From positions 862,680-926,679 of the forward strand of contig CP130741.1 of the NCBI GenBank assembly GCA_030586155.1: a stretch of DNA of 64,000 nucleotides, written 5' to 3'. The stretch is from Eubacteriaceae bacterium ES3. GTDB taxonomy: Bacteria; Bacillota; Clostridia; Eubacteriales; Eubacteriaceae. Each line of letters starts with the position of its first letter. The first letter of the stretch is position 1. This document shows, piece after piece, positions 1-64,000 of the stretch. The notes under the pieces are model-generated. The model saw only the letters and a list, made by a program, of their open reading frames with translations, had not been told where the DNA came from and made no database searches. A program made the position numbers and the translations under genes.

Positions 1-285
1 GGACAATTAAGAAAGCACAAAACTAAGTTACAAAAAAGAAATCAGGAAGAATCGATTAAGTTCAACCTGGAAAGTATTGTCGAAGATGTCGAAGAGCCGT
101 TTGAGCCCAAAGTGGTCAGATCCAAGAAATTTGCTGTAAAGCCTATGACTGTTGACGAAGCAACACTTCAGATGGAATTGTTGGGACATGATTTCTTTGT
201 TTTTCTAAATGGCGATACTGATGATGTTAATGTTGTATACATGAGAAAAGACGGTAATTATGGTCTAATTGAACCGACTTTCTAA
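1..285 (+). CDS. hpf: Ribosome hibernation promoting factor, long form (C-terminal part)
   Basis: Only the last 94 codons are in the window; the frame is open from base 1 to the TAA at 283-285. The visible part holds a basic linker (about residues 1-20), an acidic spacer, and the C-terminal dimerisation domain of long-form HPF (RaiA/YvyD family), seen in [28 protein letters not shown] and the ending [10 protein letters not shown]. In Firmicutes the long form binds the 30S subunit through its missing N-terminal domain and joins ribosomes into inactive 100S dimers through this domain in starved cells. Its place before secA and prfB is the usual Firmicutes order. It is followed by a terminator hairpin at 343-394. 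Identification is firm; the start lies outside the window. Confidence 0.93.
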
Positions 286-342
286 TGAAAAAAATCTGGA
301 ATAGTAAATATATTGTGGTTTAGAAATGAAACCCAATATGAT

Positions 343-394
343 GAAGGCAATCATCAGCAACTCAGGCTCGCCTGAATTGGGTGGTTGCCTTTTC
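343..394 (+). terminator. Terminator after hpf
   Basis: AAGGCAATCA (344-353) pairs with TGGTTGCCTT (382-391) and encloses a second hairpin TCAGG-CTCG-CCTGA; a short T run follows. It sits 58 bases after the hpf stop. Confidence 0.7.
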
Positions 395-475
395 TGATTA
401 ATAAATATGAGGGCTTGATAATATATAGAAAAGCGTAAATATTAAAAAATTAATTGTCTAAATGGAGCAAAAGTT

Positions 476-504
476 TTGACAGAACATTTCTTTTGCATTA
501 AAAT
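476..504 (+). promoter_or_regulatory. Sigma-A-type promoter for the DUF5317 gene
   Basis: TTGACA at 476-481 and TAAAAT at 499-504 are separated by exactly 17 bases. The rest of the gap 286-600 holds only this promoter, the hpf terminator and about 95 bases of AT-rich leader; I see no small gene. Confidence 0.6.
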
Positions 505-600
505 AGATCTATATAATGGAATTTGAGCGTTTAAAAACTTTCATTTGTATATGTGCAGATAACAAACCAGGAATCAAATAAAGTGTGGGGTTGAAAAAAT

Positions 601-2328
601 ATGCTTATATTAATTGCTATTGTTTTAGGTTTATTAATTGGAATTATTCGTAAAGGTAGCTTTAAGGGATTGAGCGCGCGAAGGATCTCGCTGTTGCCGA
701 TCGGGATAATTGGCGGAATTTTGCAATTGTTTTTGCATTTTTATATGTACACGGGTGGAATTGGACTGATTGATCCTTATATCGAAATCGTGAATTTTGC
801 AAGTTATATATTGGTATTGGTAATGCTGGTATTTAACCTGGATGACTTTTGGGTAATTTTAATGGCTTTAGGGATCACAGCAAACTTTGTGGTAATCTTT
901 ATCAATGGCGGTCATATGCCGGTTTCTGAGGCGGTCATGGGACTGTTGCCGACGGATTTCGCTCAGCAGATTACAGATGGAATTAATCCTATTTTTACTG
1001 TTACCCAAGAAACAACGCTACTTGGTTTTCTAGGTGTCATTATTCCGCTGCCGATACCATTTTTACCTCAGATCATGAGTTTGTATGGTGCAGTTGCCGG
1101 AATCAGCCCTGGAAGTATTGTAGCGTTACTGGGGTTAAGTGGTTATATTCAGTATATGATGATGAAAAAGGGTTCTATCATATCTGATAAAAATATGGAC
1201 TATCTTGATGATGAAGGAATCTTTGGAGATGATGAGGGGGCCTTTGAAGGTCGGGTTTCTTTAAATGAACGGGAAGATGACCAGTACGATGAGGATGAAG
1301 AATTTTCCATGGAACTTGACGGAACCGGAGCGATTCATGGGGATATTCAAGAAGATGATTACCGATTTGAAGCTGATGATGAAATTGAAGCATATCCAGA
1401 ATCATATGACATGAATCTTGAAAAAGGAAACTCAAATTCAGCCGAAACGCGTGTAATACCAGCTTCGGTAGATGCAACTCAAAGACTGGAAATAGGTACA
1501 GAGACAGAAGAAATCCTGGTTGTAGATATGGATAACGATGAATTCGCTGCGGCGACAAAGGTCCTTGAACCGATTGAAGATGGAAGTACAAAAGTGTTAG
1601 GAAACATCCAGGAAGCTGGAACTTTTGTGAAAAAGACGAGAAGCCGCGAGATGAATACAGAGGATATGGAAGAAATACTTAACAGTGACGAAGCTGGCTT
1701 CTTCGAGAAAAAATACTATGAAGAAAAATTGGCGATGGAAAAAGAGCGTTTGGAACTGGAAGCTAGAGAACGTGAATTATCTAGAGTTGCCCAATCTATG
1801 CTTGATGCCAATGTACCGCCGCGGGATATACCCGAAACAGATCTGAGAATTGTTGAGAGTCTTCGTCTCTCTGACCAGGAACAACCTTTTGTCCTTCGAA
1901 GTGAGAAAAATCCGTACCAGACCAAGAAGTTCTCTGAGCACTATGAAGATGAGGAAGAATTCAGTGAAGGTGAAATGCTGAGTGTCTGGCAGAGACTTAA
2001 TCAGGAAGATGAAAAGAAAAAAGCCCAACGACGCAAGCAGGTTATCCGTCAAAGCAATATAGATTCTGAGACTTATTTAAAGCCCAGCATTGGCGATGAT
2101 GAAGGAATATCTTTTAAGGAAATTGAAGATGCAACTAAATTTTCCATCAAAAAAGCTTTTGATGATGAGAATGGAGAAGATGATATAACTCAACCAGAGG
2201 AAATTGATCAGGCAGATGAGACGGCAGTAGAACGAAAGAGAGCCGGATATGAGCTGGTTAAGTTGCAACTAGATGGTAAAGAAGTCGAGTTCTGGCGAAA
2301 GAAAAAAGAAGGAGAAACGCAAGAGTAA
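601..2328 (+). CDS. DUF5317 membrane protein with long acidic cytoplasmic tail
   Basis: 575 residues in two unlike halves. Residues 1 to about 190 are hydrophobic, with about five membrane segments and the DUF5317-like features GGILQLFLH and INGGHMPVSEAVMG. Family members are mostly short membrane proteins of unknown function. Residues 195-575 are highly charged, rich in Asp and Glu, and predicted to be soluble. This part includes a likely coiled-coil stretch (KKYYEEKLAMEKERLELEAR) and ends in a lysine/glutamate-rich tail. The gene lies between hpf and secA with its own promoter (476-504) and terminator (2343-2391), so it is a single-gene unit. The start ATG at 601 begins a plausible membrane segment, but no strong ribosome site precedes it. 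Function unknown; a membrane anchor for something that binds the acidic tail is a guess. Confidence 0.75.
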   Translation: MLILIAIVLGLLIGIIRKGSFKGLSARRISLLPIGIIGGILQLFLHFYMYTGGIGLIDPYIEIVNFASYILVLVMLVFNLDDFWVILMALGITANFVVIFINGGHMPVSEAVMGLLPTDFAQQITDGINPIFTVTQETTLLGFLGVIIPLPIPFLPQIMSLYGAVAGISPGSIVALLGLSGYIQYMMMKKGSIISDKNMDYLDDEGIFGDDEGAFEGRVSLNEREDDQYDEDEEFSMELDGTGAIHGDIQEDDYRFEADDEIEAYPESYDMNLEKGNSNSAETRVIPASVDATQRLEIGTETEEILVVDMDNDEFAAATKVLEPIEDGSTKVLGNIQEAGTFVKKTRSREMNTEDMEEILNSDEAGFFEKKYYEEKLAMEKERLELEARERELSRVAQSMLDANVPPRDIPETDLRIVESLRLSDQEQPFVLRSEKNPYQTKKFSEHYEDEEEFSEGEMLSVWQRLNQEDEKKKAQRRKQVIRQSNIDSETYLKPSIGDDEGISFKEIEDATKFSIKKAFDDENGEDDITQPEEIDQADETAVERKRAGYELVKLQLDGKEVEFWRKKKEGETQE

Positions 2329-2342
2329 AGCGTTTGGATGAT

Positions 2343-2391
2343 AAGTCTTACTGAAAGTATCTGGATTCCAGATGCCTCAGTAAGACTTTTT
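2343..2391 (+). terminator. Terminator after the DUF5317 gene
   Basis: AAGTCTTACTGA (2343-2354) pairs perfectly with TCAGTAAGACTT (2377-2388), followed by TTTT. The loop carries its own perfect hairpin, ATCTGGA/TTCCAGAT. Confidence 0.85.
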
Positions 2392-2503
2392 GCATATGCA
2401 AAAGATGACTGTCAGATTTTTGAACGTATTTTTAGAACTATAGTTTGTTTTTAGTTATGACATGGTTAAATATTGAGTTTTTGAAGAAAGATTTAAGAGA
2501 CTA

Positions 2504-2512
2504 TGGTATAAT
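2504..2512 (+). promoter_or_regulatory. Extended -10 promoter for secA
   Basis: TGGTATAAT at 2504-2512 is an extended -10 box. A weak -35 (TTGAAG, 2481-2486) lies 20 bases upstream, too far for a standard promoter, which fits dependence on the extended -10. Confidence 0.55.
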
Positions 2513-2556
2513 AAAGTTTAGTGATTTTATGAGAATTTGAGATAGGAGTGAGGATT

Positions 2557-5058
2557 TTGGGATTATTAGAACAAATCTTTGATAGCAGTAAAAAAGAAAT
2601 AAAGCGACTACAGAAAAAGGTTGATGAAGTTATAGCGCTAGAGAATAAATTCAAGTCTATGAGTGATGATGACCTGAAAAATCAGACAGCTTTGTTTAGA
2701 GAACGTCTGGAAAGTGGCGAAAGTCTTGATGATATATTGGTAGAAGCTTTTGCGACCGTACGTGAAGCAGGAGATCGGGTTCTGGGGATGCGACATTTCC
2801 CGGTACAATTACTTGGTGGTATGGTACTTCATGAAGGTAACATTGCGGAAATGAAAACTGGTGAAGGGAAGACATTGGTTTCTACTTTACCAGCTTATTT
2901 AAATGCGCTGGATGGTCGTGGCGTTTACATTGTGACCGTTAATGATTATCTGGCCAAGCGTGACAGCGAATGGATGGGACAGATACATGAATTTCTGGGT
3001 TTATCTGTCGGATTAGTTGTACATGGATTATCTTTCCAGGAAAAAATTGATGCTTACGGCTGCGATATAGTTTACGGAACGAATAACGAATTTGGCTTCG
3101 ATTATTTGCGTGATAATATGGCATCTACCAAAGCCCAGCAGGTTCAGCGCCAGCTTAACTTTGCCATAATTGATGAGGTAGATTCAGTGCTGGTTGATGA
3201 AGCCAGAACGCCTTTAATCATTTCAGGAAGCGGAGATAAGAGTACAAAGCTTTATGACCTGGCTAATGGATTTGCCCGAACTCTACGTGAAAGTGATTTT
3301 GAAAAAGACGAGAAAGCCAAGTCGGTTATGCTTACCGATGAAGGGGTTATAAAGGCTGAACGCTATTTTAACTTGACGAATCTGGCAGACGTTGAAAATA
3401 TGGAAATCTCTCATCATATTAATCAGGCAATGCACGCTAATGTCTTGATGTTTAAAGATCGGGATTATGTGGTCAAAGATGGGGAGATCATCATTGTCGA
3501 CGAGTTTACCGGTCGTTTGATGCCTGGAAGACGTTATTCAAACGGTTTGCACCAGGCCATTGAAGCTAAAGAAAAGGTAAAAGTCAATCGCGAATCAAAA
3601 ACCTTGGCAACAGTTACCTTCCAGAATTATTTTAGAATGTTTAAAAAACTCTCGGGAATGACCGGGACTGCTAAAACAGAAGAAAATGAATTTCAGACAA
3701 TCTATAATCTTAATGTCGTTTCAATTCCAACCAATCGCCCGCTTGCCAGAAAGGATTTAAATGATCTGGTTTATAAATCTGAGAAGGGAAAGTTCCAGGC
3801 AGTTACGGAGGAAGTAAAACAGCGTCATGCGACAGGACAACCAATATTGATTGGTACGATATCAATTGAAAAATCTGAACTTTTGAGCGGATTTCTTAAA
3901 AGATCTGGAATCAGGCATAATGTCCTTAATGCTAAATATTTAGAGAAAGAAGCTGAAATTGTCGCCAATGCCGGGCAGATGAATGCAGTAACAATTTCAA
4001 CGAATATGGCTGGTCGTGGTACCGATATAGTATTGGGTGAAGGTGTTAAAGAAGTAGGGGGACTACATATTCTGGGAACCGAACGTCATGAGAGTCGCCG
4101 TATTGATAATCAGCTTCGGGGACGTGCAGGACGACAAGGTGATCCCGGTTCCTCACAGTTTTTTGTCTCACTAGAGGATGATTTGATGCGGGTATTTGGA
4201 TCTGAAAAAATTCAGAGCCTGATTGACACGATTGGCATGGAAGAAGATGTGCCAATTGAAAATAAAATGCTGACAAAAGGGATCGAGAATGCTCAGAAAC
4301 GAGTGGAAGGTCGCAACTTTGATATTCGAAAACATGTTCTCCAGTATGATAATGTCATGAACCGTCAGCGTGAAATTATTTATCAGCAGCGACAGGAAGT
4401 GATTGACGGAAAAGACGTCGAGGCCGAAATTCTTGATATGACAAAAACGGTGGTTGAAGCATATGTGAATATGTATACGGGAGAAGGCAACTATTATGAC
4501 GACTGGGATTTGGAAGGATTAAAACGACATATTGAAGCGAGTGTTTTAGTTAAGAATACAGTTGACTTGCCGGAAAAACCAGAAAGCCGTGAGATATTAA
4601 CAGAAACTGTCCTTAAAAAATGTGATGAAGTTCTAAAAGAAAAACGAGAAACCATTGGGGAAGACCAGCTTCAGAATATCGAAAGAGCTATTCTTTTAAG
4701 AAGTGTTGACTCAGCCTGGATGGAGCACATTGATAATATGGACCACCTTAAGCAGGGGATTGGTTTGCGTGCCTATGGACAAACGGATCCGGTTAAAGCA
4801 TATACAAAAGAAGGGTTTGATCTTTTTGACGATATGGTCATGCAAATTCAGGAGAATACTGTTAGATATCTGTACAGTTTAGAGATTAAGACGGCGCCTA
4901 AAGAAGAAAAGGCTGTAGATTTTTCGGAAATGAAGACTAATGAATCCCAGATAGAAGGCAACACTCAGGGAGAGCAACGAAAAGCGAATAAAGTTGGGCG
5001 AAATGATCCATGCCCTTGTGGAAGCGGTAAAAAATATAAAAAATGCTGTGGTGCTTAA
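2557..5058 (+). CDS. secA: Preprotein translocase ATPase SecA
   Basis: 833 residues, the usual size for Firmicutes SecA. It drives export of unfolded preproteins through SecYEG by ATP hydrolysis at the cytoplasmic membrane. Visible features are Walker [10 protein letters not shown], the helicase box [19 protein letters not shown], motif [10 protein letters not shown], and [13 protein letters not shown]. The end carries the zinc-binding SEC-C motif [13 protein letters not shown], the SecB/ribosome-binding tail. Start: a GTG at 2548 is in frame, but it overlaps the ribosome site AGGAG (2544-2548). TTG at 2557 lies 8 bases after that site and gives the typical N-terminus MGLLEQIF, so I chose TTG. 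prfB follows after 113 bases with no obvious terminator between. Confidence 0.97.
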
Positions 5059-5171
5059 AATAGCTCGAATTATAAATTTCAAGATAAAATTATTTAATTT
5101 CAAATATAAATTGACTTGTGCAAACTGCTTAAAGTTTGCTTCGTTTTAAGATGAAAGGATGTGAGAATGAT

Positions 5172-6288
5172 ATGGATTTATATGAAGATAAATTATTAAT
5201 CCAATCAATGGAAAAAAAACTGACAGAACTGGGGAACTCTCTTTGACTTACCAACCTTAAAAGAACGAATCGGGACGCTCGAAGAGGCCACTGAACAGGC
5301 TGATTTCTGGAATGACCAGAAACAGGCTCAGGTTGTTTTAAAAGAATTGAAAATTCTAAAAATGAAGACCGATCATTTCGATGCGCTTTCAGAAGAGCTG
5401 GATGATATTCAGGTAATGGTTGAGCTTATTGAAGCCGGAGAAGAGTTTGATGAATTTTCAGACAACCTAAAAAAACTTAGTGAAAAAATTGAGTCCTTTC
5501 ATATTGAGACCATTCTTTCAGGCGAATTTGATAGCAATAATGCAATCATTTCCCTACACCCTGGCGCAGGTGGGACTGAATCTCAGGATTGGGCTGAGAT
5601 GCTATTGAGAATGTACACCCGATGGGCTGAGAAAAAAGGCTATAAAGTAAAGACTCTTGATTTGCAGCCAGGAGATGTTGCCGGAATTAAGAGTGTTACA
5701 TTAATGATCGAAGGAATCAATGCATATGGTTATTTGAAAACCGAAAGAGGGGTTCACCGGCTGGTCCGAATCTCGCCCTTTGATTCATCTGGAAGACGCC
5801 ACACTTCATTTGCTTCATTAGATGTGGTTCCAGAAGTTGACGATTCAGTAGAAATTGAAATTAAACCAGACGATTTGCGAATCGACACTTATCGAGCCAG
5901 TGGTGCCGGCGGACAGCATGTTAATAAGACTGAATCAGCCGTGCGTATTACCCACTTGCCGACGGGTGTGGTTGTACAGTGCCAGAATGAACGTTCGCAG
6001 CATCAGAATAAGGATGTTGCCATGAATATGCTTAAAGGTAAACTTGTTGAAATCATGGAACAGGAAAAAATGGAGCATATCGAGGATATCAAGGGAGACT
6101 ACAGTCAAATCGCCTGGGGTAGCCAAATCCGTTCATATGTTTTTCACCCCTACAATATGGTCAAAGACCATCGGACGAATGTAGAAGTGGGCAATGTGCA
6201 AAGTGTAATGGATGGTGAATTGGATGCTTTTATGAATGCATATCTGAATTCAATTGTCGAGACAGCCAGCGGACAGACAAAGGAATAA
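5172..6288 (+). CDS. prfB: Peptide chain release factor 2, made by programmed +1 frameshift
   Basis: RF2 ends translation at UGA and UAA. The first 24 codons (5172-5243) end at CTT, followed by an in-frame TGA (5244-5246) and C. Slipping forward one base (join 5172..5243, 5245..6288) continues as DLPTLKERI and gives 371 residues, normal for RF2. This is the classical autoregulatory CUU-UGA-C site: low RF2 favours the shift. Later features are the stop-codon-reading tripeptide SPF (VRISPFDSSGRR) and the catalytic GGQ at residues 246-248. The Shine-Dalgarno-like GGGG (5231-5234) lies 6 bases before CTT instead of the usual 3 (see findings). The next gene begins 14 bases after the stop, suggesting cotranscription with the homocysteine genes. 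Confidence 0.95.
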
Positions 6289-6302
6289 TGGTGGAGGATA
6301 AT

Positions 6303-7466
6303 ATGGCGAAAACCTATGCTCAAATAAATGAAAAAATTAAAAACGGTGATGCAGTAGTTGTAACTGCCGAAGAGGTTATTGATATTGTAAAAGAACGGGG
6401 TATAAAAGAAGCGGCTGATTATGTCGATGTTGTGACCACAGCTACTTTTGGCCCCATGTGTTCATCAGGTGCCTTTCTCAATTTCGGACATTCGGATCCA
6501 GCGATTCGAATGAGTGAAATTATGATTAATAATGTTGAAGCTTATGGCGGATTGGCTGCTGTCGATACTTATCTGGGAGCTACTCAACCCTCCTGTGATC
6601 AGGGCATTGAATATGGTGGCGCTCATGTTATTGAAGATCTGATAGCCAGAAAATCTGTCCATTTGGTCGCAAAATCTGCGGGAACAGACTGCTATCCACG
6701 GACAGAAATTGATACATGGGTGGATCTTGACGATTTGAACGAAGCCTATCTTTACAATCCCAGAAATGTTTATCAAAATTATAATGCCGCAATTAATACA
6801 TCAGCTAAAAGAATTTACACCTATATGGGGATTTTAAAACCCAACATGGGAAATATCACTTACAGTACTTCAGGTCAGCTCAGTCCATTATTAAATGATC
6901 CCCTGCTGAGGACAATTGGAATGGGAACACGAATCTTTTTTGGTGGTGCACAAGGCTTTGTTTCCTGGATGGGTACTCAGTTTAATACTGCCTGCGCTCG
7001 AGATGAAAATGGTTTTCCGCAAACACCAGGTGCGACATTGGCGCTGATTGGCAACATGAAGGAAATGGATCCTCGCTATATTAGAGGTGCTGCTTATGAG
7101 AAATATGGCACGTCAATGTTTGTTGGCGTAGGAATTCCGATTCCAATCCTAGACGAAGAAATGATGAAGTTTGTGTCAGTGACCAATAAAGAGCTGACAA
7201 CGAATATTATTGATTACAGTGTTCAGAGCAAGTCAAAACCAGTGATCAAAAGAGTAAGTTACGAAGAGTTACGCAGCGGAAGTGTTGATGTTTCTGGCAA
7301 GAAAATCAAGACTTCACCAATGTCAAGTCTAAAACGGGCTAGAGAAATTGCCGATGAATTAAAGGGCTGGATTGTCAATCAGCAGTTTTATCTGCAGGAG
7401 CCGATCATGCAATTTCCCATGGCCAATACAGTGAATGGACTGGAAATCAGAAAGGCGGAAAAATAA
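6303..7466 (+). CDS. Homocysteine biosynthesis protein (HcyBio/DUF39, COG1900)
   Basis: 387 residues, full length for the HcyBio family. In methanogens (Methanosarcina work) this family, with a NIL-ferredoxin, makes homocysteine from aspartate semialdehyde and sulfide without O-acyl-homoserine. Visible family features are TATFGPMCSSGAFLNFGH, TQPSCDQGIEYGG and KSAGTDCYPRTEID. Cys53 and Cys130 sit in these blocks and are the likely functional thiols. An in-frame ATG at 6288 overlaps the prfB stop, but ATG 6303 has GGAGG (6293-6297) at good spacing and is preferred. The stop overlaps the next start by one base, so the two are translationally coupled. The following genes (NIL-ferredoxin, UPF0280, MetH) support a sulfide to homocysteine to methionine route. 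Cytoplasmic. Confidence 0.9.
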   Translation: MAKTYAQINEKIKNGDAVVVTAEEVIDIVKERGIKEAADYVDVVTTATFGPMCSSGAFLNFGHSDPAIRMSEIMINNVEAYGGLAAVDTYLGATQPSCDQGIEYGGAHVIEDLIARKSVHLVAKSAGTDCYPRTEIDTWVDLDDLNEAYLYNPRNVYQNYNAAINTSAKRIYTYMGILKPNMGNITYSTSGQLSPLLNDPLLRTIGMGTRIFFGGAQGFVSWMGTQFNTACARDENGFPQTPGATLALIGNMKEMDPRYIRGAAYEKYGTSMFVGVGIPIPILDEEMMKFVSVTNKELTTNIIDYSVQSKSKPVIKRVSYEELRSGSVDVSGKKIKTSPMSSLKRAREIADELKGWIVNQQFYLQEPIMQFPMANTVNGLEIRKAEK

Positions 7467-7870
7467 TGGTAGTGAAAAAATTGTTATTATCTTTTCCTCA
7501 AGGTTCTGCTGGGGAACCCGTGGCGATGGAGCTGATTAAAACCTATCATCTGGATTTTAATATTTTAAAAGCCTTTATTGATGACAACGTAAAGGGGACA
7601 CTACTTCTGGAAGTTCGTGGAGAAAATGAAAATATCGAAAAGGGAATGACATTTTTGAGAGAACATCAGGTTGGGGTTAGAGAAATTCAGTCTGTAATTG
7701 AAGTTGAGCATCAGCAATGCGTAGATTGTGGAGCCTGTACAGCGGTATGTTCAGTAGACGCTCTGGAAATGGATGAAAACTGGAATCTGGTTCATCATGA
7801 GGATAAATGTCTTGAGTGTATGCAGTGTGTTCAGGCCTGTCCGATGCGGGCAATTCGGGCTTTGATATAG
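7466..7870 (+). CDS. NIL-domain / 2x[4Fe-4S] ferredoxin, homocysteine pathway partner
   Basis: 134 residues. Residues 1-75 form a NIL (ACT-like) domain as found in methionine transporter ATPases. Residues 80-134 form a two-cluster ferredoxin with CVDCGACTAVC and CLECMQCVQACP. In Methanosarcina the equivalent protein works with HcyBio in making homocysteine, presumably delivering electrons or handling sulfur; that role is by analogy. Its ATG shares one base with the stop of the HcyBio gene, with AAAGGCGG just upstream, so production is coupled. The next gene starts 2 bases after its stop. Confidence 0.88.
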   Translation: MVVKKLLLSFPQGSAGEPVAMELIKTYHLDFNILKAFIDDNVKGTLLLEVRGENENIEKGMTFLREHQVGVREIQSVIEVEHQQCVDCGACTAVCSVDALEMDENWNLVHHEDKCLECMQCVQACPMRAIRALI

Positions 7871-7872
7871 CC

Positions 7873-8604
7873 ATGATTTTTGAAGAACGAGTTTATCGCG
7901 AAGCAATGAAAGCTTCAGATCTTTCATATTTTCAGATTGAAGAAATGGAAACAGATCTTTATATAGGGATAGAGCCGCAGGCAGTGAATCCGGCTTTTAT
8001 TAAAATGATTCATGAAGAAGTAATTAAACAGCGGTCAGCAATACTTGATTATGAAAAAAGAAATCCCGGTTTTGTCCATTCTTTGATTCCCGTACGTCAA
8101 CGGGGAGCTGCAGCACCAATTGTCAGTGAAATGATTGAAGCGGCCCATAAGGCTGGTATTGGCCCTATGGGAGCAGTCGCCGGTGCTATGGCCAGGCAGA
8201 TAGGGAAGATAATCAGTTTGAATTCTACCGAAGTAATTATTGAAAATGGCGGAGATATTTTTCTCCAGTCCGATAAGACAAGAAGGATTGCACTGTATAC
8301 AAACAATGAACATTTTAAGAATTTGGGTTTGAAGATAAAACCATATTGGAAAGCTCTGGGAATTTGTACATCATCTGGAACGATGGGCCATTCATTGAGC
8401 TTTGGTAAAGCTGATTCAGTCACCGTAATCAGTGAAAATCCAGCGCTTGCTGATGCTGCGGCTACAGCCCTGGGTAATCGTATTGAAAAGATGGAAGACA
8501 TCGAAAAAGGTCTTGAGTGGGCGAAAAATATCCCCGGAGTTCTGGGTGCTCTGATTATTATAGAAGATAAAATGGGGGCTTGGGGAAGAATTGAGTTGTG
8601 TTAG
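7873..8604 (+). CDS. UPF0280 family protein (COG2122, ApbE-like), sulfide assimilation
   Basis: 243 residues. It belongs to UPF0280/COG2122, distantly related to ApbE flavin transferases, as seen in GPMGAVAGAMARQIG, the segment IIENGGDIFL, and CTSSGTMGHSLSFGKADSVTVI near residues 160-180. In Methanosarcina a COG2122 protein (MA1715) improves sulfide assimilation into homocysteine; here it sits directly in the HcyBio cluster. The open frame extends to an ATG at 7816, but that would overlap the ferredoxin gene by 55 bases; ATG 7873 follows its stop by 2 bases and is the likely coupled start, though no strong ribosome site is seen. The biochemical activity is not known. Confidence 0.82.
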   Translation: MIFEERVYREAMKASDLSYFQIEEMETDLYIGIEPQAVNPAFIKMIHEEVIKQRSAILDYEKRNPGFVHSLIPVRQRGAAAPIVSEMIEAAHKAGIGPMGAVAGAMARQIGKIISLNSTEVIIENGGDIFLQSDKTRRIALYTNNEHFKNLGLKIKPYWKALGICTSSGTMGHSLSFGKADSVTVISENPALADAAATALGNRIEKMEDIEKGLEWAKNIPGVLGALIIIEDKMGAWGRIELC

Positions 8605-8618
8605 TTTTGGAGGATAGA

Positions 8619-10979
8619 ATGAAAAATATTTTAAAATCGAAAAGACTTTATCTGGACGGAGCAATGGGAAGTATGTTGCAGGAACGCCTTCCCTCCATTG
8701 GCCTGATACCGGAAGAACTCAATATAACTCATCCGGAAGTGATTAGAGAGATACACCAGTCTTATTGTGATGCTGGGGCTAACATCATTTTATGCAGTAC
8801 ATTTGGTGCTAACCGTTATAAACTTAAAAAAAGTATTTATTCAGTAGCAGAAATCGTTGCAGCAGCAATGGAAAATGCCAGGGCGGTCAACCCCGATTTT
8901 GTCGGCCTGGATATCGGTCCAATTGGGGCTTTAATTGGTTCGCTTGGAGAAATAGATTTTGAACAGGCGGTTTCGATATTTAAAGAAGTGATAGAAGCCG
9001 GTCAGAAAGCTGGAGCCGACCTGATTGTGATTGAAACAATTACTGACATTTGCGAAGCCCGAGCCGCAGTCATAGCTGCCAGGGAAGTTTCAGATCTTCC
9101 GATTATGGTTTCAATGACTTATGAAGAAAATGGCAGAACTTTGACAGGAAGCGATCCTCTTACAGTGGTCAATATTCTGCAAGGGTTAGGAGTTGATGCC
9201 ATTGGGATTAACTGTTCCACGGGACCTGACGGAATGATGCCTGTTATTAAAGAGATCCTTCAATATGCCAATATTCCAATTATGGTTGAACCCAATGCAG
9301 GAATGCCGAAAATTGTTGACGGTAAAACTGTTTATGATATTAATTCTGATCAGTTCGCACAATTTATGCGAGAGATTGCTCAATCAGGGGCAAGGATTCT
9401 AGGAGGCTGTTGTGGAACTACACCTGATCATATCAGAAAAATGGTCGCTGCAACAAAAGATTTAGCGATCGAGGATATACCTAAAGAGCGAATAACCGCA
9501 GTATCTTCTTCAAGCAGAACTGAGATTTTAGGAGAGGATGTTCTGATTATTGGAGAATCTATCAACCCGACAACAAATGAGGTCCTGAAGGAGTCACTTA
9601 AACAGGGACAGCTGAACATTGTTTCTGATCTGGCCATCAGTCAAAAAAAAGATGGAGCAATAATCCTGGATATAAACTTAGGTCTTCCTGGAATTGATGA
9701 GCAGAAAATGATGCAAAAAGCCGTAGAGACGATTTCTAAACTGGTAGACACGCCACTTCAGATAGACTCTTCCAACCCAGAAGTAATTGAAGCAGTTCTT
9801 CGATCATACCCCGGAAGAGCGATTATTAATTCGGTGAACGGGAAAAAGTCATCAATTGAAGCAATCCTGCCAATTGCTAAAAAATATGGAGCGCTTGTCT
9901 TGGGCTTAACAATGGATGATGCCGGAATTCCTGATTCGGTGGAGAAAAGACTGGAAATTGCTGATAAAATTATTAAATCAGGTCAGGAATATGGACTAGA
10001 GCATTCAGACTTTTTAATGGATTGTTTGGTTTTAACGGCTTCAGCTCAGCAAAATGAGGTTAAAGCAACCCTTGAAGCGGTTAGTGAAATCAGAAAATGC
10101 TACGGAATTCCAACCGTTTTGGGTGTCTCAAATATTTCATTTGGTTTACCGAATCGGGAACTCTTAAATAGGACGTTTTTGACGATGGCCTTAAATCATG
10201 GTTTGACTAACCCGATAATGAATCCAGGCGATCAGGAAATGATGGATACAGTCAGTGCTTTTAGAGCTTTGTGGGGTTATGATGGACAATGTATCGAATA
10301 TGCCAATCAGTATAAAGAAGTTAAAGAGACTAGTATAAAGGTTAGCACCGAGAAATTAAGCCTTAGAATGATTATTGAAGAAGGACAGTCGGATAAGGCC
10401 AAAGAGGCTACTGAAAAACTTCTGGAATCTAAAGATCCGATGGACATTGTTAACGAGGATATCATACCTGGCCTGGATGCCGTTGGGGATGCCTTTGAAA
10501 CAGGTGAAGTATTTTTGCCTCATCTGATGTTTGCAGCTGAAACAGCACAAAAAGCTTTTGAAGCGATCAAAGAAAAAATGGATCGCGAAGGCACAGTTCA
10601 GGTCAGTAAAGGTAAGATTATCCTGGCAACAGTTGAAGGGGATGTTCATGATATCGGAAAAAATATTTTAAAAGTCATTTTAGAAAATTATGGCTACACG
10701 GTGATAGATCTTGGTAAGGATGTCAAAGCAGACAGTATTTTATCTGCTGTTAAAAACGAACAGGTTTCTCTGGTAGGATTGAGTGCCCTGATGACAACAA
10801 CAGTCAGAAGCATGAAGAGCATTATCGAGACCTTGCGAGATGAAGTTTCTGGAATCAGCATTATGGTTGGCGGTGCTGTTTTAACGCCGGACTATGCAAA
10901 GGAAATAGGTGCTGATTTTTATGGAAAAGATGCGCGTGAAGGCGCGATGATAGCCAGAAAAGTATTGTCAGATCAATAA
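8619..10979 (+). CDS. metH: Cobalamin-dependent methionine synthase, without reactivation domain
   Basis: 786 residues. It transfers the methyl of methyl-tetrahydrofolate through cobalamin to homocysteine. Domains are the homocysteine-binding barrel (1 to about 290) with zinc ligands Cys199, Cys264 and Cys265 (GINCSTG, GGCCGTTP), the pterin-binding barrel (about 310-560), and the B12 cap plus B12-binding domain (about 575-786) with DVHDIG, whose His677 is the lower cobalt ligand. The SAM-dependent reactivation domain of the long E. coli type (about 1200 residues) is absent, as in Thermotoga-type enzymes, so oxidised cobalamin must be reactivated by another protein. Start ATG 8619 follows GGAGG at 8609-8613; an upstream in-frame ATG at 8598 overlaps the previous gene. 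It is the last gene of the prfB-homocysteine operon. No clear terminator follows. Confidence 0.93.
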   Translation: MKNILKSKRLYLDGAMGSMLQERLPSIGLIPEELNITHPEVIREIHQSYCDAGANIILCSTFGANRYKLKKSIYSVAEIVAAAMENARAVNPDFVGLDIGPIGALIGSLGEIDFEQAVSIFKEVIEAGQKAGADLIVIETITDICEARAAVIAAREVSDLPIMVSMTYEENGRTLTGSDPLTVVNILQGLGVDAIGINCSTGPDGMMPVIKEILQYANIPIMVEPNAGMPKIVDGKTVYDINSDQFAQFMREIAQSGARILGGCCGTTPDHIRKMVAATKDLAIEDIPKERITAVSSSSRTEILGEDVLIIGESINPTTNEVLKESLKQGQLNIVSDLAISQKKDGAIILDINLGLPGIDEQKMMQKAVETISKLVDTPLQIDSSNPEVIEAVLRSYPGRAIINSVNGKKSSIEAILPIAKKYGALVLGLTMDDAGIPDSVEKRLEIADKIIKSGQEYGLEHSDFLMDCLVLTASAQQNEVKATLEAVSEIRKCYGIPTVLGVSNISFGLPNRELLNRTFLTMALNHGLTNPIMNPGDQEMMDTVSAFRALWGYDGQCIEYANQYKEVKETSIKVSTEKLSLRMIIEEGQSDKAKEATEKLLESKDPMDIVNEDIIPGLDAVGDAFETGEVFLPHLMFAAETAQKAFEAIKEKMDREGTVQVSKGKIILATVEGDVHDIGKNILKVILENYGYTVIDLGKDVKADSILSAVKNEQVSLVGLSALMTTTVRSMKSIIETLRDEVSGISIMVGGAVLTPDYAKEIGADFYGKDAREGAMIARKVLSDQ

Positions 10980-11029
10980 TAGTAAATTGCATTTCAAGTA
11001 TCAAAATTTAGTAGAACCCACAATAAGCT

Positions 11030-11058
11030 TTGACTTCGATTCGAATATAATCTATAAT
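11030..11058 (+). promoter_or_regulatory. Promoter for the double-rubredoxin flavoprotein gene
   Basis: TTGACT (11030-11035) and a perfect TATAAT (11053-11058) are spaced by 17 bases. The start ATG 11096 is 38 bases after the -10 box. Confidence 0.75.
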
Positions 11059-11095
11059 GATTATAATATTTATACCAGAGAAAGCGGGGAACAAA

Positions 11096-11839
11096 ATGAA
11101 AAAATGGCGATGTACAGTTTGTAATTATGTTCATACTGGGGATACTCCCCCGGATAAATGTCCTGTTTGTGGAGTTGGTCCTGAGAAATTTGTGCTGATT
11201 GATGAAGAAGCAGAGGCACCTGTTAAGAAAGAAAAAAAATGGCGATGCACAGTTTGCAACTATATTCATACTGGAGAGACGCCGCCTGATATTTGTCCGA
11301 TTTGCGGAGTGGGACCGGATAAGTTTGTTCTGGTTGAGGAAAGCCCTGACGATCTGCCGGATGAAAAACGTGAAGCCATTCAGCAGCTGCTCTTTAATAT
11401 TTCTTATGGTTTATATGTCGTTTCGTCAAAAAAAGAAGATAAACTCAATGCCATGGTTTCTAATACTTTTATTCAGGTAACCAACACTCCGCTTAAAGCC
11501 AGTGTCTGCCTGGGTAAAGGAACTTTAACGGCAGAATATGTACTTAAATCTGGGGTTTTTGGAGTATCCATAATGGGCAAAGAAAACCATGACCTGGTGA
11601 AACATTTTGGTTACCAAAGTGGTCGAGATGTTGATAAATTTAAGGATATGAGTTATGTTACCGGCGAAAAAACCGGCTGTCCTGGCCTTTTGAACTCGAT
11701 TTGTTTTGTGGAATGCGAGGTCGAGCAGACCATTGATTTGGGCACGCATTATATGTTTATCGCAAAAGTATTGGAAGGTGATGCCTTTACTAAGGACGAA
11801 CCCATGACCTATGCCTATTACCGGGCAACCCGATATTAA
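11096..11839 (+). CDS. High-molecular-weight rubredoxin: tandem rubredoxin plus flavin reductase domain
   Basis: 247 residues. Two short rubredoxin modules come first: residues 3-40 (WRCTVCNYVHTG, CPVCG) and 46-83 (WRCTVCNYIHTG, CPICG), joined by an acidic/lysine linker. A flavin-reductase-like FMN domain fills about 95-247 (MVSNTFIQVTNTPLKASVCLGK). Moorella Hrb, with one rubredoxin and one flavin reductase domain, passes electrons from NADH to the flavodiiron protein FprA for NO/O2 reduction. A similar oxidative or nitrosative defence role is inferred here, though no FprA lies nearby. Start: ATG 11057 is in frame but falls inside the -10 box, so ATG 11096 after GGGGA is the start. It is a single-gene unit with its own promoter and terminator. 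Confidence 0.88.
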   Translation: MKKWRCTVCNYVHTGDTPPDKCPVCGVGPEKFVLIDEEAEAPVKKEKKWRCTVCNYIHTGETPPDICPICGVGPDKFVLVEESPDDLPDEKREAIQQLLFNISYGLYVVSSKKEDKLNAMVSNTFIQVTNTPLKASVCLGKGTLTAEYVLKSGVFGVSIMGKENHDLVKHFGYQSGRDVDKFKDMSYVTGEKTGCPGLLNSICFVECEVEQTIDLGTHYMFIAKVLEGDAFTKDEPMTYAYYRATRY

Positions 11840-11846
11840 AAAATTA

Positions 11847-11898
11847 AGCCCCTGAATTGGCAGGGGCTTTTGTTTTACCCTCTGAATTGGCAGAGGGC
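11847..11898 (+). terminator. Two adjacent hairpins between convergent genes
   Basis: The first hairpin GCCCCTG-AATTGG-CAGGGGC (11849-11868) is followed by TTTTGTTTT and ends the rubredoxin gene. The second, CCCTCTG-AATTGG-CAGAGGG (11879-11898), has the same loop and faces the minus-strand glycerol operon, which ends at 11928. It has no good T run on the minus strand. Confidence 0.75.
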
Positions 11899-11927
11899 TC
11901 TTGAGGAAATGGGGTTAAGGGTTTAAC

Positions 11928-12290
11928 TTAACATTTATCCATGGTTCGGGTAGAGACAACATCTATACCCAGACCCAATAGATCTTTAATTACTACATCA
12001 CCGGTTTTAACCGGAGCTTCAACAGATACTTTGTTAATGGCATCCATTGCTTCAAAAATTTTACCTTTGGGAATCGGCTCAGCAGTTTTAACCGGGAGGC
12101 GTGGTAGCATGGCATTTTTAATTACAACAGTCGTTGGAATTACGCGGGTAGGATTGGTCATTTCTGCAACAGCATATTTAGGACCGCGTTTACAGTTATT
12201 TCCAGTTACATCATAAGTGCCATCGGGTTTTTTCTCAACTGTCATCTGACATCCAATAGGACATACGATACAAGTCATTTCTTTTTTCAT
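11928..12290 (-). CDS. DUF1667 cysteine-rich protein of the glycerol operon
   Basis: 120 residues, DUF1667 (COG3862). The N-terminus has CIVCPIGC and a further NNCKRG, four cysteines that look like an iron-sulfur or metal site, followed by a C-terminal all-beta/alpha region. Genes of this family regularly follow two FAD oxidoreductase genes of the GlpA/GlpB type in Clostridia and are thought to take the place of the iron-sulfur subunit GlpC; that is context, not proof. Its ATG overlaps the stop of the upstream FAD oxidoreductase by 4 bases (ATGA), which implies translational coupling and a fixed ratio between the two products. It is the last gene of the operon. Confidence 0.88.
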   Translation of the reverse strand: MKKEMTCIVCPIGCQMTVEKKPDGTYDVTGNNCKRGPKYAVAEMTNPTRVIPTTVVIKNAMLPRLPVKTAEPIPKGKIFEAMDAINKVSVEAPVKTGDVVIKDLLGLGIDVVSTRTMDKC

Positions 12291-13555
12291 TTTTTTGCAT
12301 CCTCCACTACAAAACGGATTTCTCCGTTAGGATATTTTTCCAACACATCTTTTGCGATTTTGAAGTTAACCATTTCTGCAGGCAATAATTTCTTTTCTTT
12401 TTTTGTGGCGATCAGATCATCCCCCAGATAGGCATTTACAACCTTATCTTTAAAGACCTGGCGGACCCGCATATAGAAGGTTACATTATCAGAAACATTT
12501 TTCATTGCAACGTTTTGGGGAACAACATAGCCGATACCATCGCCATTTGCAGTAGTAAAGTTGTTCTCACTGTCCAACTCACCTTTTATATACAATGAGG
12601 CACCTTTTCCGGCTAATACAGATTCCTCACTCACAAAGTCAACAAGGTCGTGGACGTGAACGACATTACCACAAGCAAATACACCGGGTGTAGATGTTTG
12701 GCGCAGCTCACCAACCACTGGTCCATTAGTGCGCCGGTCCATCTCGATTCCAGCATTACGGGTAATCTCATTTTCTGGAATGAGACCAACTGAAAGCAGG
12801 AGCGTGTCACATGATATATATTCATCTGTTCCGGGAATCGGTTTAAGTTTGTCATCGACCTGAGCGATGGTGACACCCTCAAGACGATCCTTTCCATGAA
12901 TAAAAGTGATGGTATGGCTGAGTTTTAGTGGAATATCATAATCGTCCAGACACTGCACGATATTTCGTACCAGACCATTTGAATAAGGCATTAATTCACA
13001 GACTGCTTTTACATTTGCACCTTCTAAAGTCATCCGGCGAGCCATAATCAGGCCGATATCTCCAGAGCCAAGAATAACTACTTCTTTACCGGGCATATAC
13101 CCTTCCATATTGATAAAGCGCTGAGCGGTACCGGCAGTAAAGACGCCTGCTGGTCTGTAACCGGGGATGCCAATAGCACCTGAAGTTCGCTCACGACATC
13201 CCATGGTCAAAATAACAGCCTTGGTTTCGATTGTCATATAACCGTTTTCTTCATTGATTACATGAATGACTTTCGTCTCACCCTGGTCTACCAGATCCAA
13301 AACCATGGTATTGAGAAAATAGGGAATGTCAAGGTCAATCGATTGTTTAATATATCGTTCGGCATATTCAGGGCCGGTTAGTTCTTCGTTAAAGGTATGA
13401 AGTCCAAAACCATTGTGGATGCACTGATTTAAAATTCCTCCCAGTTCACGGTCACGTTCTACGATCAGGACATCATTTGCACCGTCTTTCTTAGCTTCAA
13501 CTGCAGCAGCCAGTCCAGCTGGACCGCCACCTAATATTACTACATCATAAATCAT
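12287..13555 (-). CDS. FAD/NAD-dependent oxidoreductase, GlpB-position subunit of glycerol-3-phosphate oxidation
   Basis: 422 residues of the pyridine-nucleotide-disulphide oxidoreductase fold. An N-terminal FAD-binding GGGPAGLAAAVEAK is followed by a second dinucleotide site VVILGSGDIGLIMARR around residue 175. A later FAD segment is VFACGNVVHVHDLVDFVSEE. There is no CxxxxC redox pair of the classical thioredoxin-reductase type; the EELGG-like region holds a cysteine (NQCIHNG). The start ATG follows GGAGG in the end of the upstream GlpA-like gene, 2 bases after its stop. With DUF1667 and the GlpA-like protein it probably forms a complex passing electrons from glycerol-3-phosphate to NAD or another carrier; the acceptor is not known from sequence. 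Confidence 0.85.
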   Translation of the reverse strand: MIYDVVILGGGPAGLAAAVEAKKDGANDVLIVERDRELGGILNQCIHNGFGLHTFNEELTGPEYAERYIKQSIDLDIPYFLNTMVLDLVDQGETKVIHVINEENGYMTIETKAVILTMGCRERTSGAIGIPGYRPAGVFTAGTAQRFINMEGYMPGKEVVILGSGDIGLIMARRMTLEGANVKAVCELMPYSNGLVRNIVQCLDDYDIPLKLSHTITFIHGKDRLEGVTIAQVDDKLKPIPGTDEYISCDTLLLSVGLIPENEITRNAGIEMDRRTNGPVVGELRQTSTPGVFACGNVVHVHDLVDFVSEESVLAGKGASLYIKGELDSENNFTTANGDGIGYVVPQNVAMKNVSDNVTFYMRVRQVFKDKVVNAYLGDDLIATKKEKKLLPAEMVNFKIAKDVLEKYPNGEIRFVVEDAKK

Positions 13556-13557
13556 TT

Positions 13558-15027
13558 TTATACCTCCTCTGCAGCTGATTTTGTTTTTCCGGAAAGGATA
13601 TAGGCAGAATTCTGCTGGTCATACATGATATCTTCCAGGGTGCAATTAAGTTCGCGTGCTAGTATTTCAACTACACGTGGTGAACAGAAACCACCCTGAC
13701 AGCGTCCCATTCCAGCACGAGTTCGTTTTTTAACGGCTTTTACTGTACGAGCTCCTGCACTACGGTGAATGACATCGATAATTTCGCCTTCGGTGATTGT
13801 TTCACAGCGACAGATTACTTTTCCATATTTGGGGTCTTTCTTAATAACGGCTTCTTTTTCGGCATCATTCATTTCTTCGAAGCGTAAATGTTTTTTGACT
13901 TTGGGATTATAGTCCGGATTTTCTTCGATTTCAGGAAACATCGGGACAACAATCTCTTCTACGACATAGTGGGCAACAGCCGGAATCGAAGATAATCCCG
14001 GAGATTCATATCCGGCAACGTTGATAAAGCCTTTTACCGGAGATTCCTCGAGGATAAAATCACCATCAGTAGTTGTAAAGGAAGCCTTAACAGGAGTATT
14101 ACGAAGGCCTGCATAAGATCTGATAATCTTGTTCATGGGGATTTCAGGTACATTCTTCAAGGCGTTTTGTTTAATGTAATCCAGTCTTTCACTGGTGGTT
14201 GCAATGTCACCCTTATCTACTGGTTCAGCATCGGGGCCGATTAGGAGATTGCCGTGAACTGTAGGAGAGACAAGAATACCTTTTCCCTTTTTAGTAGGGC
14301 ATGGGAAAATGACACGGTTAACTAAAGATCCTGCTTCTTTATCAAAGATGAAATAGTTTCCTTTTCTAGCCAACAGTTCAAAATAAGGTTGGCCGACCAT
14401 TTCATATATATCATCAGCATAAACACCAGCGGCATTGATAATTTTTTTAGCTTCGATTTCACCAGCGGTAGTCGTGATTTTAAATCTATCACCAAGTTTT
14501 TCAATATCAGTTACCAGATGGTTAAGTTTTAAAGTTACGCCGTTGTCAACCGCATTTTCAGCAGCATGTACGCAGAGTTCAAAAGGAGAAACAACGCCGG
14601 CTGTTGGAGAGTAAAGGGCTCCGCAGATGTCTTTGTTCAAATTGGGTTCCATTTGATGAACCTCATCTTTAAAGATAATTCGCAGACCTGGTACGCCGTT
14701 TTTTAGGCCGTTTTGATATAGTTCGTGTAAAGTTGCCATTTCATATTCATTGTGAGCAACAACCAGCGATCCGATTTGTTTAAAAGGAACATCCAAATCA
14801 TCACAGATTTTTTCGTACATAATGTTTCCGGGCGAATTAAATCTACCTTTAAATTTATAGGATGGGGCATCATATCCGCCGTGTACTATTGCTGAGTTAG
14901 CCATCGTAATCTGGTTGCCAACATCATTTTCACCATCTAGTAAAACTACATCTAATTTATAACGGGTCAACTCTCTAGCAATATAGGAGCCAGCAATACC
15001 AGCACCAATGATAGCGATATCATACAT
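13558..15027 (-). CDS. FAD-dependent glycerol-3-phosphate dehydrogenase-like protein with BFD [2Fe-2S] domain
   Basis: 489 residues. Residues 1 to about 370 are a DAO-type FAD oxidoreductase (IIGAGIAGSYIARELTRY, VIHGGYDAP) related to GlpA/LhgO. About residues 395-470 are a BFD-like [2Fe-2S] domain with CRCETITEGEI and, later, GMGRCQGGFC. The product probably oxidises glycerol-3-phosphate to dihydroxyacetone phosphate, given the glpK and glpP genes just upstream. It is read from a leader that ends in an intrinsic terminator (15114-15168), a probable GlpP target. The start ATG at 15025-15027 follows GGAGG. Paralogues in other operons oxidise 2-hydroxyglutarate, but the context makes glycerol-3-phosphate the best guess. 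Confidence 0.88.
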   Translation of the reverse strand: MYDIAIIGAGIAGSYIARELTRYKLDVVLLDGENDVGNQITMANSAIVHGGYDAPSYKFKGRFNSPGNIMYEKICDDLDVPFKQIGSLVVAHNEYEMATLHELYQNGLKNGVPGLRIIFKDEVHQMEPNLNKDICGALYSPTAGVVSPFELCVHAAENAVDNGVTLKLNHLVTDIEKLGDRFKITTTAGEIEAKKIINAAGVYADDIYEMVGQPYFELLARKGNYFIFDKEAGSLVNRVIFPCPTKKGKGILVSPTVHGNLLIGPDAEPVDKGDIATTSERLDYIKQNALKNVPEIPMNKIIRSYAGLRNTPVKASFTTTDGDFILEESPVKGFINVAGYESPGLSSIPAVAHYVVEEIVVPMFPEIEENPDYNPKVKKHLRFEEMNDAEKEAVIKKDPKYGKVICRCETITEGEIIDVIHRSAGARTVKAVKKRTRAGMGRCQGGFCSPRVVEILARELNCTLEDIMYDQQNSAYILSGKTKSAAEEV

Positions 15028-15113
15028 ATTATTTTCCTCCTTGACTATAATAAGTTATCACTTAATTTAATTATTCCCGGAATGAGTACCGGTTAAGCAG
15101 ATAAATTCAAATT

Positions 15114-15168
15114 AAAAACCACACAATTTTCTTAAATCCGATGATTTAAAAAAACAGTGTGGCTCTCC
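15114..15168 (-). promoter_or_regulatory. Terminator leader before the GlpA-like gene, probable GlpP antitermination target
   Basis: On the minus strand CCACAC (15162-15157) pairs with GTGTGG (15124-15119), with an inner TAAATC-ATCG-GATTTA stem. TTTTT follows at 15118-15114. The 5' side reads GGAGAGCCACACTGTTTTTT and closely matches the glpK leader. GlpP, encoded just upstream, is an antiterminator of glp leaders in Bacillus. Confidence 0.72.
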
Positions 15169-15190
15169 GTTGCCTGATATTTATTTGTTG

Positions 15191-15796
15191 TTATTGATCC
15201 TGATTATATTCAGCACGAATCATATCAAATTTTTTCCATAAAGGTTTATGTGACGTACTTGATGAGAGTGCACCTGCTGCAAGACATGATCTTACTTCAT
15301 CTTCAGTTTGGATAAAACCACCTGTTACGATGGGAATATTCACTTCTTTTTTGACCTGCTGAATGAGTTTTGGGACAAGTCCCGGCAATACTTCAATAGC
15401 ATCAGGTTTTATTTTTCTGGCTGAATCAATGGATACATCCATAGCTGATGAATCCAAAAGAAAAAGTCTTTGGATGGTCATCAGATTCTCCTGTTTAGCG
15501 CGAGTAATGATATTGTTTTTAGTGGTAATGATGCCAGTGGGTTTGATTTCTTCTTTTAAATATTTTATAAAATAAGAATCCTGGGAATACCCTTTAACCA
15601 AATCCAAATGGGTAAAAACATACTTTCCTGATCTGGTACAAAGCTCAACCATTTTTTTTAAATTAAAAACATTACCGGTTAGCAGAAAAATAATCTTTGA
15701 AGAAGATTTCAAGGCATCTTGCAAATCTCTTGGATCCCGAACTGCAACGATAATGGGGTTGTTCTTAAACATCAAAAAACATTTTTGCGTTGACAT
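15191..15796 (-). CDS. glpP: Glycerol-3-phosphate-responsive antiterminator GlpP
   Basis: 201 residues of the GlpP family, a small TIM-barrel RNA-binding regulator which, with glycerol-3-phosphate bound, lets RNA polymerase pass terminators in glp leaders. Family features are PIIVAVRDP, FVHLDLVKGYS-like FTHLDLVKGYSQDS, GIITTKN, LLDSSAMDVS, EVLPGLVPKLI and PIVTGGFIQTEDEV. An upstream in-frame ATG at 15826 lies inside the -10 box TGTTATAAT (minus strand, 15833-15825), so it cannot be in that transcript. ATG 15796 with GGGAGGGG just before it is the start. The gene sits between glpK and the GlpA-like gene, both of which have terminator leaders of similar sequence, so the regulator is probably encoded within its own regulon. 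Confidence 0.93.
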   Translation of the reverse strand: MSTQKCFLMFKNNPIIVAVRDPRDLQDALKSSSKIIFLLTGNVFNLKKMVELCTRSGKYVFTHLDLVKGYSQDSYFIKYLKEEIKPTGIITTKNNIITRAKQENLMTIQRLFLLDSSAMDVSIDSARKIKPDAIEVLPGLVPKLIQQVKKEVNIPIVTGGFIQTEDEVRSCLAAGALSSSTSHKPLWKKFDMIRAEYNQDQ

Positions 15797-15824
15797 GGCC
15801 CCTCCCAAACTAATCGTTCTGTAC

Positions 15825-15833
15825 ATTATAACA
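15825..15833 (-). promoter_or_regulatory. Extended -10 promoter of glpP
   Basis: On the minus strand TGTTATAAT occupies 15833-15825. The -35 region at 17 bases (CTTTCT) is poor, so the extended -10 would be the main contact. Confidence 0.5.
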
Positions 15834-15897
15834 TAAGAAATAAAATTAGAAAGGGATAATTAAAAAATAATTAACAGTATATTAACATAATTAGGGA

Positions 15898-15930
15898 GGT
15901 ATGCAGATAAATTCAATTTATCTGCATACC
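15898..15930. repeat. Perfect 16-bp inverted repeat between glpK and glpP
   Basis: GGTATGCAGATAAATT is mirrored exactly across a single central C. It lies 10 bases after the glpK stop on the minus strand, with no T run on either side, so it is more a stabiliser, processing site or protein site than a strong terminator. The 14-mer GCAGATAAATTCAA from its left arm recurs at 15097-15110. Confidence 0.7.
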
Positions 15931-15940
15931 TGAAAATGTT

Positions 15941-17455
<1,515 letters not shown>

Positions 17456-17507
17456 TTATTTATTTAATTATGTATAGACATAAAAAAATCGGTGAGAAAT
17501 CGGCAAT

Positions 17508-17573
17508 AAAAAAGGGCACACTAACAAATTTACATATTTACTTAATGTAAAAAAGAAAGTACGGCCCTCCAAA
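17508..17573 (-). promoter_or_regulatory. glpK leader terminator, probable GlpP antitermination target
   Basis: On the minus strand GGGC (17567-17564) pairs with GCCC (17517-17514), with an inner TTTACAT/ATGTAAA stem (17545-17551 with 17529-17535) and TTTTTT after it. The 5' side reads GGAGGGCCGTACTTTC, matching the GlpA-like leader GGAGAGCCACACTGTT. The rest of the 17432-17967 gap holds AT-rich sequence, a probable glpK promoter region I cannot place, and the dnaE promoter. Confidence 0.7.
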
Positions 17574-17926
17574 ACTCCTGCCAAAATATAAAATTATTGC
17601 GATTTACGAGATTGCATAAAAAAATGCAATTCACATTTCTTGATAATAATAACATAGTAAATGAAACTTGTAAAGGATTAACAATTAAAAAAAGACTGTT
17701 AATTTATTAACGGATTACTGAGCTGAATATTTTTCTAATATCTACACAGTTTATACATATGGAATGTTTTACGAAGATTAATATCTGGAAATTTAAAATC
17801 AATTTAATGCCAGACCGTTGCGGCCTGACGACTTATGAATTATAATCTAAGATATAAATAGTTTAAAAGGTGGCGGGATCAAATATATCCGAGTGGGACA
17901 AAATACTATTCAATAGCAAGGCCTTG

Positions 17927-17935
17927 TGTTATAAT
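17927..17935 (+). promoter_or_regulatory. Extended -10 promoter of dnaE
   Basis: TGTTATAAT at 17927-17935, 33 bases before the dnaE start; no good -35 is visible at 17 bases. Confidence 0.5.
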
Positions 17936-17967
17936 CGGACTGAAATAGAAGAGGTCAGCTTAATAAA

Positions 17968-20900
17968 GTGATGGAAAATAGAATGACAAAACAATTTACA
18001 CATTTACATGTACATACAGAATATAGTTTGCTTGATGGATTCGGCCGGATTGAACACCTGGTGAAATCAGTTGTAGACCAGGGGATGGAAAGTGTCGCTC
18101 TGACGGATCATGGTGTTCTGTTTGGTGCGGTTGATTTTTATCGTACCTGCCTAAAATATGGGGTTCATCCTGTAATTGGCTGTGAAGTTTATGTTGCTTC
18201 TCGTCGCCTTGATCAGAAAGAATCACATTTTGATAAAGAAAGTGCCCATCTTATTTTATTGGCCGAGAATAACCAGGGATACAAAAACCTGATGAAAATT
18301 GTCTCAAAGGGCTATATTGACGGTTTTTATTATAAGCCACGAGTCGATCATGACTGCTTGCGAAAATATAGTGACGGGATTATTTGCCTGTCAGCCTGTG
18401 TGGCGGGAGAGATCCCAGCTCTGATTATTAATAATGAAATCAGCAAAGCAGAAGAAATTTGTCGGCTTTATCAGGATATTTTTGGCAAAGGCAATTTTTT
18501 CCTGGAAATTCAGGACCATCGCTTGAGAAATGAAGCGTTGGTTAATGAACGGCTTAAAGAAATCGGGAAAAAACTTTCCATTCCGTTAGTTGCAACCAAC
18601 GATGTTCACTATATTAATAAAAATGATGCAGAAAATCATGACATTCTTCTATGTATTCAGATGGGGACTAATGTAAAGGATGAAAAAAGGATGCGTTTTC
18701 CCAATCAGGAATTTTATTTAAAAAGCACTGAGGAGATGGCACGTCTTTTTATTGATGTCCCTGAGGCGATCGAAAATTCCAATCTTATTGCCAGAAGATG
18801 CCAGGTTCACTTTGATTTGGAAGAAACACATCTCCCAGTTTTTGAATTGCCTGATGGTGAAACCGCAGCACATTATCTTAAAGCAAAATGTCTGGAAGGT
18901 CTGAAAAAAAAGTATGGCGAATTGACCAGTGAGATTATAGAACGGGTTGGCTACGAGCTTGATGTTATTCATACCATGGGTTTTGATGATTATTTTCTAA
19001 TCGTCTGGGATTTTATCAGGTATGCCAAAGAGAACAATATAATGGTTGGTCCAGGTCGGGGTAGTGCTGCCGGGAGCCTGGTCGCATATGGGCTGGATAT
19101 TACCACCGTCGATCCGATCAGGTACAGCCTGCTGTTTGAACGTTTCTTAAACCCGGAACGGGTTACCATGCCGGATATTGATGTGGATTTCTGTTATGAA
19201 CGGCGTCAGGAAGTGATCGATTATGTTGTAGACCGATATGGCGGCGACCGAGTGGCACAAATAATTACTTTTGGAACTATGGCTGCCCGAGGTTCAATCC
19301 GGGATGTGGGTCGGGCAATGGACCTGCCTTATAGCTTTGTTGATAGGGTTGCTAAAGAGATTCCTCAACATCCAGGGAAAAATGTCACGATTAAAACTGC
19401 TCTTGAAGAAAATCCTGAACTAAAAAAAATGCAGGAAGCGGATTCTCAGATCAAAAATTTGCTGCAGACAGCTCAGTCTATTGAAGGTTTATCCCGCCAT
19501 GCCTCAACCCATGCAGCTGGAGTGGTGATTTCTGATTTACCCTTGGTCGAGTATATTCCTCTTTATCGCAATGGCGATGTAATCACCACACAATTTACGA
19601 TGGGACTCTTAGAAGATTTAGGCCTTTTAAAGATGGATTTTCTGGGGCTTAGAACATTGACGGTAATTCGTGATACGCTAGAAAACATTACGAACGCCAA
19701 AAAGCTCTGTCCTGATCTCGCCCGTATTGAAATGAACGATCAGAATGTGTTTGCTATGCTTTCAAAAGGCGATACATTAGGTGTTTTTCAATTGGAGAGT
19801 CGGGGAATGCAGCAGTTTGTCAAAGAATTGCAGCCGGATAATTTTGAAGATATTATTGCCGGTATCTCTTTATATCGACCGGGACCAATGGAGCAGATTC
19901 CCCGTTATATACATAATAAAAAGAACCCGGCTGATGTAGCTTATTTACACCCAATGCTTGAGCCAATTCTCAATGTTACTTACGGCTGTATGGTTTACCA
20001 GGAGCAGGTTATGCAGATTTTCAGAGATCTGGCCGGCTTTTCCAAGGGACGTAGTGATCTTGTCAGACGAGCCATGTCCAAGAAAAAACAATCAGTTATG
20101 GATGCGGAAGGCCACGTTTTTGTGTATGGTGAAACGGATGAAAACGGTAATATTATCGTTGAGGGTGCGATTAGAAGAGGAGTTCCTGAAAAGACGGCTA
20201 AAGATTTATATGAGGAAATGAAAGATTTTGGGAACTACGCCTTTAATAAATCCCATGCGGCTGCTTATGCAGTAATCGCTTATCAGACAGCCTGGTTAAA
20301 ATATCACTATCCACAGGAATTTATGGCTGCCCTAATGTCAAGTGTGATGGATGATGAAAAAAAAGTAGCAAAATATATAGATGATTGCCGAAAAATGAGT
20401 ATTCATGTTCTGCCACCAGGTGTCAATGTCAGTTTTGAGAAATTCAGTGTTTCAGCCACCTCAATCTGTTTTGGATTGGGCGCGGTTAAAGGGCTGGGTA
20501 AAAATGCAATTGAATCGATTATCATGGCACGTGAGCTGGAAGGCGAATTTAAAGGATTCAGAGATTTTTGTGAAAGAGTTGACTTGAAGTTATTGAACAA
20601 ACGCTGTATTGAAAGCCTGATTAAAGGAGGAGCCTTTGATTTTACCGGTTCTTCCAGGGCTCAGCTTTTGTCGGATTCAGAACGGATTATCGAACAGGTC
20701 CAAGTAGAGAAGAAAGACCGTTTATCCGGTCAGATCTCATTGTTGGAGTTGGATGCTTTGGGAGGTGGTCAGAATCTTGTCAGTATGAAAGAAGAGCATT
20801 TTCCAAAAGTTGATCCATTTTCTAAAGAAGAACGTCTGGCTTTGGAAAAAGAAGTTTTGGGTCTTTATGTAACAGGTCATCCATTAGATCAATATGAAGA

Positions 20901-21525
20901 AATCTTAAAAAAGACCGTTAACTTGTTTTCAAATATGGTAGATAATGATCAGGAGCTTGAAGAAGCGGGATTTTCAAATGGTGTAATGGTAAGTATCGGC
21001 GGACTGATTCAGGAATTGAAGCCGATGATGACAAAAAAGGGCCAGATGATGTGTTTTATGACAATCGAAGATTTATACGGCAAAATTGAAGTTGTGGTTT
21101 TTCCCAGAATTTATGAGTCTTATCGGCGGTATCTGAAAATGGATCAACCGGTCATCGTTAAAGGAAAGATCAGTTACAACGAAGAAACCAGCGCCTCGGT
21201 GCTGGCAGATCAAATTTTTCCGATCGGAGAAATCTCCAAACATAAGAACAGTGTTCAGGAAGAAAAAGCAGTTTATTCGCTTAATGATAAAGAGAAGAAA
21301 ACAAAAAAGTTATTCTTAAAATTCTCAGATTACAGTCAGAAGTATTTAATTGACAAGGTTAAGAAAGTACTGGTTCAATTTCCAGGGGAAATGCCAGTCA
21401 TATTATATTTTGAAAAAGAAAACACTCGTTTTGGTGCTAGCCGGGAAATGTGGGTTCGTTTAGATGAACGCCTGATCAGGGAGCTTGAAACAATTCTAGG
21501 TGATCAGAATGTGGAGGTAAATTAA
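17968..21525 (+). CDS. dnaE: DNA polymerase III alpha subunit, DnaE type
   Basis: 1185 residues. This replicative C-family polymerase has an N-terminal PHP domain (HLHVHTEYSLLDG, LTDHGVLFGA), the polymerase core with PGRGSAAGSLVAYGL and the catalytic aspartates in PDIDVDFCYERR. The fingers region includes YRPGPMEQIPRYI and VYQEQVMQI, and NKSHAAAYAVIAYQTAWLKYHYP lies before the tandem helix-hairpin-helix and the C-terminal OB fold (about 990-1080). The 3'-5' exonuclease insertion of PolC is absent, so this is DnaE. The start is uncertain: GTG 17968, ATG 17971 and ATG 17983 are all possible; GAGG at 17951 is rather far, and the family N-terminus would fit ATG 17983 well. pfkA starts directly at the base after its stop. 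Confidence 0.95.
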   Translation: MMENRMTKQFTHLHVHTEYSLLDGFGRIEHLVKSVVDQGMESVALTDHGVLFGAVDFYRTCLKYGVHPVIGCEVYVASRRLDQKESHFDKESAHLILLAENNQGYKNLMKIVSKGYIDGFYYKPRVDHDCLRKYSDGIICLSACVAGEIPALIINNEISKAEEICRLYQDIFGKGNFFLEIQDHRLRNEALVNERLKEIGKKLSIPLVATNDVHYINKNDAENHDILLCIQMGTNVKDEKRMRFPNQEFYLKSTEEMARLFIDVPEAIENSNLIARRCQVHFDLEETHLPVFELPDGETAAHYLKAKCLEGLKKKYGELTSEIIERVGYELDVIHTMGFDDYFLIVWDFIRYAKENNIMVGPGRGSAAGSLVAYGLDITTVDPIRYSLLFERFLNPERVTMPDIDVDFCYERRQEVIDYVVDRYGGDRVAQIITFGTMAARGSIRDVGRAMDLPYSFVDRVAKEIPQHPGKNVTIKTALEENPELKKMQEADSQIKNLLQTAQSIEGLSRHASTHAAGVVISDLPLVEYIPLYRNGDVITTQFTMGLLEDLGLLKMDFLGLRTLTVIRDTLENITNAKKLCPDLARIEMNDQNVFAMLSKGDTLGVFQLESRGMQQFVKELQPDNFEDIIAGISLYRPGPMEQIPRYIHNKKNPADVAYLHPMLEPILNVTYGCMVYQEQVMQIFRDLAGFSKGRSDLVRRAMSKKKQSVMDAEGHVFVYGETDENGNIIVEGAIRRGVPEKTAKDLYEEMKDFGNYAFNKSHAAAYAVIAYQTAWLKYHYPQEFMAALMSSVMDDEKKVAKYIDDCRKMSIHVLPPGVNVSFEKFSVSATSICFGLGAVKGLGKNAIESIIMARELEGEFKGFRDFCERVDLKLLNKRCIESLIKGGAFDFTGSSRAQLLSDSERIIEQVQVEKKDRLSGQISLLELDALGGGQNLVSMKEEHFPKVDPFSKEERLALEKEVLGLYVTGHPLDQYEEILKKTVNLFSNMVDNDQELEEAGFSNGVMVSIGGLIQELKPMMTKKGQMMCFMTIEDLYGKIEVVVFPRIYESYRRYLKMDQPVIVKGKISYNEETSASVLADQIFPIGEISKHKNSVQEEKAVYSLNDKEKKTKKLFLKFSDYSQKYLIDKVKKVLVQFPGEMPVILYFEKENTRFGASREMWVRLDERLIRELETILGDQNVEVN

Positions 21526-22482
21526 ATGCGTATTGGTGTACTGACTAGTGGAGGAGATGCTCCTGGAATGAACGCGGCGATTCGTGCTGTAGTCCGAACG
21601 GCAATTTATAACAATATCGAAGTTTATGGGATTCAACGCGGTTACTCGGGTTTACTTGAAAAGGAGATCGTACCACTTAATGTGTATTCAGTTGCAGATA
21701 TTATTCAAAAAGGCGGGACGATTCTAAGAACTTCACGAAGTGATTTTTTTGCAACAGAAGCTGGAAAAAAGGCAGGGGCAGCAGTACTGTCAGAATATGG
21801 GATCGATCATCTGATAATTATTGGCGGGGACGGTAGTCTTAGTGGGGCATTAGCGCTCGAGGCTCTTGGCTGCAGCGTTATAGGGATTCCTGGTACCATT
21901 GACAATGATCTGGGTTGTAGTGATTACACCATCGGGTTTGATACTGCAGTGACAACTGCATTGGATGCGATCGGCAAAATCCGTGATACCACATATTCTC
22001 ATAATCGGATAAATGTGATCCAGGTAATGGGACGTAAGTGCGGTGACATAGCTTTATATTCTGGTTTAAGCGGTGGTGCGGAAGCAATGATTTTGCCGGA
22101 AGTGGATACGGATCTGGATGCTATTTGTGAGCGACTTTTAATCGGTAAAGATCGTGGTAAGTTGCATAGTATTGTAATGCTTGCTGAAGGCTGCGGCGAT
22201 TATTTCAGTTACTGTGAAAAAATACAGGAAAAAACCCAGGTTACTACTAAGGGGACAAATCTTGGGTATATACAAAGAGGGGGAAGTCCCTCAAACGAGG
22301 ATCGTAATCTGGCCAGTTTTATGGGTTTTCATGCAATTGAAGCTTTGCTTCGACAAGAAAGTGGACGGGTAATCGTTCAACAAAAAGGCGAATACCTGGC
22401 AGTTCCCCTAAAAGAAGCGTTGGAAATGCCAAAAGTATTTAGGCAGGATATGTATGATATAGCATCGATTTTATCGATATAA
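21526..22482 (+). CDS. pfkA: ATP-dependent 6-phosphofructokinase
   Basis: 318 residues, the bacterial type-A size. It commits fructose-6-phosphate to glycolysis. Features are LTSGGDAPGMNAAIRAVVR (ATP loop), GGDGSLSGA, the catalytic PGTIDNDLGCSDYTIGFDTA, and VMGRKCGDIALYSGL with GGAEAMILPE. NLGYIQRGGSPSNEDR lies near the end. A glycine before the aspartate in GGDGS marks the ATP-dependent rather than the pyrophosphate type. ATG 21526 follows the dnaE stop with no gap, with GGAGG inside the end of dnaE, so the two are coupled. pyk follows 20 bases later; dnaE-pfkA-pyk is a common Firmicutes grouping. Confidence 0.96.
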   Translation: MRIGVLTSGGDAPGMNAAIRAVVRTAIYNNIEVYGIQRGYSGLLEKEIVPLNVYSVADIIQKGGTILRTSRSDFFATEAGKKAGAAVLSEYGIDHLIIIGGDGSLSGALALEALGCSVIGIPGTIDNDLGCSDYTIGFDTAVTTALDAIGKIRDTTYSHNRINVIQVMGRKCGDIALYSGLSGGAEAMILPEVDTDLDAICERLLIGKDRGKLHSIVMLAEGCGDYFSYCEKIQEKTQVTTKGTNLGYIQRGGSPSNEDRNLASFMGFHAIEALLRQESGRVIVQQKGEYLAVPLKEALEMPKVFRQDMYDIASILSI

Positions 22483-22502
22483 ATATTGAAATGAGGGTTA
22501 AT

Positions 22503-24245
22503 ATGAAAAAAACTAAAATAGTATGTACATTAGGACCGGCTACAGATTCCACAGATTTGTTAAAGGAATTGATATTGAATGGAATGAATGTAGCGCGGCT
22601 AAACTTTTCTCACGGTAGCCATGAAGAACATGCTGAAAGAATAAACCGGGTTAAAGAAGTTAGAAAAGAGCTGGGTATTCCGGTGGCAATTATGCTTGAT
22701 ACTAAGGGGCCGGAAATCAGAACTGGTGAATTGACTGAAGGAAAAGTTGAACTGGTTAAAGGCGAGAATGTTGTATTAACCAGTGAAATCATTTCAGGTA
22801 ATAAGGATAGAGTAAGCATTTCTTACATTAATTTACCAGGTGAACTGAATCCGGGTAATCGAATTCTAATTGATGATGGTCTGATTCAGCTGGAAGTTAA
22901 AAGTATTGAAGGGTCTGAAATAAATTGTGAAATTCTTAATGGCGGAACACTTGGAAGCCGTAAGAGTATTAATATACCGGATGTAAATATTGAACTTCCA
23001 GCTATTACAGAAAAGGATAAAGAAGATATTATTTTCGGCATTCAACAGAAGATTGACTTTGTCGCCGCTTCTTTTGTTCGAAAACCCCAGGATGTTCTGG
23101 AGATCAGAAAAGTGCTTGAGAAAAACGGTGGAGACCTAATTAACATTATTTCTAAAATTGAAAATCGCGAAGGTGTTGAAAAAATAGATAAGATTTTGGC
23201 CGTTTCTGATGGAATCATGGTAGCCAGAGGTGATCTTGGTGTTGAAATACCAGCTGAGGAAGTCCCGCTTGTCCAAAAAAGTATTATCCGTAAATGCAAT
23301 TTGTTGGGAAAACCGGTTATAACGGCGACTCAAATGCTGGATTCAATGATGCGAAACCCTCGTCCAACCCGTGCGGAAGTGGGAGATGTGGCCAATGCAG
23401 TATTTGACGGAACCGATGCAGTAATGCTGTCAGGGGAAACTGCGGCTGGTTCTTATCCACTGGAAGCGGTAAAAACCATGAATAATATCGTCATCCAAAG
23501 CGAAGATTCGGAGGAATATGACAGACGTAAAAAGCCCGATCATGGCGAATTAAGTATCACCAATGCTGTCAGTGAGGGAGCCTGTCAAATAGCCAGTCAG
23601 TTAGATGCAAAATCGATTGTGGCGGCAACTTCATCGGGTCATACAGCCCGCATGATTTCAAAATATCGACCAGATTGCAGTATTTTAGCCGTAACCGATA
23701 AGGTTTCGACAGTCAGGCGTCTGGCTTTAGTCTGGGGAGTGGATTGCATCTATATTCCGGAATTTAAAGATACTGACAGCATGATTGTGGATTCAGTTAA
23801 GCAGGCTGTGGCTTTAGATTATGTTTGCTTTGGTGACATTGTTGTGGTTGCTGCCGGAGTACCTTTAGGTGTTCAGGGGAATACCAATATGATAAAAGTA
23901 CATACGGTGGGTAATGCAATTATTAGTGGTGTTGGAATTGGCAAGAAAGCTGTCACTGGCAATGCAAAACTGATCACTGCAGCAAATATGGAGGATTTTG
24001 AAGAAGGCGATATTCTGGTCGTTCAGGCATTAACACCGGATATCAGTGCGATTCTTCCTAAAGCATCAGCAATCATTACAGAAGAAGGTGGTTTAAGTTC
24101 TGAGGGAGCGATTGCTGGCCTGCATTATGATATTCCTGTTATTGTCAATGTACTAAAAGCACTGGAATTAATCGAACACGGAAAACTAATTTCCATCGAC
24201 CCCAAACGCGGCATGATCTACCAGGGGCGTGTGAAGATGATGTAA
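22503..24245 (+). CDS. pyk: Pyruvate kinase with C-terminal PEP-utilising domain
   Basis: 580 residues. It makes ATP and pyruvate from phosphoenolpyruvate. Residues 1 to about 470 are the usual enzyme: KTKIVCTLGPATDS, ARLNFSHGSHEEH, DTKGPEIRTGEL, and the signature KIENREGVEKIDKI with MVARGDLGVEIP. The extra C-terminal about 100 residues are a PEP-utiliser mobile domain (ITEEGGLSSEGAIAGLHYDIPVIV), as in Bacillus and Geobacillus enzymes. In this copy the phosphorylatable His is not seen in GGLSSEGA (usually GGxTSHAA), so the domain probably cannot carry phosphate. ATG 22491 overlaps the ribosome site TGAGGG; ATG 22503 is the start. The hairpin at 24263-24335 would end transcription. Confidence 0.95.
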   Translation: MKKTKIVCTLGPATDSTDLLKELILNGMNVARLNFSHGSHEEHAERINRVKEVRKELGIPVAIMLDTKGPEIRTGELTEGKVELVKGENVVLTSEIISGNKDRVSISYINLPGELNPGNRILIDDGLIQLEVKSIEGSEINCEILNGGTLGSRKSINIPDVNIELPAITEKDKEDIIFGIQQKIDFVAASFVRKPQDVLEIRKVLEKNGGDLINIISKIENREGVEKIDKILAVSDGIMVARGDLGVEIPAEEVPLVQKSIIRKCNLLGKPVITATQMLDSMMRNPRPTRAEVGDVANAVFDGTDAVMLSGETAAGSYPLEAVKTMNNIVIQSEDSEEYDRRKKPDHGELSITNAVSEGACQIASQLDAKSIVAATSSGHTARMISKYRPDCSILAVTDKVSTVRRLALVWGVDCIYIPEFKDTDSMIVDSVKQAVALDYVCFGDIVVVAAGVPLGVQGNTNMIKVHTVGNAIISGVGIGKKAVTGNAKLITAANMEDFEEGDILVVQALTPDISAILPKASAIITEEGGLSSEGAIAGLHYDIPVIVNVLKALELIEHGKLISIDPKRGMIYQGRVKMM

Positions 24246-24250
24246 GAACA

Positions 24251-24391
24251 ATGAAGCCAGGCAAAGAAAAAATAGAAGAGTCCCATGCATTCAAGTGTAA
24301 CTTGAAAATGCATGGGACTCTTCTATTTTTTCTTTATCGGGCGAAGCCCGATATGAGTTGTGGAGACGGCCACAACGAATAGCCTGGCTGA
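24251..24391 (+). repeat. Four-helix junction element, site A copy 1
   Basis: Starts AATGAAGCC like the other sites. Outer stem GCCAGGC (24256-24262) with GCCTGGC (24382-24388). The long hairpin at 24263-24335 has two 29-base arms plus an inner CAAGT/ACTTG stem. The third hairpin is ATCGGGC-GAA-GCCCGAT (24336-24352). The fourth, GTTGTGG/CCACAAC (24357-24376), is flanked by GA on each side. The long hairpin ends in CTATTTTTTCTTT and probably terminates pyk. Confidence 0.8.
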
Positions 24392-24600
24392 GGTAAGTAT
24401 AACGAACACTGCAAATACCGAGAGCCATGCATTCAAGTGTAACTTGAAAATGCATGGGACTCTTCTATTTTTTCTTTATCGGGCGAAGCCCGATATGAGT
24501 TGTGGAGACAGCCACAACGAATAGCCTGGTTGAGGTAAGTATAACAAACAAAGCAAATACCAAGCCCCATGCATTCAAGTGTAACTTGAAAATGCATGGC
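24283..24600 (+). repeat. 142-bp tandem repeat, 2.2 copies, containing the site A element
   Basis: The unit beginning CCATGCATTCAAGTG starts at 24283, 24425 and 24567, exactly 142 bases apart. The two full copies differ at only a few bases. The third stops after its 34-base hairpin, right at the stop codon of the minus-strand lipoprotein gene. The region 24246-24602 holds nothing else. Confidence 0.93.
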
Positions 24601-24602
24601 CA

Positions 24603-25736
24603 CTACTCTAACTGATAGACCATCTGATAGACTTCAGATATAACGCGGGAGTTATAACTTTCTGTATTATCAGTATTACGTTCAACAGAAAAGAAAAGTA
24701 CTGACTGAAATGGGTGGCAGACAATATTGGAACTTAAATTAATCGGGGCCGTTAATTGAATCGGATTTTCACCATTACGATCCATTATCCAGATTGACTG
24801 ACTTTTCGAATCCTTGTTACTGGTTGAAGTTTGGGTATAGATGATGTTTTCTGCGCTTGGTGTAAATTGAGCACTGCCAAATGTACCAGTTGTCAGAACT
24901 GTCGGCTTACTGTGATTAAGCTGCCAAATACAGATGTTTTGGCTGTCACCGCTGTTCCTGATAAAAAGGATCTGATTGTTGAGCGTATCAATATTAAAAT
25001 TCGAGACATTTTCACTAATCAGGATTGGCGAAAGCTCGTTTGAATCATCAGGAATTTGTGCGTAATACAGGTTGCTTTTATCTTCGGCAGCAGGGTTGGA
25101 GGCGATAAAAACAAAACCGGATTCATCATCAATATAACCGACTTGAAGCAAGGTATCGTTATCGGGGTTTTTAAAGACTGTACGATTACCGGTGTTGTCT
25201 GAAAGAATCAGTTCATTGCTGTTATTACCATAAACCACTTTGCCCTGGTCAGCAATGCCAAAATTGGGGACGACATTTTCTTCCGGATCAGAAATAACTC
25301 GGGTAATACTTTTGTTTACATCAGACCAGATTAGTTGAACATCAGTAGTAGTTGATTCAGAATTAGCAGTTGCTTCGATATAGTAAATACCAGTATCATA
25401 TGAATCGTAAACTGCTGAAGACTGATGTTTGTCAGTTGTCACAAAATTGGTCAGTTGAAAATTGTTGGTGTCAAGGATACTAACAGAGTAAGGGACGGTT
25501 GGATTGAGAACAATCAAATTGGAGCCGCTGTAGCTGATATCCTGAACGATACCAGTAGAAATAGACTGATAGCTGATTATCGTAGACTCCAATGGGTTAT
25601 TTGTTTCACTGTTCTGATCATCCTGCAGAACGACCGGAACATTATATGGAAAAAGAATATTCTGGCAACCGCTGGCAGCCAGAAGATAAAAAAACATCAG
25701 TAGACTGACTAACAAAAGCTTTTTAAAGTGTATCAT
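24603..25736 (-). CDS. Lipoprotein with TolB-like beta-propeller repeats
   Basis: 377 residues. The N-terminus MIHFKKLLLVSLLMFFYLLAASGC is a signal peptide ending in a lipobox-like ASGC, so the mature protein is probably a lipid-anchored extracellular protein. The body has repeated short segments of the WD40/TolB type such as FTPSAENIIYTQTS, SIWIMDRNGENPIQL and NIVCHPFQSVLFF, consistent with a beta-propeller. No enzyme motif is visible. Start: ATG 25751 is in frame but contains the ribosome site GGAGG; ATG 25736 follows at good spacing. The gene overlaps the end of the histidine kinase gene by 14 bases, so it is in the same operon and could be an accessory sensor. Specific function unknown. 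Confidence 0.8.
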   Translation of the reverse strand: MIHFKKLLLVSLLMFFYLLAASGCQNILFPYNVPVVLQDDQNSETNNPLESTIISYQSISTGIVQDISYSGSNLIVLNPTVPYSVSILDTNNFQLTNFVTTDKHQSSAVYDSYDTGIYYIEATANSESTTTDVQLIWSDVNKSITRVISDPEENVVPNFGIADQGKVVYGNNSNELILSDNTGNRTVFKNPDNDTLLQVGYIDDESGFVFIASNPAAEDKSNLYYAQIPDDSNELSPILISENVSNFNIDTLNNQILFIRNSGDSQNICIWQLNHSKPTVLTTGTFGSAQFTPSAENIIYTQTSTSNKDSKSQSIWIMDRNGENPIQLTAPINLSSNIVCHPFQSVLFFSVERNTDNTESYNSRVISEVYQMVYQLE

Positions 25737-27522
25737 CTTTAGTTCCTCCATAGATCAGTTCTTCGAGGATTGGCAGGGTAACGATAATATTGGTCCCTTC
25801 ACCAACAACGCTCTCTATGTGGATCTGACCATCGTGTTTTTCAACGATCTGTTTAACAATATAAAGACCGAGACCAGACCCGCCTTCACCAGGACCGCGG
25901 GAGCGGTCTTCTTCAACACGGTAGAAGGCATTGAAGATCCGGTTTTGTTCAATATCAGAAATACCAGGACCATAATCTCTGATTGACACATTGATATGCT
26001 GGTCCTCAATAGTTGAGACCACATCTATGATATCGCCCGGGTTGGAATATTTAATAGCATTGTGGATTATATTGATAAAAACCTGTTGCAGTCGATCATA
26101 ATCGCCAAGAATTTCAGGCAGGTCTTCAGAACGATAGTTAATTTCAACCTCCGATTGTGCGGCCTTTATTTGCATTTGTTCGACAACTTCAGATAAAAGG
26201 ATAACAATGTTCAGATTTGTTTTCTTAAAATCAAACTCTGCCTTATCGACTTTATTAGCATTTAAAAGGGTGTCAACCAGACGTAAAAGTCGGTGACCCT
26301 CGCGGTTGATAGTGTTAAGCGATCGGTTTAAAATTTCAGGGTCGACTACCTGCCGTCTGGTAAGCATATCAGTGTAACCAATAATAGTTGTCAATGGGGT
26401 TCTTAATTCATGAGAAACGCTGCTGATAAATTTGCGCTGTTCGTCTTGAATATGCTTGGCGGCAGTCATATTTCTGATAATAATCATGTAATTTTCTTCA
26501 AAGCCTTTTTCACGGATGGGACTGCCGATCAGGAGCAGGTTACGGTCATTGCAGTCTATATCTTCCTGAATATGGTCTTTACCATTTTTGAGACGATCAA
26601 AAATATCTCTAAGAAAGGACTGATATTGAAAATCATAAATACTTTTTGGATTACTGACGTTAAAATAAGTCTTGATATAACGGTTTGAGGTAATGATATT
26701 ACCGTTTCGATCAAGTGCTAAAAGACCATCATCAAGAGAAGCAAGGACTCCGGCTAGGCGCTTTCTTTCGGAATCAAGCTGAATAATCATGCTGTTGTTA
26801 TTGGTAATCATCCCATTAAAAGCTTTTGTCAGTTCTCCTATTTCATCTTCGTGCTTATAATAAATCGCCAGATTATAGTTGCCTTCGTTAATTTCTTCTG
26901 AGATTTTTGTCAGGTCTTTGATCGGGCGGATGAAATTATTGGCAAAAAGAAAAGATGTGACTGCAATAGCGATTAGTGCTATGCTGCTGCTAACCCACAT
27001 AAAAAAGGCGACATGGCTTAAAAAAACATCCATGTCCCGCAGCGAGTAGACAAATCCAAGATAGCCAATCAGTGTTTCGTCAACTGAAATAGGGGCAGTA
27101 AAATAGGCGTAAGTAGTGTTATTGATTTTTTTTAGGGTAAAAACCGGCGCATTTTCTTTACGTGAAAGATTAACTTCAGTATCCAGGCTGGCTGAGGTTG
27201 TTAGTGTACTGGAATCGGCAATCAGAACACCATTTGCGTCATATAATAACGTGCGGGTAGATTCTGTTGCCGATATAGTATGACCCAAATACAGGCTGTT
27301 GCTGATAAAACTGTTTTCCAGGGAGGAATCATCAGAAATGTTTTTTAATTCCTGACTGATATACAGAGTCGAATCCTTGGAAATTTCCATCAGCAAATTT
27401 TTTGTCTGATTAATGTAATAGTAGGAAGTTCCCTGATAGACACAAAACAGGATAAACAGAAAGGAAAAAGAGAACAGCAAAAAGTTGTAGAGGATAATTC
27501 GCGCACGATAGGTGAGATGCAT
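25723..27522 (-). CDS. Membrane sensor histidine kinase, PhoR/WalK type
   Basis: 599 residues. A membrane segment at about 10-30 is followed by an extracellular sensor region to about 165 (Cache-like, with YDANGVLIADSS). A second membrane segment lies at about 168-192. HAMP follows (FIRPIKDLTKISEEI), then a PAS domain (LDDGLLALDRNGNIITSN). The dimerisation domain holds the phosphoryl-accepting His in SSVSHELRTPLTTIIGYTDML, and the ATPase domain has HNAIKYSNPGD, DYGPGI and GGSGLGLYIVKQIVEKH. Its ATG follows the response regulator stop with no gap. The partner is the OmpR-type regulator just upstream. The stimulus cannot be read from sequence; cell wall stress (WalK-like) or phosphate (PhoR-like) are both possible. 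Confidence 0.93.
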   Translation of the reverse strand: MHLTYRARIILYNFLLFSFSFLFILFCVYQGTSYYYINQTKNLLMEISKDSTLYISQELKNISDDSSLENSFISNSLYLGHTISATESTRTLLYDANGVLIADSSTLTTSASLDTEVNLSRKENAPVFTLKKINNTTYAYFTAPISVDETLIGYLGFVYSLRDMDVFLSHVAFFMWVSSSIALIAIAVTSFLFANNFIRPIKDLTKISEEINEGNYNLAIYYKHEDEIGELTKAFNGMITNNNSMIIQLDSERKRLAGVLASLDDGLLALDRNGNIITSNRYIKTYFNVSNPKSIYDFQYQSFLRDIFDRLKNGKDHIQEDIDCNDRNLLLIGSPIREKGFEENYMIIIRNMTAAKHIQDEQRKFISSVSHELRTPLTTIIGYTDMLTRRQVVDPEILNRSLNTINREGHRLLRLVDTLLNANKVDKAEFDFKKTNLNIVILLSEVVEQMQIKAAQSEVEINYRSEDLPEILGDYDRLQQVFINIIHNAIKYSNPGDIIDVVSTIEDQHINVSIRDYGPGISDIEQNRIFNAFYRVEEDRSRGPGEGGSGLGLYIVKQIVEKHDGQIHIESVVGEGTNIIVTLPILEELIYGGTKDDTL

Positions 27523-28209
27523 TTAAATTTTCCTCATTTTATAACCGATGCCAAAGACCGTTTGAATATATTTATTGCCCTGAGAATCAATTTTACGACG
27601 AATTCGCTGGACATGCATATCAACGGTTCGGGTATCACCGTAATAGTCGTAACCCCAGATTTTTTCGAGCAGAGAATCTCGGGGAAAAACCTGTTCCAGA
27701 TTGGAGGCAAGAAGGAAGAGGAGTTCAAATTCCTTGGGAGTAAGATGAATTTCTTCTTCTTTAAGAGTTACCATCCGTTCATCGGGATAGATGCAGAGAT
27801 CGCCATTTTTAATCACTGAATCTTCCTTTGGCGGATCCATAATAGTCGCTGAACGGCGCAAATGGGCTTTGATTCGAGCCAGTAGCTCGCGATTATCAAA
27901 GGGTTTAGTCAGGTAGTCATCAGCACCCAGTTCAAGACCCAGAACTTTATCGATAATATCCGTTTTTGCGGTCAACATAATGATTGGTACACCCAGCTGG
28001 GGAGAAAGTTCGCGGCAAACATCATAGCCATTTTTTTTGGGCAGCATAATATCCAGGACAATAAGATCAGGTCGGATTTCCAGTGCTTTTTCCACAGCTT
28101 CAACGCCATCGTATGCGGTTTCCACCTGATATCCTTCAAATTCAAGTTCCATTTTTATTAAATCAACAATAGAAGCTTCGTCATCGACAACTAAAATTTT
28201 CTCATTCAT
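27523..28209 (-). CDS. OmpR/PhoB-family response regulator
   Basis: 228 residues. The receiver domain (1 to about 120) has the acidic pocket VVDDE, the phosphoacceptor in LIVLDIMLPKKNGYD, the switch Thr in MLTAKTD and the Lys in DYLTKPFDNREL. The winged-helix DNA-binding domain (about 130-228) has HLTPKEFELLFLLASN and RTVDMHVQRIRRKID. It is the partner of the adjacent kinase, whose ATG follows the regulator's TAA directly. OmpR/PhoB-type regulators bind direct repeats spaced by about one helical turn, which makes the 11-bp-spaced boxes at 55227-55268 a candidate target; that link is only inference. ttcA ends 21 bases upstream of it. Confidence 0.93.
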   Translation of the reverse strand: MNEKILVVDDEASIVDLIKMELEFEGYQVETAYDGVEAVEKALEIRPDLIVLDIMLPKKNGYDVCRELSPQLGVPIIMLTAKTDIIDKVLGLELGADDYLTKPFDNRELLARIKAHLRRSATIMDPPKEDSVIKNGDLCIYPDERMVTLKEEEIHLTPKEFELLFLLASNLEQVFPRDSLLEKIWGYDYYGDTRTVDMHVQRIRRKIDSQGNKYIQTVFGIGYKMRKI

Positions 28210-28230
28210 TTTGTATCCCTCTTTCTGTAT

Positions 28231-28941
28231 TTAAAACCACAAGTGTAATTGTTCTTCATTTTGGATAGCTCGGATAACCCGGTCATAGAGATCGGGTACG
28301 GTCAGTTTCACTGTTTTTAATAATTGTTTTACTTCTTCACGTTTGGTATGGCCATCGGCAGGGCAGGTGCTTTTGATAACCGGTAGTTCCTTTAGTAAAG
28401 GATCGAATAAAATGTCTTTTTCTTTAACGAAAATCATCGGGCGAATCAGGGTGATATCTTTTCGATCAAGATAAGTTACGGGAGAGAATGTGTTAATTCG
28501 TCCTTCGTAAAAAAGACTGAGAAAAAATGTTTCAACCACATCGTCACTGTGATGACCAAATGCAATTTTCCGACAACCCTCAGAAATTGCCAGATCGTGA
28601 AGTGCGCCACGTTTCATTCTGGCACACAGGGAGCAGGGGCTTTTCTCCTGCCGTTCTTCAAAAACTATAGGGCCAATTTCTGTTTTTTTAATCGTATAGG
28701 GAACTGTAAGCTCTTTACATAAATCAACCAGTGGGGTGAAATCCATTCCCTCAAAACCGAGATCCAGGGTGATCGCTTTTAATTCGAAAGGAACAGGTGA
28801 AAAATACTGAAAGCGTTTCATTGCCATCAGTAGGGCTGTACTGTCCTTCCCGCCAGAAAGACCAACGGCGATGGAATCGCCAGGTTTAATCATTTCATAT
28901 TGTTCAATGCCTCGTCGTAGAGGACCAAGAATTTTTTTCAA
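28231..28941 (-). CDS. ttcA: tRNA 2-thiocytidine biosynthesis protein TtcA-like
   Basis: 236 residues of the TtcA/TtuA PP-loop family. The ATP-binding PP-loop is SGGKDSTALLMAM (about 30-42), followed by the conserved CSLCARMKRG and HHSDDVVETFFLSLFYEG, and CPADGHTKREE near the end. The first CxxC and a later Cys probably hold an iron-sulfur cluster, as in TtcA, which puts sulfur at C32 of certain tRNAs. The exact tRNA position cannot be told from sequence alone. The start ATG at 28939-28941 faces the divergent small exporter gene across 159 bases. The response regulator follows 21 bases after its stop, so a shared transcript is likely. Confidence 0.85.
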   Translation of the reverse strand: MKKILGPLRRGIEQYEMIKPGDSIAVGLSGGKDSTALLMAMKRFQYFSPVPFELKAITLDLGFEGMDFTPLVDLCKELTVPYTIKKTEIGPIVFEERQEKSPCSLCARMKRGALHDLAISEGCRKIAFGHHSDDVVETFFLSLFYEGRINTFSPVTYLDRKDITLIRPMIFVKEKDILFDPLLKELPVIKSTCPADGHTKREEVKQLLKTVKLTVPDLYDRVIRAIQNEEQLHLWF

Positions 28942-29005
28942 AGATGTACTCCATTATAGAAATTATGCCAGACCAGATAATAGTTAACCTTAAATAGAAA
29001 ATGGC

Positions 29006-29034
29006 TTGTCAAAAAATTAGATAAAAGGTAAAAT
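29006..29034 (+). promoter_or_regulatory. Promoter of the small exporter-pepP unit
   Basis: TTGTCA (29006-29011) and TAAAAT (29029-29034) with a 17-base spacer; the start ATG is at 29101. Confidence 0.6.
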
Positions 29035-29100
29035 GGGAATCTGATGACATTGAGAATATTGTAACATCGAATCACCCAGAATAAAAGGAGATTATCCCTG

Positions 29101-29586
29101 ATGAAAGAAACAATTATAAGTTTATTGGCATTTTTACCGGACTGGTTTGAAATTCTTCTGGTTTCAGCGATTCCAGTCGTTGAATTAAGAGGTTCGATTC
29201 CCCTGGGAATCCTTGTTTACGGAATGCCCTATATACAGACTTATTTATTGGGAGTTTTGGGAAGCTTGATTCCAGCTCCCTTTATTTTGGCTTTTATTCC
29301 CGCAATCCTCAATTGGATGGCAAAAACGAAGGTGTTTGGTAGTCTAGCACAATGGATTATTCGCAAAGGAATGAAAAAATCAGATAAAATTGCCCGAACT
29401 AAATTTTTTGGTCTGTTTTTCTTTGTAGCCATTCCCTTGCCGGGAACAGGAGTATGGACTGGCTGTCTGGCCGCTTCATTAATGGGAATGGAATTCAGAC
29501 AAAGTATGATTTCGGTGATCCTTGGCACGATGACGGCGGGACTGATTGTGACAATGCTGGTTGCTGGTGGTTTATTGTTAGTTTAA
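29101..29586 (+). CDS. Small multi-drug export family membrane protein (COG2426)
   Basis: 161 residues, almost entirely hydrophobic with about four membrane segments. The N-terminal region has the family feature VSAIPVVELRGSIPLGI, and later ones are PLPGTGVWTGCLAASLMGM. The Pfam family name suggests small multidrug export, but no substrate is established for this group, so the name should be read as a label. The charged loop KKSDKIARTKFFG lies between membrane segments. AAAAGGAG (29085-29092) is the ribosome site. pepP starts 20 bases after its stop. Confidence 0.85.
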   Translation: MKETIISLLAFLPDWFEILLVSAIPVVELRGSIPLGILVYGMPYIQTYLLGVLGSLIPAPFILAFIPAILNWMAKTKVFGSLAQWIIRKGMKKSDKIARTKFFGLFFFVAIPLPGTGVWTGCLAASLMGMEFRQSMISVILGTMTAGLIVTMLVAGGLLLV

Positions 29587-29606
29587 ATATTCTGAAAGGA
29601 AGAAAA

Positions 29607-30785
29607 ATGGCATTATCAAAAGTATTTCATCAAAGCAGACGAAGGGCACTTGGCGAACAACTGAAAGAAAATGATCTGGCTCTGGTTTTTTCTGGAAGGG
29701 AAATTATGATGTCGGCAGATGCCAATTATCCATTTCGGGTTAACCATAATTTTTATTATCTGACTGGATTAGAGGAAGCCCTGGTTTTATATGTTCTGTT
29801 TAAAAATGAGCATGGAGAATTGGAAGAAAGTCTCTACTTAAACGAAGTAGATCCGTTAAAAGAGAAATGGGAAGGCCGTAAACTAAGAGCTGATGAGGCT
29901 GCTCATCAGACAGGCATTCGAGATATTAAAACATATGAACAGTTACCGGATGATCTTAAGGCCCGAAAAATCAGCGCTTTATACCTTGATTCCAGAGTCT
30001 TACCCTATCAAAATTTTAAAATTCAGGAAGAGACACTTAAGCAGTTTTTAAAAAAACAAAACACAGCTGATTTAAATCCAATTTTTGAAAGAATGAGACT
30101 GATTAAAGGTACAGAGGAGATTGCGGCAATTAAGAAGGCCAGTCAGCTGACTAAAAAGGCTTTTAAACGGATGTGTCAGGAAATTAAGCCGGGACTCTAT
30201 GAATATGAGCTGGCTGCCTGTTTTGAATATCTGATTAAACGATGGGGCGCTCAGGGAACGTCATTTGACAGTATCGTAGCATCAGGTGAAAATGCTACTG
30301 TTTTACACTATATCACCAATCAGAGGCGAATTAGAGAAGGTGAGCTGGTTTTGTTTGATCTTGGAGCTCGGGTCAACGGATATTGCGGTGATTTAAGTCG
30401 GACAGTTGCGGTCTCAACGGAGATGACAAACGAACAGGCTATGTATTTTGAGATGGTTCATTCTGTTCAGAAGGAAATGTTTAAAGCATATAAACCCGGT
30501 GCTTCCTTAAAAGCACTTCAGAAAAGAACTCTGGATTTGTTTGAGGAAAAGTGTCGAACAAACGACTGCCTGCCTGCAAGCGGTGACATAAAAGAGTATT
30601 ATTATCACGGGATCGGGCACTCTCTAGGACTTGATACCCATGATATCAGGCCACAAGGTGATTTGATATTAGAACCGGGGATGGTTATGACAGTTGAACC
30701 GGGAATATATGTCAAAGAGGCTGGGATTGGTATTCGCATTGAAGATGATGTTGTGATTACTCAAACCGGGTGTGAAGTTTTGTAA
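29607..30785 (+). CDS. pepP: Xaa-Pro aminopeptidase (M24B)
   Basis: 392 residues. An N-terminal creatinase-like AMP_N domain (1 to about 150, with RVNHNFYYLTGLEE) precedes the pita-bread catalytic domain. Dinuclear metal ligands are visible as the Asp in LVLFDLGARVNGYCGDLSRT (two Asp), the His in HGIGHSLGLDTHD, and the Glu residues in VEPGIYV and IRIEDD. It removes N-terminal residues linked to proline in the cytoplasm. The open frame runs upstream to 29454 within the exporter gene, but ATG 29607 after AAAGGAAG is the real start. The stop is immediately followed by the S-box promoter of metK. Confidence 0.93.
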   Translation: MALSKVFHQSRRRALGEQLKENDLALVFSGREIMMSADANYPFRVNHNFYYLTGLEEALVLYVLFKNEHGELEESLYLNEVDPLKEKWEGRKLRADEAAHQTGIRDIKTYEQLPDDLKARKISALYLDSRVLPYQNFKIQEETLKQFLKKQNTADLNPIFERMRLIKGTEEIAAIKKASQLTKKAFKRMCQEIKPGLYEYELAACFEYLIKRWGAQGTSFDSIVASGENATVLHYITNQRRIREGELVLFDLGARVNGYCGDLSRTVAVSTEMTNEQAMYFEMVHSVQKEMFKAYKPGASLKALQKRTLDLFEEKCRTNDCLPASGDIKEYYYHGIGHSLGLDTHDIRPQGDLILEPGMVMTVEPGIYVKEAGIGIRIEDDVVITQTGCEVL

Positions 30786-30790
30786 AGGAC

Positions 30791-30819
30791 TTGACAAGTA
30801 GTCCAGTCCGGTGTAGTAT
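30791..30819 (+). promoter_or_regulatory. Promoter of the metK S-box leader
   Basis: TTGACA (30791-30796) and TAGTAT (30814-30819), spacer 17 bases, about 20 bases before the riboswitch. Confidence 0.65.
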
Positions 30820-30838
30820 AGTGAGGAAATTGAATATT

Positions 30839-30975
30839 TACCTATCCAGAGAGGTGGAGGGACAGGCCCGATGAAACCCGGCAACCAGCATATGCATGGT
30901 GCCAATACCTGCACAAATGTGCAATGATGGGATGTTTTAAAGTAATTTAAACCCCATTTTTTAATGGGGTTTTCT
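30839..30975 (+). promoter_or_regulatory. SAM-I (S-box) riboswitch with terminator, upstream of metK
   Basis: The core AGAGAGGTGGAGGGAC, GGCCCGATGAAACCCGGCAA and the later GGTGCCAATACCTGC match the S-box consensus. The closing stem CCTATC (30841-30846) pairs with GATGGG (30926-30931). A terminator AACCCCATT/AATGGGGTT with TTTTC follows at 30949-30974. SAM binding is expected to stop transcription before metK, giving feedback on SAM synthesis. Confidence 0.95.
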
Positions 30976-31015
30976 TTATGAGGTAAATAAATTAGTTCAA
31001 TTATAAGGAGAATAT

Positions 31016-32188
31016 ATGAAAAAACTGTTTACATCTGAATCAGTCACCGAGGGACATCCGGATAAAATCTGTGATCAGATTTCCGATGCGGTACTGGATG
31101 CGATTTTTGAGCAGGATCCGATGGCTCGCGTAGCCTGCGAAACAATGGTTACAACTGGACTTGTGATGGTAGCCGGAGAAATTACGACCAGCTGCTATGT
31201 CGATATCCCTAAACTTGTTCGTGAAACCGTACGAGAAATCGGATATGACCGAGCCAAATATGGTTTTGACTGTGATACCTGTGCTGTCGTTACAGCCATT
31301 GATGAGCAGTCTTCTGATATTGCAATGGGAGTAGATGAAGCGCTGGAATCTAAGGAAGGAAGCCTTAAAGAAGCCAACCTGGCAACAGGTGCCGGAGACC
31401 AGGGAATGATGTTTGGCTTTGCCTGTGATGAAACACCGGAGCTGATGCCGCTGCCGATCTCGCTGGCACATCAGTTGTCAAAAAGACTGACAGATATCCG
31501 AAAAGAGAAAGTTGTTGATTATTTGCGACCAGATGGAAAAACACAGGTAACTGTGGAATATGATGATGGTGTACCAACCCGAATTGACACGATTGTTATT
31601 TCTACTCAACACAGTGCTGATGTTTCTTCAGAAACGATCAAAACGGATATGCTTGAAAAAGTAATTAAGCCGGTAATTGATGAAAAACTATTAGACGAAA
31701 ACACCCGATATTTTATCAATCCGACTGGACGTTTTGTTATCGGTGGACCTCAAGGGGATTGCGGTTTAACCGGACGAAAAATTATTGTTGATACTTATGG
31801 CGGTTATGGTCGTCACGGCGGCGGCGCTTTTTCAGGAAAAGATCCAACAAAGGTAGATCGATCAGGCGCTTATGCAGCACGATATGTGGCAAAGAATATT
31901 GTTGGAGCCGGACTGGCTAAAAAATGTGAAGTTGAACTGGCCTATGCAATTGGCGTGGCGGAGCCTGTTTCTATCTATATTGATACTTTCGAAACGGGAA
32001 CTATTCCAGAAGATGAGATTGTAGCCTTAGTCAGAGAACACTTCGATTTGCGACCGGCAGCAATTATTGAAAAGTTAGGGCTGCGGGCGCCAATTTATAA
32101 ACAGACGGCTGCATACGGCCATTTTGGCAGAAATGATCTTAATTTACCATGGGAACGTCTTGATATGGTTGATGTATTAAAAAGATAA
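31016..32188 (+). CDS. metK: S-adenosylmethionine synthetase
   Basis: 390 residues, normal length. It joins methionine and ATP to give SAM. Signature segments are [36 protein letters not shown], the glycine-rich [18 protein letters not shown], and the [12 protein letters not shown] region near the end. The ribosome site AAGGAG lies 6-7 bases before ATG 31016. It is alone in its transcript between the S-box terminator and a strong terminator at 32193-32230. It uses the methionine whose synthesis genes lie at 6303-10979; those genes lack a visible S-box, so only the last step here is under SAM feedback. Confidence 0.97.
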
Positions 32189-32192
32189 GTAA

Positions 32193-32230
32193 AATACAAG
32201 AGCCTTCACTTTGTTGAAGGCTCTTGTATT
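32193..32230 (+). terminator. Terminator after metK
   Basis: AATACAAGAGCCTTCA (32193-32208) is mirrored exactly by TGAAGGCTCTTGTATT (32215-32230). Confidence 0.8.
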
Positions 32231-32370
32231 AAGAAATATTAAAAGAATACTGATAGAAATCCCGCTTTGTTTAGGTAAATGCATATTCGGTAAGAATATT
32301 TGGTCCATTTTTCCTTGAAATTGCATTGAAATTAATTTCGGAAAATTCTATTTTTAATTCACAAAGAGTA

Positions 32371-32379
32371 TGCTATAAT
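32371..32379 (+). promoter_or_regulatory. Extended -10 promoter of the first M23 peptidase gene
   Basis: TGCTATAAT at 32371-32379, with a weak TTTTTA at -35. The start ATG is at 32425. Confidence 0.5.
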
Positions 32380-32424
32380 ACAATCGTTACAAATTCAATA
32401 AATTTTAAACAAAGGGAAAGACAA

Positions 32425-33663
32425 ATGAAAAAACATAGAATATTATCAGGGATTTTAACTGGTTCACTGGTTTTGACATTTTTAATTAGTCCTGTTAATG
32501 GGGCGTCGCTTACCGATCAGTTGGCAGAAAGTAATGCCAGGCAGGAAGAGGCTCAATATCAGGTTGATATGACCCAAAATACGATTGACGGGATTGCTGC
32601 TGAAGCAGAAAAAGTTAATCAGGAAATTAACCGGATTAATGGTGTCATTGAAAGTATCAATACTGAGATTTCTGAGCTGGAAACGCGAATTGCAAAAACG
32701 CAGCAGGAACTGGGAATAGCAGAAGCAAAAAAAACTGAACAGGAAGATGAAATGAGTGATCGTGTTCGTACCCTATATATGTACGGAAACGACAGTATTT
32801 TGGAATTCCTTTTTTCGGCTACAGATTTTTCTGATTTTATTACCAAATTGGATATGTCGCGATACATTGTATCGGCAGATAAAGATATTCTAAAAGCCTT
32901 GGAAGAGACTCAGAATGAGATTGATGAGAAAAAAGCAAGTATTGAAGCTGATCGTCTGAAGACTGTTGAAAAGCGAACTGAGCAGGAATCGGTACTTGAA
33001 GAACAGGAAAGTATAAAAGCACAAAAAGATCAATTGATTGCTCAAAACCAGGTGATCTTAGATGAGTATACAGCTATTTTGGAATCAGAAGTGGCAACCG
33101 GAGCAGCAATCGAAAGTCAATTGGAAGCTTATTATGCTGAACAGCAGCGTCTTGCTGAAGAGGCCGCGCAACAGGCGGCACAAGAGTCAGCTGATAATTC
33201 AACTGGAGATGCTGGTAGTGGTGCTGATAATAGCAGTGACGGCGGAAGCAGCTCAGGATCATCCAGTGATATCGTCTATTCAAGTGGTTATGTCTGGCCT
33301 TGCTCAGGGTCAATAACCAGTCCTTTTGGCTGGAGAACTCACCCAATTTATGGTGATCAGCGTTTCCACTCAGGCGTTGATATTGGTGCTTCTAGTGGAA
33401 CAGCGGTAGCCAGTGCCGGTAACGGAACGGTTATTTCTGCTGGCTGGAACGGTGGATATGGAAATTGTATTATAGTTGATCTTGGCAATGGTGTATCAGC
33501 AGTTTATGCACATCTCAGTGCCATGTACGTTTCCGCTGGACAAACGGTAAGTGCAGGTCAAACCGTAGGTGCTGTTGGAAGTACCGGTGATTCTACAGGT
33601 CCCCACCTTCACTTCGAAATGCGCCTCTACGGATCAGCCGTTAGTCCGTATAACTATTTTTAA
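32425..33663 (+). CDS. EnvC-like murein hydrolase: coiled coil plus M23 peptidase (copy 1)
   Basis: 412 residues. A signal peptide (1 to about 27, ending in VNGAS) precedes a long two-part coiled coil (about 30-240), containing DRVRTLYMYGNDSILEFLFSATDFSDFI. A Gly/Ser-rich linker (about 265-290) leads to a LytM/M23 peptidase domain. Zinc ligands are visible as HSGVD (His and Asp) and HLHFE, with VYAHLS between. The architecture matches EnvC and the FtsEX-activated hydrolase PcsB. It lies upstream of ftsEX, and a second copy follows ftsX. Start: the frame is open back to 32326, but ATG 32425 begins the signal peptide after GGGAAAG and lies downstream of the promoter. An element of the four-helix repeat family follows directly after the stop. 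Confidence 0.92.
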   Translation: MKKHRILSGILTGSLVLTFLISPVNGASLTDQLAESNARQEEAQYQVDMTQNTIDGIAAEAEKVNQEINRINGVIESINTEISELETRIAKTQQELGIAEAKKTEQEDEMSDRVRTLYMYGNDSILEFLFSATDFSDFITKLDMSRYIVSADKDILKALEETQNEIDEKKASIEADRLKTVEKRTEQESVLEEQESIKAQKDQLIAQNQVILDEYTAILESEVATGAAIESQLEAYYAEQQRLAEEAAQQAAQESADNSTGDAGSGADNSSDGGSSSGSSSDIVYSSGYVWPCSGSITSPFGWRTHPIYGDQRFHSGVDIGASSGTAVASAGNGTVISAGWNGGYGNCIIVDLGNGVSAVYAHLSAMYVSAGQTVSAGQTVGAVGSTGDSTGPHLHFEMRLYGSAVSPYNYF

Positions 33664-33667
33664 TAAT

Positions 33668-33797
33668 AAAGCCGTGCAAAATTAGAGCCGGCCTCCCTGA
33701 CAGGAGAAAGTTATTTATCCTGTCAGGGAGGCCGGCTCTAATTTTATAGGGCGAAGCCCTAAACGAGGTGTTTGGAAAACACCGAGTGCAGCACGGC
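33668..33797 (+). repeat. Four-helix junction element, site B (single, cleanest copy)
   Basis: Outer stem GCCGTGC (33671-33677) with GCACGGC (33791-33797). The long hairpin 33678-33745 has perfect 28-base arms. Third hairpin TAGGGC-GAA-GCCCTA (33747-33761). Fourth hairpin GGTGTTT-GGA-AAACACC (33767-33783) lies between GA and GA. It begins 5 bases after the M23 peptidase stop, so its long hairpin may end that transcript. Confidence 0.8.
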
Positions 33798-34210
33798 AAA
33801 AAGTAAAGATAATCGAATGACTTGAGCTATAAGAGGTAAACTTTTCAGTATGATTTAAGAAAAATTGAAATATCTCTGTTACCAAAACATAGAGAATAGA
33901 AATTTTATAGCTATAAAGGCTTTCATTAGGGCAGTGCACTAACAATTTCACTGTCTTACGTTTCAAAATTGCTGAAAAGTACAGTTTTAGTTTACATTTG
34001 TTACAAAATATTTATTTTCTTAATGAAATACAAGATAAAATGTGTTAGAATAATACTCGGTAATGAAACGGCAATGTTTAAATTTTCATTTTAGTTTGGA
34101 GTAGTCTTGGATTTTGTATTCCAAAAAAACAAATTTTAAGGAAAAATTTAAATTTATCGTGGATAATACGAGTCGTCTAATTTTTTAAGAGGGCCGTAAA
34201 GAGGTAGAAA
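33798..34210. other. Non-coding gap before ftsE
   Basis: 413 AT-rich bases without a supported gene. A possible extended -10 box TGTTAGAAT lies at 34043-34051, which would leave a leader of about 150 bases before ftsE. ACTTTTCAG near 33840 and CTGAAAAGT at 33972-33980 are inverted copies too far apart to interpret. I see no riboswitch. Confidence 0.5.
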
Positions 34211-34900
34211 ATGATAGAATTTAGAAATGTAACAAAAGGTTATGATAAAAACAAATGTGAAGCACTTAAAGATGTGAGTCTTTTTATTGATAAAGGCGAG
34301 TTTGTTTTTCTAGTCGGGCGAAGCGGGGCTGGAAAATCAACTTTCATCAAACTGCTTTTAAGAGAAGTGGATGTTTCTTCTGGAGATATCCTGATTAATA
34401 ACTATAGTATAGCCAAACTTTCAAAAAAAGAGATTCCTTATCTAAGACGAAAAATTGGTGTAGTATTTCAGGATTTCCGATTACTTGAATCAAAAAGTGT
34501 ATATGAAAATGTGGCTTATGCGATGGAAATCATCGGTAAATCAGAGAAACAGATTGCTAAGCGTGTTCCGCTGGCACTGGAAATGGTTGGACTTACTCAT
34601 CGTATTAACCATTATCCAAATGAATTATCGGGGGGAGAACAGCAACGTGTGGTAATTGCCAGAGCGATTATCAATAATCCGACCATTCTGATTTGTGATG
34701 AGCCAACTGGAAATTTGGATCCAGAAACCTCCTATGAAATTATTAAGATTTTGGAAGAAGTCAACCGTCGGGGGACAACAGTTGTAGTCGTAACCCATGA
34801 TCGGGAAATCGTTGATGTGATGAAGAAAAGGGTTCTAACCCTTGAAGATGGTTGCCTGATTATTGATGATGCAACAGGAAGGTACGGCTATGAGGTTTAG
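34211..34900 (+). CDS. ftsE: Cell division ATP-binding protein FtsE
   Basis: 229 residues, normal for FtsE. It is the ATPase of the FtsEX complex, which switches on peptidoglycan hydrolases at the division site. Walker A GRSGAGKSTFIKLLLRE, Q-loop VFQDFRLLESKSV, ABC signature LSGGEQQRVVIARA, Walker B ILICDEPTGNLDPE and the switch His in VVTHDREIVD are all present. GAGG precedes ATG 34211. The last 11 bases overlap ftsX. Both neighbours in the wider locus are M23 hydrolases of the type FtsEX controls. Confidence 0.96.
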   Translation: MIEFRNVTKGYDKNKCEALKDVSLFIDKGEFVFLVGRSGAGKSTFIKLLLREVDVSSGDILINNYSIAKLSKKEIPYLRRKIGVVFQDFRLLESKSVYENVAYAMEIIGKSEKQIAKRVPLALEMVGLTHRINHYPNELSGGEQQRVVIARAIINNPTILICDEPTGNLDPETSYEIIKILEEVNRRGTTVVVVTHDREIVDVMKKRVLTLEDGCLIIDDATGRYGYEV

Positions 34901-35807
34901 TTCATTTAAAACAATGCCTAAAAATATCTTAAGGGACACCATCCAGAGTATTGAGCGTAACAATTTAATGAGTGCGGCATCAGTGGTATCAGTCGTTGCG
35001 GCTCTCTTGATTCTAGGAATTTTCTTAATTTTGACAATCAATGTTGAAGAAGTAACCAAGGATATTGAATCTCAACTGGAACTGACAGTATTTCTACAGG
35101 AAGACTTTACTGATTCGCAAAAGGATACAATTGAAGAAGCTTTTGATGAAAGCGATATGATCGAGTCGGTTGATTTTGAAAGTGCTGAGGAAGCTTTAGA
35201 GAAATTTACCGTCAGTCTTGAAGATTATGCGCCTTTATTAAGTGGTTATAATTCTGAAAATAATCCTATGCCAGCCTCGTTTATCGTAAAAGTTAAGGAT
35301 CCTCAGGATCTGGAAGCAGTACAGGAACTGGCGATGGAGTATGAAGGCGAAGGTGTGGAATATGTTCGTTATGGACAGGAATATGTCGAAGTACTGATCA
35401 GTTTCAATAACTTCACTAATACTTTAAGTATTGGGGTCCTGATCGTCCTTTCACTGATTTCCATCTTTATTATATACAACACCATCAAGTTAACGGTCTT
35501 TGCCAGAAGGCGTGAGATTGGAATTATGAAATATGTGGGTGCAACCAATACTTATATTCGGACCCCCTTTATTTTGGAAGGTTTATTTCTCGGTGTAATT
35601 GGTGCAGTCATTGCCTATATGGTTATCCGAGTAACATATTTTTACATTCTAGGTATTATCGGTACAAGTTCATTTTTACCGGTTGATGCTCAATTAGCTT
35701 CACCGACAACGGTATTAAGTCAACTGATCATCTTTTTCCTCTTGTATGGGGGAATCATTGGTGCGGTTGGTAGTGTTTTTGCAATCAGAAAATTCTTAGA
35801 TGTATAA
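34890..35807 (+). CDS. ftsX: Cell division permease-like protein FtsX
   Basis: 305 residues with the FtsX layout: a short cytoplasmic N-terminus (NILRDTIQSIERNNLMSAASV), a first membrane segment at about 28-50, and an extracellular domain at about 55-175. Three more membrane segments follow in about 185-305, with the loop FARRREIGIMKYVGATNTYIRTPFILEG. FtsX passes the ATPase signal of FtsE to extracellular hydrolases bound to its outer domain. The open frame begins at 34863, but ATG 34890 after AGGAAGG gives the normal N-terminus and overlaps ftsE by 11 bases. The second M23 hydrolase starts 15 bases after the stop and is the likely direct partner. Confidence 0.95.
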   Translation: MRFSSFKTMPKNILRDTIQSIERNNLMSAASVVSVVAALLILGIFLILTINVEEVTKDIESQLELTVFLQEDFTDSQKDTIEEAFDESDMIESVDFESAEEALEKFTVSLEDYAPLLSGYNSENNPMPASFIVKVKDPQDLEAVQELAMEYEGEGVEYVRYGQEYVEVLISFNNFTNTLSIGVLIVLSLISIFIIYNTIKLTVFARRREIGIMKYVGATNTYIRTPFILEGLFLGVIGAVIAYMVIRVTYFYILGIIGTSSFLPVDAQLASPTTVLSQLIIFFLLYGGIIGAVGSVFAIRKFLDV

Positions 35808-35822
35808 GGTTTGGGGGATTCA

Positions 35823-36974
35823 ATGTTAAGAAGAAAAGTAAGCAGTATCTTTCTGACCATAGCGATGGTTTTAAGTGTCTTAAGTCCGGCGGTCAATGCA
35901 GCAACCCTGGATGAACAGTTGGAAGAAAGTCAGCAGAAGCAGGCAGAAGCACAATATCAGGTGGATCTGACACAATCTACCATTGACGGTATTGAAGCGG
36001 AGATTACTAAAGCAAATGAAGAAATTACCCGAATAAATGGTGTGATTGATGGTCTGACCGCGGAAATTAAAGCATTAGAAGAAAAAATTGCGAAAACAGA
36101 AGCAGAACTTGAAGTCATTCAGGAAAAATTGACCGAACAGGAAGATGCAATGAATGAACGGGTTCGAACCATGTATATGTATGGTAATGGCAGTATTCTG
36201 GAATTTTTGTTTAATGCCACTGATTTCTCAGATTTTATAACAAAAGTAGATATGTCCCGATATATTGTTGAATCTGATAAAGATTCTTTAGATGCTCTGG
36301 AAGCGACACGAAAAGAAATCGATGAGAAGAAAAAAAGCATCGAAGCTGATCGTGAGGCAGTTGTTGAAAAGAAAACCGAACAGGAGACAGCCTTAAGCCA
36401 ACAGGAAAGTATAAAAGCACAGAAAGATGAGTTGCTGGCTCAGAACCAGGCCTTAATCGAACAATACAAGGCAATTGTAGATGCAGAAGCGACTAATGCT
36501 GCTAATATTCAGGCGCAGATTCAGGCTGCTCTGCAGCAGCAGGCTTCAAACGGTGGGAGCTATTCATTTACCCCGACTGAGGGGACCTATCAATGGCCAG
36601 TGCCGGGTTATTATCCGACAGCCAGCGATGATTTCTTTGGAACTCGACTTCACCCAATTTGGGGCACATACCTAACCCATTACGGCGTAGACTGTGCGGC
36701 CCCAAGCGGTACACCAATTCATGCGATGGGTAATGCGACAGTTATTTCGGCCGGATGGAACGGTGGATATGGAAATTGTGTAATTATTGACATGGGCAAT
36801 GGTGTTCAGGCATTATATGGACACATGAGCAGTATTGCTGTCTCATCAGGACAAACAATATCAAAAGGTGATGTCGTTGGTTATGTCGGTTCAACCGGTG
36901 ATTCTACAGGAGCTCATCTGCATTTTGGAGTCCTTCAAAACGGTAGTTATGTTGATCCTTTAGGATATTTTTAA
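35823..36974 (+). CDS. EnvC/PcsB-like murein hydrolase: coiled coil plus M23 peptidase (copy 2)
   Basis: 383 residues, paralogous to the gene at 32425-33663. It has a signal peptide (about 1-27), a coiled coil (about 30-235) with the shared block ERVRTMYMYGNGSILEF and TDFSDFITKVDMSRYIV, then an M23 domain with HYGVD, VISAGWNGGYGNCVI, LYGHMS and HLHFG. The linker is much shorter than in copy 1 and lacks the Gly/Ser run. Start: ATG 35823 follows GGGGGA at 35812-35817; an in-frame ATG at 35811 would lie before that site. Placement directly after ftsX, in the same transcript, marks it as the probable FtsEX-activated hydrolase. A terminator and the site C repeat follow. Confidence 0.92.
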   Translation: MLRRKVSSIFLTIAMVLSVLSPAVNAATLDEQLEESQQKQAEAQYQVDLTQSTIDGIEAEITKANEEITRINGVIDGLTAEIKALEEKIAKTEAELEVIQEKLTEQEDAMNERVRTMYMYGNGSILEFLFNATDFSDFITKVDMSRYIVESDKDSLDALEATRKEIDEKKKSIEADREAVVEKKTEQETALSQQESIKAQKDELLAQNQALIEQYKAIVDAEATNAANIQAQIQAALQQQASNGGSYSFTPTEGTYQWPVPGYYPTASDDFFGTRLHPIWGTYLTHYGVDCAAPSGTPIHAMGNATVISAGWNGGYGNCVIIDMGNGVQALYGHMSSIAVSSGQTISKGDVVGYVGSTGDSTGAHLHFGVLQNGSYVDPLGYF

Positions 36975-36999
36975 GAGTAAAAATGTAGAATAATTTTAA

Positions 37000-37036
37000 A
37001 GAACAGGAGAAAGAATCATGATTCTTTCTCCTGTTT
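37000..37036 (+). terminator. Terminator after ftsEX-peptidase operon
   Basis: AACAGGAGAAAGAATCAT is mirrored by ATGATTCTTTCTCCTGTT, followed by TTGCG. It lies just before the site C element. Confidence 0.75.
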
Positions 37037-37047
37037 TGCGTGAAAAA

Positions 37048-37174
37048 TGAAGCCGTGCGTAAGCTGTCGCCAATGATTTGTTTTGAAAGCGCGTTTTCAA
37101 AATAAATCATTGGCGACAGCTTACATAGGGCGAAGCCCGCGACGAGGTGAAGCATAGCGGAACCGAGTGCACGG
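37048..37174 (+). repeat. Four-helix junction element, site C copy 1
   Basis: AATGAAGCC start; outer stem GCCGTGC (37052-37058) with GCACGGT (37169-37175). The long hairpin 37059-37124 has about 30-base near-perfect arms. Third hairpin GGGC-GAA-GCCC (37128-37138). Fourth hairpin GGTGAAGC-ATA-GCGGAACC (37146-37164), with three non-Watson-Crick purine pairs in the middle, again lies between GA and GA. Confidence 0.75.
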
Positions 37175-37292
37175 TCTTACATAGGGCGAAGCCCGCGACG
37201 AGGTGAAGCGCAGCGAAACCGAGTGCACGGCCAAGTATAGGGCGAAGCCCGCGACGAGGCGCAGCAATCTCAATATAACAAACTGCAAATAA
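37119..37292 (+). repeat. 56-bp tandem repeat of the 3' part of the site C element, 2.7 copies
   Basis: The unit from CTTACATAGGGCGAAGCCC to GAGTGCACGG occurs at 37119-37174 and 37175-37230, then in shortened form at 37231-37271. The tail TATAACAAACTGCAAATA (37274-37291) also follows the site A element (24398-24417, TATAACGAACACTGCAAATA), showing common origin. Confidence 0.88.
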
Positions 37293-37315
37293 ATTAATCA
37301 ATAGGGTGATAAAGC

Positions 37316-38515
37316 ATGGAAAAAAGCAATAAAAAGCGGTTTATCGTTGTTGTGGTCATTTTAGTACTGACAAATGTTTTTACTTTTGCCTTAGCAACTT
37401 CGGGCACTCTGATTTTTGGCAATCGGATGTTAATAACGGTAGATGATGAAGAAACTAAAAACGGAATTATCAAATTACTCGCATTAAAGAATCAGATCGA
37501 GGAAGAATACTATCATGATGTGGACAGCAATACTTTGATGGAAGGAGCGATTAAGGGAATGTTCGAAAGTCTGGATGATCCCTACAGCGCTTACTTTACA
37601 CAAGAAGAATATAATTCATATTTAGCTTCTGCTACTGGGATATATGAAGGAATTGGTGTGGTGGTTACAGAGGATGAAGACCAGCATACCTTTGTGATAG
37701 CCCCCCAGAAAGGAACACCTGCTGACGATGCCGGAATTCAGACTGGTGATCAGATTATTGGTGTTGACGGTGAAGATGTAACAACACTAGGTGTTGATGA
37801 GGTCGTGTCAAGGGTACGAGGGCAGGCCGATACTCAGGTCACAATTACAATTGCCAGAGATGGTCAGGAATTGGACTTTACCCTGACGCGAAGCAGTATT
37901 GAAACTCTGACGGTTGATTCCAGAGTGATTGACGGGATTGGTTACATTCAAATTACTGAATTTGCATCCAATACAGCTGATGAGTTTAATTCACAACTTG
38001 ATGAATTATTAAGTCAGAATATTAGAGGATTGGTGATTGATTTGCGATCAAACCCTGGCGGAAACGTTCAGATTGCAGTGGATATAGCTGATCGTTTGTT
38101 GGGTGAAACGATTGTCGTTTACACCGAAGATAAAGATGGAAACCGTACAGATTATAAGTCTGACGACACCGAACAACTGGATTTGCCAATGGCAGTACTG
38201 GTTGATGGAGGGTCTGCCAGTTCCTCGGAAATTCTGGCTGGAGCTCTGCAGGACACCCAGGCAGCCACATTAGTAGGAACGACCACTTATGGTAAGGGTG
38301 TTGTCCAAATCATCAAAGGGCTCGACGGCGAAGGGGGGTTTAAAGTAACTAACTCTGAATATTTTACGCCCAATGGGCGAAACATTCAGGGCATCGGTCT
38401 GGAGCCGGACGTAGTGATCGAAGCCAGTGATTATATGATGAATAACTATTTTACCGACGAAGAGGATGTTCAGTTACAAAAAGCTCTGGAAATAGTCAAT
38501 CAGAAAATATCTTAA
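37316..38515 (+). CDS. Carboxy-terminal processing protease (S41, CtpA type)
   Basis: 399 residues. An N-terminal membrane anchor (about 8-30) places the rest outside the membrane. A PDZ domain spans about 105-185 (GIGVVVTEDED, GIQTGDQIIGVDGEDV), then the S41 core. The catalytic Ser is in DGGSASSSEILAGAL and the Lys in TTYGKGVVQI, the serine-lysine pair of the family. It cuts proteins from their C-terminal ends; likely targets are cell envelope proteins, possibly the murein hydrolases encoded upstream, but that is inference. AGGGTGAT precedes ATG 37316. The site C repeats separate it from the ftsEX operon. Confidence 0.93.
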   Translation: MEKSNKKRFIVVVVILVLTNVFTFALATSGTLIFGNRMLITVDDEETKNGIIKLLALKNQIEEEYYHDVDSNTLMEGAIKGMFESLDDPYSAYFTQEEYNSYLASATGIYEGIGVVVTEDEDQHTFVIAPQKGTPADDAGIQTGDQIIGVDGEDVTTLGVDEVVSRVRGQADTQVTITIARDGQELDFTLTRSSIETLTVDSRVIDGIGYIQITEFASNTADEFNSQLDELLSQNIRGLVIDLRSNPGGNVQIAVDIADRLLGETIVVYTEDKDGNRTDYKSDDTEQLDLPMAVLVDGGSASSSEILAGALQDTQAATLVGTTTYGKGVVQIIKGLDGEGGFKVTNSEYFTPNGRNIQGIGLEPDVVIEASDYMMNNYFTDEEDVQLQKALEIVNQKIS

Positions 38516-38551
38516 TAAATTATAATCGTTCTTCATTATTAAAATATTTTG

Positions 38552-38560
38552 TGGTATAAT
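38552..38560 (+). promoter_or_regulatory. Extended -10 promoter of uvrBA
   Basis: TGGTATAAT at 38552-38560 with TTCATT 17 bases upstream of the hexamer (38532-38537). The uvrB start is at 38652. Confidence 0.5.
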
Positions 38561-38651
38561 CAACTACGCTGCAGTACAGATAGCGGAAATCATTGACAGA
38601 CTTTAGCAGCTATGCTGCTGAAGCCTGTTTTATATTATTAGGGGAGGGTTA

Positions 38652-40625
38652 ATGGAAGATACTAATAAAGCATTCAAGGTTATTTCTGAATATGAGCCCA
38701 AAGGAGATCAGGGCCAGGCGATTGAAAAAATCAGTAATGGCATTAATAAAGGTCTAAAATATCAGACACTGCTTGGTGTGACAGGTTCGGGGAAAACTTA
38801 TACGATGGCTAAAGTCATTGAAGCGGTACAGAAACCGACCCTGGTTATTGCTCACAATAAAACACTGGCGGCTCAGTTGACAAATGAGTTTCGCAGTTTT
38901 TTCCCGGAAAACGCGGTGGAATACTTTGTCAGTTACTATGACTATTATCAGCCGGAAGCCTATGTACCCCATTCAGATCTTTATATTGAAAAGGATTCTT
39001 CAATTAATGATGAGATTGATAAGCTCAGGCATTCTGCCACGGCTTCTTTATTCGAAAGAAAAGATGTGATAGTGGTAGCCAGTGTGTCCTGTATCTATGG
39101 TCTGGGGAGTCCCATCGATTATGAAAATCTGGTTCTTTCCTTAAGACCGGGGATGGAAAAGGATCGTGATGCAATAATCAGGAAATTAGTGGATATTCAA
39201 TATACCCGAAATGATATTGCCTTTGAGCGAAATAATTTCCGGGTTAGAGGAGATATTCTGGAAATTTTCCCTGCGGCATCTTCGGAGAAAGCAATCCGTC
39301 TGGAGTTTTTTGGCGATGAAATAGAGCGGATTACGGAAATCAATACTTTGACGGGAGAAATCTATGGAGAACTTAATCATGCCTCGATATTTCCAGCTTC
39401 CCACTACACCACAACACCGGAAAATCTAGAACGGGCAATCAAGGGAATTCAAGCTGAGGTCCGACAGCGATACGATGAATTCACAGAAAAGAATCAGTTA
39501 GTGGAAGCTCAGCGGATTCTTCAGCGGACTAATTATGATATCGAGATGCTTCGAGAAATGGGTTACTGTAACGGGATCGAGAACTATACCCGATATATCA
39601 ATAATGCCCCTGTAGGTTCACCGCCCTATACCCTGATCGATTACTTTCCGGATGATTTTTTAATCTTTGCCGATGAGTCCCATGTATCCATACCTCAGAT
39701 TGGGGGTATGTATGCGGGGGATCGCGCCCGTAAATCGAATCTGGTAGATTATGGTTTTCGACTGCCATCAGCTTATGATAACCGCCCTCTGAATTTTCAG
39801 GAATTTGAAGGCAAAATAAATCAAATCGTTTTTACATCAGCAACACCGGGCAATTATGAAAAAGAACATAGTCAGCAGGAAGTGGAACTGATTATCAGGC
39901 CTACCGGCCTAATTGATCCGGAGGTCATCATTCGACCGGTAACTGGGCAAATTGATGACTTGCTGGGGGAAATTCGCGAGAATACAAAAAAAGGCCACCG
40001 CAGCCTGGTAACTACGCTGACAAAACGAATGGCCGAAGACCTGACTGACTATCTCAACGAAAATGGTGAACGGGTGAATTATCTCCATTCTGACGTTGAT
40101 ACTATTGAACGAATGAAAATATTAAGAGATCTGCGAGTCGGTGAATTTGATGTCCTGGTAGGAATTAACCTCCTGCGTGAGGGTTTGGATTTGCCGGAAG
40201 TAGGATTAGTTGCGATTCTGGATGCCGACAAGGAAGGCTTTCTACGGTCGGAGACATCGCTGATCCAGACCATCGGCCGGGCAGCACGAAATCTTGATGG
40301 CCATGTTATAATGTATGCCGACAAAATTACGCCGTCGATGAAACGGGCTATTGATGAAACCAACCGGCGACGTAAAATTCAAAGTGAGTATAATCTGGTT
40401 CATGGAATAACACCGGAATCGGTAAAAAAAGAGATTCATGAGATTATTGAGGCGACTAAAGTGGCTGAGGAGCCCGCGGCTTATGAAGTGAAAATGGATC
40501 CTCATGAACTTGCTGATCTGATTAAAAATTTGGAAGCGGAAATGCTTTCAGCCGCAGAAGCGCTGGAATTTGAAAAAGCGGCACAGATACGTGATGAAAT
40601 TTCACGCTTAAAGAAAGTTGAGTAA
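38652..40625 (+). CDS. uvrB: Excinuclease ABC subunit B
   Basis: 657 residues, full length. UvrB is the helicase-like damage verification subunit of nucleotide excision repair. Walker [18 protein letters not shown], the beta-hairpin region [14 protein letters not shown], the Walker B-like [14 protein letters not shown], helicase motif [17 protein letters not shown] and QTIGRAARN are present. The C-terminal UVR domain ([20 protein letters not shown]) binds UvrC. ATG 38652 follows GGGGAGGG. uvrA begins 1 base after the stop. uvrC is also in the window at 46858 but in another transcript. Confidence 0.97.
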
Positions 40626-40626
40626 T

Positions 40627-43440
40627 ATGAAATACATTGAAATAAAAGGTGCAAAAGAACACAATTTAAAGAATATTGACTTGAAAATCCCCCGTGACCA
40701 GTTAGTGGTTCTGACTGGTCTCAGTGGTTCGGGCAAGTCTTCATTGGCATTTGATACCATTTATGCGGAAGGACAGAGACGATATGTGGAGTCTTTATCC
40801 TCTTATGCCAGACAGTTTTTAGGACAGACACAAAAGCCTGATGTTGAAAGTATTGACGGCTTGTCACCAGCCATTTCTATTGATCAGAAAACAACTAATC
40901 GAAATCCCCGTTCGACAGTCGGAACAGTGACGGAGATCTATGATTATTTTCGGTTATTATATGCTCGAATTGGGATTCCGCACTGTCCAAAATGCGGAAA
41001 GCCAATCCAATCTCAAACAGTGGACCAGATTGTTGATACAATTCTTGCCTATCCTGAAAAAACCAAATACCAGATTCTTTCACCGATTGTCAGAAGTGAA
41101 AAAGGTCAGCACAAAAAAACCCTTGAGATGATCAGAAAAGAAGGCTTTCTTCGACTTATAGTCGATGGTGAAGCAATGGAAGTAACCGATGAGATAGAAC
41201 TGGATAAAAACAGGAAGCACAGCATTGAAATCGTCGTAGACCGTCTGATTGCCAAAGAAGGAATCAGAAAGCGTCTGACTGATTCGGTGGAGACAGCACT
41301 TAAACATGCAAATGGAATGGTAATTGCTCAGATTATCGACGGAGAATCACATCTTTTCAGTGAAAAGCTGGCCTGCCCTGACTGTAAAATTGCCATGGAC
41401 GTCCTGGAACCAAGAACCTTTTCCTTTAATAATCCTTTTGGAATGTGTCCTGATTGTCATGGCTTGGGTTTTCACCGGGAAATTGATCCGGATCTGCTGA
41501 TTCCAGATAAAAGATTATCGATTTCTGGTGGCGCGATTAAGTTCTTTGGCTTAAAAAGCGATTCTAAGTATTATTATAACCTTGTAAAAGCATTGGCTGA
41601 ACAACATGATTTTTCAATGGATACTCCTATAGCAGAGGCTCCGGAAGCTTTTATAAATGAGCTTCTTTATGGAAGTGAAAAAGAGCTGGAAATTGCCTAC
41701 GAAGGAAAATTTTCAGGCACCTACACTTCAAAATTCGAAGGTCTGATTCATAACATGGAAAGACGTTATATGGAAACCACTTCTGAACGGATGCGGATGC
41801 TGATTAACAAGTATATGTCGGAAATTCCCTGTCCTACTTGCAAAGGCAAACGCTTAAATCCAACCAGCCTGGCGGTGACCGTCCAGGATAAAAATATTAT
41901 TGAGCTGACGGATATGTCAGTGGGGAATTTACTTTGTTTTTTTTCAGGTTTGGAGTTGACAGAAACTGAACGCCTGATCGGAGAGTCGATTTTTGCGGAA
42001 ATTAATGCTCGTCTTCAGTTTTTGTCCAATGTGGGGCTGGAATATCTGACCCTTTCACGCAACGCTGGAACTTTGTCAGGTGGCGAATCACAGCGAATTC
42101 GTCTGGCGACCCAGATTGGGTCCGGTCTGGTAGGTGTACTTTATGTTCTTGATGAGCCCAGTATAGGTTTGCATCAGCGGGATAATCAGAAACTCTTAAA
42201 GACGCTGCGTCGACTGACTGATTTGGGGAATACACTGATTGTCGTGGAGCACGATGAGGAAACCATGGAAGAGGCCGACCATATCGTGGATATTGGGCCA
42301 GGACCTGGTGTTCACGGCGGTCAGGTAGTTGCTCAGGGAAGCCTTGAGGACATTATGAAAAATCCGGAGTCGATGACCGGACAGTATTTATGTGGGAAGA
42401 AATTTATTCCTCTGCCGGATAAACGTCGGGAAGGCAACGGTCAGGCGATAAAAATTACCGGTGCCAGCCAAAATAATTTAAAGAATCTGACGATTTCCTT
42501 TCCTCTTGGTAAAATGGTTTGTGTAACCGGCGTATCCGGTTCGGGGAAAAGCACCCTGGTAAATGAAATTCTTTATAAAGGATTGGCACAGCACTTGTCA
42601 AGGTCCATTAAGAAGCCTGGGAAATTTAAAGCGATGGAAGGGATTGATGCCATCGATAAAGTGATTGATATCGATCAGTCTCCAATCGGGCGAACTCCAA
42701 GATCCAACCCGGCAACCTATACCGGTATCTTTGATTTGATTCGTGATCTTTTTGCCCGGCTTCCAGAAGCGAAGACAAGGGGTTACAAGAAAGGGCGCTT
42801 TAGTTTTAATGTTAAAGGCGGTCGTTGTGAAAAGTGTAGTGGTGACGGGATTTTAAAAATTGAAATGCACTTTTTACCGGATGTTTATGTGCCCTGCGAA
42901 GTTTGTGGTGGTAAGCGCTATAATCGTGAAACACTGGAAGTGAAGTATAAAGGTAAAAATATTGCTGATGTGCTGGATATGACGGTTGAAGAAGCATTGG
43001 AGTTTTTCAAAAATTTGCCGCGGATACGGACGAAACTTCAGACCTTAAATGATGTGGGACTCAGCTATCTGAAGTTGGGTCAGCCTTCACCCCAGTTATC
43101 CGGTGGCGAAGCGCAGCGGATCAAGTTGGCAACTGAACTCAGCAAACAAAATACTGGAAAAACATTATATATTTTGGATGAACCAACAACTGGACTTCAT
43201 ATTGCTGATGTCCATCGCTTGGTCGAGGTTTTGCATCGTCTGGCTGACAGTGGCAGTACCGTTGTAATAATCGAACATCAGTTGGATGTGATTAAAGTCG
43301 CAGACCATCTAATCGATTTGGGACCGGAAGGTGGAGATGCTGGAGGAACTATTGTGGCGACAGGGACTCCTGAGGAAGTTGCTGGCGTTGAATCATCGTA
43401 TACTGGACAATATCTCAAAAAGCTGATTAACAAAGGATAA
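40627..43440 (+). CDS. uvrA: Excinuclease ABC subunit A
   Basis: 937 residues. UvrA is the dimeric ATPase that finds damaged DNA and loads UvrB. It has two ABC ATPase halves: Walker [21 protein letters not shown] and [15 protein letters not shown], with signatures [17 protein letters not shown] and [16 protein letters not shown]. Zinc modules are visible in [17 protein letters not shown] and the later CEKCSGDG with [21 protein letters not shown] is the family zinc finger that contacts DNA. A TTG at 40618 opens the frame inside uvrB, but ATG 40627, one base after the uvrB stop, is the normal UvrA start. No clear terminator follows within the 308-base gap to feoA. Confidence 0.97.
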
Positions 43441-43665
43441 TGTCTGAATCAAGCAATGTTATGAATTCTAAAAGCTGTTATGGAAAACTGATTAAGTTTA
43501 GTTTTTCCTGACAGTTTTTTCAGTTTTACAAATATTTTCGTTATACGAAGGTGAACAGACTTTTTTTAAAATTATGACAATTGGATGTTTGCAGGCTTGA
43601 TTTACTGCAAATATTTTAATGGTTTAAGAAAAAGTTAAAAAAAACCTGATGTTAGAAAAATCTAA

Positions 43666-43694
43666 TTGACAATGGTTTTCAATAAGAGTATACT
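43666..43694 (+). promoter_or_regulatory. feoAB promoter with overlapping Fur-box-like site
   Basis: TTGACA (43666-43671) and TATACT (43689-43694) with a 17-base spacer. TGACAATGGTTTTCA (43667-43681) matches 11 of 14 fixed positions of the 7-1-7 Fur consensus and covers the -35 box. The rest of the gap 43441-43748 shows no gene. Confidence 0.65.
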
Positions 43695-43748
43695 AAACCT
43701 AACAAATTAACTAGGATTTGTAAAACGACAGAAGATGAGGAAATCCAT

Positions 43749-43970
43749 ATGGGAACGCTAAAAGATTTAAAACCAGGTCAAAAAGGTTGTGTTCATTGTA
43801 TTACGGTAGAAGGTCTGATGCGCCGGAAACTGATGGATATGGGTGTTACACCGGGTGTTGAGATTGAAGTGAATAAAACGGCACCGCTTGGAGATCCCAT
43901 AGAAATTCGGCTTAGAAGTTATTCTTTAAGTCTTCGTAAAGAAGATGCACAGAATATTCATATATCGTAA
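43749..43970 (+). CDS. feoA: Ferrous iron transport protein A
   Basis: 73 residues, a small SH3-like cytoplasmic protein that assists FeoB. It has the family pattern TLKDLKPGQKGCV, RRKLMDMGVTPGVEIEV and the ending RSYSLSLRKEDAQNI. AGGAAAT precedes ATG 43749 and a sigma-A promoter with a Fur-like site lies 55 bases upstream, which suggests induction under iron limitation. feoB follows after a hairpin at 43989-44017. Confidence 0.95.
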   Translation: MGTLKDLKPGQKGCVHCITVEGLMRRKLMDMGVTPGVEIEVNKTAPLGDPIEIRLRSYSLSLRKEDAQNIHIS

Positions 43971-43988
43971 TAAAATAAGTAAACCATT

Positions 43989-44017
43989 GAACCCACTACC
44001 GTTTCGGTGGTGGGTTC
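43989..44017 (+). other. Hairpin between feoA and feoB
   Basis: GAACCCACTACCG-TTT-CGGTGGTGGGTTC, a strong stem without a T run. It may set the feoA/feoB ratio by partial termination or by protecting the feoA message. Confidence 0.6.
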
Positions 44018-44036
44018 GTCAGTGAAAGAGGATGAC

Positions 44037-46058
44037 ATGAATTATAATGTGGCATTGGTGGGGAACCCGAACTCAGGAAAAACAACATTATTCAATTGTC
44101 TGACAGGCAGTAATCTCTATGTCGGCAATTGGCCGGGCGTTACCGTCGAAAAAAAAGAAGGCAGGATCAGGAATTCCAAAGAAGTCATCAATCTGGTCGA
44201 TTTGCCGGGGATTTATTCCCTGGCACCTTATTCGATGGATGAAATTGTTACAAGAAACTATATTTTGGAAGAAAAACCAGATCTGATCATAAACATAATC
44301 GATGCTTCAAATATTGAGCGCAATCTTTATCTGACCACCCAGCTGATGGAATTGGGATGCCCGATTCTTAGCGCACTTAACATGATGGATGTGGTTGAAA
44401 AAAAAGGGATCGAGTTGGAGATATCCCAATTGGAAGCCGCTTTTGGCATTCCATTTGTAAAGATATCGGCACAGAAAGAAACTGGGATTCAGGCACTGAT
44501 AACAAATATGGAAAGTATGCTCAAGCAAGGTGGAAAAAGCCATTATCCCAGTGTTTTTCCAGAAGAGATAAAAAAATCATTGGAGGTCTTTGATCAAGCG
44601 TTAAAAGATCAGTTTCCTCAAATATTACCCGATACGCCACCGGTTTTTAGGGCTGTTAAACTGGCTGAAAAAGATGAAGAACTGCTGACCCATTTTTCAG
44701 AGAATCAGGATTTGATTGAACTGATTGATAAAGTTAGAGAAGAAATTACCGCTTATTCGGGGCAGGATGTTGATTCGACAATTGCTGATTACCGTTATCG
44801 ATTCATTACTGATAAAGTAAAAGGTGCAAGTCATTCGACAAGAGACAATCAGATTTCCTTTCAGGATCGGTTGGATAAAGTCTTAATGAACCGTTTCGCG
44901 GCACTTCCGATTTTTTTTCTGATTATGTTTATTATTTACTATGTCTCTATCACCCTGGTCGGTGAGGTTACTATTGGCCTGATCGAAACTTTTATTAATG
45001 ATGTGGTTGTCGTCTTGGTAAACAATCTTTTATTAGCAGTTGGGGCAGCTGATTGGCTGAATTCGCTGATTAATGATGGAATAGTTGCCGGTGTAGGTGC
45101 AGTTCTGACTTTTATACCACAGCTTTTCGTATTATTTATTTTTATTGCTTTGCTTGAAGACAGCGGCTATATGTCGCGAGTGGCATTTATGATGGACCGT
45201 GTATTTCGCCGTTTTGGATTATCTGGAAAATCATTTATACCATTGGTGGTGGGTTTGGGCTGCTCGGTTCCTGGCATTATGGCCTCCCGTACTCTGGAAA
45301 ATGAAAGAGAACGAAAATTAACAGCTGTTGTCACGCCTTTCGTGTCGTGCGGAGCAAAAATGCCGGTTTATGTGCTGATGGGCTCTGTTTTCTTTACCAC
45401 ATATCAATCGATAATGGTTTTTGGCCTTTATTTGGTCAGTTTGCTGACCGTTTTTCTTTCTGCTTTTATATTGTCAAAAACCTGGTTTAGGGGGGCCCGT
45501 TCCTCATACCTGCTTGAACTGCCGCCTTACCGGATTCCCAAGCTAAAAAACACCATGTCACAAGTTTGGGAACGGATAAAAGAGTTTTTTGTTCGAGCAG
45601 GAACGATTATTTTTGCAGCGTCAGTAGTTCTATGGTTTTTACAGAGCTTTACTCCTGGACTGACAATGGTATCGGCAGCTGATGAAAGCATCTTAGCCGG
45701 ATTGGGTAAACTGATCGCACCAATCTTTACCCCTTTAGGATTTGGTAATTGGGTTGCATCAGTATCACTGCTTTCGGGGATGGCGGCCAAAGAGATGATT
45801 ATCTCGACGATGAGTGTTCTCTTATCCGGGGCTGAAGGTAGTTTTACGTTGTCAATTGGCAGTTTATTTACCCAGGCTTCGGCCTTTAGTTTTATGATTT
45901 TTGTACTATTGGCGTCCCCTTGTATGGCCGCCATAGCCACCATGAAAAAAGAATTGGGGAATTGGCGCGACTTTTTATTTGCTCTGGCATATCAGATGGG
46001 AATGGCTTATCTGGTGGCTCTGCTTGCTTATCAGGTTTTAAGTCGGCTATTGGTCTAA
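44037..46058 (+). CDS. feoB: Ferrous iron transport protein B
   Basis: 673 residues. It is the membrane Fe(II) transporter with an N-terminal GTPase-like domain: G1 GNPNSGKTTLFNCLTG, G2 region NWPGVTVEKKEG, G3 DLPGIYSL and G4-like NMMD. A helical spacer follows to about 270, then the membrane part with two gate regions: VGLGCSVPGIMASRT and VTPFVSCGAKMPVYVL, each with the conserved Cys, and later segments ending VLSRLLV. The open frame starts at a GTG at 44007 inside the preceding hairpin; ATG 44037 after AAAGAGG is the start. A Cys-rich small protein gene follows 73 bases later. Confidence 0.96.
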   Translation: MNYNVALVGNPNSGKTTLFNCLTGSNLYVGNWPGVTVEKKEGRIRNSKEVINLVDLPGIYSLAPYSMDEIVTRNYILEEKPDLIINIIDASNIERNLYLTTQLMELGCPILSALNMMDVVEKKGIELEISQLEAAFGIPFVKISAQKETGIQALITNMESMLKQGGKSHYPSVFPEEIKKSLEVFDQALKDQFPQILPDTPPVFRAVKLAEKDEELLTHFSENQDLIELIDKVREEITAYSGQDVDSTIADYRYRFITDKVKGASHSTRDNQISFQDRLDKVLMNRFAALPIFFLIMFIIYYVSITLVGEVTIGLIETFINDVVVVLVNNLLLAVGAADWLNSLINDGIVAGVGAVLTFIPQLFVLFIFIALLEDSGYMSRVAFMMDRVFRRFGLSGKSFIPLVVGLGCSVPGIMASRTLENERERKLTAVVTPFVSCGAKMPVYVLMGSVFFTTYQSIMVFGLYLVSLLTVFLSAFILSKTWFRGARSSYLLELPPYRIPKLKNTMSQVWERIKEFFVRAGTIIFAASVVLWFLQSFTPGLTMVSAADESILAGLGKLIAPIFTPLGFGNWVASVSLLSGMAAKEMIISTMSVLLSGAEGSFTLSIGSLFTQASAFSFMIFVLLASPCMAAIATMKKELGNWRDFLFALAYQMGMAYLVALLAYQVLSRLLV

Positions 46059-46131
46059 ATACAGATATTTGCAATAATAGCGTGGTAGATTTAAAAGGTT
46101 TTTAAAGAGATTAACAGCAAAGGAGAAAGTA

Positions 46132-46287
46132 ATGGCAACATTTTTAATTGCAGCAGTAATTATTGGCTCAGCGGCATATATTTTAGTGAGAAAATTTGTG
46201 AAAATGAAAAATGGCGATTTCTCCTGTGAGGGTTGTAAAGGTGGAGCCTGTTCAAGCTGTTCAGCGGGCGATAAGAAAAAGCATTAA
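46132..46287 (+). CDS. FeoB-associated Cys-rich membrane protein
   Basis: 51 residues. One membrane segment (about 3-18, ATFLIAAVIIGSAAYILV) is followed by a basic stretch and a cysteine cluster, CEGCKGGACSSC, at about 32-43. This matches the FeoB-associated Cys-rich protein family, thought to help iron passage in place of FeoC; its role is not proven. AAAGGAGAAAG precedes ATG 46132. It is the third gene of the feo cluster. A terminator-like hairpin lies at 46378-46423. Confidence 0.88.
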   Translation: MATFLIAAVIIGSAAYILVRKFVKMKNGDFSCEGCKGGACSSCSAGDKKKH

Positions 46288-46377
46288 TTTGTCTGGTGCC
46301 TTATAAAAAAATTATTTGACCAGAACAAGATGAGATATGATTAAGGTCAGGAGCAATCTTTGAGAACAATAAAAAAG

Positions 46378-46423
46378 CAGGATTTGTATTTTTCTTTGGG
46401 ATACAGTCCTGCATTTTTAAGTT
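46378..46423 (+). terminator. Terminator after the feo cluster
   Basis: GCAGGA pairs with TCCTGC around a long AT-rich loop and is followed by ATTTTT. The stem could also serve the minus-strand gene ending at 46491, as A-rich sequence lies on the other side. Confidence 0.55.
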
Positions 46424-46490
46424 GCATAAAGATGAATACCTTGTTAAACAGATTGCCATGTCAGAAACAGGTGAAAGCTGAAATCAAGAT

Positions 46491-46739
46491 TCAGGTGGTA
46501 CAATAACTGTTAAAGTCAATTGAGTCGTATTTGCGTTTTAACAAGTCCCTGGCTTCTTTTAAAATTTCTTTTTCGGTGAGAGGAAGTCTTATCTCACGAA
46601 TTTCGATAATTTTAAAAGGATCGTTAGTTGCAGATTTCGTCAATGTGTAGCCACCATAAATTTTGGGGACGATTTTCACCTCGTAGTTTCCAAAAGAAAT
46701 CACGGTACTAATGCCATCTTTGGTCGTTTTTTCAAACAT
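46491..46739 (-). CDS. Small protein of unknown function
   Basis: 82 residues, not recognised. The sequence looks like a real small soluble domain: a beta-rich first half (GISTVISFGNYEVKIVPKIYGGYTL) and a helical second half (LTEKEILKEARDLLKRKYDSI). There are no cysteine motifs or membrane segments. An in-frame GTG at 46748 overlaps the ribosome site AAAGGAAG on the minus strand, so ATG 46739 is the likely start. It faces the feo cluster and is divergent from uvrC across 118 bases. Whether it is expressed is unproven; the good ribosome site is the main support. Confidence 0.65.
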   Translation of the reverse strand: MFEKTTKDGISTVISFGNYEVKIVPKIYGGYTLTKSATNDPFKIIEIREIRLPLTEKEILKEARDLLKRKYDSIDFNSYCTT

Positions 46740-46857
46740 TGATAACACTTCCTTTCATTAAGATTTAAGTAGTAATATTATACCAAAATCAGCAGGGAAA
46801 TAAACAAAAAAATTTAAAAAAAGAATGAATTAAGAATTATTATTGATAAGGACAGAT

Positions 46858-48693
46858 ATGTACGATCGAAGTAAATTAAAAGACCTGCCCCAGACACCAG
46901 GGGTCTATCTGATGAAAAATGAGAACAAAGAAATAATCTATGTGGGAAAGGCTATCAATTTAAGAAATCGTGTTCGCCAGTATTTTCAATCCCGCCACGA
47001 AAGTAATTCAAAGACAGCGGTTTTAGTTTCTCATATAGCTGAGATTGAAACGATTGTGACGGATTCGGAGATGGAAGCTCTGATCCTCGAATCCAATCTG
47101 ATCAAACAGCATCGTCCGCGATATAATATTCTACTAAAGGATGATAAGAATTACCCATGGATTCGAGTAACTTTAAATGAAGACTATCCCAAAATAGTAA
47201 TGACAAGAAGTTATAAAAAGGATGGCAGTCGATACTTCGGACCGTTTACCAGCGCTGCAGCGGTTAAGAATACGATTGAGGCGGTTTCCCGAGTTTATCC
47301 TTTAAAAACCTGCAATCGCTTTATTCAGTATGGCAAAAAAACTGGTCGTCCTTGTCTTAACTATCATATCGGTCAGTGTCAGGGACCATGCCAGGGAAAA
47401 CTCCCACCTGAAAAATACAAAGAAAATATCGATGCAATATTGGATATTTTAAATGGACATTATACGGAACTGATTGATAATTTGCAGGGAAAAATGAAAT
47501 CATCAGCAATCGCTCAGGACTATGAAAATGCGGCAAAATATCGTGACCAGATTGAAGGAATTAAGCACATAGCCCAGAAACAGAAAATAACCAGTGGTAA
47601 CCAGCAGGATCAGGATTTTATAAACCTTGCCTTAGATGGTGAGCAGGCTTGTTTTCAGGTTTTCCATGTCCGGGAAGGAAAACTTTTGGGACGTGACCCG
47701 TTTTTCCTAAGCGGGATAGGTGATGAAAGTGAAGCAGAAATTGTTGCAAGTTTTCTAAAACAGTATTATGTCAACTGCGGATTTATTCCTAAAGAAATAA
47801 TCATAAAACATGAACCGGAATCATTAGAAGCCCTTTTAGACTGGCTGTCAGAATTGGCTGGCCGAAAAATCACCATCACCATTCCGCAGCGGGGACAAAA
47901 AGTGAAAATGCTGGAAATGGTTCAGGAAAACGCGGAAATTGCTTTAAAACAAAGATTCCTTGAGTTAGCTCAGCGAGAAAATAGAAAAATGGATCGCATG
48001 CAGGAATTAGCTGAATTTTTAAAGTTGTCAGAATTGCCGGTTCGAATTGAAGCATATGATATTTCCAATATTGCTGGCTCCAGCAATGTTGGTGGGATGG
48101 TTGTTTTTACCGACGGAAAATTGGATAAAAAGGCTTGCCGACGTTTTAAAATAAAATCTGTTGATGGACAAAACGATTATGCAAGTATGCAGGAGATGCT
48201 CTTCAGACGACTGGAAAGAGCTCAAAAGGGTGGCGAAAATAATGGTTTTCTGCCCCTTCCACAGGTGATGATGATGGACGGTGGACAAGGTCATGTCAAT
48301 GCAGCCAAAGCTATTATTTCGATGTATCCCTTTGATATTGTAGTTTGTGGCTTAGTTAAAGATGACCAGCACCGCTTGCGCGGAGTCTATAAAGATAATA
48401 CAGAGTTGCTGGTTAAAAAAGCCAGTACTATTGGGGTATTTCTTAATGAAATTTCTGAGGAAGTTCATCGTTATGCGATTGGGTATCATAAAATATTAAG
48501 AAAAAAGGAAATGCTGGCTTCAGTTCTTGAGGAGATTCCCGGAGTTGGTGAAAAAAGACGAAAAGCTTTGATGTTTCATTTTGGCCGTTTGGAAAATATT
48601 AAAAAAGCAACACTGGAAGAACTAACCGGTGTTTCGGGAATGAATCAGAAACTGGCCCAGGCAGTGTATGATTTTTTTCATCGCGATGCATGA
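46858..48693 (+). CDS. uvrC: Excinuclease ABC subunit C
   Basis: 611 residues. UvrC makes both incisions in nucleotide excision repair. The GIY-YIG nuclease domain is at 1 to about 95 (PGVYLMKNENKEIIYVGKA, NLRNRVRQYF). A UVR motif lies around 205-240 and binds UvrB. The RNase H-like nuclease follows at about 370-540, with the catalytic Asp in EAYDISNIAGSS and in MMDGGQGHV. A tandem helix-hairpin-helix ends the protein (EIPGVGEKRRKALMFHFG). TTG 46843 opens the frame, but ATG 46858 after AAGGA is the start. hprK follows 82 bases later. Confidence 0.97.
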   Translation: MYDRSKLKDLPQTPGVYLMKNENKEIIYVGKAINLRNRVRQYFQSRHESNSKTAVLVSHIAEIETIVTDSEMEALILESNLIKQHRPRYNILLKDDKNYPWIRVTLNEDYPKIVMTRSYKKDGSRYFGPFTSAAAVKNTIEAVSRVYPLKTCNRFIQYGKKTGRPCLNYHIGQCQGPCQGKLPPEKYKENIDAILDILNGHYTELIDNLQGKMKSSAIAQDYENAAKYRDQIEGIKHIAQKQKITSGNQQDQDFINLALDGEQACFQVFHVREGKLLGRDPFFLSGIGDESEAEIVASFLKQYYVNCGFIPKEIIIKHEPESLEALLDWLSELAGRKITITIPQRGQKVKMLEMVQENAEIALKQRFLELAQRENRKMDRMQELAEFLKLSELPVRIEAYDISNIAGSSNVGGMVVFTDGKLDKKACRRFKIKSVDGQNDYASMQEMLFRRLERAQKGGENNGFLPLPQVMMMDGGQGHVNAAKAIISMYPFDIVVCGLVKDDQHRLRGVYKDNTELLVKKASTIGVFLNEISEEVHRYAIGYHKILRKKEMLASVLEEIPGVGEKRRKALMFHFGRLENIKKATLEELTGVSGMNQKLAQAVYDFFHRDA

Positions 48694-48775
48694 AAAGACT
48701 TTAATCAGGAGAAGTTTTGCGGTAGAATAAATGAGCGGATTAATCAGTTTAAAAAGAATAAGAAGGGTGAGTCAG

Positions 48776-49723
48776 ATGAAAGGAAAAGTCAGTCTGGATG
48801 AATTCAGCAATGAATTGTGTCTGGAAAAAATATACTGTCCTGGAGATGAATTGGATCTACTGGGCAGTGGGATCAACCGTCCGGGATTACAATTGCACGG
48901 TTTTTATGAACATTTTGATCCTAATCGGATTCAGGTGATCGGAAAAGTGGAAATGTCATATTTAATGGCGCTGGATGAAGAAACAAGAAACCGGAAAATC
49001 GATGATTTTTTTGCTTACGATTTTCCCTGCTTTATTGTTTGCTGGGAGCTTGATGAAGCTGAGATTTTCATCCCATTTGCGGAAAAATACGGTCGTTATC
49101 TATTTAGAAGTCGTGAGCGGACGACCTCGATTTTTTATCATCTGGTGAGTTTTCTGGACCAGCTTTTGGCTCCGACGATCAGTCTGCATGGTGTGCTGGT
49201 CGAAGTATTTGGTGTAGGTGTATTGATTATGGGGCCCAGTGGGATTGGTAAGAGTGAAACCGCTCTGGAAATAGTTAAAAGGGGACATTGCCTGATTGCC
49301 GATGATGTGGTTGAAGTCAAAAGAATTCGTGACTCATACTTAATGGGAACGGCACCGGAACTTTTGCAGCATTTTATGGAGATTAGGGGAATTGGTATTA
49401 TAGATGTAAAAACTCTTTTCGGAGCCCAGGCGATCAAGCGGGTAGTAGAGATTGATATGGTAATAAAACTGGAAAATTGGGATGAACGCTCCCCTTATGA
49501 TCGATTGGGGCTGGATGAACAGACCATGGATATTCTGGGGATGGATGTACCGCAAGTTATGATTCCGGTTTCCAGCGGCAGAAATCTTTCCAGTATCATT
49601 GAAACGGCGGCGATCAACAATCGAACTAAACAATACGGATATCATTCGGCCCAGGTATTTTGCGATCGGATAACTGATTTTAATGATGAAGAAGTGAAAC
49701 GTCGCGAGAAGATTAAGAATTAA
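48776..49723 (+). CDS. hprK: HPr kinase/phosphorylase
   Basis: 315 residues. HprK phosphorylates Ser46 of HPr and reverses this with phosphate, linking sugar uptake to CcpA catabolite control. The N-terminal domain (1 to about 130) is followed by the catalytic domain: Walker A MGPSGIGKSETALEIVKRGH, DDVVEVKRI and the HprK signature EIRGIGIIDVKTLFGAQAI. It ends with the helix YHSAQVFCDRITDFNDEEVKRR. The open frame starts at 48731, but ATG 48776 after AGGGTGAG gives the family N-terminus. No PTS gene is in the window. The next gene starts 22 bases later. Confidence 0.95.
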   Translation: MKGKVSLDEFSNELCLEKIYCPGDELDLLGSGINRPGLQLHGFYEHFDPNRIQVIGKVEMSYLMALDEETRNRKIDDFFAYDFPCFIVCWELDEAEIFIPFAEKYGRYLFRSRERTTSIFYHLVSFLDQLLAPTISLHGVLVEVFGVGVLIMGPSGIGKSETALEIVKRGHCLIADDVVEVKRIRDSYLMGTAPELLQHFMEIRGIGIIDVKTLFGAQAIKRVVEIDMVIKLENWDERSPYDRLGLDEQTMDILGMDVPQVMIPVSSGRNLSSIIETAAINNRTKQYGYHSAQVFCDRITDFNDEEVKRREKIKN

Positions 49724-49745
49724 GAATAAGAAAAGGAAGAAAATT

Positions 49746-50507
49746 TTGAGAAATTACGTTTTAGACGCCCACACCCATACCTTAGCTTGCGGACATGCTT
49801 ACAATACACTAATGGAACTGATTGAAATGGCGGCACAAAAAAATCTGGAGATGATCTGTCTCACTGAGCATGCACCAGCCTTACCTGGCGCGCCCAACGC
49901 GCTTTTTTTTGCAAACTACCGGGTTATCCCCAGTGTAATCAAAAATGTGAAGCTTTTAAAAGGGATTGAGAGTAATATTTTAGATGTTGACGGTAATACA
50001 GATATTCCCACAGCCTTCTTAGATTCCATTGAAATTCGTTCGGCTTCGCTGCATACTCCGACATTTAAACCTTTATCTAAAAGTGAAAATACTAGTGCGG
50101 TATTAGGTGCTATTGAAAATCCGGAAGTTGATTTTATTTGTCATCTGGGTAATCCAACTTATGAACTGGACTATGAAGCGATCTTACAGGAAGCAAAAAA
50201 GCATAATACTCTCATCGAGATTAATAATGCGTCATTTTTTGTCAGAAGTGGATCCAAGCCCAATTGCACCTGGATAGCTAATCGTTGCAAGGAACTGGAA
50301 ATTCCAGTAATTATCGGCAGTGATACACATTTTGCTTCGGATATTGGTGCGTTTCCTTATGTTGATCAATTACTGAATGAGGTTGGATTCCCTGATGAAC
50401 TGATCATAAACCTTGAAACAAAAAGGCTGATCGATCATCTTGAAGCAAAGGGAAGAAAATTATTTAAAGATCCCCGGGATGCAGCTAGAGAATTGTTTTC
50501 CCAATAA
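49746..50507 (+). CDS. PHP-domain phosphatase, YcdX type
   Basis: 253 residues. It belongs to the PHP phosphoesterase superfamily (YcdX/YcdX-like). The trinuclear metal ligands are visible: DAHTHT near residue 8, HAYNT at about 18-22, CLTEHAP at about 40, the Glu in KGIESNILDVDG, HTPT, CHLGNPT and GSDTHFASDIG. Substrates are probably small phosphate esters but are not assigned. The start is TTG 49746, 6-7 bases after AAGGAAG; no ATG occurs before the first metal motif, so a TTG start is required. It lies 22 bases after hprK, the usual Clostridia order being uvrC, hprK, PHP. Confidence 0.9.
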   Translation: MRNYVLDAHTHTLACGHAYNTLMELIEMAAQKNLEMICLTEHAPALPGAPNALFFANYRVIPSVIKNVKLLKGIESNILDVDGNTDIPTAFLDSIEIRSASLHTPTFKPLSKSENTSAVLGAIENPEVDFICHLGNPTYELDYEAILQEAKKHNTLIEINNASFFVRSGSKPNCTWIANRCKELEIPVIIGSDTHFASDIGAFPYVDQLLNEVGFPDELIINLETKRLIDHLEAKGRKLFKDPRDAARELFSQ

Positions 50508-50601
50508 ATTTATGGTAAACTGTCAGTGGAATATTAAATTCATCACACCTTTATTCAAATTCATTAGAAAAGTCAGCGTAAAGCGAATATGAAAGGAGAG
50601 C

Positions 50602-51483
50602 ATGGTGAAGATAAAAATTTTGACTGATTCAGCCTGCGATATCCTCAAAGAGGATCAGGAAAATTTAGATATTGAAATAATACCGGTTTACGTCACTCAG
50701 GAGGATGAAACCTATCGGGATGGAATTGATATTACTCCTGAAGAAGTATATGAGCAAATGAGACAGGGAACGGTCTTTAAAACCTCACAGATTCCTTATG
50801 GAGATTTTGTTAAGCGATTTGAAGAACTGATTCTAGAGAAACAGCCCTTTATCTATCTGGCCTTCTCCAGTGGCTTGTCTGGGACCTATCAGGCAGCAGC
50901 TCTGGCAGAACGTGATCTCAAGGAAAAATACCCGGAGGCAGTCTTTAAAGTTTTTGACACACGGGCAGTTTGTTATGGTCTGGGTCTAATTGCTTATGCG
51001 GTAGCGCTTGCTGCTTCTAAAGGCGAAACAATGGATCAGCTTACGAAACGGATCGAATATTACAGTCAGCATATCAGACATGTTTTTACTGTGACAGACC
51101 TCTCATATCTTTATCGAGGTGGACGTTTAAATAAAAGTACTGCCATCATCGGCAATATGCTGCATATTAATCCTCTCCTTGAAGTGAGTGAAACCGGAGA
51201 ACTGAAACAGATTGACAAGGTACGGGGTGATAAAAAACTATTAAAGGAAATGGTGGATTATCTGGAACAAAATGGCGATGATTTTGAACATCAGACCATT
51301 GGCATCAGTCATGCGGATAATCCCAAATTATTGGAAGGCTTTGTTAAGATGGCGGGAAAACGCCTGAATACAGATAAATTTAAAATCGTGACACTTGGTG
51401 CAACAGTGGGGACACATTCAGGGCCGGGAACACTTGCCGTGTTCTTTTTTGATGAATACGCTGACTGGGCGAGAGTGGAATAA
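50602..51483 (+). CDS. DegV family fatty-acid-binding protein
   Basis: 293 residues, standard DegV/FakB size. The fold binds a single fatty acid; FakB members present it to the kinase FakA for phosphorylation. Family features are ILTDSACDI at the start, FKTSQIPYGDFV with the Ser/Thr that contact the carboxylate, AFSSGLSGTYQAA and DTRAVCYGLGLIAYA, then YLYRGGRLNKS and GATVGTHSGPG near the end. No fakA gene is in the window, so the kinase partner is elsewhere. ATG 50602 is only 3 bases after AGGAG; GTG 50605 gives better spacing and may be the true start. prfA follows 15 bases later. Confidence 0.92.
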   Translation: MVKIKILTDSACDILKEDQENLDIEIIPVYVTQEDETYRDGIDITPEEVYEQMRQGTVFKTSQIPYGDFVKRFEELILEKQPFIYLAFSSGLSGTYQAAALAERDLKEKYPEAVFKVFDTRAVCYGLGLIAYAVALAASKGETMDQLTKRIEYYSQHIRHVFTVTDLSYLYRGGRLNKSTAIIGNMLHINPLLEVSETGELKQIDKVRGDKKLLKEMVDYLEQNGDDFEHQTIGISHADNPKLLEGFVKMAGKRLNTDKFKIVTLGATVGTHSGPGTLAVFFFDEYADWARVE

Positions 51484-51498
51484 TGGATTAGGAGAAAC

Positions 51499-52569
51499 AT
51501 GTTAGAGAAATTAGATTTTTTGGCAGAAAAATATGCTGAGCTAAATGACAAGATCAGTGATCCGGCAGTAATTGCCGACCAGAATTTATGGAAAAAGCTG
51601 GTTAAGGAACATGCACATATTGAACCGATCATTCAAAAGTACAATGAATATACACAAGTACTTTCAGGGATTGAGGATGCCAGAGAAATGCTGGCGGATA
51701 AGCAGTTGGATAAGGAATTGCGGGAAATGGCCGAAATGGAAGATGAAGAGCTTTCTGAGAAAAAGGCTGTTTTAGAAGAGGAATTGCGAGTATTATTGCT
51801 GCCGAAAGATCCCAATGATGACAAAAACGTTATTGTTGAAATTCGGGCTGGTGCTGGCGGGAGTGAAGCAGCTTTATTTGCCGGTGACCTGTTCCGGATG
51901 TTTACCAGATATGCCGAGCGACAGGGCTGGAAAAGCGAAATTATGTCTTCAAACATTCCGGATATTGGCGGGATCAAGGAAATTATTTTTCTAATTGAAG
52001 GGAATGGTGCCTACAGTCGGCTTAAATATGAGAGCGGAGTACACCGGGTACAGCGAATTCCAACAACAGAATCAGGCGGACGAATTCATACTTCAACAGC
52101 TACTGTGGCAGTTTTACCGGAGGCTGAAGACGTGGAAATAGAAGTTAACGCCAATGATCTGCGGGTGGATGTTTATCGTTCTTCTGGAAATGGAGGTCAG
52201 AGTGTAAATACTACTGATTCTGCCGTGCGAATTACCCACGAACCGACCGGTCTGGTTGTAACCTGTCAGGACGAAAAGTCCCAGTTGAAAAATAAAGAGA
52301 AGGCTTTAAAAATCTTAAAGGCCAGATTATTTGAGATTGAGCAGCAGAAACAGGCCAGTGAAATTGCAGAAAACCGAAAAAGTCAGGTTGGAAGTGGAGA
52401 CCGAAGTGAACGGATTCGGACCTACAATTTTCCTCAGGGAAGAATTTCCGATCATCGTATTGGTTTGACTGTTTATCAATTGGAAGCATTTCTTGACGGT
52501 GATATTGACGAAATGATTAATGCCTTGACGACCAGTGATCAGGCGGCAAAATTAAAACAGAATGTCTAA
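51499..52569 (+). CDS. prfA: Peptide chain release factor 1
   Basis: 356 residues. RF1 ends translation at UAG and UAA. The stop-reading region is [17 protein letters not shown], with PTT in place of the common PAT or PVT tripeptide, a tolerated variant. The catalytic loop [16 protein letters not shown] holds the GGQ. Helix [19 protein letters not shown] and [18 protein letters not shown] follow. GGAG precedes ATG 51499. The methyltransferase gene prmC, usually next to prfA, is not adjacent here. A terminator lies at 52619-52655. RF2 is also in this window, at 5172. Confidence 0.97.
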
Positions 52570-52618
52570 TTCAGGTGGGTCTTTTTTGAACCCTTTAATT
52601 CTGTAAAAACTTGAAAAA

Positions 52619-52655
52619 GATAAAGATCAGTTTATTTTACTGGTCTTTTTTTTAT
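52619..52655 (+). terminator. Terminator after prfA
   Basis: AAGATCAGT pairs with ACTGGTCTT around TTATTTT, followed by a run of T. Confidence 0.8.
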
Positions 52656-52701
52656 CTTTATTTTAATTTAGTATAAAGTACCGGTAAAAATTTGACTTTT
52701 A

Positions 52702-52730
52702 TTGACAGTGGCACTTTTAATCAGTAGAAT
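52702..52730 (+). promoter_or_regulatory. Promoter of the polyferredoxin gene
   Basis: TTGACA (52702-52707) and TAGAAT (52725-52730) with a 17-base spacer. The start ATG is at 52781. Confidence 0.75.
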
Positions 52731-52780
52731 GGAATGGATACTAGAAGGAGACAATTAAAATTGTCCAAAAGGAGAGCTAA

Positions 52781-53170
52781 ATGAAGAAAGTATATGTAAA
52801 AGATCAATCTGCCTGTGTGGCCTGTCTTGCCTGTGAAATGGCCTGTTCAACTGCTTTTTATAAACAGTATGATCCGGAATTGACTTGTGTCAAAGTGACA
52901 GAGAAAAATGATGGCAGTCTGAAAACTTTAGTTTGTGTACAGTGTGGAAAATGTGCAAAATCTTGTGAAGCAGGTGCAATTACCCAGAATAAATTTGGGG
53001 TTTATATGATTAATAAAAAACTTTGCGTAAATTGCGGGAAATGTGTGGAAGCCTGTCCATTTGGTGTGCTGGTTAAATCAGAAGATAAAGATGTGCCTTC
53101 TAAATGCATTGCGTGTGGAATCTGTGTAACGGCTTGTCCGCAAGATGTACTGGAAATTAAAGAAGCATAA
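52781..53170 (+). CDS. 4Fe-4S polyferredoxin (HycB/CooF-like electron carrier)
   Basis: 129 residues carrying sixteen cluster cysteines in four motifs: CVACLACEMAC, CVQCGKCAKSC, CVNCGKCVEACP and CIACGICVTACP, enough for four [4Fe-4S] clusters. The layout resembles HycB/CooF/HydN-type carriers that serve hydrogenase, formate dehydrogenase or CO dehydrogenase. No such enzyme is encoded in this window, so its partner is unknown. It has its own good promoter and terminator and a strong ribosome site AAAGGAGAG, which suggests an abundant stand-alone protein. In an acetogen-like cell it could shuttle electrons to the Wood-Ljungdahl enzymes; that is inference. Confidence 0.9.
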   Translation: MKKVYVKDQSACVACLACEMACSTAFYKQYDPELTCVKVTEKNDGSLKTLVCVQCGKCAKSCEAGAITQNKFGVYMINKKLCVNCGKCVEACPFGVLVKSEDKDVPSKCIACGICVTACPQDVLEIKEA

Positions 53171-53195
53171 AAGGATAATTATTTCATTATCATCA

Positions 53196-53235
53196 AACCC
53201 GATTATAGAGTTTTAATCTATAATCGGGTTTGTTT
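53196..53235 (+). terminator. Terminator after the polyferredoxin gene
   Basis: AACCCGATTATAGA is mirrored by TCTATAATCGGGTT, followed by TGTTTTGT. It may also serve glyS on the minus strand. Confidence 0.8.
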
Positions 53236-53346
53236 TGTATTAGCAGTATTCTATATAATATCATTTTCAATATACAGATAAGTTAGGAATTTGTACTTGA
53301 CTATTTTATTTACTCTGCAAAGTCTTATTAGCGATAAAATTTAGAC

Positions 53347-54741
53347 TTAAAAAGCAATTCGTTCTTTGATATAGTCAGCGACTTCATCTATAGGTAAACG
53401 AATTTGAACCATGGTATCACGGTCACGCAGGGTAACGGATTCGTCTTCTAAAGTGTCAAAATCGATGGTGATACAGTAGGGGGTTCCAATTTCATCCTGA
53501 CGTCGATATCGTTTCCCGATACTGCCTGCTTCATCGTATTCAACCATCATTTCTTTTGAAAGTAAGCTGAAAACTGATTCAGCTTTTTCGCTTAACTTTT
53601 TAGAGAGCGGTAAAACTGCAGCTTTATAAGCCGATAAAAATGGATGAATACGAAGTACATTTCGTTCTTCAGTTTTAGCTCCATTCTCAATGGTTTCCTT
53701 TTCCATGGCATTACATAAAAATGCCAGAAATACGCGATCAGCACCCAGAGACGGTTCAATACAGTAAGGAATGAATTTTTCGTTGGTTATAGGATCAGTA
53801 TATTTCATATCTTTCCCCGAGTGGGTTTGATGTTGGGTTAAATCAAAATCAGTTCGGTCGGCAATCCCCCAGAGTTCACCCCAACCGAACGGGAAGCGGA
53901 ACTCTACGTCTGTTGTAGCGTTACTGTAATGGGATAGCTCTTCTTTTTCGTGATCTCTAAAGCGAATGTTTTCGTCTTTCATGCCAAGGTCAAACAACCA
54001 TTTTTTACAGAAGGCTTTCCAGTAATCGAACCATTCAAGATCAGTTCCTGGGGCACAGAAAAATTCAAGCTCCATCTGTTCAAATTCACGGGTTCTAAAA
54101 ATGAAATTACCCGGAGTGATTTCATTTCGGAAAGATTTACCAACTTGAGCAATTCCAAAAGGAATTTTTTTTCGGCTGCTTCTTTGGACGTTTTTGAAAT
54201 TGACAAAAATTCCCTGGGCGGTTTCCGGTCGCAGGAAAATTTCACTGGCAGTGTCCTCGTTAACACCCTGAAAGGTTTTAAACATCAGGTTAAACTGGCG
54301 AATATCAGTAAAATCGCTTTTTCCGCATTCTGGACAGGCCAGATCATTTTCACGAATAAAGTCCATCATTTGTTCATTGGACCAGCCATCGACAACAACT
54401 TCTTCACCTTTTTCCAGGTAATAATCTTCGATTAATTTATCGGCCCGAAAACGGGATTTGCAGGATTTGCAGTCCATTAATGGATCATTGAATCCGCCTA
54501 CGTGCCCAGAGGCTACCCAGGTTTTAGGGTTCATCAGAATAGCCGCATCAAGGCCCACGTTATAGGGAGATTCCTGGACAAATTTCTTCCACCAGGCTTT
54601 TTTAACATTATTTTTCATTTCCACACCCAAAGGACCGTAATCCCAACTGTTGGCCAGACCATCATATATTTCTGAGCCGGGGAAAATAATACCACGCATT
54701 TTGGCAAGACTGACAATTTCAGCCATTGTAAAATCAGACAT
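53347..54741 (-). CDS. glyS: Glycyl-tRNA synthetase, dimeric type
   Basis: 464 residues, a class II synthetase of the single-chain alpha-2 type, not the alpha/beta tetramer type. Features are [29 protein letters not shown] at the start, the motif 2 region [25 protein letters not shown], and motif 3 [11 protein letters not shown]-like [12 protein letters not shown]. Two Cys pairs, CKSCKSR and CPECGKS, form a probable zinc module. The C-terminal anticodon-binding domain begins near residue 365. GGAGG precedes the ATG at 54739-54741. Expression is controlled by the T-box leader at 54862-55087. It points toward the polyferredoxin gene and probably shares its terminator. Confidence 0.95.
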
Positions 54742-54861
54742 AACTATACCTCCTGAAAATTAAAGATCTTTTTTAAAATAAATTGATGAATCAAAAATGA
54801 ACCATGTATAAAATCAAACCGAGCACAACTCGGCTCCGCACGGCTTTACTTTTCGCGAATA

Positions 54862-55087
54862 TAAAAACCGCCCCTCATACAAGGGACGGTTATCCGCGGT
54901 TCCACCCAAGTTGTCTGTTACGACCACTCTTCTATAACGATTTTCACGTCAGGACTAAAATCCTGCAGCTTGGTAAGCGCCACTTAATTAATTGATAGAC
55001 AGAACTTGCACCATCTTCTGCTCGCTACATTATCAAACTTAAGTAAGTTTCTTTCCGCATTGCTTTTAATATTTAACTAATGCGAAA
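54862..55087 (-). promoter_or_regulatory. T-box leader of glyS
   Basis: On the minus strand TTGGGTGGAACCGCGG (54909-54894) is the T-box. It is followed by a terminator CCGTCCC/GGGGCGG (54889-54868) with TTTTT. The 5' half, about 150 bases, would form stem I; a GGC near AAGTGGCGCTT (about 54985) could be the Gly specifier but I cannot prove it. Uncharged tRNA-Gly should prevent termination. Confidence 0.92.
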
Positions 55088-55116
55088 AGAATAGCAAAAA
55101 TAAGTTAAACTGTCAA
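55088..55116 (-). promoter_or_regulatory. Promoter of the glyS T-box transcript
   Basis: Minus strand TTGACA (55116-55111) and TATTCT (55093-55088), spacer 17 bases. Confidence 0.7.
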
Positions 55117-55226
55117 GAAAAGTTTTGAAAAAACAACAAAAAAACTGACATATTAGAATGCCATTCAGTTAAGTAGGTTAACATGAAAATTGAATTTTAA
55201 TTAATTTCATATAAATATAAAATAAA

Positions 55227-55270
55227 ATGTTAAAATTATGTTTGAAATATGTTAAATTGATGTTAAAATT
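55227..55270 (-). promoter_or_regulatory. Four direct repeats at 11-bp spacing, PhoP-box-like
   Basis: ATGTTAAAA, ATGTTTGAA, ATGTTAAAT and ATGTTAAAA start at 55227, 55238, 55249 and 55260, exactly 11 bases apart. On the minus strand they read TTTAACAT, containing the TTAACA box bound by Bacillus PhoP in direct repeats of the same spacing. They lie 150-190 bases before a phosphate transporter start. The small open frame across them is not supported as a gene. Confidence 0.7.
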
Positions 55271-55417
55271 AATACGGTTAAAAATAGAAAATAAGGAAGG
55301 AAGATTAACCAGGTTTATTCATATCAAAAATCAATTTTTTGGCTTTTTAAAAGGATATTTATATGATTTTGATCAGGAAATATTTGATGTGATTTATGGT
55401 TTTTCTTGGAGGAATTT

Positions 55418-57166
55418 ATGACGCTAGAAATGCTGATAGGTCTATTTGGCGGTTTGGGACTTTTCATCTTTGGAATGAATATGATGAGTGATGGCTTGAA
55501 GACTGTCGCTGGTACAAAAATGAAACAATTGCTGGAAATATTAACCAGTAATCGAATTAAAGCAATTCTTGTCGGGACACTTGTCACGATGATTGTTCAG
55601 AGCTCCAGCACGACTACAGTAATGGTGGTAGGTTTTGTTAACGCTTCACTGATGACACTTGCTCAAGCAGCTGGAGTTATTCTTGGGGCAAATATTGGAA
55701 CAACAATTACAGCACAAATGATTGCTTTTAATGTTTCTGATGTTGCACCGGTTTTTATTGGTGTGGGTGCGCTGATCACGATGTTTGGCAGGACCAAAAA
55801 AAATCGCGATCTCGGGAGTGTGCTGTTGGGCTTTGGTATCCTATTTTTTGGAATCTCGACAATGTCCTCTGCGATGAAACCGCTGCGTGAAAGTGAAGAG
55901 TTTATTTATCTGCTGACTACTTATGGGACGAATCCTTTACTGGGACTGCTGATTGGGACCGGAATTACAGCTATTATTCAAAGCAGCAGTGCATCATTAG
56001 GCTTGCTTCAGGCACTGGCTATTTCAGGCGTATTTTCGACAATGGGAGCGACTGAAGCCATCGATGTCTGTATTCCGATTCTAATCGGAACCAATATTGG
56101 TACCTGTGTGACGGCTTTAATTTCCAGTATTGGTACCTCAGTAGCGGCTAAAAAGGCAGCCTTTATTCATCTGTTCGTTAATATATTTGGAGCGATTTGG
56201 GTAATGGCCTTGTTGGGTGTTATGGATAGTCTGATGACTGTCAATCCCATCTACACATTTATAGCCAATGTATCTGGTACAATGGTTGATTCCAGCGGTG
56301 AAGTTGTTCCCAATGTGGCCCGCGAGATAGCCATGGCCCATACTTTGTTTAACATTATTAATACAATAGTATTATTTCCGGTTATCAATTATTTTGTTAA
56401 AGCTCTGGATCATTTTATGCCAGAACAGGAAGCTGAAAAGGGCTTGTATCTGGATGATCGCTTGTTAAACAATCCTTCTATTGCCTTGGGTCAAGTGGGG
56501 AAAGAAATGGTCCGATTGGGCAATCTGGTAATAAAAAATTTCTTTGAGTCCTGTGAAGTCATTATGACCAAAGACTCCAAATTACTGGAAGAGATCACAG
56601 AACGCGAAGAACGGATTGATGAATTCCAGCAGGGAATCATTGATTTCACGGTAAAATTATCGAATGAAAATATGTCCGAAGCAGAAAATGACCAACTAGC
56701 CTTTTTTATGAAAGGCAGCCACGATCTGGAACGAATTGGTGATCATGCGATGAATATCAGCGAATTACTGGAAATGCAGGTAAACAGAAAAATTCAGTTC
56801 AGTGAGATAGCCAATCAGGAGTTATTAACGCTGATTAACATTACGACTAATACCCTCAAAGATATGGTGATGCTTTTAGAAACTGATGAACTGGAACTTT
56901 GTTATAAAATTTTAGATGAGGAAGATGAAATTGATGAGCTGACCGAAAAGCTAAAGGATGATCACATTGATAGATTAAATGAAGGGATCTGCAACCCTTA
57001 CGCTGGGATTATCTTTATGGATTTATTGACAAATATTGAGCGGGTAGGCGACCATGCTTCAAACATAGCACAAGGGATTTTAGGTCTTAAACTGCATCAG
57101 GGTTTAATCAGCCAAAGTGAATATAATGAAGCTGGTTTTAATGAATATGGCGGTCTCTCAAGTTAA
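55418..57166 (+). CDS. Na/Pi cotransporter with C-terminal PhoU domain
   Basis: 582 residues. The membrane part (1 to about 315) has two NptA/PNaS-type halves with the QSSS repeats: MIVQSSSTTTVMVVGFVNA with GVILGANIGTTITAQ, and AIIQSSSASLGLLQALA with LIGTNIGTCVTALISS. It imports phosphate with sodium. The soluble C-terminal part (about 350-560) is PhoU-like, with two repeats of the helical bundle including HDLERIGDHAMNISELLE and NIERVGDHASNIAQGI. The frame opens at a TTG at 55406 inside the ribosome site; ATG 55418 after GGAGG is the start. Four PhoP-box-like repeats upstream suggest control by phosphate. Confidence 0.93.
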   Translation: MTLEMLIGLFGGLGLFIFGMNMMSDGLKTVAGTKMKQLLEILTSNRIKAILVGTLVTMIVQSSSTTTVMVVGFVNASLMTLAQAAGVILGANIGTTITAQMIAFNVSDVAPVFIGVGALITMFGRTKKNRDLGSVLLGFGILFFGISTMSSAMKPLRESEEFIYLLTTYGTNPLLGLLIGTGITAIIQSSSASLGLLQALAISGVFSTMGATEAIDVCIPILIGTNIGTCVTALISSIGTSVAAKKAAFIHLFVNIFGAIWVMALLGVMDSLMTVNPIYTFIANVSGTMVDSSGEVVPNVAREIAMAHTLFNIINTIVLFPVINYFVKALDHFMPEQEAEKGLYLDDRLLNNPSIALGQVGKEMVRLGNLVIKNFFESCEVIMTKDSKLLEEITEREERIDEFQQGIIDFTVKLSNENMSEAENDQLAFFMKGSHDLERIGDHAMNISELLEMQVNRKIQFSEIANQELLTLINITTNTLKDMVMLLETDELELCYKILDEEDEIDELTEKLKDDHIDRLNEGICNPYAGIIFMDLLTNIERVGDHASNIAQGILGLKLHQGLISQSEYNEAGFNEYGGLSS

Positions 57167-57198
57167 CCTTAATTTAACAAAAAATATTTTTGTATATA

Positions 57199-57227
57199 TT
57201 GACAGAATATCAGGAATACAGTACTAT
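57199..57227 (+). promoter_or_regulatory. Promoter of the c-di-GMP riboswitch transcript
   Basis: TTGACA (57199-57204) and TACTAT (57222-57227), spacer 17 bases, ending about 15 bases before the aptamer. Confidence 0.6.
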
Positions 57228-57240
57228 TAGTGAGACTAAC

Positions 57241-57400
57241 TAAATAGGGCAAACTTACTGAAAAGTAAGGACGCAAAACTACAGGGTCTAAATAATTTAT
57301 TACATGACAGCCAGTTGCTTAAAATGCTATACAAATGAGCTTTTATTTGTATAGGTTTGAATTTAAGGCAGCTGCAAAGTTGCCTTTATTTATTTTTTAG
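57241..57400 (+). promoter_or_regulatory. c-di-GMP-I (GEMM) riboswitch with terminator, upstream of the flagellar operon
   Basis: AGGGCAAACTTACTGAAAAG, GTAAGGACGCAAAACTACAG, GGTCTAA and GACAGCCAGTTGC match the class I aptamer. A terminator AAGGCAGC/GTTGCCTT (57365-57386) with a T-rich run follows. The aptamer 3' strand CAGTTGCTTAAA (57312-57323) can pair instead with TTTAAGGCAGCTG (57362-57374), which is the terminator's left arm. Ligand binding should therefore free the terminator: an OFF switch. Confidence 0.88.
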
Positions 57401-57520
57401 TGATTTTTCAAGTCAGAATACCAGAAAATGATTAGAATTAAAAGTTTGTATGGTCTTTAGATAATTCAAAAATATAAGGGTATATCTAAACTAAAGAGAG
57501 AAGGTAAGTTCCATATTTTA

Positions 57521-57549
57521 TTGAACTTTAAAGAATCTTGCAGTATAAT
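57521..57549 (+). promoter_or_regulatory. Second promoter before fliK
   Basis: TTGAAC (57521-57526) and a perfect TATAAT (57544-57549), spacer 17 bases. It lies after the riboswitch terminator, so transcripts from it would escape that switch. No sigma-28-type site was found. Confidence 0.65.
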
Positions 57550-57569
57550 AAATAGGAAATTAAAATCAT

Positions 57570-57675
57570 TCCAGATAAGGAATGCAAGAACTGAATGAAC
57601 TGGCGAAAGCTGTTCAGATAAATGATGCACTAGCTAGATTAGCATTTTATAAGATGTGATTTTGAGCTAGTGGTT
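57570..57675 (+). other. Structured leader of unknown type before fliK
   Basis: Three possible hairpins in a row: CATTCC/GGAATG, TGAAC-TGGC-GAAA-GC-TGTTCA, and ACTAGCT/AGCTAGT with a long loop. No T run follows. I cannot assign it to a known riboswitch class. The gap 57167-57701 otherwise holds the riboswitch and two promoters. Confidence 0.45.
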
Positions 57676-57701
57676 AGACAATTTAATAAGGAGGTGAAAG
57701 A

Positions 57702-59114
57702 ATGGGAGTACAGGTAAGTCAAGCGTCCAGGACGGCTGATTTTACCAGTCAGCATTCAAGTGTTCAAAAGAGTCCAGGCTCGGAAGCATCAAAATTTTTG
57801 TCATTTTTAAATGATGCCAGAAATGAGGTGAAAACTGCTGTAATCAATAGTGAAACAATGGAGCAGGGGGCAAATGAGAACATACAGGAGAGTATCGTTC
57901 CAGAAGAGCAGATATCCCTTTCGCTTGCAGAGGAATCAGGTTTGGATGGCGCTGTATTGAGTCTGTTAGGACTAATTAAGCTCGAACCTGAAGAACCGGC
58001 AGAATCTGCAGAAGCAGTTGCGGAAGCAGGACTGGCGAATGTACTGACAGTAGCTGATGAGACAATGCTTGAGCAGACTGGCACATTTAAAGGTCAGGTT
58101 CTTAATTCAGGACTGGCTGGTGCTGAGGGGCTTTCGAAGGCTGAACAGGCAGCAGGGTTTAATGCATCTACTGTGCCAGCTGATGTGGCAGTACCATTAG
58201 CATTAGGTGAAGCACAGGCAGCTGGAGTGGCTGAAACTGGAGCGTTAAATTTACAGGAAACTGTTTCCGGTCAGGTAGGTGAAAACCTTAAAGAATTAGG
58301 ACAGAACCAGGTAGAGATTGAGACAGAGGAAAGTGGTCAGAATAAAGGTGTGTTTTCTGGTCTCATGAGAAAAGAAGCAAGTTCAGAAGTTCTTACTGTA
58401 AACGCAACTGTTACAGGGGCTGGAGAAAAAGTACCGGTTCAGCAAGATGGTTCAGAAGCCGATGCCTTACTGCAGGGTAAAACTGGAAACGCGGCAACGC
58501 AGGAAATTGTGTTAGAGTCAGAAACAGCTGATACCAGTGCTGCTGAAATTGACAGTGAACAGTTGATTGATGTTCAAGCCTTAAATGGGACAAAGGCAGC
58601 AGAGACTATTTCCAACTTTGGGGATAAGACGCAGATTGCTGCTCAGGTTCAGGATGCCATTATTGAGAATTATGAAGTGAACACTGATAAGACTTTTAAG
58701 GTGACCTTAAATCCGGAGTGTCTTGGTGAGATTGATGTGGAGATGGCCTTTTCAAATGGCAAGTTGACTATTAATATTTTAGCAGCCAGCCAGGAAACCC
58801 ATGAGCTGTTGGCGAAACAGATTGACCAGCTGGTACGCGGTCTGGCAATGCAGAAAATTAACGTGGAAACAGTAACGACTAATCGAACTGTAGAAGAAAC
58901 CGCAGATTCTGGTCAACAAAGTCAGTCCAATCTTTCCAATATGGACTCTAGACAGAATCAGAGTCAGTCGCAGAATGACCTGATTCAGGGACGATTCAAT
59001 CGGTTCAGTAAAATTGGCCTGGACGATGGTGAAAACCTAGATGAAACCTTGACAGGTTTAGTAGGGCTTAACAGTCAAAACAGTCAGCTTAATCGGATGG
59101 ATTATTTTATTTAA
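57702..59114 (+). CDS. fliK: Flagellar hook-length control protein FliK
   Basis: 470 residues. The first about 310 residues are of low complexity, rich in Ala, Glu, Ser and Gln, as is usual for the FliK ruler region. The C-terminal domain (about 320-410) is the Flg_hook substrate-switch domain, with VTLNPECLGEIDVEMAFSNGKLTINI and ETHELLAKQIDQLVRGL. A Gln/Ser-rich tail follows. FliK stops hook growth and switches the export gate to filament proteins. AAGGAGGTG precedes ATG 57702. It is the first gene of the flagellar operon seen here, downstream of a c-di-GMP riboswitch and a second promoter. Confidence 0.88.
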   Translation: MGVQVSQASRTADFTSQHSSVQKSPGSEASKFLSFLNDARNEVKTAVINSETMEQGANENIQESIVPEEQISLSLAEESGLDGAVLSLLGLIKLEPEEPAESAEAVAEAGLANVLTVADETMLEQTGTFKGQVLNSGLAGAEGLSKAEQAAGFNASTVPADVAVPLALGEAQAAGVAETGALNLQETVSGQVGENLKELGQNQVEIETEESGQNKGVFSGLMRKEASSEVLTVNATVTGAGEKVPVQQDGSEADALLQGKTGNAATQEIVLESETADTSAAEIDSEQLIDVQALNGTKAAETISNFGDKTQIAAQVQDAIIENYEVNTDKTFKVTLNPECLGEIDVEMAFSNGKLTINILAASQETHELLAKQIDQLVRGLAMQKINVETVTTNRTVEETADSGQQSQSNLSNMDSRQNQSQSQNDLIQGRFNRFSKIGLDDGENLDETLTGLVGLNSQNSQLNRMDYFI

Positions 59115-59138
59115 AGAATTAGTGTAAAGGAGGATAAA

Positions 59139-59588
59139 ATGGCAATTGATAGTATTAACAGTTATTTAACGACTGCAGCAACAACATCAACGACAGCAGC
59201 GACAACTTCATCAGGCCTGTCAAGTGATGTTTTCAGTATGGACGATTTTATGGCGATGATGGTTGCGCAGCTACAAAATCAGGATATGTACAGCTCTCAG
59301 GATTCCAGCGAATTTATTGCACAAATGGCGCAATATACTATGATTGAGGCAATTAATGAAATGACTGATGCGATGGATGACATGATGGAGCTATCCCAGA
59401 CCAATTATGGGGTCAGTTTGATCGGTAAAGATGTGACCATTGCTGAAGTAGATAGTGATGGAAATATTACATCATTTAATGGTACCGTTGAAGGTGTCAA
59501 TTTCTATAATGGATCAACCCAGGTGGTTGTAGATGGGACATCTTATAATTTAAGTTCAGTCATGAGTGTACAGGCTGCAACTGAATAA
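59139..59588 (+). CDS. flgD: Flagellar hook capping protein FlgD
   Basis: 149 residues, a short FlgD. A Thr/Ser/Ala-rich N-terminus is followed by the conserved MDDFMAMMVAQLQNQDMYSSQDSSEFIAQMAQYTMIEAINEM at about 30-72. The C-terminal part (about 90-149, GKDVTIAEVDSDGN) is a reduced Tudor/FnIII region. FlgD caps the growing hook and helps FlgE subunits fold into place. GGAGG lies before ATG 59139. It is 24 bases after fliK. Confidence 0.93.
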   Translation: MAIDSINSYLTTAATTSTTAATTSSGLSSDVFSMDDFMAMMVAQLQNQDMYSSQDSSEFIAQMAQYTMIEAINEMTDAMDDMMELSQTNYGVSLIGKDVTIAEVDSDGNITSFNGTVEGVNFYNGSTQVVVDGTSYNLSSVMSVQAATE

Positions 59589-59614
59589 GATAATAACAGG
59601 AAAAGAGGGTTTTT

Positions 59615-60025
59615 ATGGCAGACACTATCAATAATGCATATTTTCGAATGAATGATGCCATTGTCAGACAGACTGAGCGCCTCGGTTCCAATCAGAATAA
59701 ACAAGCTACAGTCGGAAAACAGACGGAAGAAAGCAGTTTTAAAGATCTGCTGAATGAGAATCTAAGTTCTTCAACTGTCACGTTTACCAAACACGCCAGT
59801 ATACGGAGTGAGCAGCGCAATATTGAAGTCAACGAAATGGATCTTCAAAAGTTAAGTGAAGCCTGCGATCAGGCACAGGAAAAAGGAATCAATAACGCTC
59901 TGATAATGATGAAAGATTCAGCTTTTATTGTCAGTGCACAGAACCGACGGGTAATCACCGTCATGGATAAAAATGATATGAAAGATAAAATTGTCAATGA
60001 TATTGACGGCGCCTTGTTTATATAA
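59615..60025 (+). CDS. Flagellar operon protein, TIGR02530 family
   Basis: 136 residues. The C-terminal half matches the TIGR02530 flagellar operon family: FTKHASIRSEQRNIEV, followed by MKDSAFIVSAQNRRVITVMDKNDMKDKIVNDIDGALFI. The first half is a polar linker. The family is found between flgD and flgE in Firmicutes flagellar operons; its function is unknown. No signal peptide or membrane segment is present. AAAGAGGG precedes ATG 59615. Confidence 0.9.
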   Translation: MADTINNAYFRMNDAIVRQTERLGSNQNKQATVGKQTEESSFKDLLNENLSSSTVTFTKHASIRSEQRNIEVNEMDLQKLSEACDQAQEKGINNALIMMKDSAFIVSAQNRRVITVMDKNDMKDKIVNDIDGALFI

Positions 60026-60095
60026 CTGGACCTCGATGAGGAAGTTAAGAGCTTTGAACGATTGATAAGCTCAATTGGCGCAGAAAGGATAAATT

Positions 60096-61046
60096 ATGTT
60101 AAGATCTTTATACTCTGCAGTTTCGGGGATGAATGCCCATCAGACAAAATTAAATGTAATTGGTAATAATATTGCCAATGTTAATACCTACGGCTTTAAA
60201 GCCAGCCGAGTAGTTTTTTCAGATGTTTTATATCAGAATGTCAGAAATTCAGTTGCTGGTTCAGCAGATGCTGCAGATTCGGCTACTGGTGGTGTTAACC
60301 CCAGTCAGATGGGTTATGGGGTTAAAATCGGCTCAATCGATTTGATTATGACCAATGCATCAGGTGCTGATACCGGCCGTGCTATGGACTGTTTTATTGA
60401 TGGGGATGGATTTTTCATGGTTAATACAGGTTTGGATGATGCTGGCATGAAAATTTTAAAGTACACTCGTGTTGGTAATTTCAGCTTTGACTCAGCCGGA
60501 AATCTGGTTGATTCTAACGGTAGTATCGTTCAGGGGACTGTGGCGGATACATTAGGTTGGACATTAGGCGATTCAGTAACAGGTGCAGAAAGAATTGTGG
60601 ATGGACAAAGCGTAGCGGATATAACTGATCCTACTAATGATGATTATGGTTCTGATACAATAGGAAATATCACACTATCTACAGATTTATTAAATAATCT
60701 TACCGGTGTTTCAATTGACTATACTGGAGCTATTACAGGGATAATTAATAGTGAACCTGTTGTCTTAGGATACATTGCTTTGTCAAATTTCGGAAATCCA
60801 GATGCTCTTGGACAGGATGGAAATGGTTATTACACATCTTCAAATAACTCAGGTGATGCCCAGCCAACTGAAGCTCAAAAACTTGGTACTGGCCGTATAG
60901 TCTCCGGTGGTCTTGAAATGTCAAATGTTGACCTTTCCAAAGAGTTTACCGAAATGATCACCGCTCAGCGTGGTTTTCAGGCTAATACCCGAATTGTTTC
61001 GGTATCAGATGGAGTTCTTGAAGAACTGGTTAACCTGAAACGATAA
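60096..61046 (+). CDS. flgE: Flagellar hook protein FlgE
   Basis: 316 residues, short for FlgE. The N-terminal axial signature is SAVSGMNAHQTKLNVIGNNIANVNTYGFKASR, the middle has FlgE-D1-like DCFIDGDGFFMVNTG and VLGYIALSNFGNPDALGQDGNGYY, and the C-terminal rod part is GGLEMSNVDLSKEFTEMITAQRGFQANTRIVSVSD. It builds the hook through the flagellar export system. The position after flgD and the TIGR02530 gene supports FlgE over the rod proteins FlgF/G. AAAGGAT precedes ATG 60096. A hairpin at 61079-61112 separates it from flbD. Confidence 0.9.
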   Translation: MLRSLYSAVSGMNAHQTKLNVIGNNIANVNTYGFKASRVVFSDVLYQNVRNSVAGSADAADSATGGVNPSQMGYGVKIGSIDLIMTNASGADTGRAMDCFIDGDGFFMVNTGLDDAGMKILKYTRVGNFSFDSAGNLVDSNGSIVQGTVADTLGWTLGDSVTGAERIVDGQSVADITDPTNDDYGSDTIGNITLSTDLLNNLTGVSIDYTGAITGIINSEPVVLGYIALSNFGNPDALGQDGNGYYTSSNNSGDAQPTEAQKLGTGRIVSGGLEMSNVDLSKEFTEMITAQRGFQANTRIVSVSDGVLEELVNLKR

Positions 61047-61078
61047 TTCAATTAAAAAGTTATAAATAAAGACAATGT

Positions 61079-61112
61079 TTCGCCCGAAAAAGAAAAATTT
61101 TCGGGCGAAGCC
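61079..61112 (+). terminator. Hairpin between flgE and flbD
   Basis: TTCGCCCGAAAA pairs with TTTTCGGGCGAA around AGAAAA. There is no T run after it, so it may reduce downstream transcription or protect the flgE message rather than end it. Confidence 0.55.
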
Positions 61113-61140
61113 ATTTAATACTTTAAATGAGGGATGAAAA

Positions 61141-61335
61141 ATGATAGAATTAACGAGATTAGATAAAAGAAAAAGCGAGAAGTTCATTCTTAACTGCGAA
61201 TTAATCGAAACAATCGAAGAAAAACCAGATACTACAATACGGCTAAACAACGGACGGACTTATGTTGTTGTGGAGAGTTCATCACAGGTAGTCTCCAAAA
61301 TCCTTACCTATAAAAGGAATATCTTTAGCCGATGA
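61141..61335 (+). CDS. FlbD family flagellar protein
   Basis: 64 residues. The FlbD (YlzI) family is a small protein in Firmicutes flagellar operons with the pattern MIELTRLDKRKSEKFILNCELIETIEEKPDTTIRLNNGRTYVV, here almost complete, ending in a basic helix. Its molecular role is not known. It is not the Caulobacter FlbD transcription factor. GAGGG precedes ATG 61141. motA follows 35 bases later. Confidence 0.9.
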   Translation: MIELTRLDKRKSEKFILNCELIETIEEKPDTTIRLNNGRTYVVVESSSQVVSKILTYKRNIFSR

Positions 61336-61370
61336 TTGTAGTATGACAAATTCTCACAGGAGAAGTACGT

Positions 61371-62207
61371 ATGGAAATTACAGTAATTATCGGCTATGTA
61401 TTAGTTGTGGTGGCACTTTTTTTTGGGATGACCTTTGGCTCCAGTGGATTTGATATTGGGGCTTTAGCAAACTTTTTTAATGCTCAAAGTATATTTATTA
61501 CAATCGGTGGTACTTTTATGGTACTGCTGGCCTCCTTCCCTTTTAAGGCCTTCACAAAAATTCCCAAACATTTAAAGATGGTATTTTTTAAGGATAAGAC
61601 AGATCCTATGCAATATGTGGAAACTCTGGTCGAACTTTCTAAAGAAGCCAGACGAAAAGGGCTTTTGGCCCTGGAAGCTAAAGCCGCTGAAATTGAGGAC
61701 GAGTTTTTAAAGGAATCAGTACTGCGAATCGTCGATGCAATCGAGCCGGATAAGCTTAAAATCTGGTTCGATCAAAAGTTGGAACTCATTGAGATGCGTA
61801 ATGAAGAAGAACGCAAGCTCTATGATTTTGGAGCGGCCTTAGGACCAGCTTTCGGGATGATCGGAACACTGATCGGTCTTATTAATATGCTAAAAAGTAT
61901 GAACCTCGATGGCGGAGCTGAAAAACTGGGTCAGGATATGTCAGTCGCTTTAATTACCACCTTTTATGGGTCAGTCATTGCAAATGTAATTTTCCTCCCA
62001 ATCTCTAATAAGGTAGCTATTGCTCAAGAACGGGATATCATGATTAAAGAGCTGATTATTGAGGGAGTTGTTTCCATCAAAGAAGGCGAAAATCCTAAAT
62101 ACATTGAGGAAAAATTGATGAACTTTGTTGAGGCTTCTAATAAGAAGAAAAAAGGCGAAGATGGAGAAGGCGGAGACAACAAAAAAGAAAAGAAAAAGAA
62201 GAAGTAG
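61371..62207 (+). CDS. motA: Flagellar motor stator protein MotA
   Basis: 278 residues with four membrane segments: about 3-20, 35-52, 160-180 and 195-215. The large cytoplasmic loop between segments 2 and 3 holds the charged residues that contact FliG (around ARRKGLLALEAKAAEIEDEF). The signature PAFGMIGTLIGLINMLKSM and SVALITTFYGSVIANVIFLPISNK follow. The C-terminus ends in a lysine-rich tail KKKKGEDGEGG. MotA5B2 uses proton or sodium flow to turn the motor. AGGAG precedes ATG 61371. Confidence 0.95.
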   Translation: MEITVIIGYVLVVVALFFGMTFGSSGFDIGALANFFNAQSIFITIGGTFMVLLASFPFKAFTKIPKHLKMVFFKDKTDPMQYVETLVELSKEARRKGLLALEAKAAEIEDEFLKESVLRIVDAIEPDKLKIWFDQKLELIEMRNEEERKLYDFGAALGPAFGMIGTLIGLINMLKSMNLDGGAEKLGQDMSVALITTFYGSVIANVIFLPISNKVAIAQERDIMIKELIIEGVVSIKEGENPKYIEEKLMNFVEASNKKKKGEDGEGGDNKKEKKKKK

Positions 62208-62247
62208 ATAATTTTCATTTAGATTTATTTAAAAAGGGGTATAAAAA

Positions 62248-63030
62248 ATGGGAAGACGAAAAAAAGGGGGGGGGAATGGCCCCAATAAAGATGCATGGTT
62301 GAATACTTATGCGGACATGATTACCCTTATTCTTGTATTCTTTGTGCTTCTTTTTTCTATGTCAACGATTGATGCGGCCAAATACGAGCTGCTGGTTGAA
62401 ATGTTTAACCCGACAGCACTTTTGGATCCCACAGGGGAAGCAACAGATGAAGCGGATTCTGCGACCTCGACAACCGAAGATGTGGACGTCGAGGATGTGG
62501 TGGATCTAGAGGAGTTGTATCAGTATTTAAGCGAGTATGTTAAAAACAAAGGTCTGGAAGATCAGATTAAGGTCTCCCAGGGGGAGAATGTCGTGGGAAT
62601 TCAGTTTATGTCTTCAATGTTCTTTCAGCCTGATTCAGCAGTTTTAACAACCCAAGGACGTCAACTTATGACGGATATTGGTGCGGCGATTAGAGATGTT
62701 CAGGATCGTATAAGAGCAATACGTGTTGATGGACATACGGCAGTTGCCGATTCTCCAATTAGTGATCGTGACCTTTCCACTGACAGAGCAAATACTGTTC
62801 TTAAATTTCTGGAGGCTGGCTATGTAAGTGATCCGGCAAAATTATTGGCAGTTGGGTACGGTCAGTATCATCCCATTGCAAGTAATGATACCGAAGAAGG
62901 ACGTGCCCAAAACCGACGGGTTGAAATTATTATTTCCGAAGATAATGATCTTATCCAGGATTTCCAGACTATTGTTGAATCATCGGGAACAGAAGAAACA
63001 AACGCAGAAACGACTCAGGAAGGACAATAG
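62248..63030 (+). CDS. motB: Flagellar motor stator protein MotB
   Basis: 260 residues. The short basic N-terminus is followed by one membrane segment at about 19-40 (AYADMITLILVFFVLLFSMS-like TYADMITLILVFFVLL), whose Asp is the ion-binding residue. A linker precedes the OmpA-like peptidoglycan-binding domain (about 125-240) with GQRLMTDIGAAI-type, VDGHTAV and YGQYHPIASNDTEEGRAQNRRVEI. Codons 7-9 are nine consecutive G (62266-62274) next to seven A, a slippage-prone tract (see findings). The current length keeps the frame open. AAAGGGG precedes ATG 62248; fliM follows after 12 bases, without fliL between. Confidence 0.95.
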   Translation: MGRRKKGGGNGPNKDAWLNTYADMITLILVFFVLLFSMSTIDAAKYELLVEMFNPTALLDPTGEATDEADSATSTTEDVDVEDVVDLEELYQYLSEYVKNKGLEDQIKVSQGENVVGIQFMSSMFFQPDSAVLTTQGRQLMTDIGAAIRDVQDRIRAIRVDGHTAVADSPISDRDLSTDRANTVLKFLEAGYVSDPAKLLAVGYGQYHPIASNDTEEGRAQNRRVEIIISEDNDLIQDFQTIVESSGTEETNAETTQEGQ

Positions 63031-63042
63031 CGGGAGACTAAT

Positions 63043-64000
63043 ATGGCAGAAATCTTATCACAAAGTCAAATCGATAGCCTTTTAAGCAGCCTTGTTGGTG
63101 GCGGCGGCGATATGGAGGAGTCTCAGGAAGCGGATTCGACTTCGGGTAAAAAAGTCAAGGACTACGACTTCAGGAGACCTAAGCTATTTACTCGTGAACA
63201 GTTAAAACATCTGTTCAGTATTTATGAAACTTACGCCAGGTTGTTGTCTTCCCATATGACTGGAATCCTGCAGACTTATAGTCTGATTGAAATAATCGAG
63301 GTTGAAGAACAGCAGTACTATGAATTTAATAACGCTTTGCCTGATTCAGTCTTAATGGGATTGATTGATTTCCAGGTCAAAGACAGTGATGCTGAAGAAG
63401 ATATGGTTATTATGGACGTTTCCAAAGAAATTGGTTTTGCCAGTTTTGATCGTTTGCTGGGAGGGACGGGAAAACCATTAGAGGAAGACCGGGAATTTAC
63501 GGAGATAGAAGTTGGTGTTTTGGAATATTTTCTAAAGGGAATGATTAACCTGATGAAAAATGCCTGGTTCGACTATCTGGAAATATCGCCCCGCCTGATG
63601 AAATTGGAAACAAATTCTCGAATTATGCAGGGGATTGGAACCGACGATAATGTGGTGATTATCGTCATGAATATTAAGGTTAATGAAACTTTGGGAAAAA
63701 TTAATGTTTGTATTCCTGCCAGTACCCTGGATATGATGTTCAAAAAAAGAGAGACATTAAAAAAGAGAAGTCAGAAACGTGGTGATCAGGCAGCCGAAGA
63801 GGCACGCCGTAAAAATATTGTTGATGAAATCAGAAAGACCACACTTGAATTGCGAGGCGTTTTGGGAGAAGTTGAAGTGATGTCTCAGGATATTTTGGAG
63901 CTGGAAGTGGGTGACATCATCACTTTAAATAAACCAGTGGATACGATGGTGGATCTGGTCGTAAATGATGAAGTCTGGTTTAAAGGTGAAATGGGACACA
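63043..64000 (+). CDS. fliM: Flagellar motor switch protein FliM (partial, runs off the window)
   Basis: 319 codons are visible and the frame is open at base 64000, so about the last 10-15 residues are missing. The N-terminal CheY-P binding motif is LSQSQIDSLLSSL, followed by a Gly/Glu linker. The middle domain has DFRRPKLFTREQLKHLFSIYETYARLLS, GASFDRLLGG-like GFASFDRLLGGTG and EFTEIEVGVLEYFL. The C-terminal SpoA/FliN domain begins at about 270 (LRGVLGEVEVMSQDILELEVGDIITLNKPV). It controls motor direction. GGGAG lies before ATG 63043. Confidence 0.93.
   Translation, partial: MAEILSQSQIDSLLSSLVGGGGDMEESQEADSTSGKKVKDYDFRRPKLFTREQLKHLFSIYETYARLLSSHMTGILQTYSLIEIIEVEEQQYYEFNNALPDSVLMGLIDFQVKDSDAEEDMVIMDVSKEIGFASFDRLLGGTGKPLEEDREFTEIEVGVLEYFLKGMINLMKNAWFDYLEISPRLMKLETNSRIMQGIGTDDNVVIIVMNIKVNETLGKINVCIPASTLDMMFKKRETLKKRSQKRGDQAAEEARRKNIVDEIRKTTLELRGVLGEVEVMSQDILELEVGDIITLNKPVDTMVDLVVNDEVWFKGEMGH

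What the first reader, a model, noticed from the sequence alone, without database searches (positions are those of the whole stretch)
33678..33745. Very long perfect hairpin arms whose sequence is different at each copy of the element
The second helix has 28 perfect pairs at B, 29 at A and about 30 nearly perfect at C, yet the arms share no sequence between sites. Random drift would break such arms, so each seems recently made or repaired by an inverted-copying process. At A and B the hairpin directly follows the stop codon region of the gene and could act as its terminator. Perfect arms with unrelated sequence inside a conserved frame are unusual for ordinary terminators.
Basis: seen in the sequence. 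Interest (0 to 1): 0.6.

Follow-up and report, generated by a model that had tools for sequence, protein, structure and literature searches.

The report
Terminator-seeking RNA element with swappable hairpin
In the bacterium Acetobacterium a small mobile RNA-shaped repeat sits right behind gene ends; its frame is conserved, but one long perfect hairpin of fixed length has a different sequence at almost every site, and both arms change together.

Summary
The hairpin at 33678-33745 (copy B) has 28 perfect pairs; A and C have 29 and 31, and their arms are unrelated. It is helix P2 of a four-helix element (P1-P4) that Rfam does not contain, in a complete Acetobacterium genome. All 19 genus genomes searched carry the family: 2-9 hits in most (the copies read are mostly behind 5S rRNA), 51 in this genome and 25 in its nearest relative, G012. 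Copy C is a clean insertion behind a gene's terminator; three other species are empty there. At A and B, 16 of 16 more distant congeners have an ordinary terminator, so P2 probably acts as the terminator here. P2 is constrained in pairing and length (62-73 nt, mostly 64-68), not in sequence. Non-Watson-Crick pairs are rare and are G·U rather than A·C (30:5), so RNA is under selection. At seven orthologous sites shared with G012, four show arms diverging in step; at three both arms are unrelated although frame and flank stay alike. Compensated indels and two exact loop inversions point to inverted copying or recombination between arms. What moves the element is unknown.

The parts
33671..33797 (+). 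Copy B of the element: P1 (33671-33677 with 33791-33797), P2, P3, P4
   Evidence: RNA fold is a four-way junction, z -14.4; frame repeated genome-wide
33678..33705 (+). P2 5' arm of B (28 nt)
   Evidence: unique in the genome
33718..33745 (+). P2 3' arm of B (28 nt, U-rich end); inferred terminator of the upstream peptidase gene
   Evidence: perfect complement of the 5' arm; ordinary terminators at this place in 16 other species
33746..33761 (+). P3 hairpin of B, ATAGGGCGAAGCCCTA
   Evidence: invariant core GGGCGAAGCCC, 20 exact copies in the genome
33762..33790 (+). P4 hairpin of B, ACGAG...CGAGT
   Evidence: covariation in the family
24256..24388 (+). Copy A, directly 3' of pyruvate kinase; P2 arms 24263-24291 and 24307-24335; P1 is GCCAGGC/GCCTGGC (compensated against GCCGTGC)
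   Evidence: orthologous copy in G012, ordinary terminators in 16 other species
24427..24531 (+). Partial tandem copy of A (truncated 5' arm, full 3' arm, P3, P4)
37052..37175 (+). Copy C, inserted behind the terminator of the second peptidase gene; P2 arms 37059-37089 and 37094-37124
   Evidence: empty site in G012, G015 and A. woodii
37176..37262 (+). Two further P3-P4 units in tandem behind C, the second truncated
37003..37037 (+). Ordinary terminator and T-run directly upstream of C, i.e. the insertion target
   Evidence: conserved in the empty sites
54805..54858 (-). Vestigial copy D (P1 only, P2-P4 lost) behind the terminator of the glycyl-tRNA synthetase leader

Best explanation
It is a family of non-autonomous mobile repeats that encode a structured RNA: a four-way junction of P1 (closing stem), P2 (long perfect hairpin), P3 (GGGCGAAGCCC) and P4 (G.A-flanked hairpin). 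Shown by comparison: the element inserts directly behind intrinsic terminators in the sense orientation; an apparently older set sits behind 5S rRNA; the number of copies rose in this species and its nearest relative. P2 is selected in the transcript for uninterrupted pairing and a fixed length of about 31-33 bp, while its sequence is free. Inferred: where no other terminator remains (A, B and the 5S-linked copies), P2 is the terminator; behind a regulated leader terminator it is only a stable hairpin in the leader. Inferred: the arms stay paired through selection with G.U intermediates, helped by template switching or recombination between the arms, and now and then the whole hairpin is exchanged while the frame stays. 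The enzyme that moves the element was not identified.
For: Frame and copy number. Insertion and empty sites: site C and the ileS leader, present in 2 and absent in the others whose leader could be read. Terminator replacement at A and B. Length 62-73 nt, most 64-68. Selection on RNA: G.T over A.C 30:5, p = 2e-5; P4 junction pair C-G 29, T-A 8, T-G 3, C-A 0, Fisher p = 2e-6; covariation score 0.285 against 0.129 +/- 0.026, 0 of 500 shuffles. Arms change together. Inverted copying: loop inversions and compensated indels. P2 has about 3.5% non-standard pairs in its outer 22 bp, P1 about 14%.
Against: If P2 terminates transcription, P3, P4 and the 3' strand of P1 are rarely transcribed, yet they covary; the family needs read-through or another RNA stage that was not shown. 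No transcript data. No mobilising enzyme: this genome has no reverse transcriptase hit, its RAYT loci are not flanked by the element and no longer element with the same ends was found. The simple terminator scan does not call P2, because its T-run lies inside the stem. The three sites with unrelated arms could be independent insertions.
Confidence: 0.6

Rival explanations
1. The arms evolve only by ordinary point mutation and compensatory selection on an RNA stem; no inverted copying is involved, and the dissimilar arms reflect age.
For: G.T excess; T-A / T.G / C-G series in the 5S-linked copies and only transition-type double changes in the closest pairs; flank divergence of about 20% allows many changes.
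Against: Two exact 12-nt loop inversions, indels mirrored in both arms, transversion-type double changes with very few mismatch intermediates, and arms unrelated at 3 of 7 sites where the frame is 83-85% alike.
Confidence: 0.3
2. P2 is a cassette that is replaced whole: gene conversion between copies, or repeated insertion at the same terminator, swaps hairpins inside a conserved frame.
For: Unrelated arms at ileS, the 368-kb T-box site and the 213.6-kb site between two species with 76-91% identical upstream flank; groups of copies at different sites share arms.
Against: Four orthologous sites show gradual change instead; the B arm has no second copy in the genome that could have been its donor, and no donor was seen for A or C among the copies read.
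Confidence: 0.3
3. The repeat is selected as folded DNA (a MITE or single-strand transposon end), and pairing is a property of DNA transposition, not of RNA.
For: P1 forms terminal inverted repeats of up to about 20 bp; the element is mobile and mostly in one orientation per replichore.
Against: On the sense strand G.T is six times commoner than A.C in P2, and the P4 junction allows T-G but never C-A. No transposase with matching ends was found.
Confidence: 0.12
4. The arms are guide or antisense sequences that match other targets, so they differ because the targets differ.
For: Variable arms of fixed length in a fixed frame recall spacers (inference only).
Against: The B arm matches nothing else in the genome at up to 3 mismatches; a 17- and an 18-mer of A and B have no exact match in 2.9 million viral contigs. 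The C 18-mer matches 4 contigs that were not examined.
Confidence: 0.04

Closest known systems
SPRITE and BOX repeats of Streptococcus pneumoniae (PMC3049150)
   Same: Small interspersed repeats predicted to fold if transcribed. SPRITE is terminator-like with a stem much longer than usual; BOX is modular with tandem inner units and base-paired terminal repeats.
   Different: Sequence not compared. Here the family combines a conserved frame with a long perfect hairpin whose sequence is not conserved and whose length is, and it sits directly behind terminators.
Group IIC (bacterial class C) introns (PMC8919778)
   Same: They insert immediately behind rho-independent terminators.
   Different: They need a reverse transcriptase and a ribozyme core; this genome has no RVT_1 hit and no group II intron family was reported in the window.
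Template-switch mutation at hairpins (PMC8794818)
   Same: Creates and corrects perfect stems and inverts loops in one event.
   Different: Described there for rRNA and microRNA genes; here the evidence is a bacterial dispersed repeat, and selection on RNA is also visible.
REP/REPIN elements with RAYT (from knowledge)
   Same: Extragenic hairpins, often 3' of genes.
   Different: The RAYT loci read lack this element; one carries another palindrome with GGGGACGGTTCC.
Intrinsic transcription terminators
   Same: A-tract, stem, U-tract layout of P2 at A, B and the 5S-linked copies.
   Different: Stem of about 30 bp, embedded in a conserved mobile frame; many copies sit behind a separate terminator.

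Membership tests
Intrinsic terminator | G+C-containing stem-loop followed by a U-rich tract | tested here: inconclusive
   At A and B the U-rich tract lies inside the base of the stem; the scanner that wants a free tail reports none. Comparative replacement of ordinary terminators supports the role.
Intrinsic terminator | RNA 3' ends in vivo | not testable with these tools
   No transcript data.
MITE (DNA transposon derivative) | Terminal inverted repeats shared with an autonomous transposon, and target-site duplication | tested here: inconclusive
   Inverted ends exist (P1), but no longer element with the same ends was found; the empty site at C is too diverged to show a duplication.
Group II intron | Reverse transcriptase in the genome | tested here: not met
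   No RVT_1 hit in this genome with 51 copies.
Group II intron | Insertion directly behind a terminator (class C) | tested here: met
   Site C, ileS leader.
REP/REPIN | Copies flank the RAYT gene | tested here: not met
   G000 2.491-2.498 Mb holds no copy.
BOX / SPRITE | Sequence homology to the pneumococcal repeats | not tested
   Only the architecture was compared.
Any Rfam RNA family | Match at the gathering score | tested here: not met
   below threshold the best matches are generic hairpin (microRNA) models.

The most novel reading that the evidence does not exclude
The element carries a replaceable hairpin cassette: a dedicated or hijacked inverted-copying process regenerates or exchanges both arms at once, at fixed length, while the frame is kept, so that each genomic site holds its own long perfect double-stranded RNA.
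Probability: 0.15. Interest if true: 0.75.

Novelty: new variant of a known kind. Interest (0 to 1): 0.5.

Why it matters
It gives a natural series of about 70 hairpins with the same frame and length but different sequence, some at orthologous sites. That makes an old question testable: how long RNA stems stay perfectly paired while their sequence changes, and how much is due to selection and how much to template switching. It also shows a mobile element that can take over the role of gene terminators.

Tried and rejected
Rfam at gathering and permissive thresholds: no family. Group II intron mobilisation: no reverse transcriptase hit in this genome. RAYT/REP: the RAYT loci read are not flanked by the element. 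A longer autonomous element with the same ends: not found. Arms as guides or spacers: nothing for A and B; four viral matches for an 18-mer of C were not examined. Automatic test that copies lacking an upstream terminator have more T at the base of P2: only p = 0.045 with a crude classifier, so not relied on. Transversion-type double changes include alignment-shift artefacts (L019/L066, L061/L068, part of L052/L070 and L018/L051) and are used only as a hint. Two papers on Acetobacterium and on bacterial stem-loop families mention nothing like it in the passages read.

Full report
WHAT IS THERE. At B (33678-33745) a stem of 28 perfect pairs is enclosed by GCCGTGC/GCACGGC (P1) and followed by ATAGGGCGAAGCCCTA (P3) and an ACGAG-hairpin-CGAGT (P4). 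RNA folding returns exactly this four-way junction with z = -14.4. The same frame is at A (24256-24388) and C (37052-37175). GGGCGAAGCCC occurs 20 times in the 3,392,449-bp genome. A covariance model of P3-P4 finds 49 places at E <= 1, and a broader model finds 51 at E <= 0.01.

THE VARIABLE HELIX. Over about 70 distinct copies in the genus, P2 spans 62-73 nt in nearly all cases, mostly 64-68. Its tip is often AAGCTCGCTT or a relative; the shaft differs. In the outer 22 pairs 1465 are Watson-Crick, 35 G.T, 5 A.C and 13 other. P1 of the same copies has 811, 65, 21 and 49, so P2 is kept far better than P1. A transition in one arm yields G.T or A.C with equal chance at the DNA level; after removing repeats of the same context the counts are 30:5 (p = 2e-5). 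My scan penalises A.C more than G.T, which may add some bias. The strand on which G.T is tolerated is the sense strand of the upstream gene. P4 agrees: its junction pair is C-G in 29, T-A in 8, T-G in 3 and never C-A, and the helix covaries beyond all 500 shuffles.

WHERE IT SITS. The genus is Acetobacterium: I recognised G017 as A. woodii by its length of 4,044,777 bp, from knowledge. All 19 genomes have copies at E <= 0.01. Most have few, and many of the copies read follow 5S rRNA. In the family at E <= 0.001, 6 of the 21 genomes outside the genus have one or two hits; two of these were seen to have the hairpin (L343, behind 5S rRNA, and L344). C is a clean insertion: G012, G015 and A. woodii have the same terminator there and no element. 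In the ileS leader only this genome and G012 have it, directly behind the T-box terminator, among the genomes whose leader could be read. At A and B no other terminator remains, and 16 of 16 more distant congeners have an ordinary terminator at that place (read by eye). One copy near 10 kb provides the stop codon of the gene upstream.

HOW THE ARMS EVOLVE. L019/L066: arms 96% alike, one nucleotide lost from both arms. L018/L051: 78%, four nucleotides added at the base and four lost inside, in both arms, length kept at 67. L012/L095 (A): 78%, changes matched except one mismatch. L045/L093: 70%, eight differences in the outer 22 positions, all matched. L009/L083 (ileS), L008/L084 and L043/L085: arms no more alike than shuffled sequence, frame 83-85%, upstream flank 76-91%. 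Two tandem arrays hold loops that are exact reverse complements of each other beside the same 3' arm: CAAGCGTGTTTG and CAAACACGCTTG in G012 (L088), CAAGCGAGTTTG and CAAACTCGCTTG in this genome (L005). Loop inversion and multiple simultaneous compensations are described as footprints of template switching (PMC8794818). Recombination between inverted arms would also invert a loop. The 5S-linked copies show the slow route as well, with T-A, T.G and C-G states at the same pair.

MECHANISM. Shown: mobility with insertion behind terminators, RNA-strand selection, fixed length, coupled arm change. Inferred: terminator function at A and B, template switching or arm recombination as a contributor, exchange of whole hairpins. 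Open: the mobilising enzyme, and why P3 and P4 covary if P2 ends the transcript.

COMPARISON WITH KNOWN KINDS. It works like a terminator-like interspersed repeat (SPRITE) built into a modular structured repeat (BOX) (PMC3049150), with the target choice of group IIC introns (PMC8919778). It fails the tests for group II intron (no reverse transcriptase hit) and REP/RAYT and matches no Rfam family. I rate it a new variant of a known kind, the small structured interspersed repeat.

Noticed in passing
L303, L304, L306, L312, L313, L317, L320, L326, L336, L340 (flanks of rRNA operons in the genus): A second hairpin family with conserved frame GTAGGAACAAGGA-[CATC...GATG]-GACAGTTTAGCCGGTTCAACCGCTAACGCTCC, whose arms also differ between copies.
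   Followed up: no
L282, L283, shortly behind pyk: In two species the pyk terminator carries a structured insert of about 60 nt in its loop.
   Followed up: no
G000 about 2.748-2.751 Mb (L098, L107): An IS66-like element appears inserted inside one copy of the element; G012 has the uninterrupted locus (L093).
   Followed up: partly
window 54805-54858, minus strand: Vestigial copy (P1 only) behind the leader terminator of glycyl-tRNA synthetase.
   Followed up: partly
window 37128-37262; L018/L109: The right half (P3-P4) is amplified in tandem, three units at C and five at the 1.974-Mb copy.
   Followed up: partly
L001 1126-1425: The element supplies the stop codon of a 99-aa gene (PTS IIB-like by eye) ending ...VKILREK.
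   Followed up: partly
L361 4499-4549: A 257-aa RAYT-like gene is adjacent to another palindromic repeat, AACACAAGGGGACGGTTCCCTTGTGTT.
   Followed up: no
window 30839-30933 and 57238-57322: SAM and c-di-GMP-I riboswitches.
   Followed up: no
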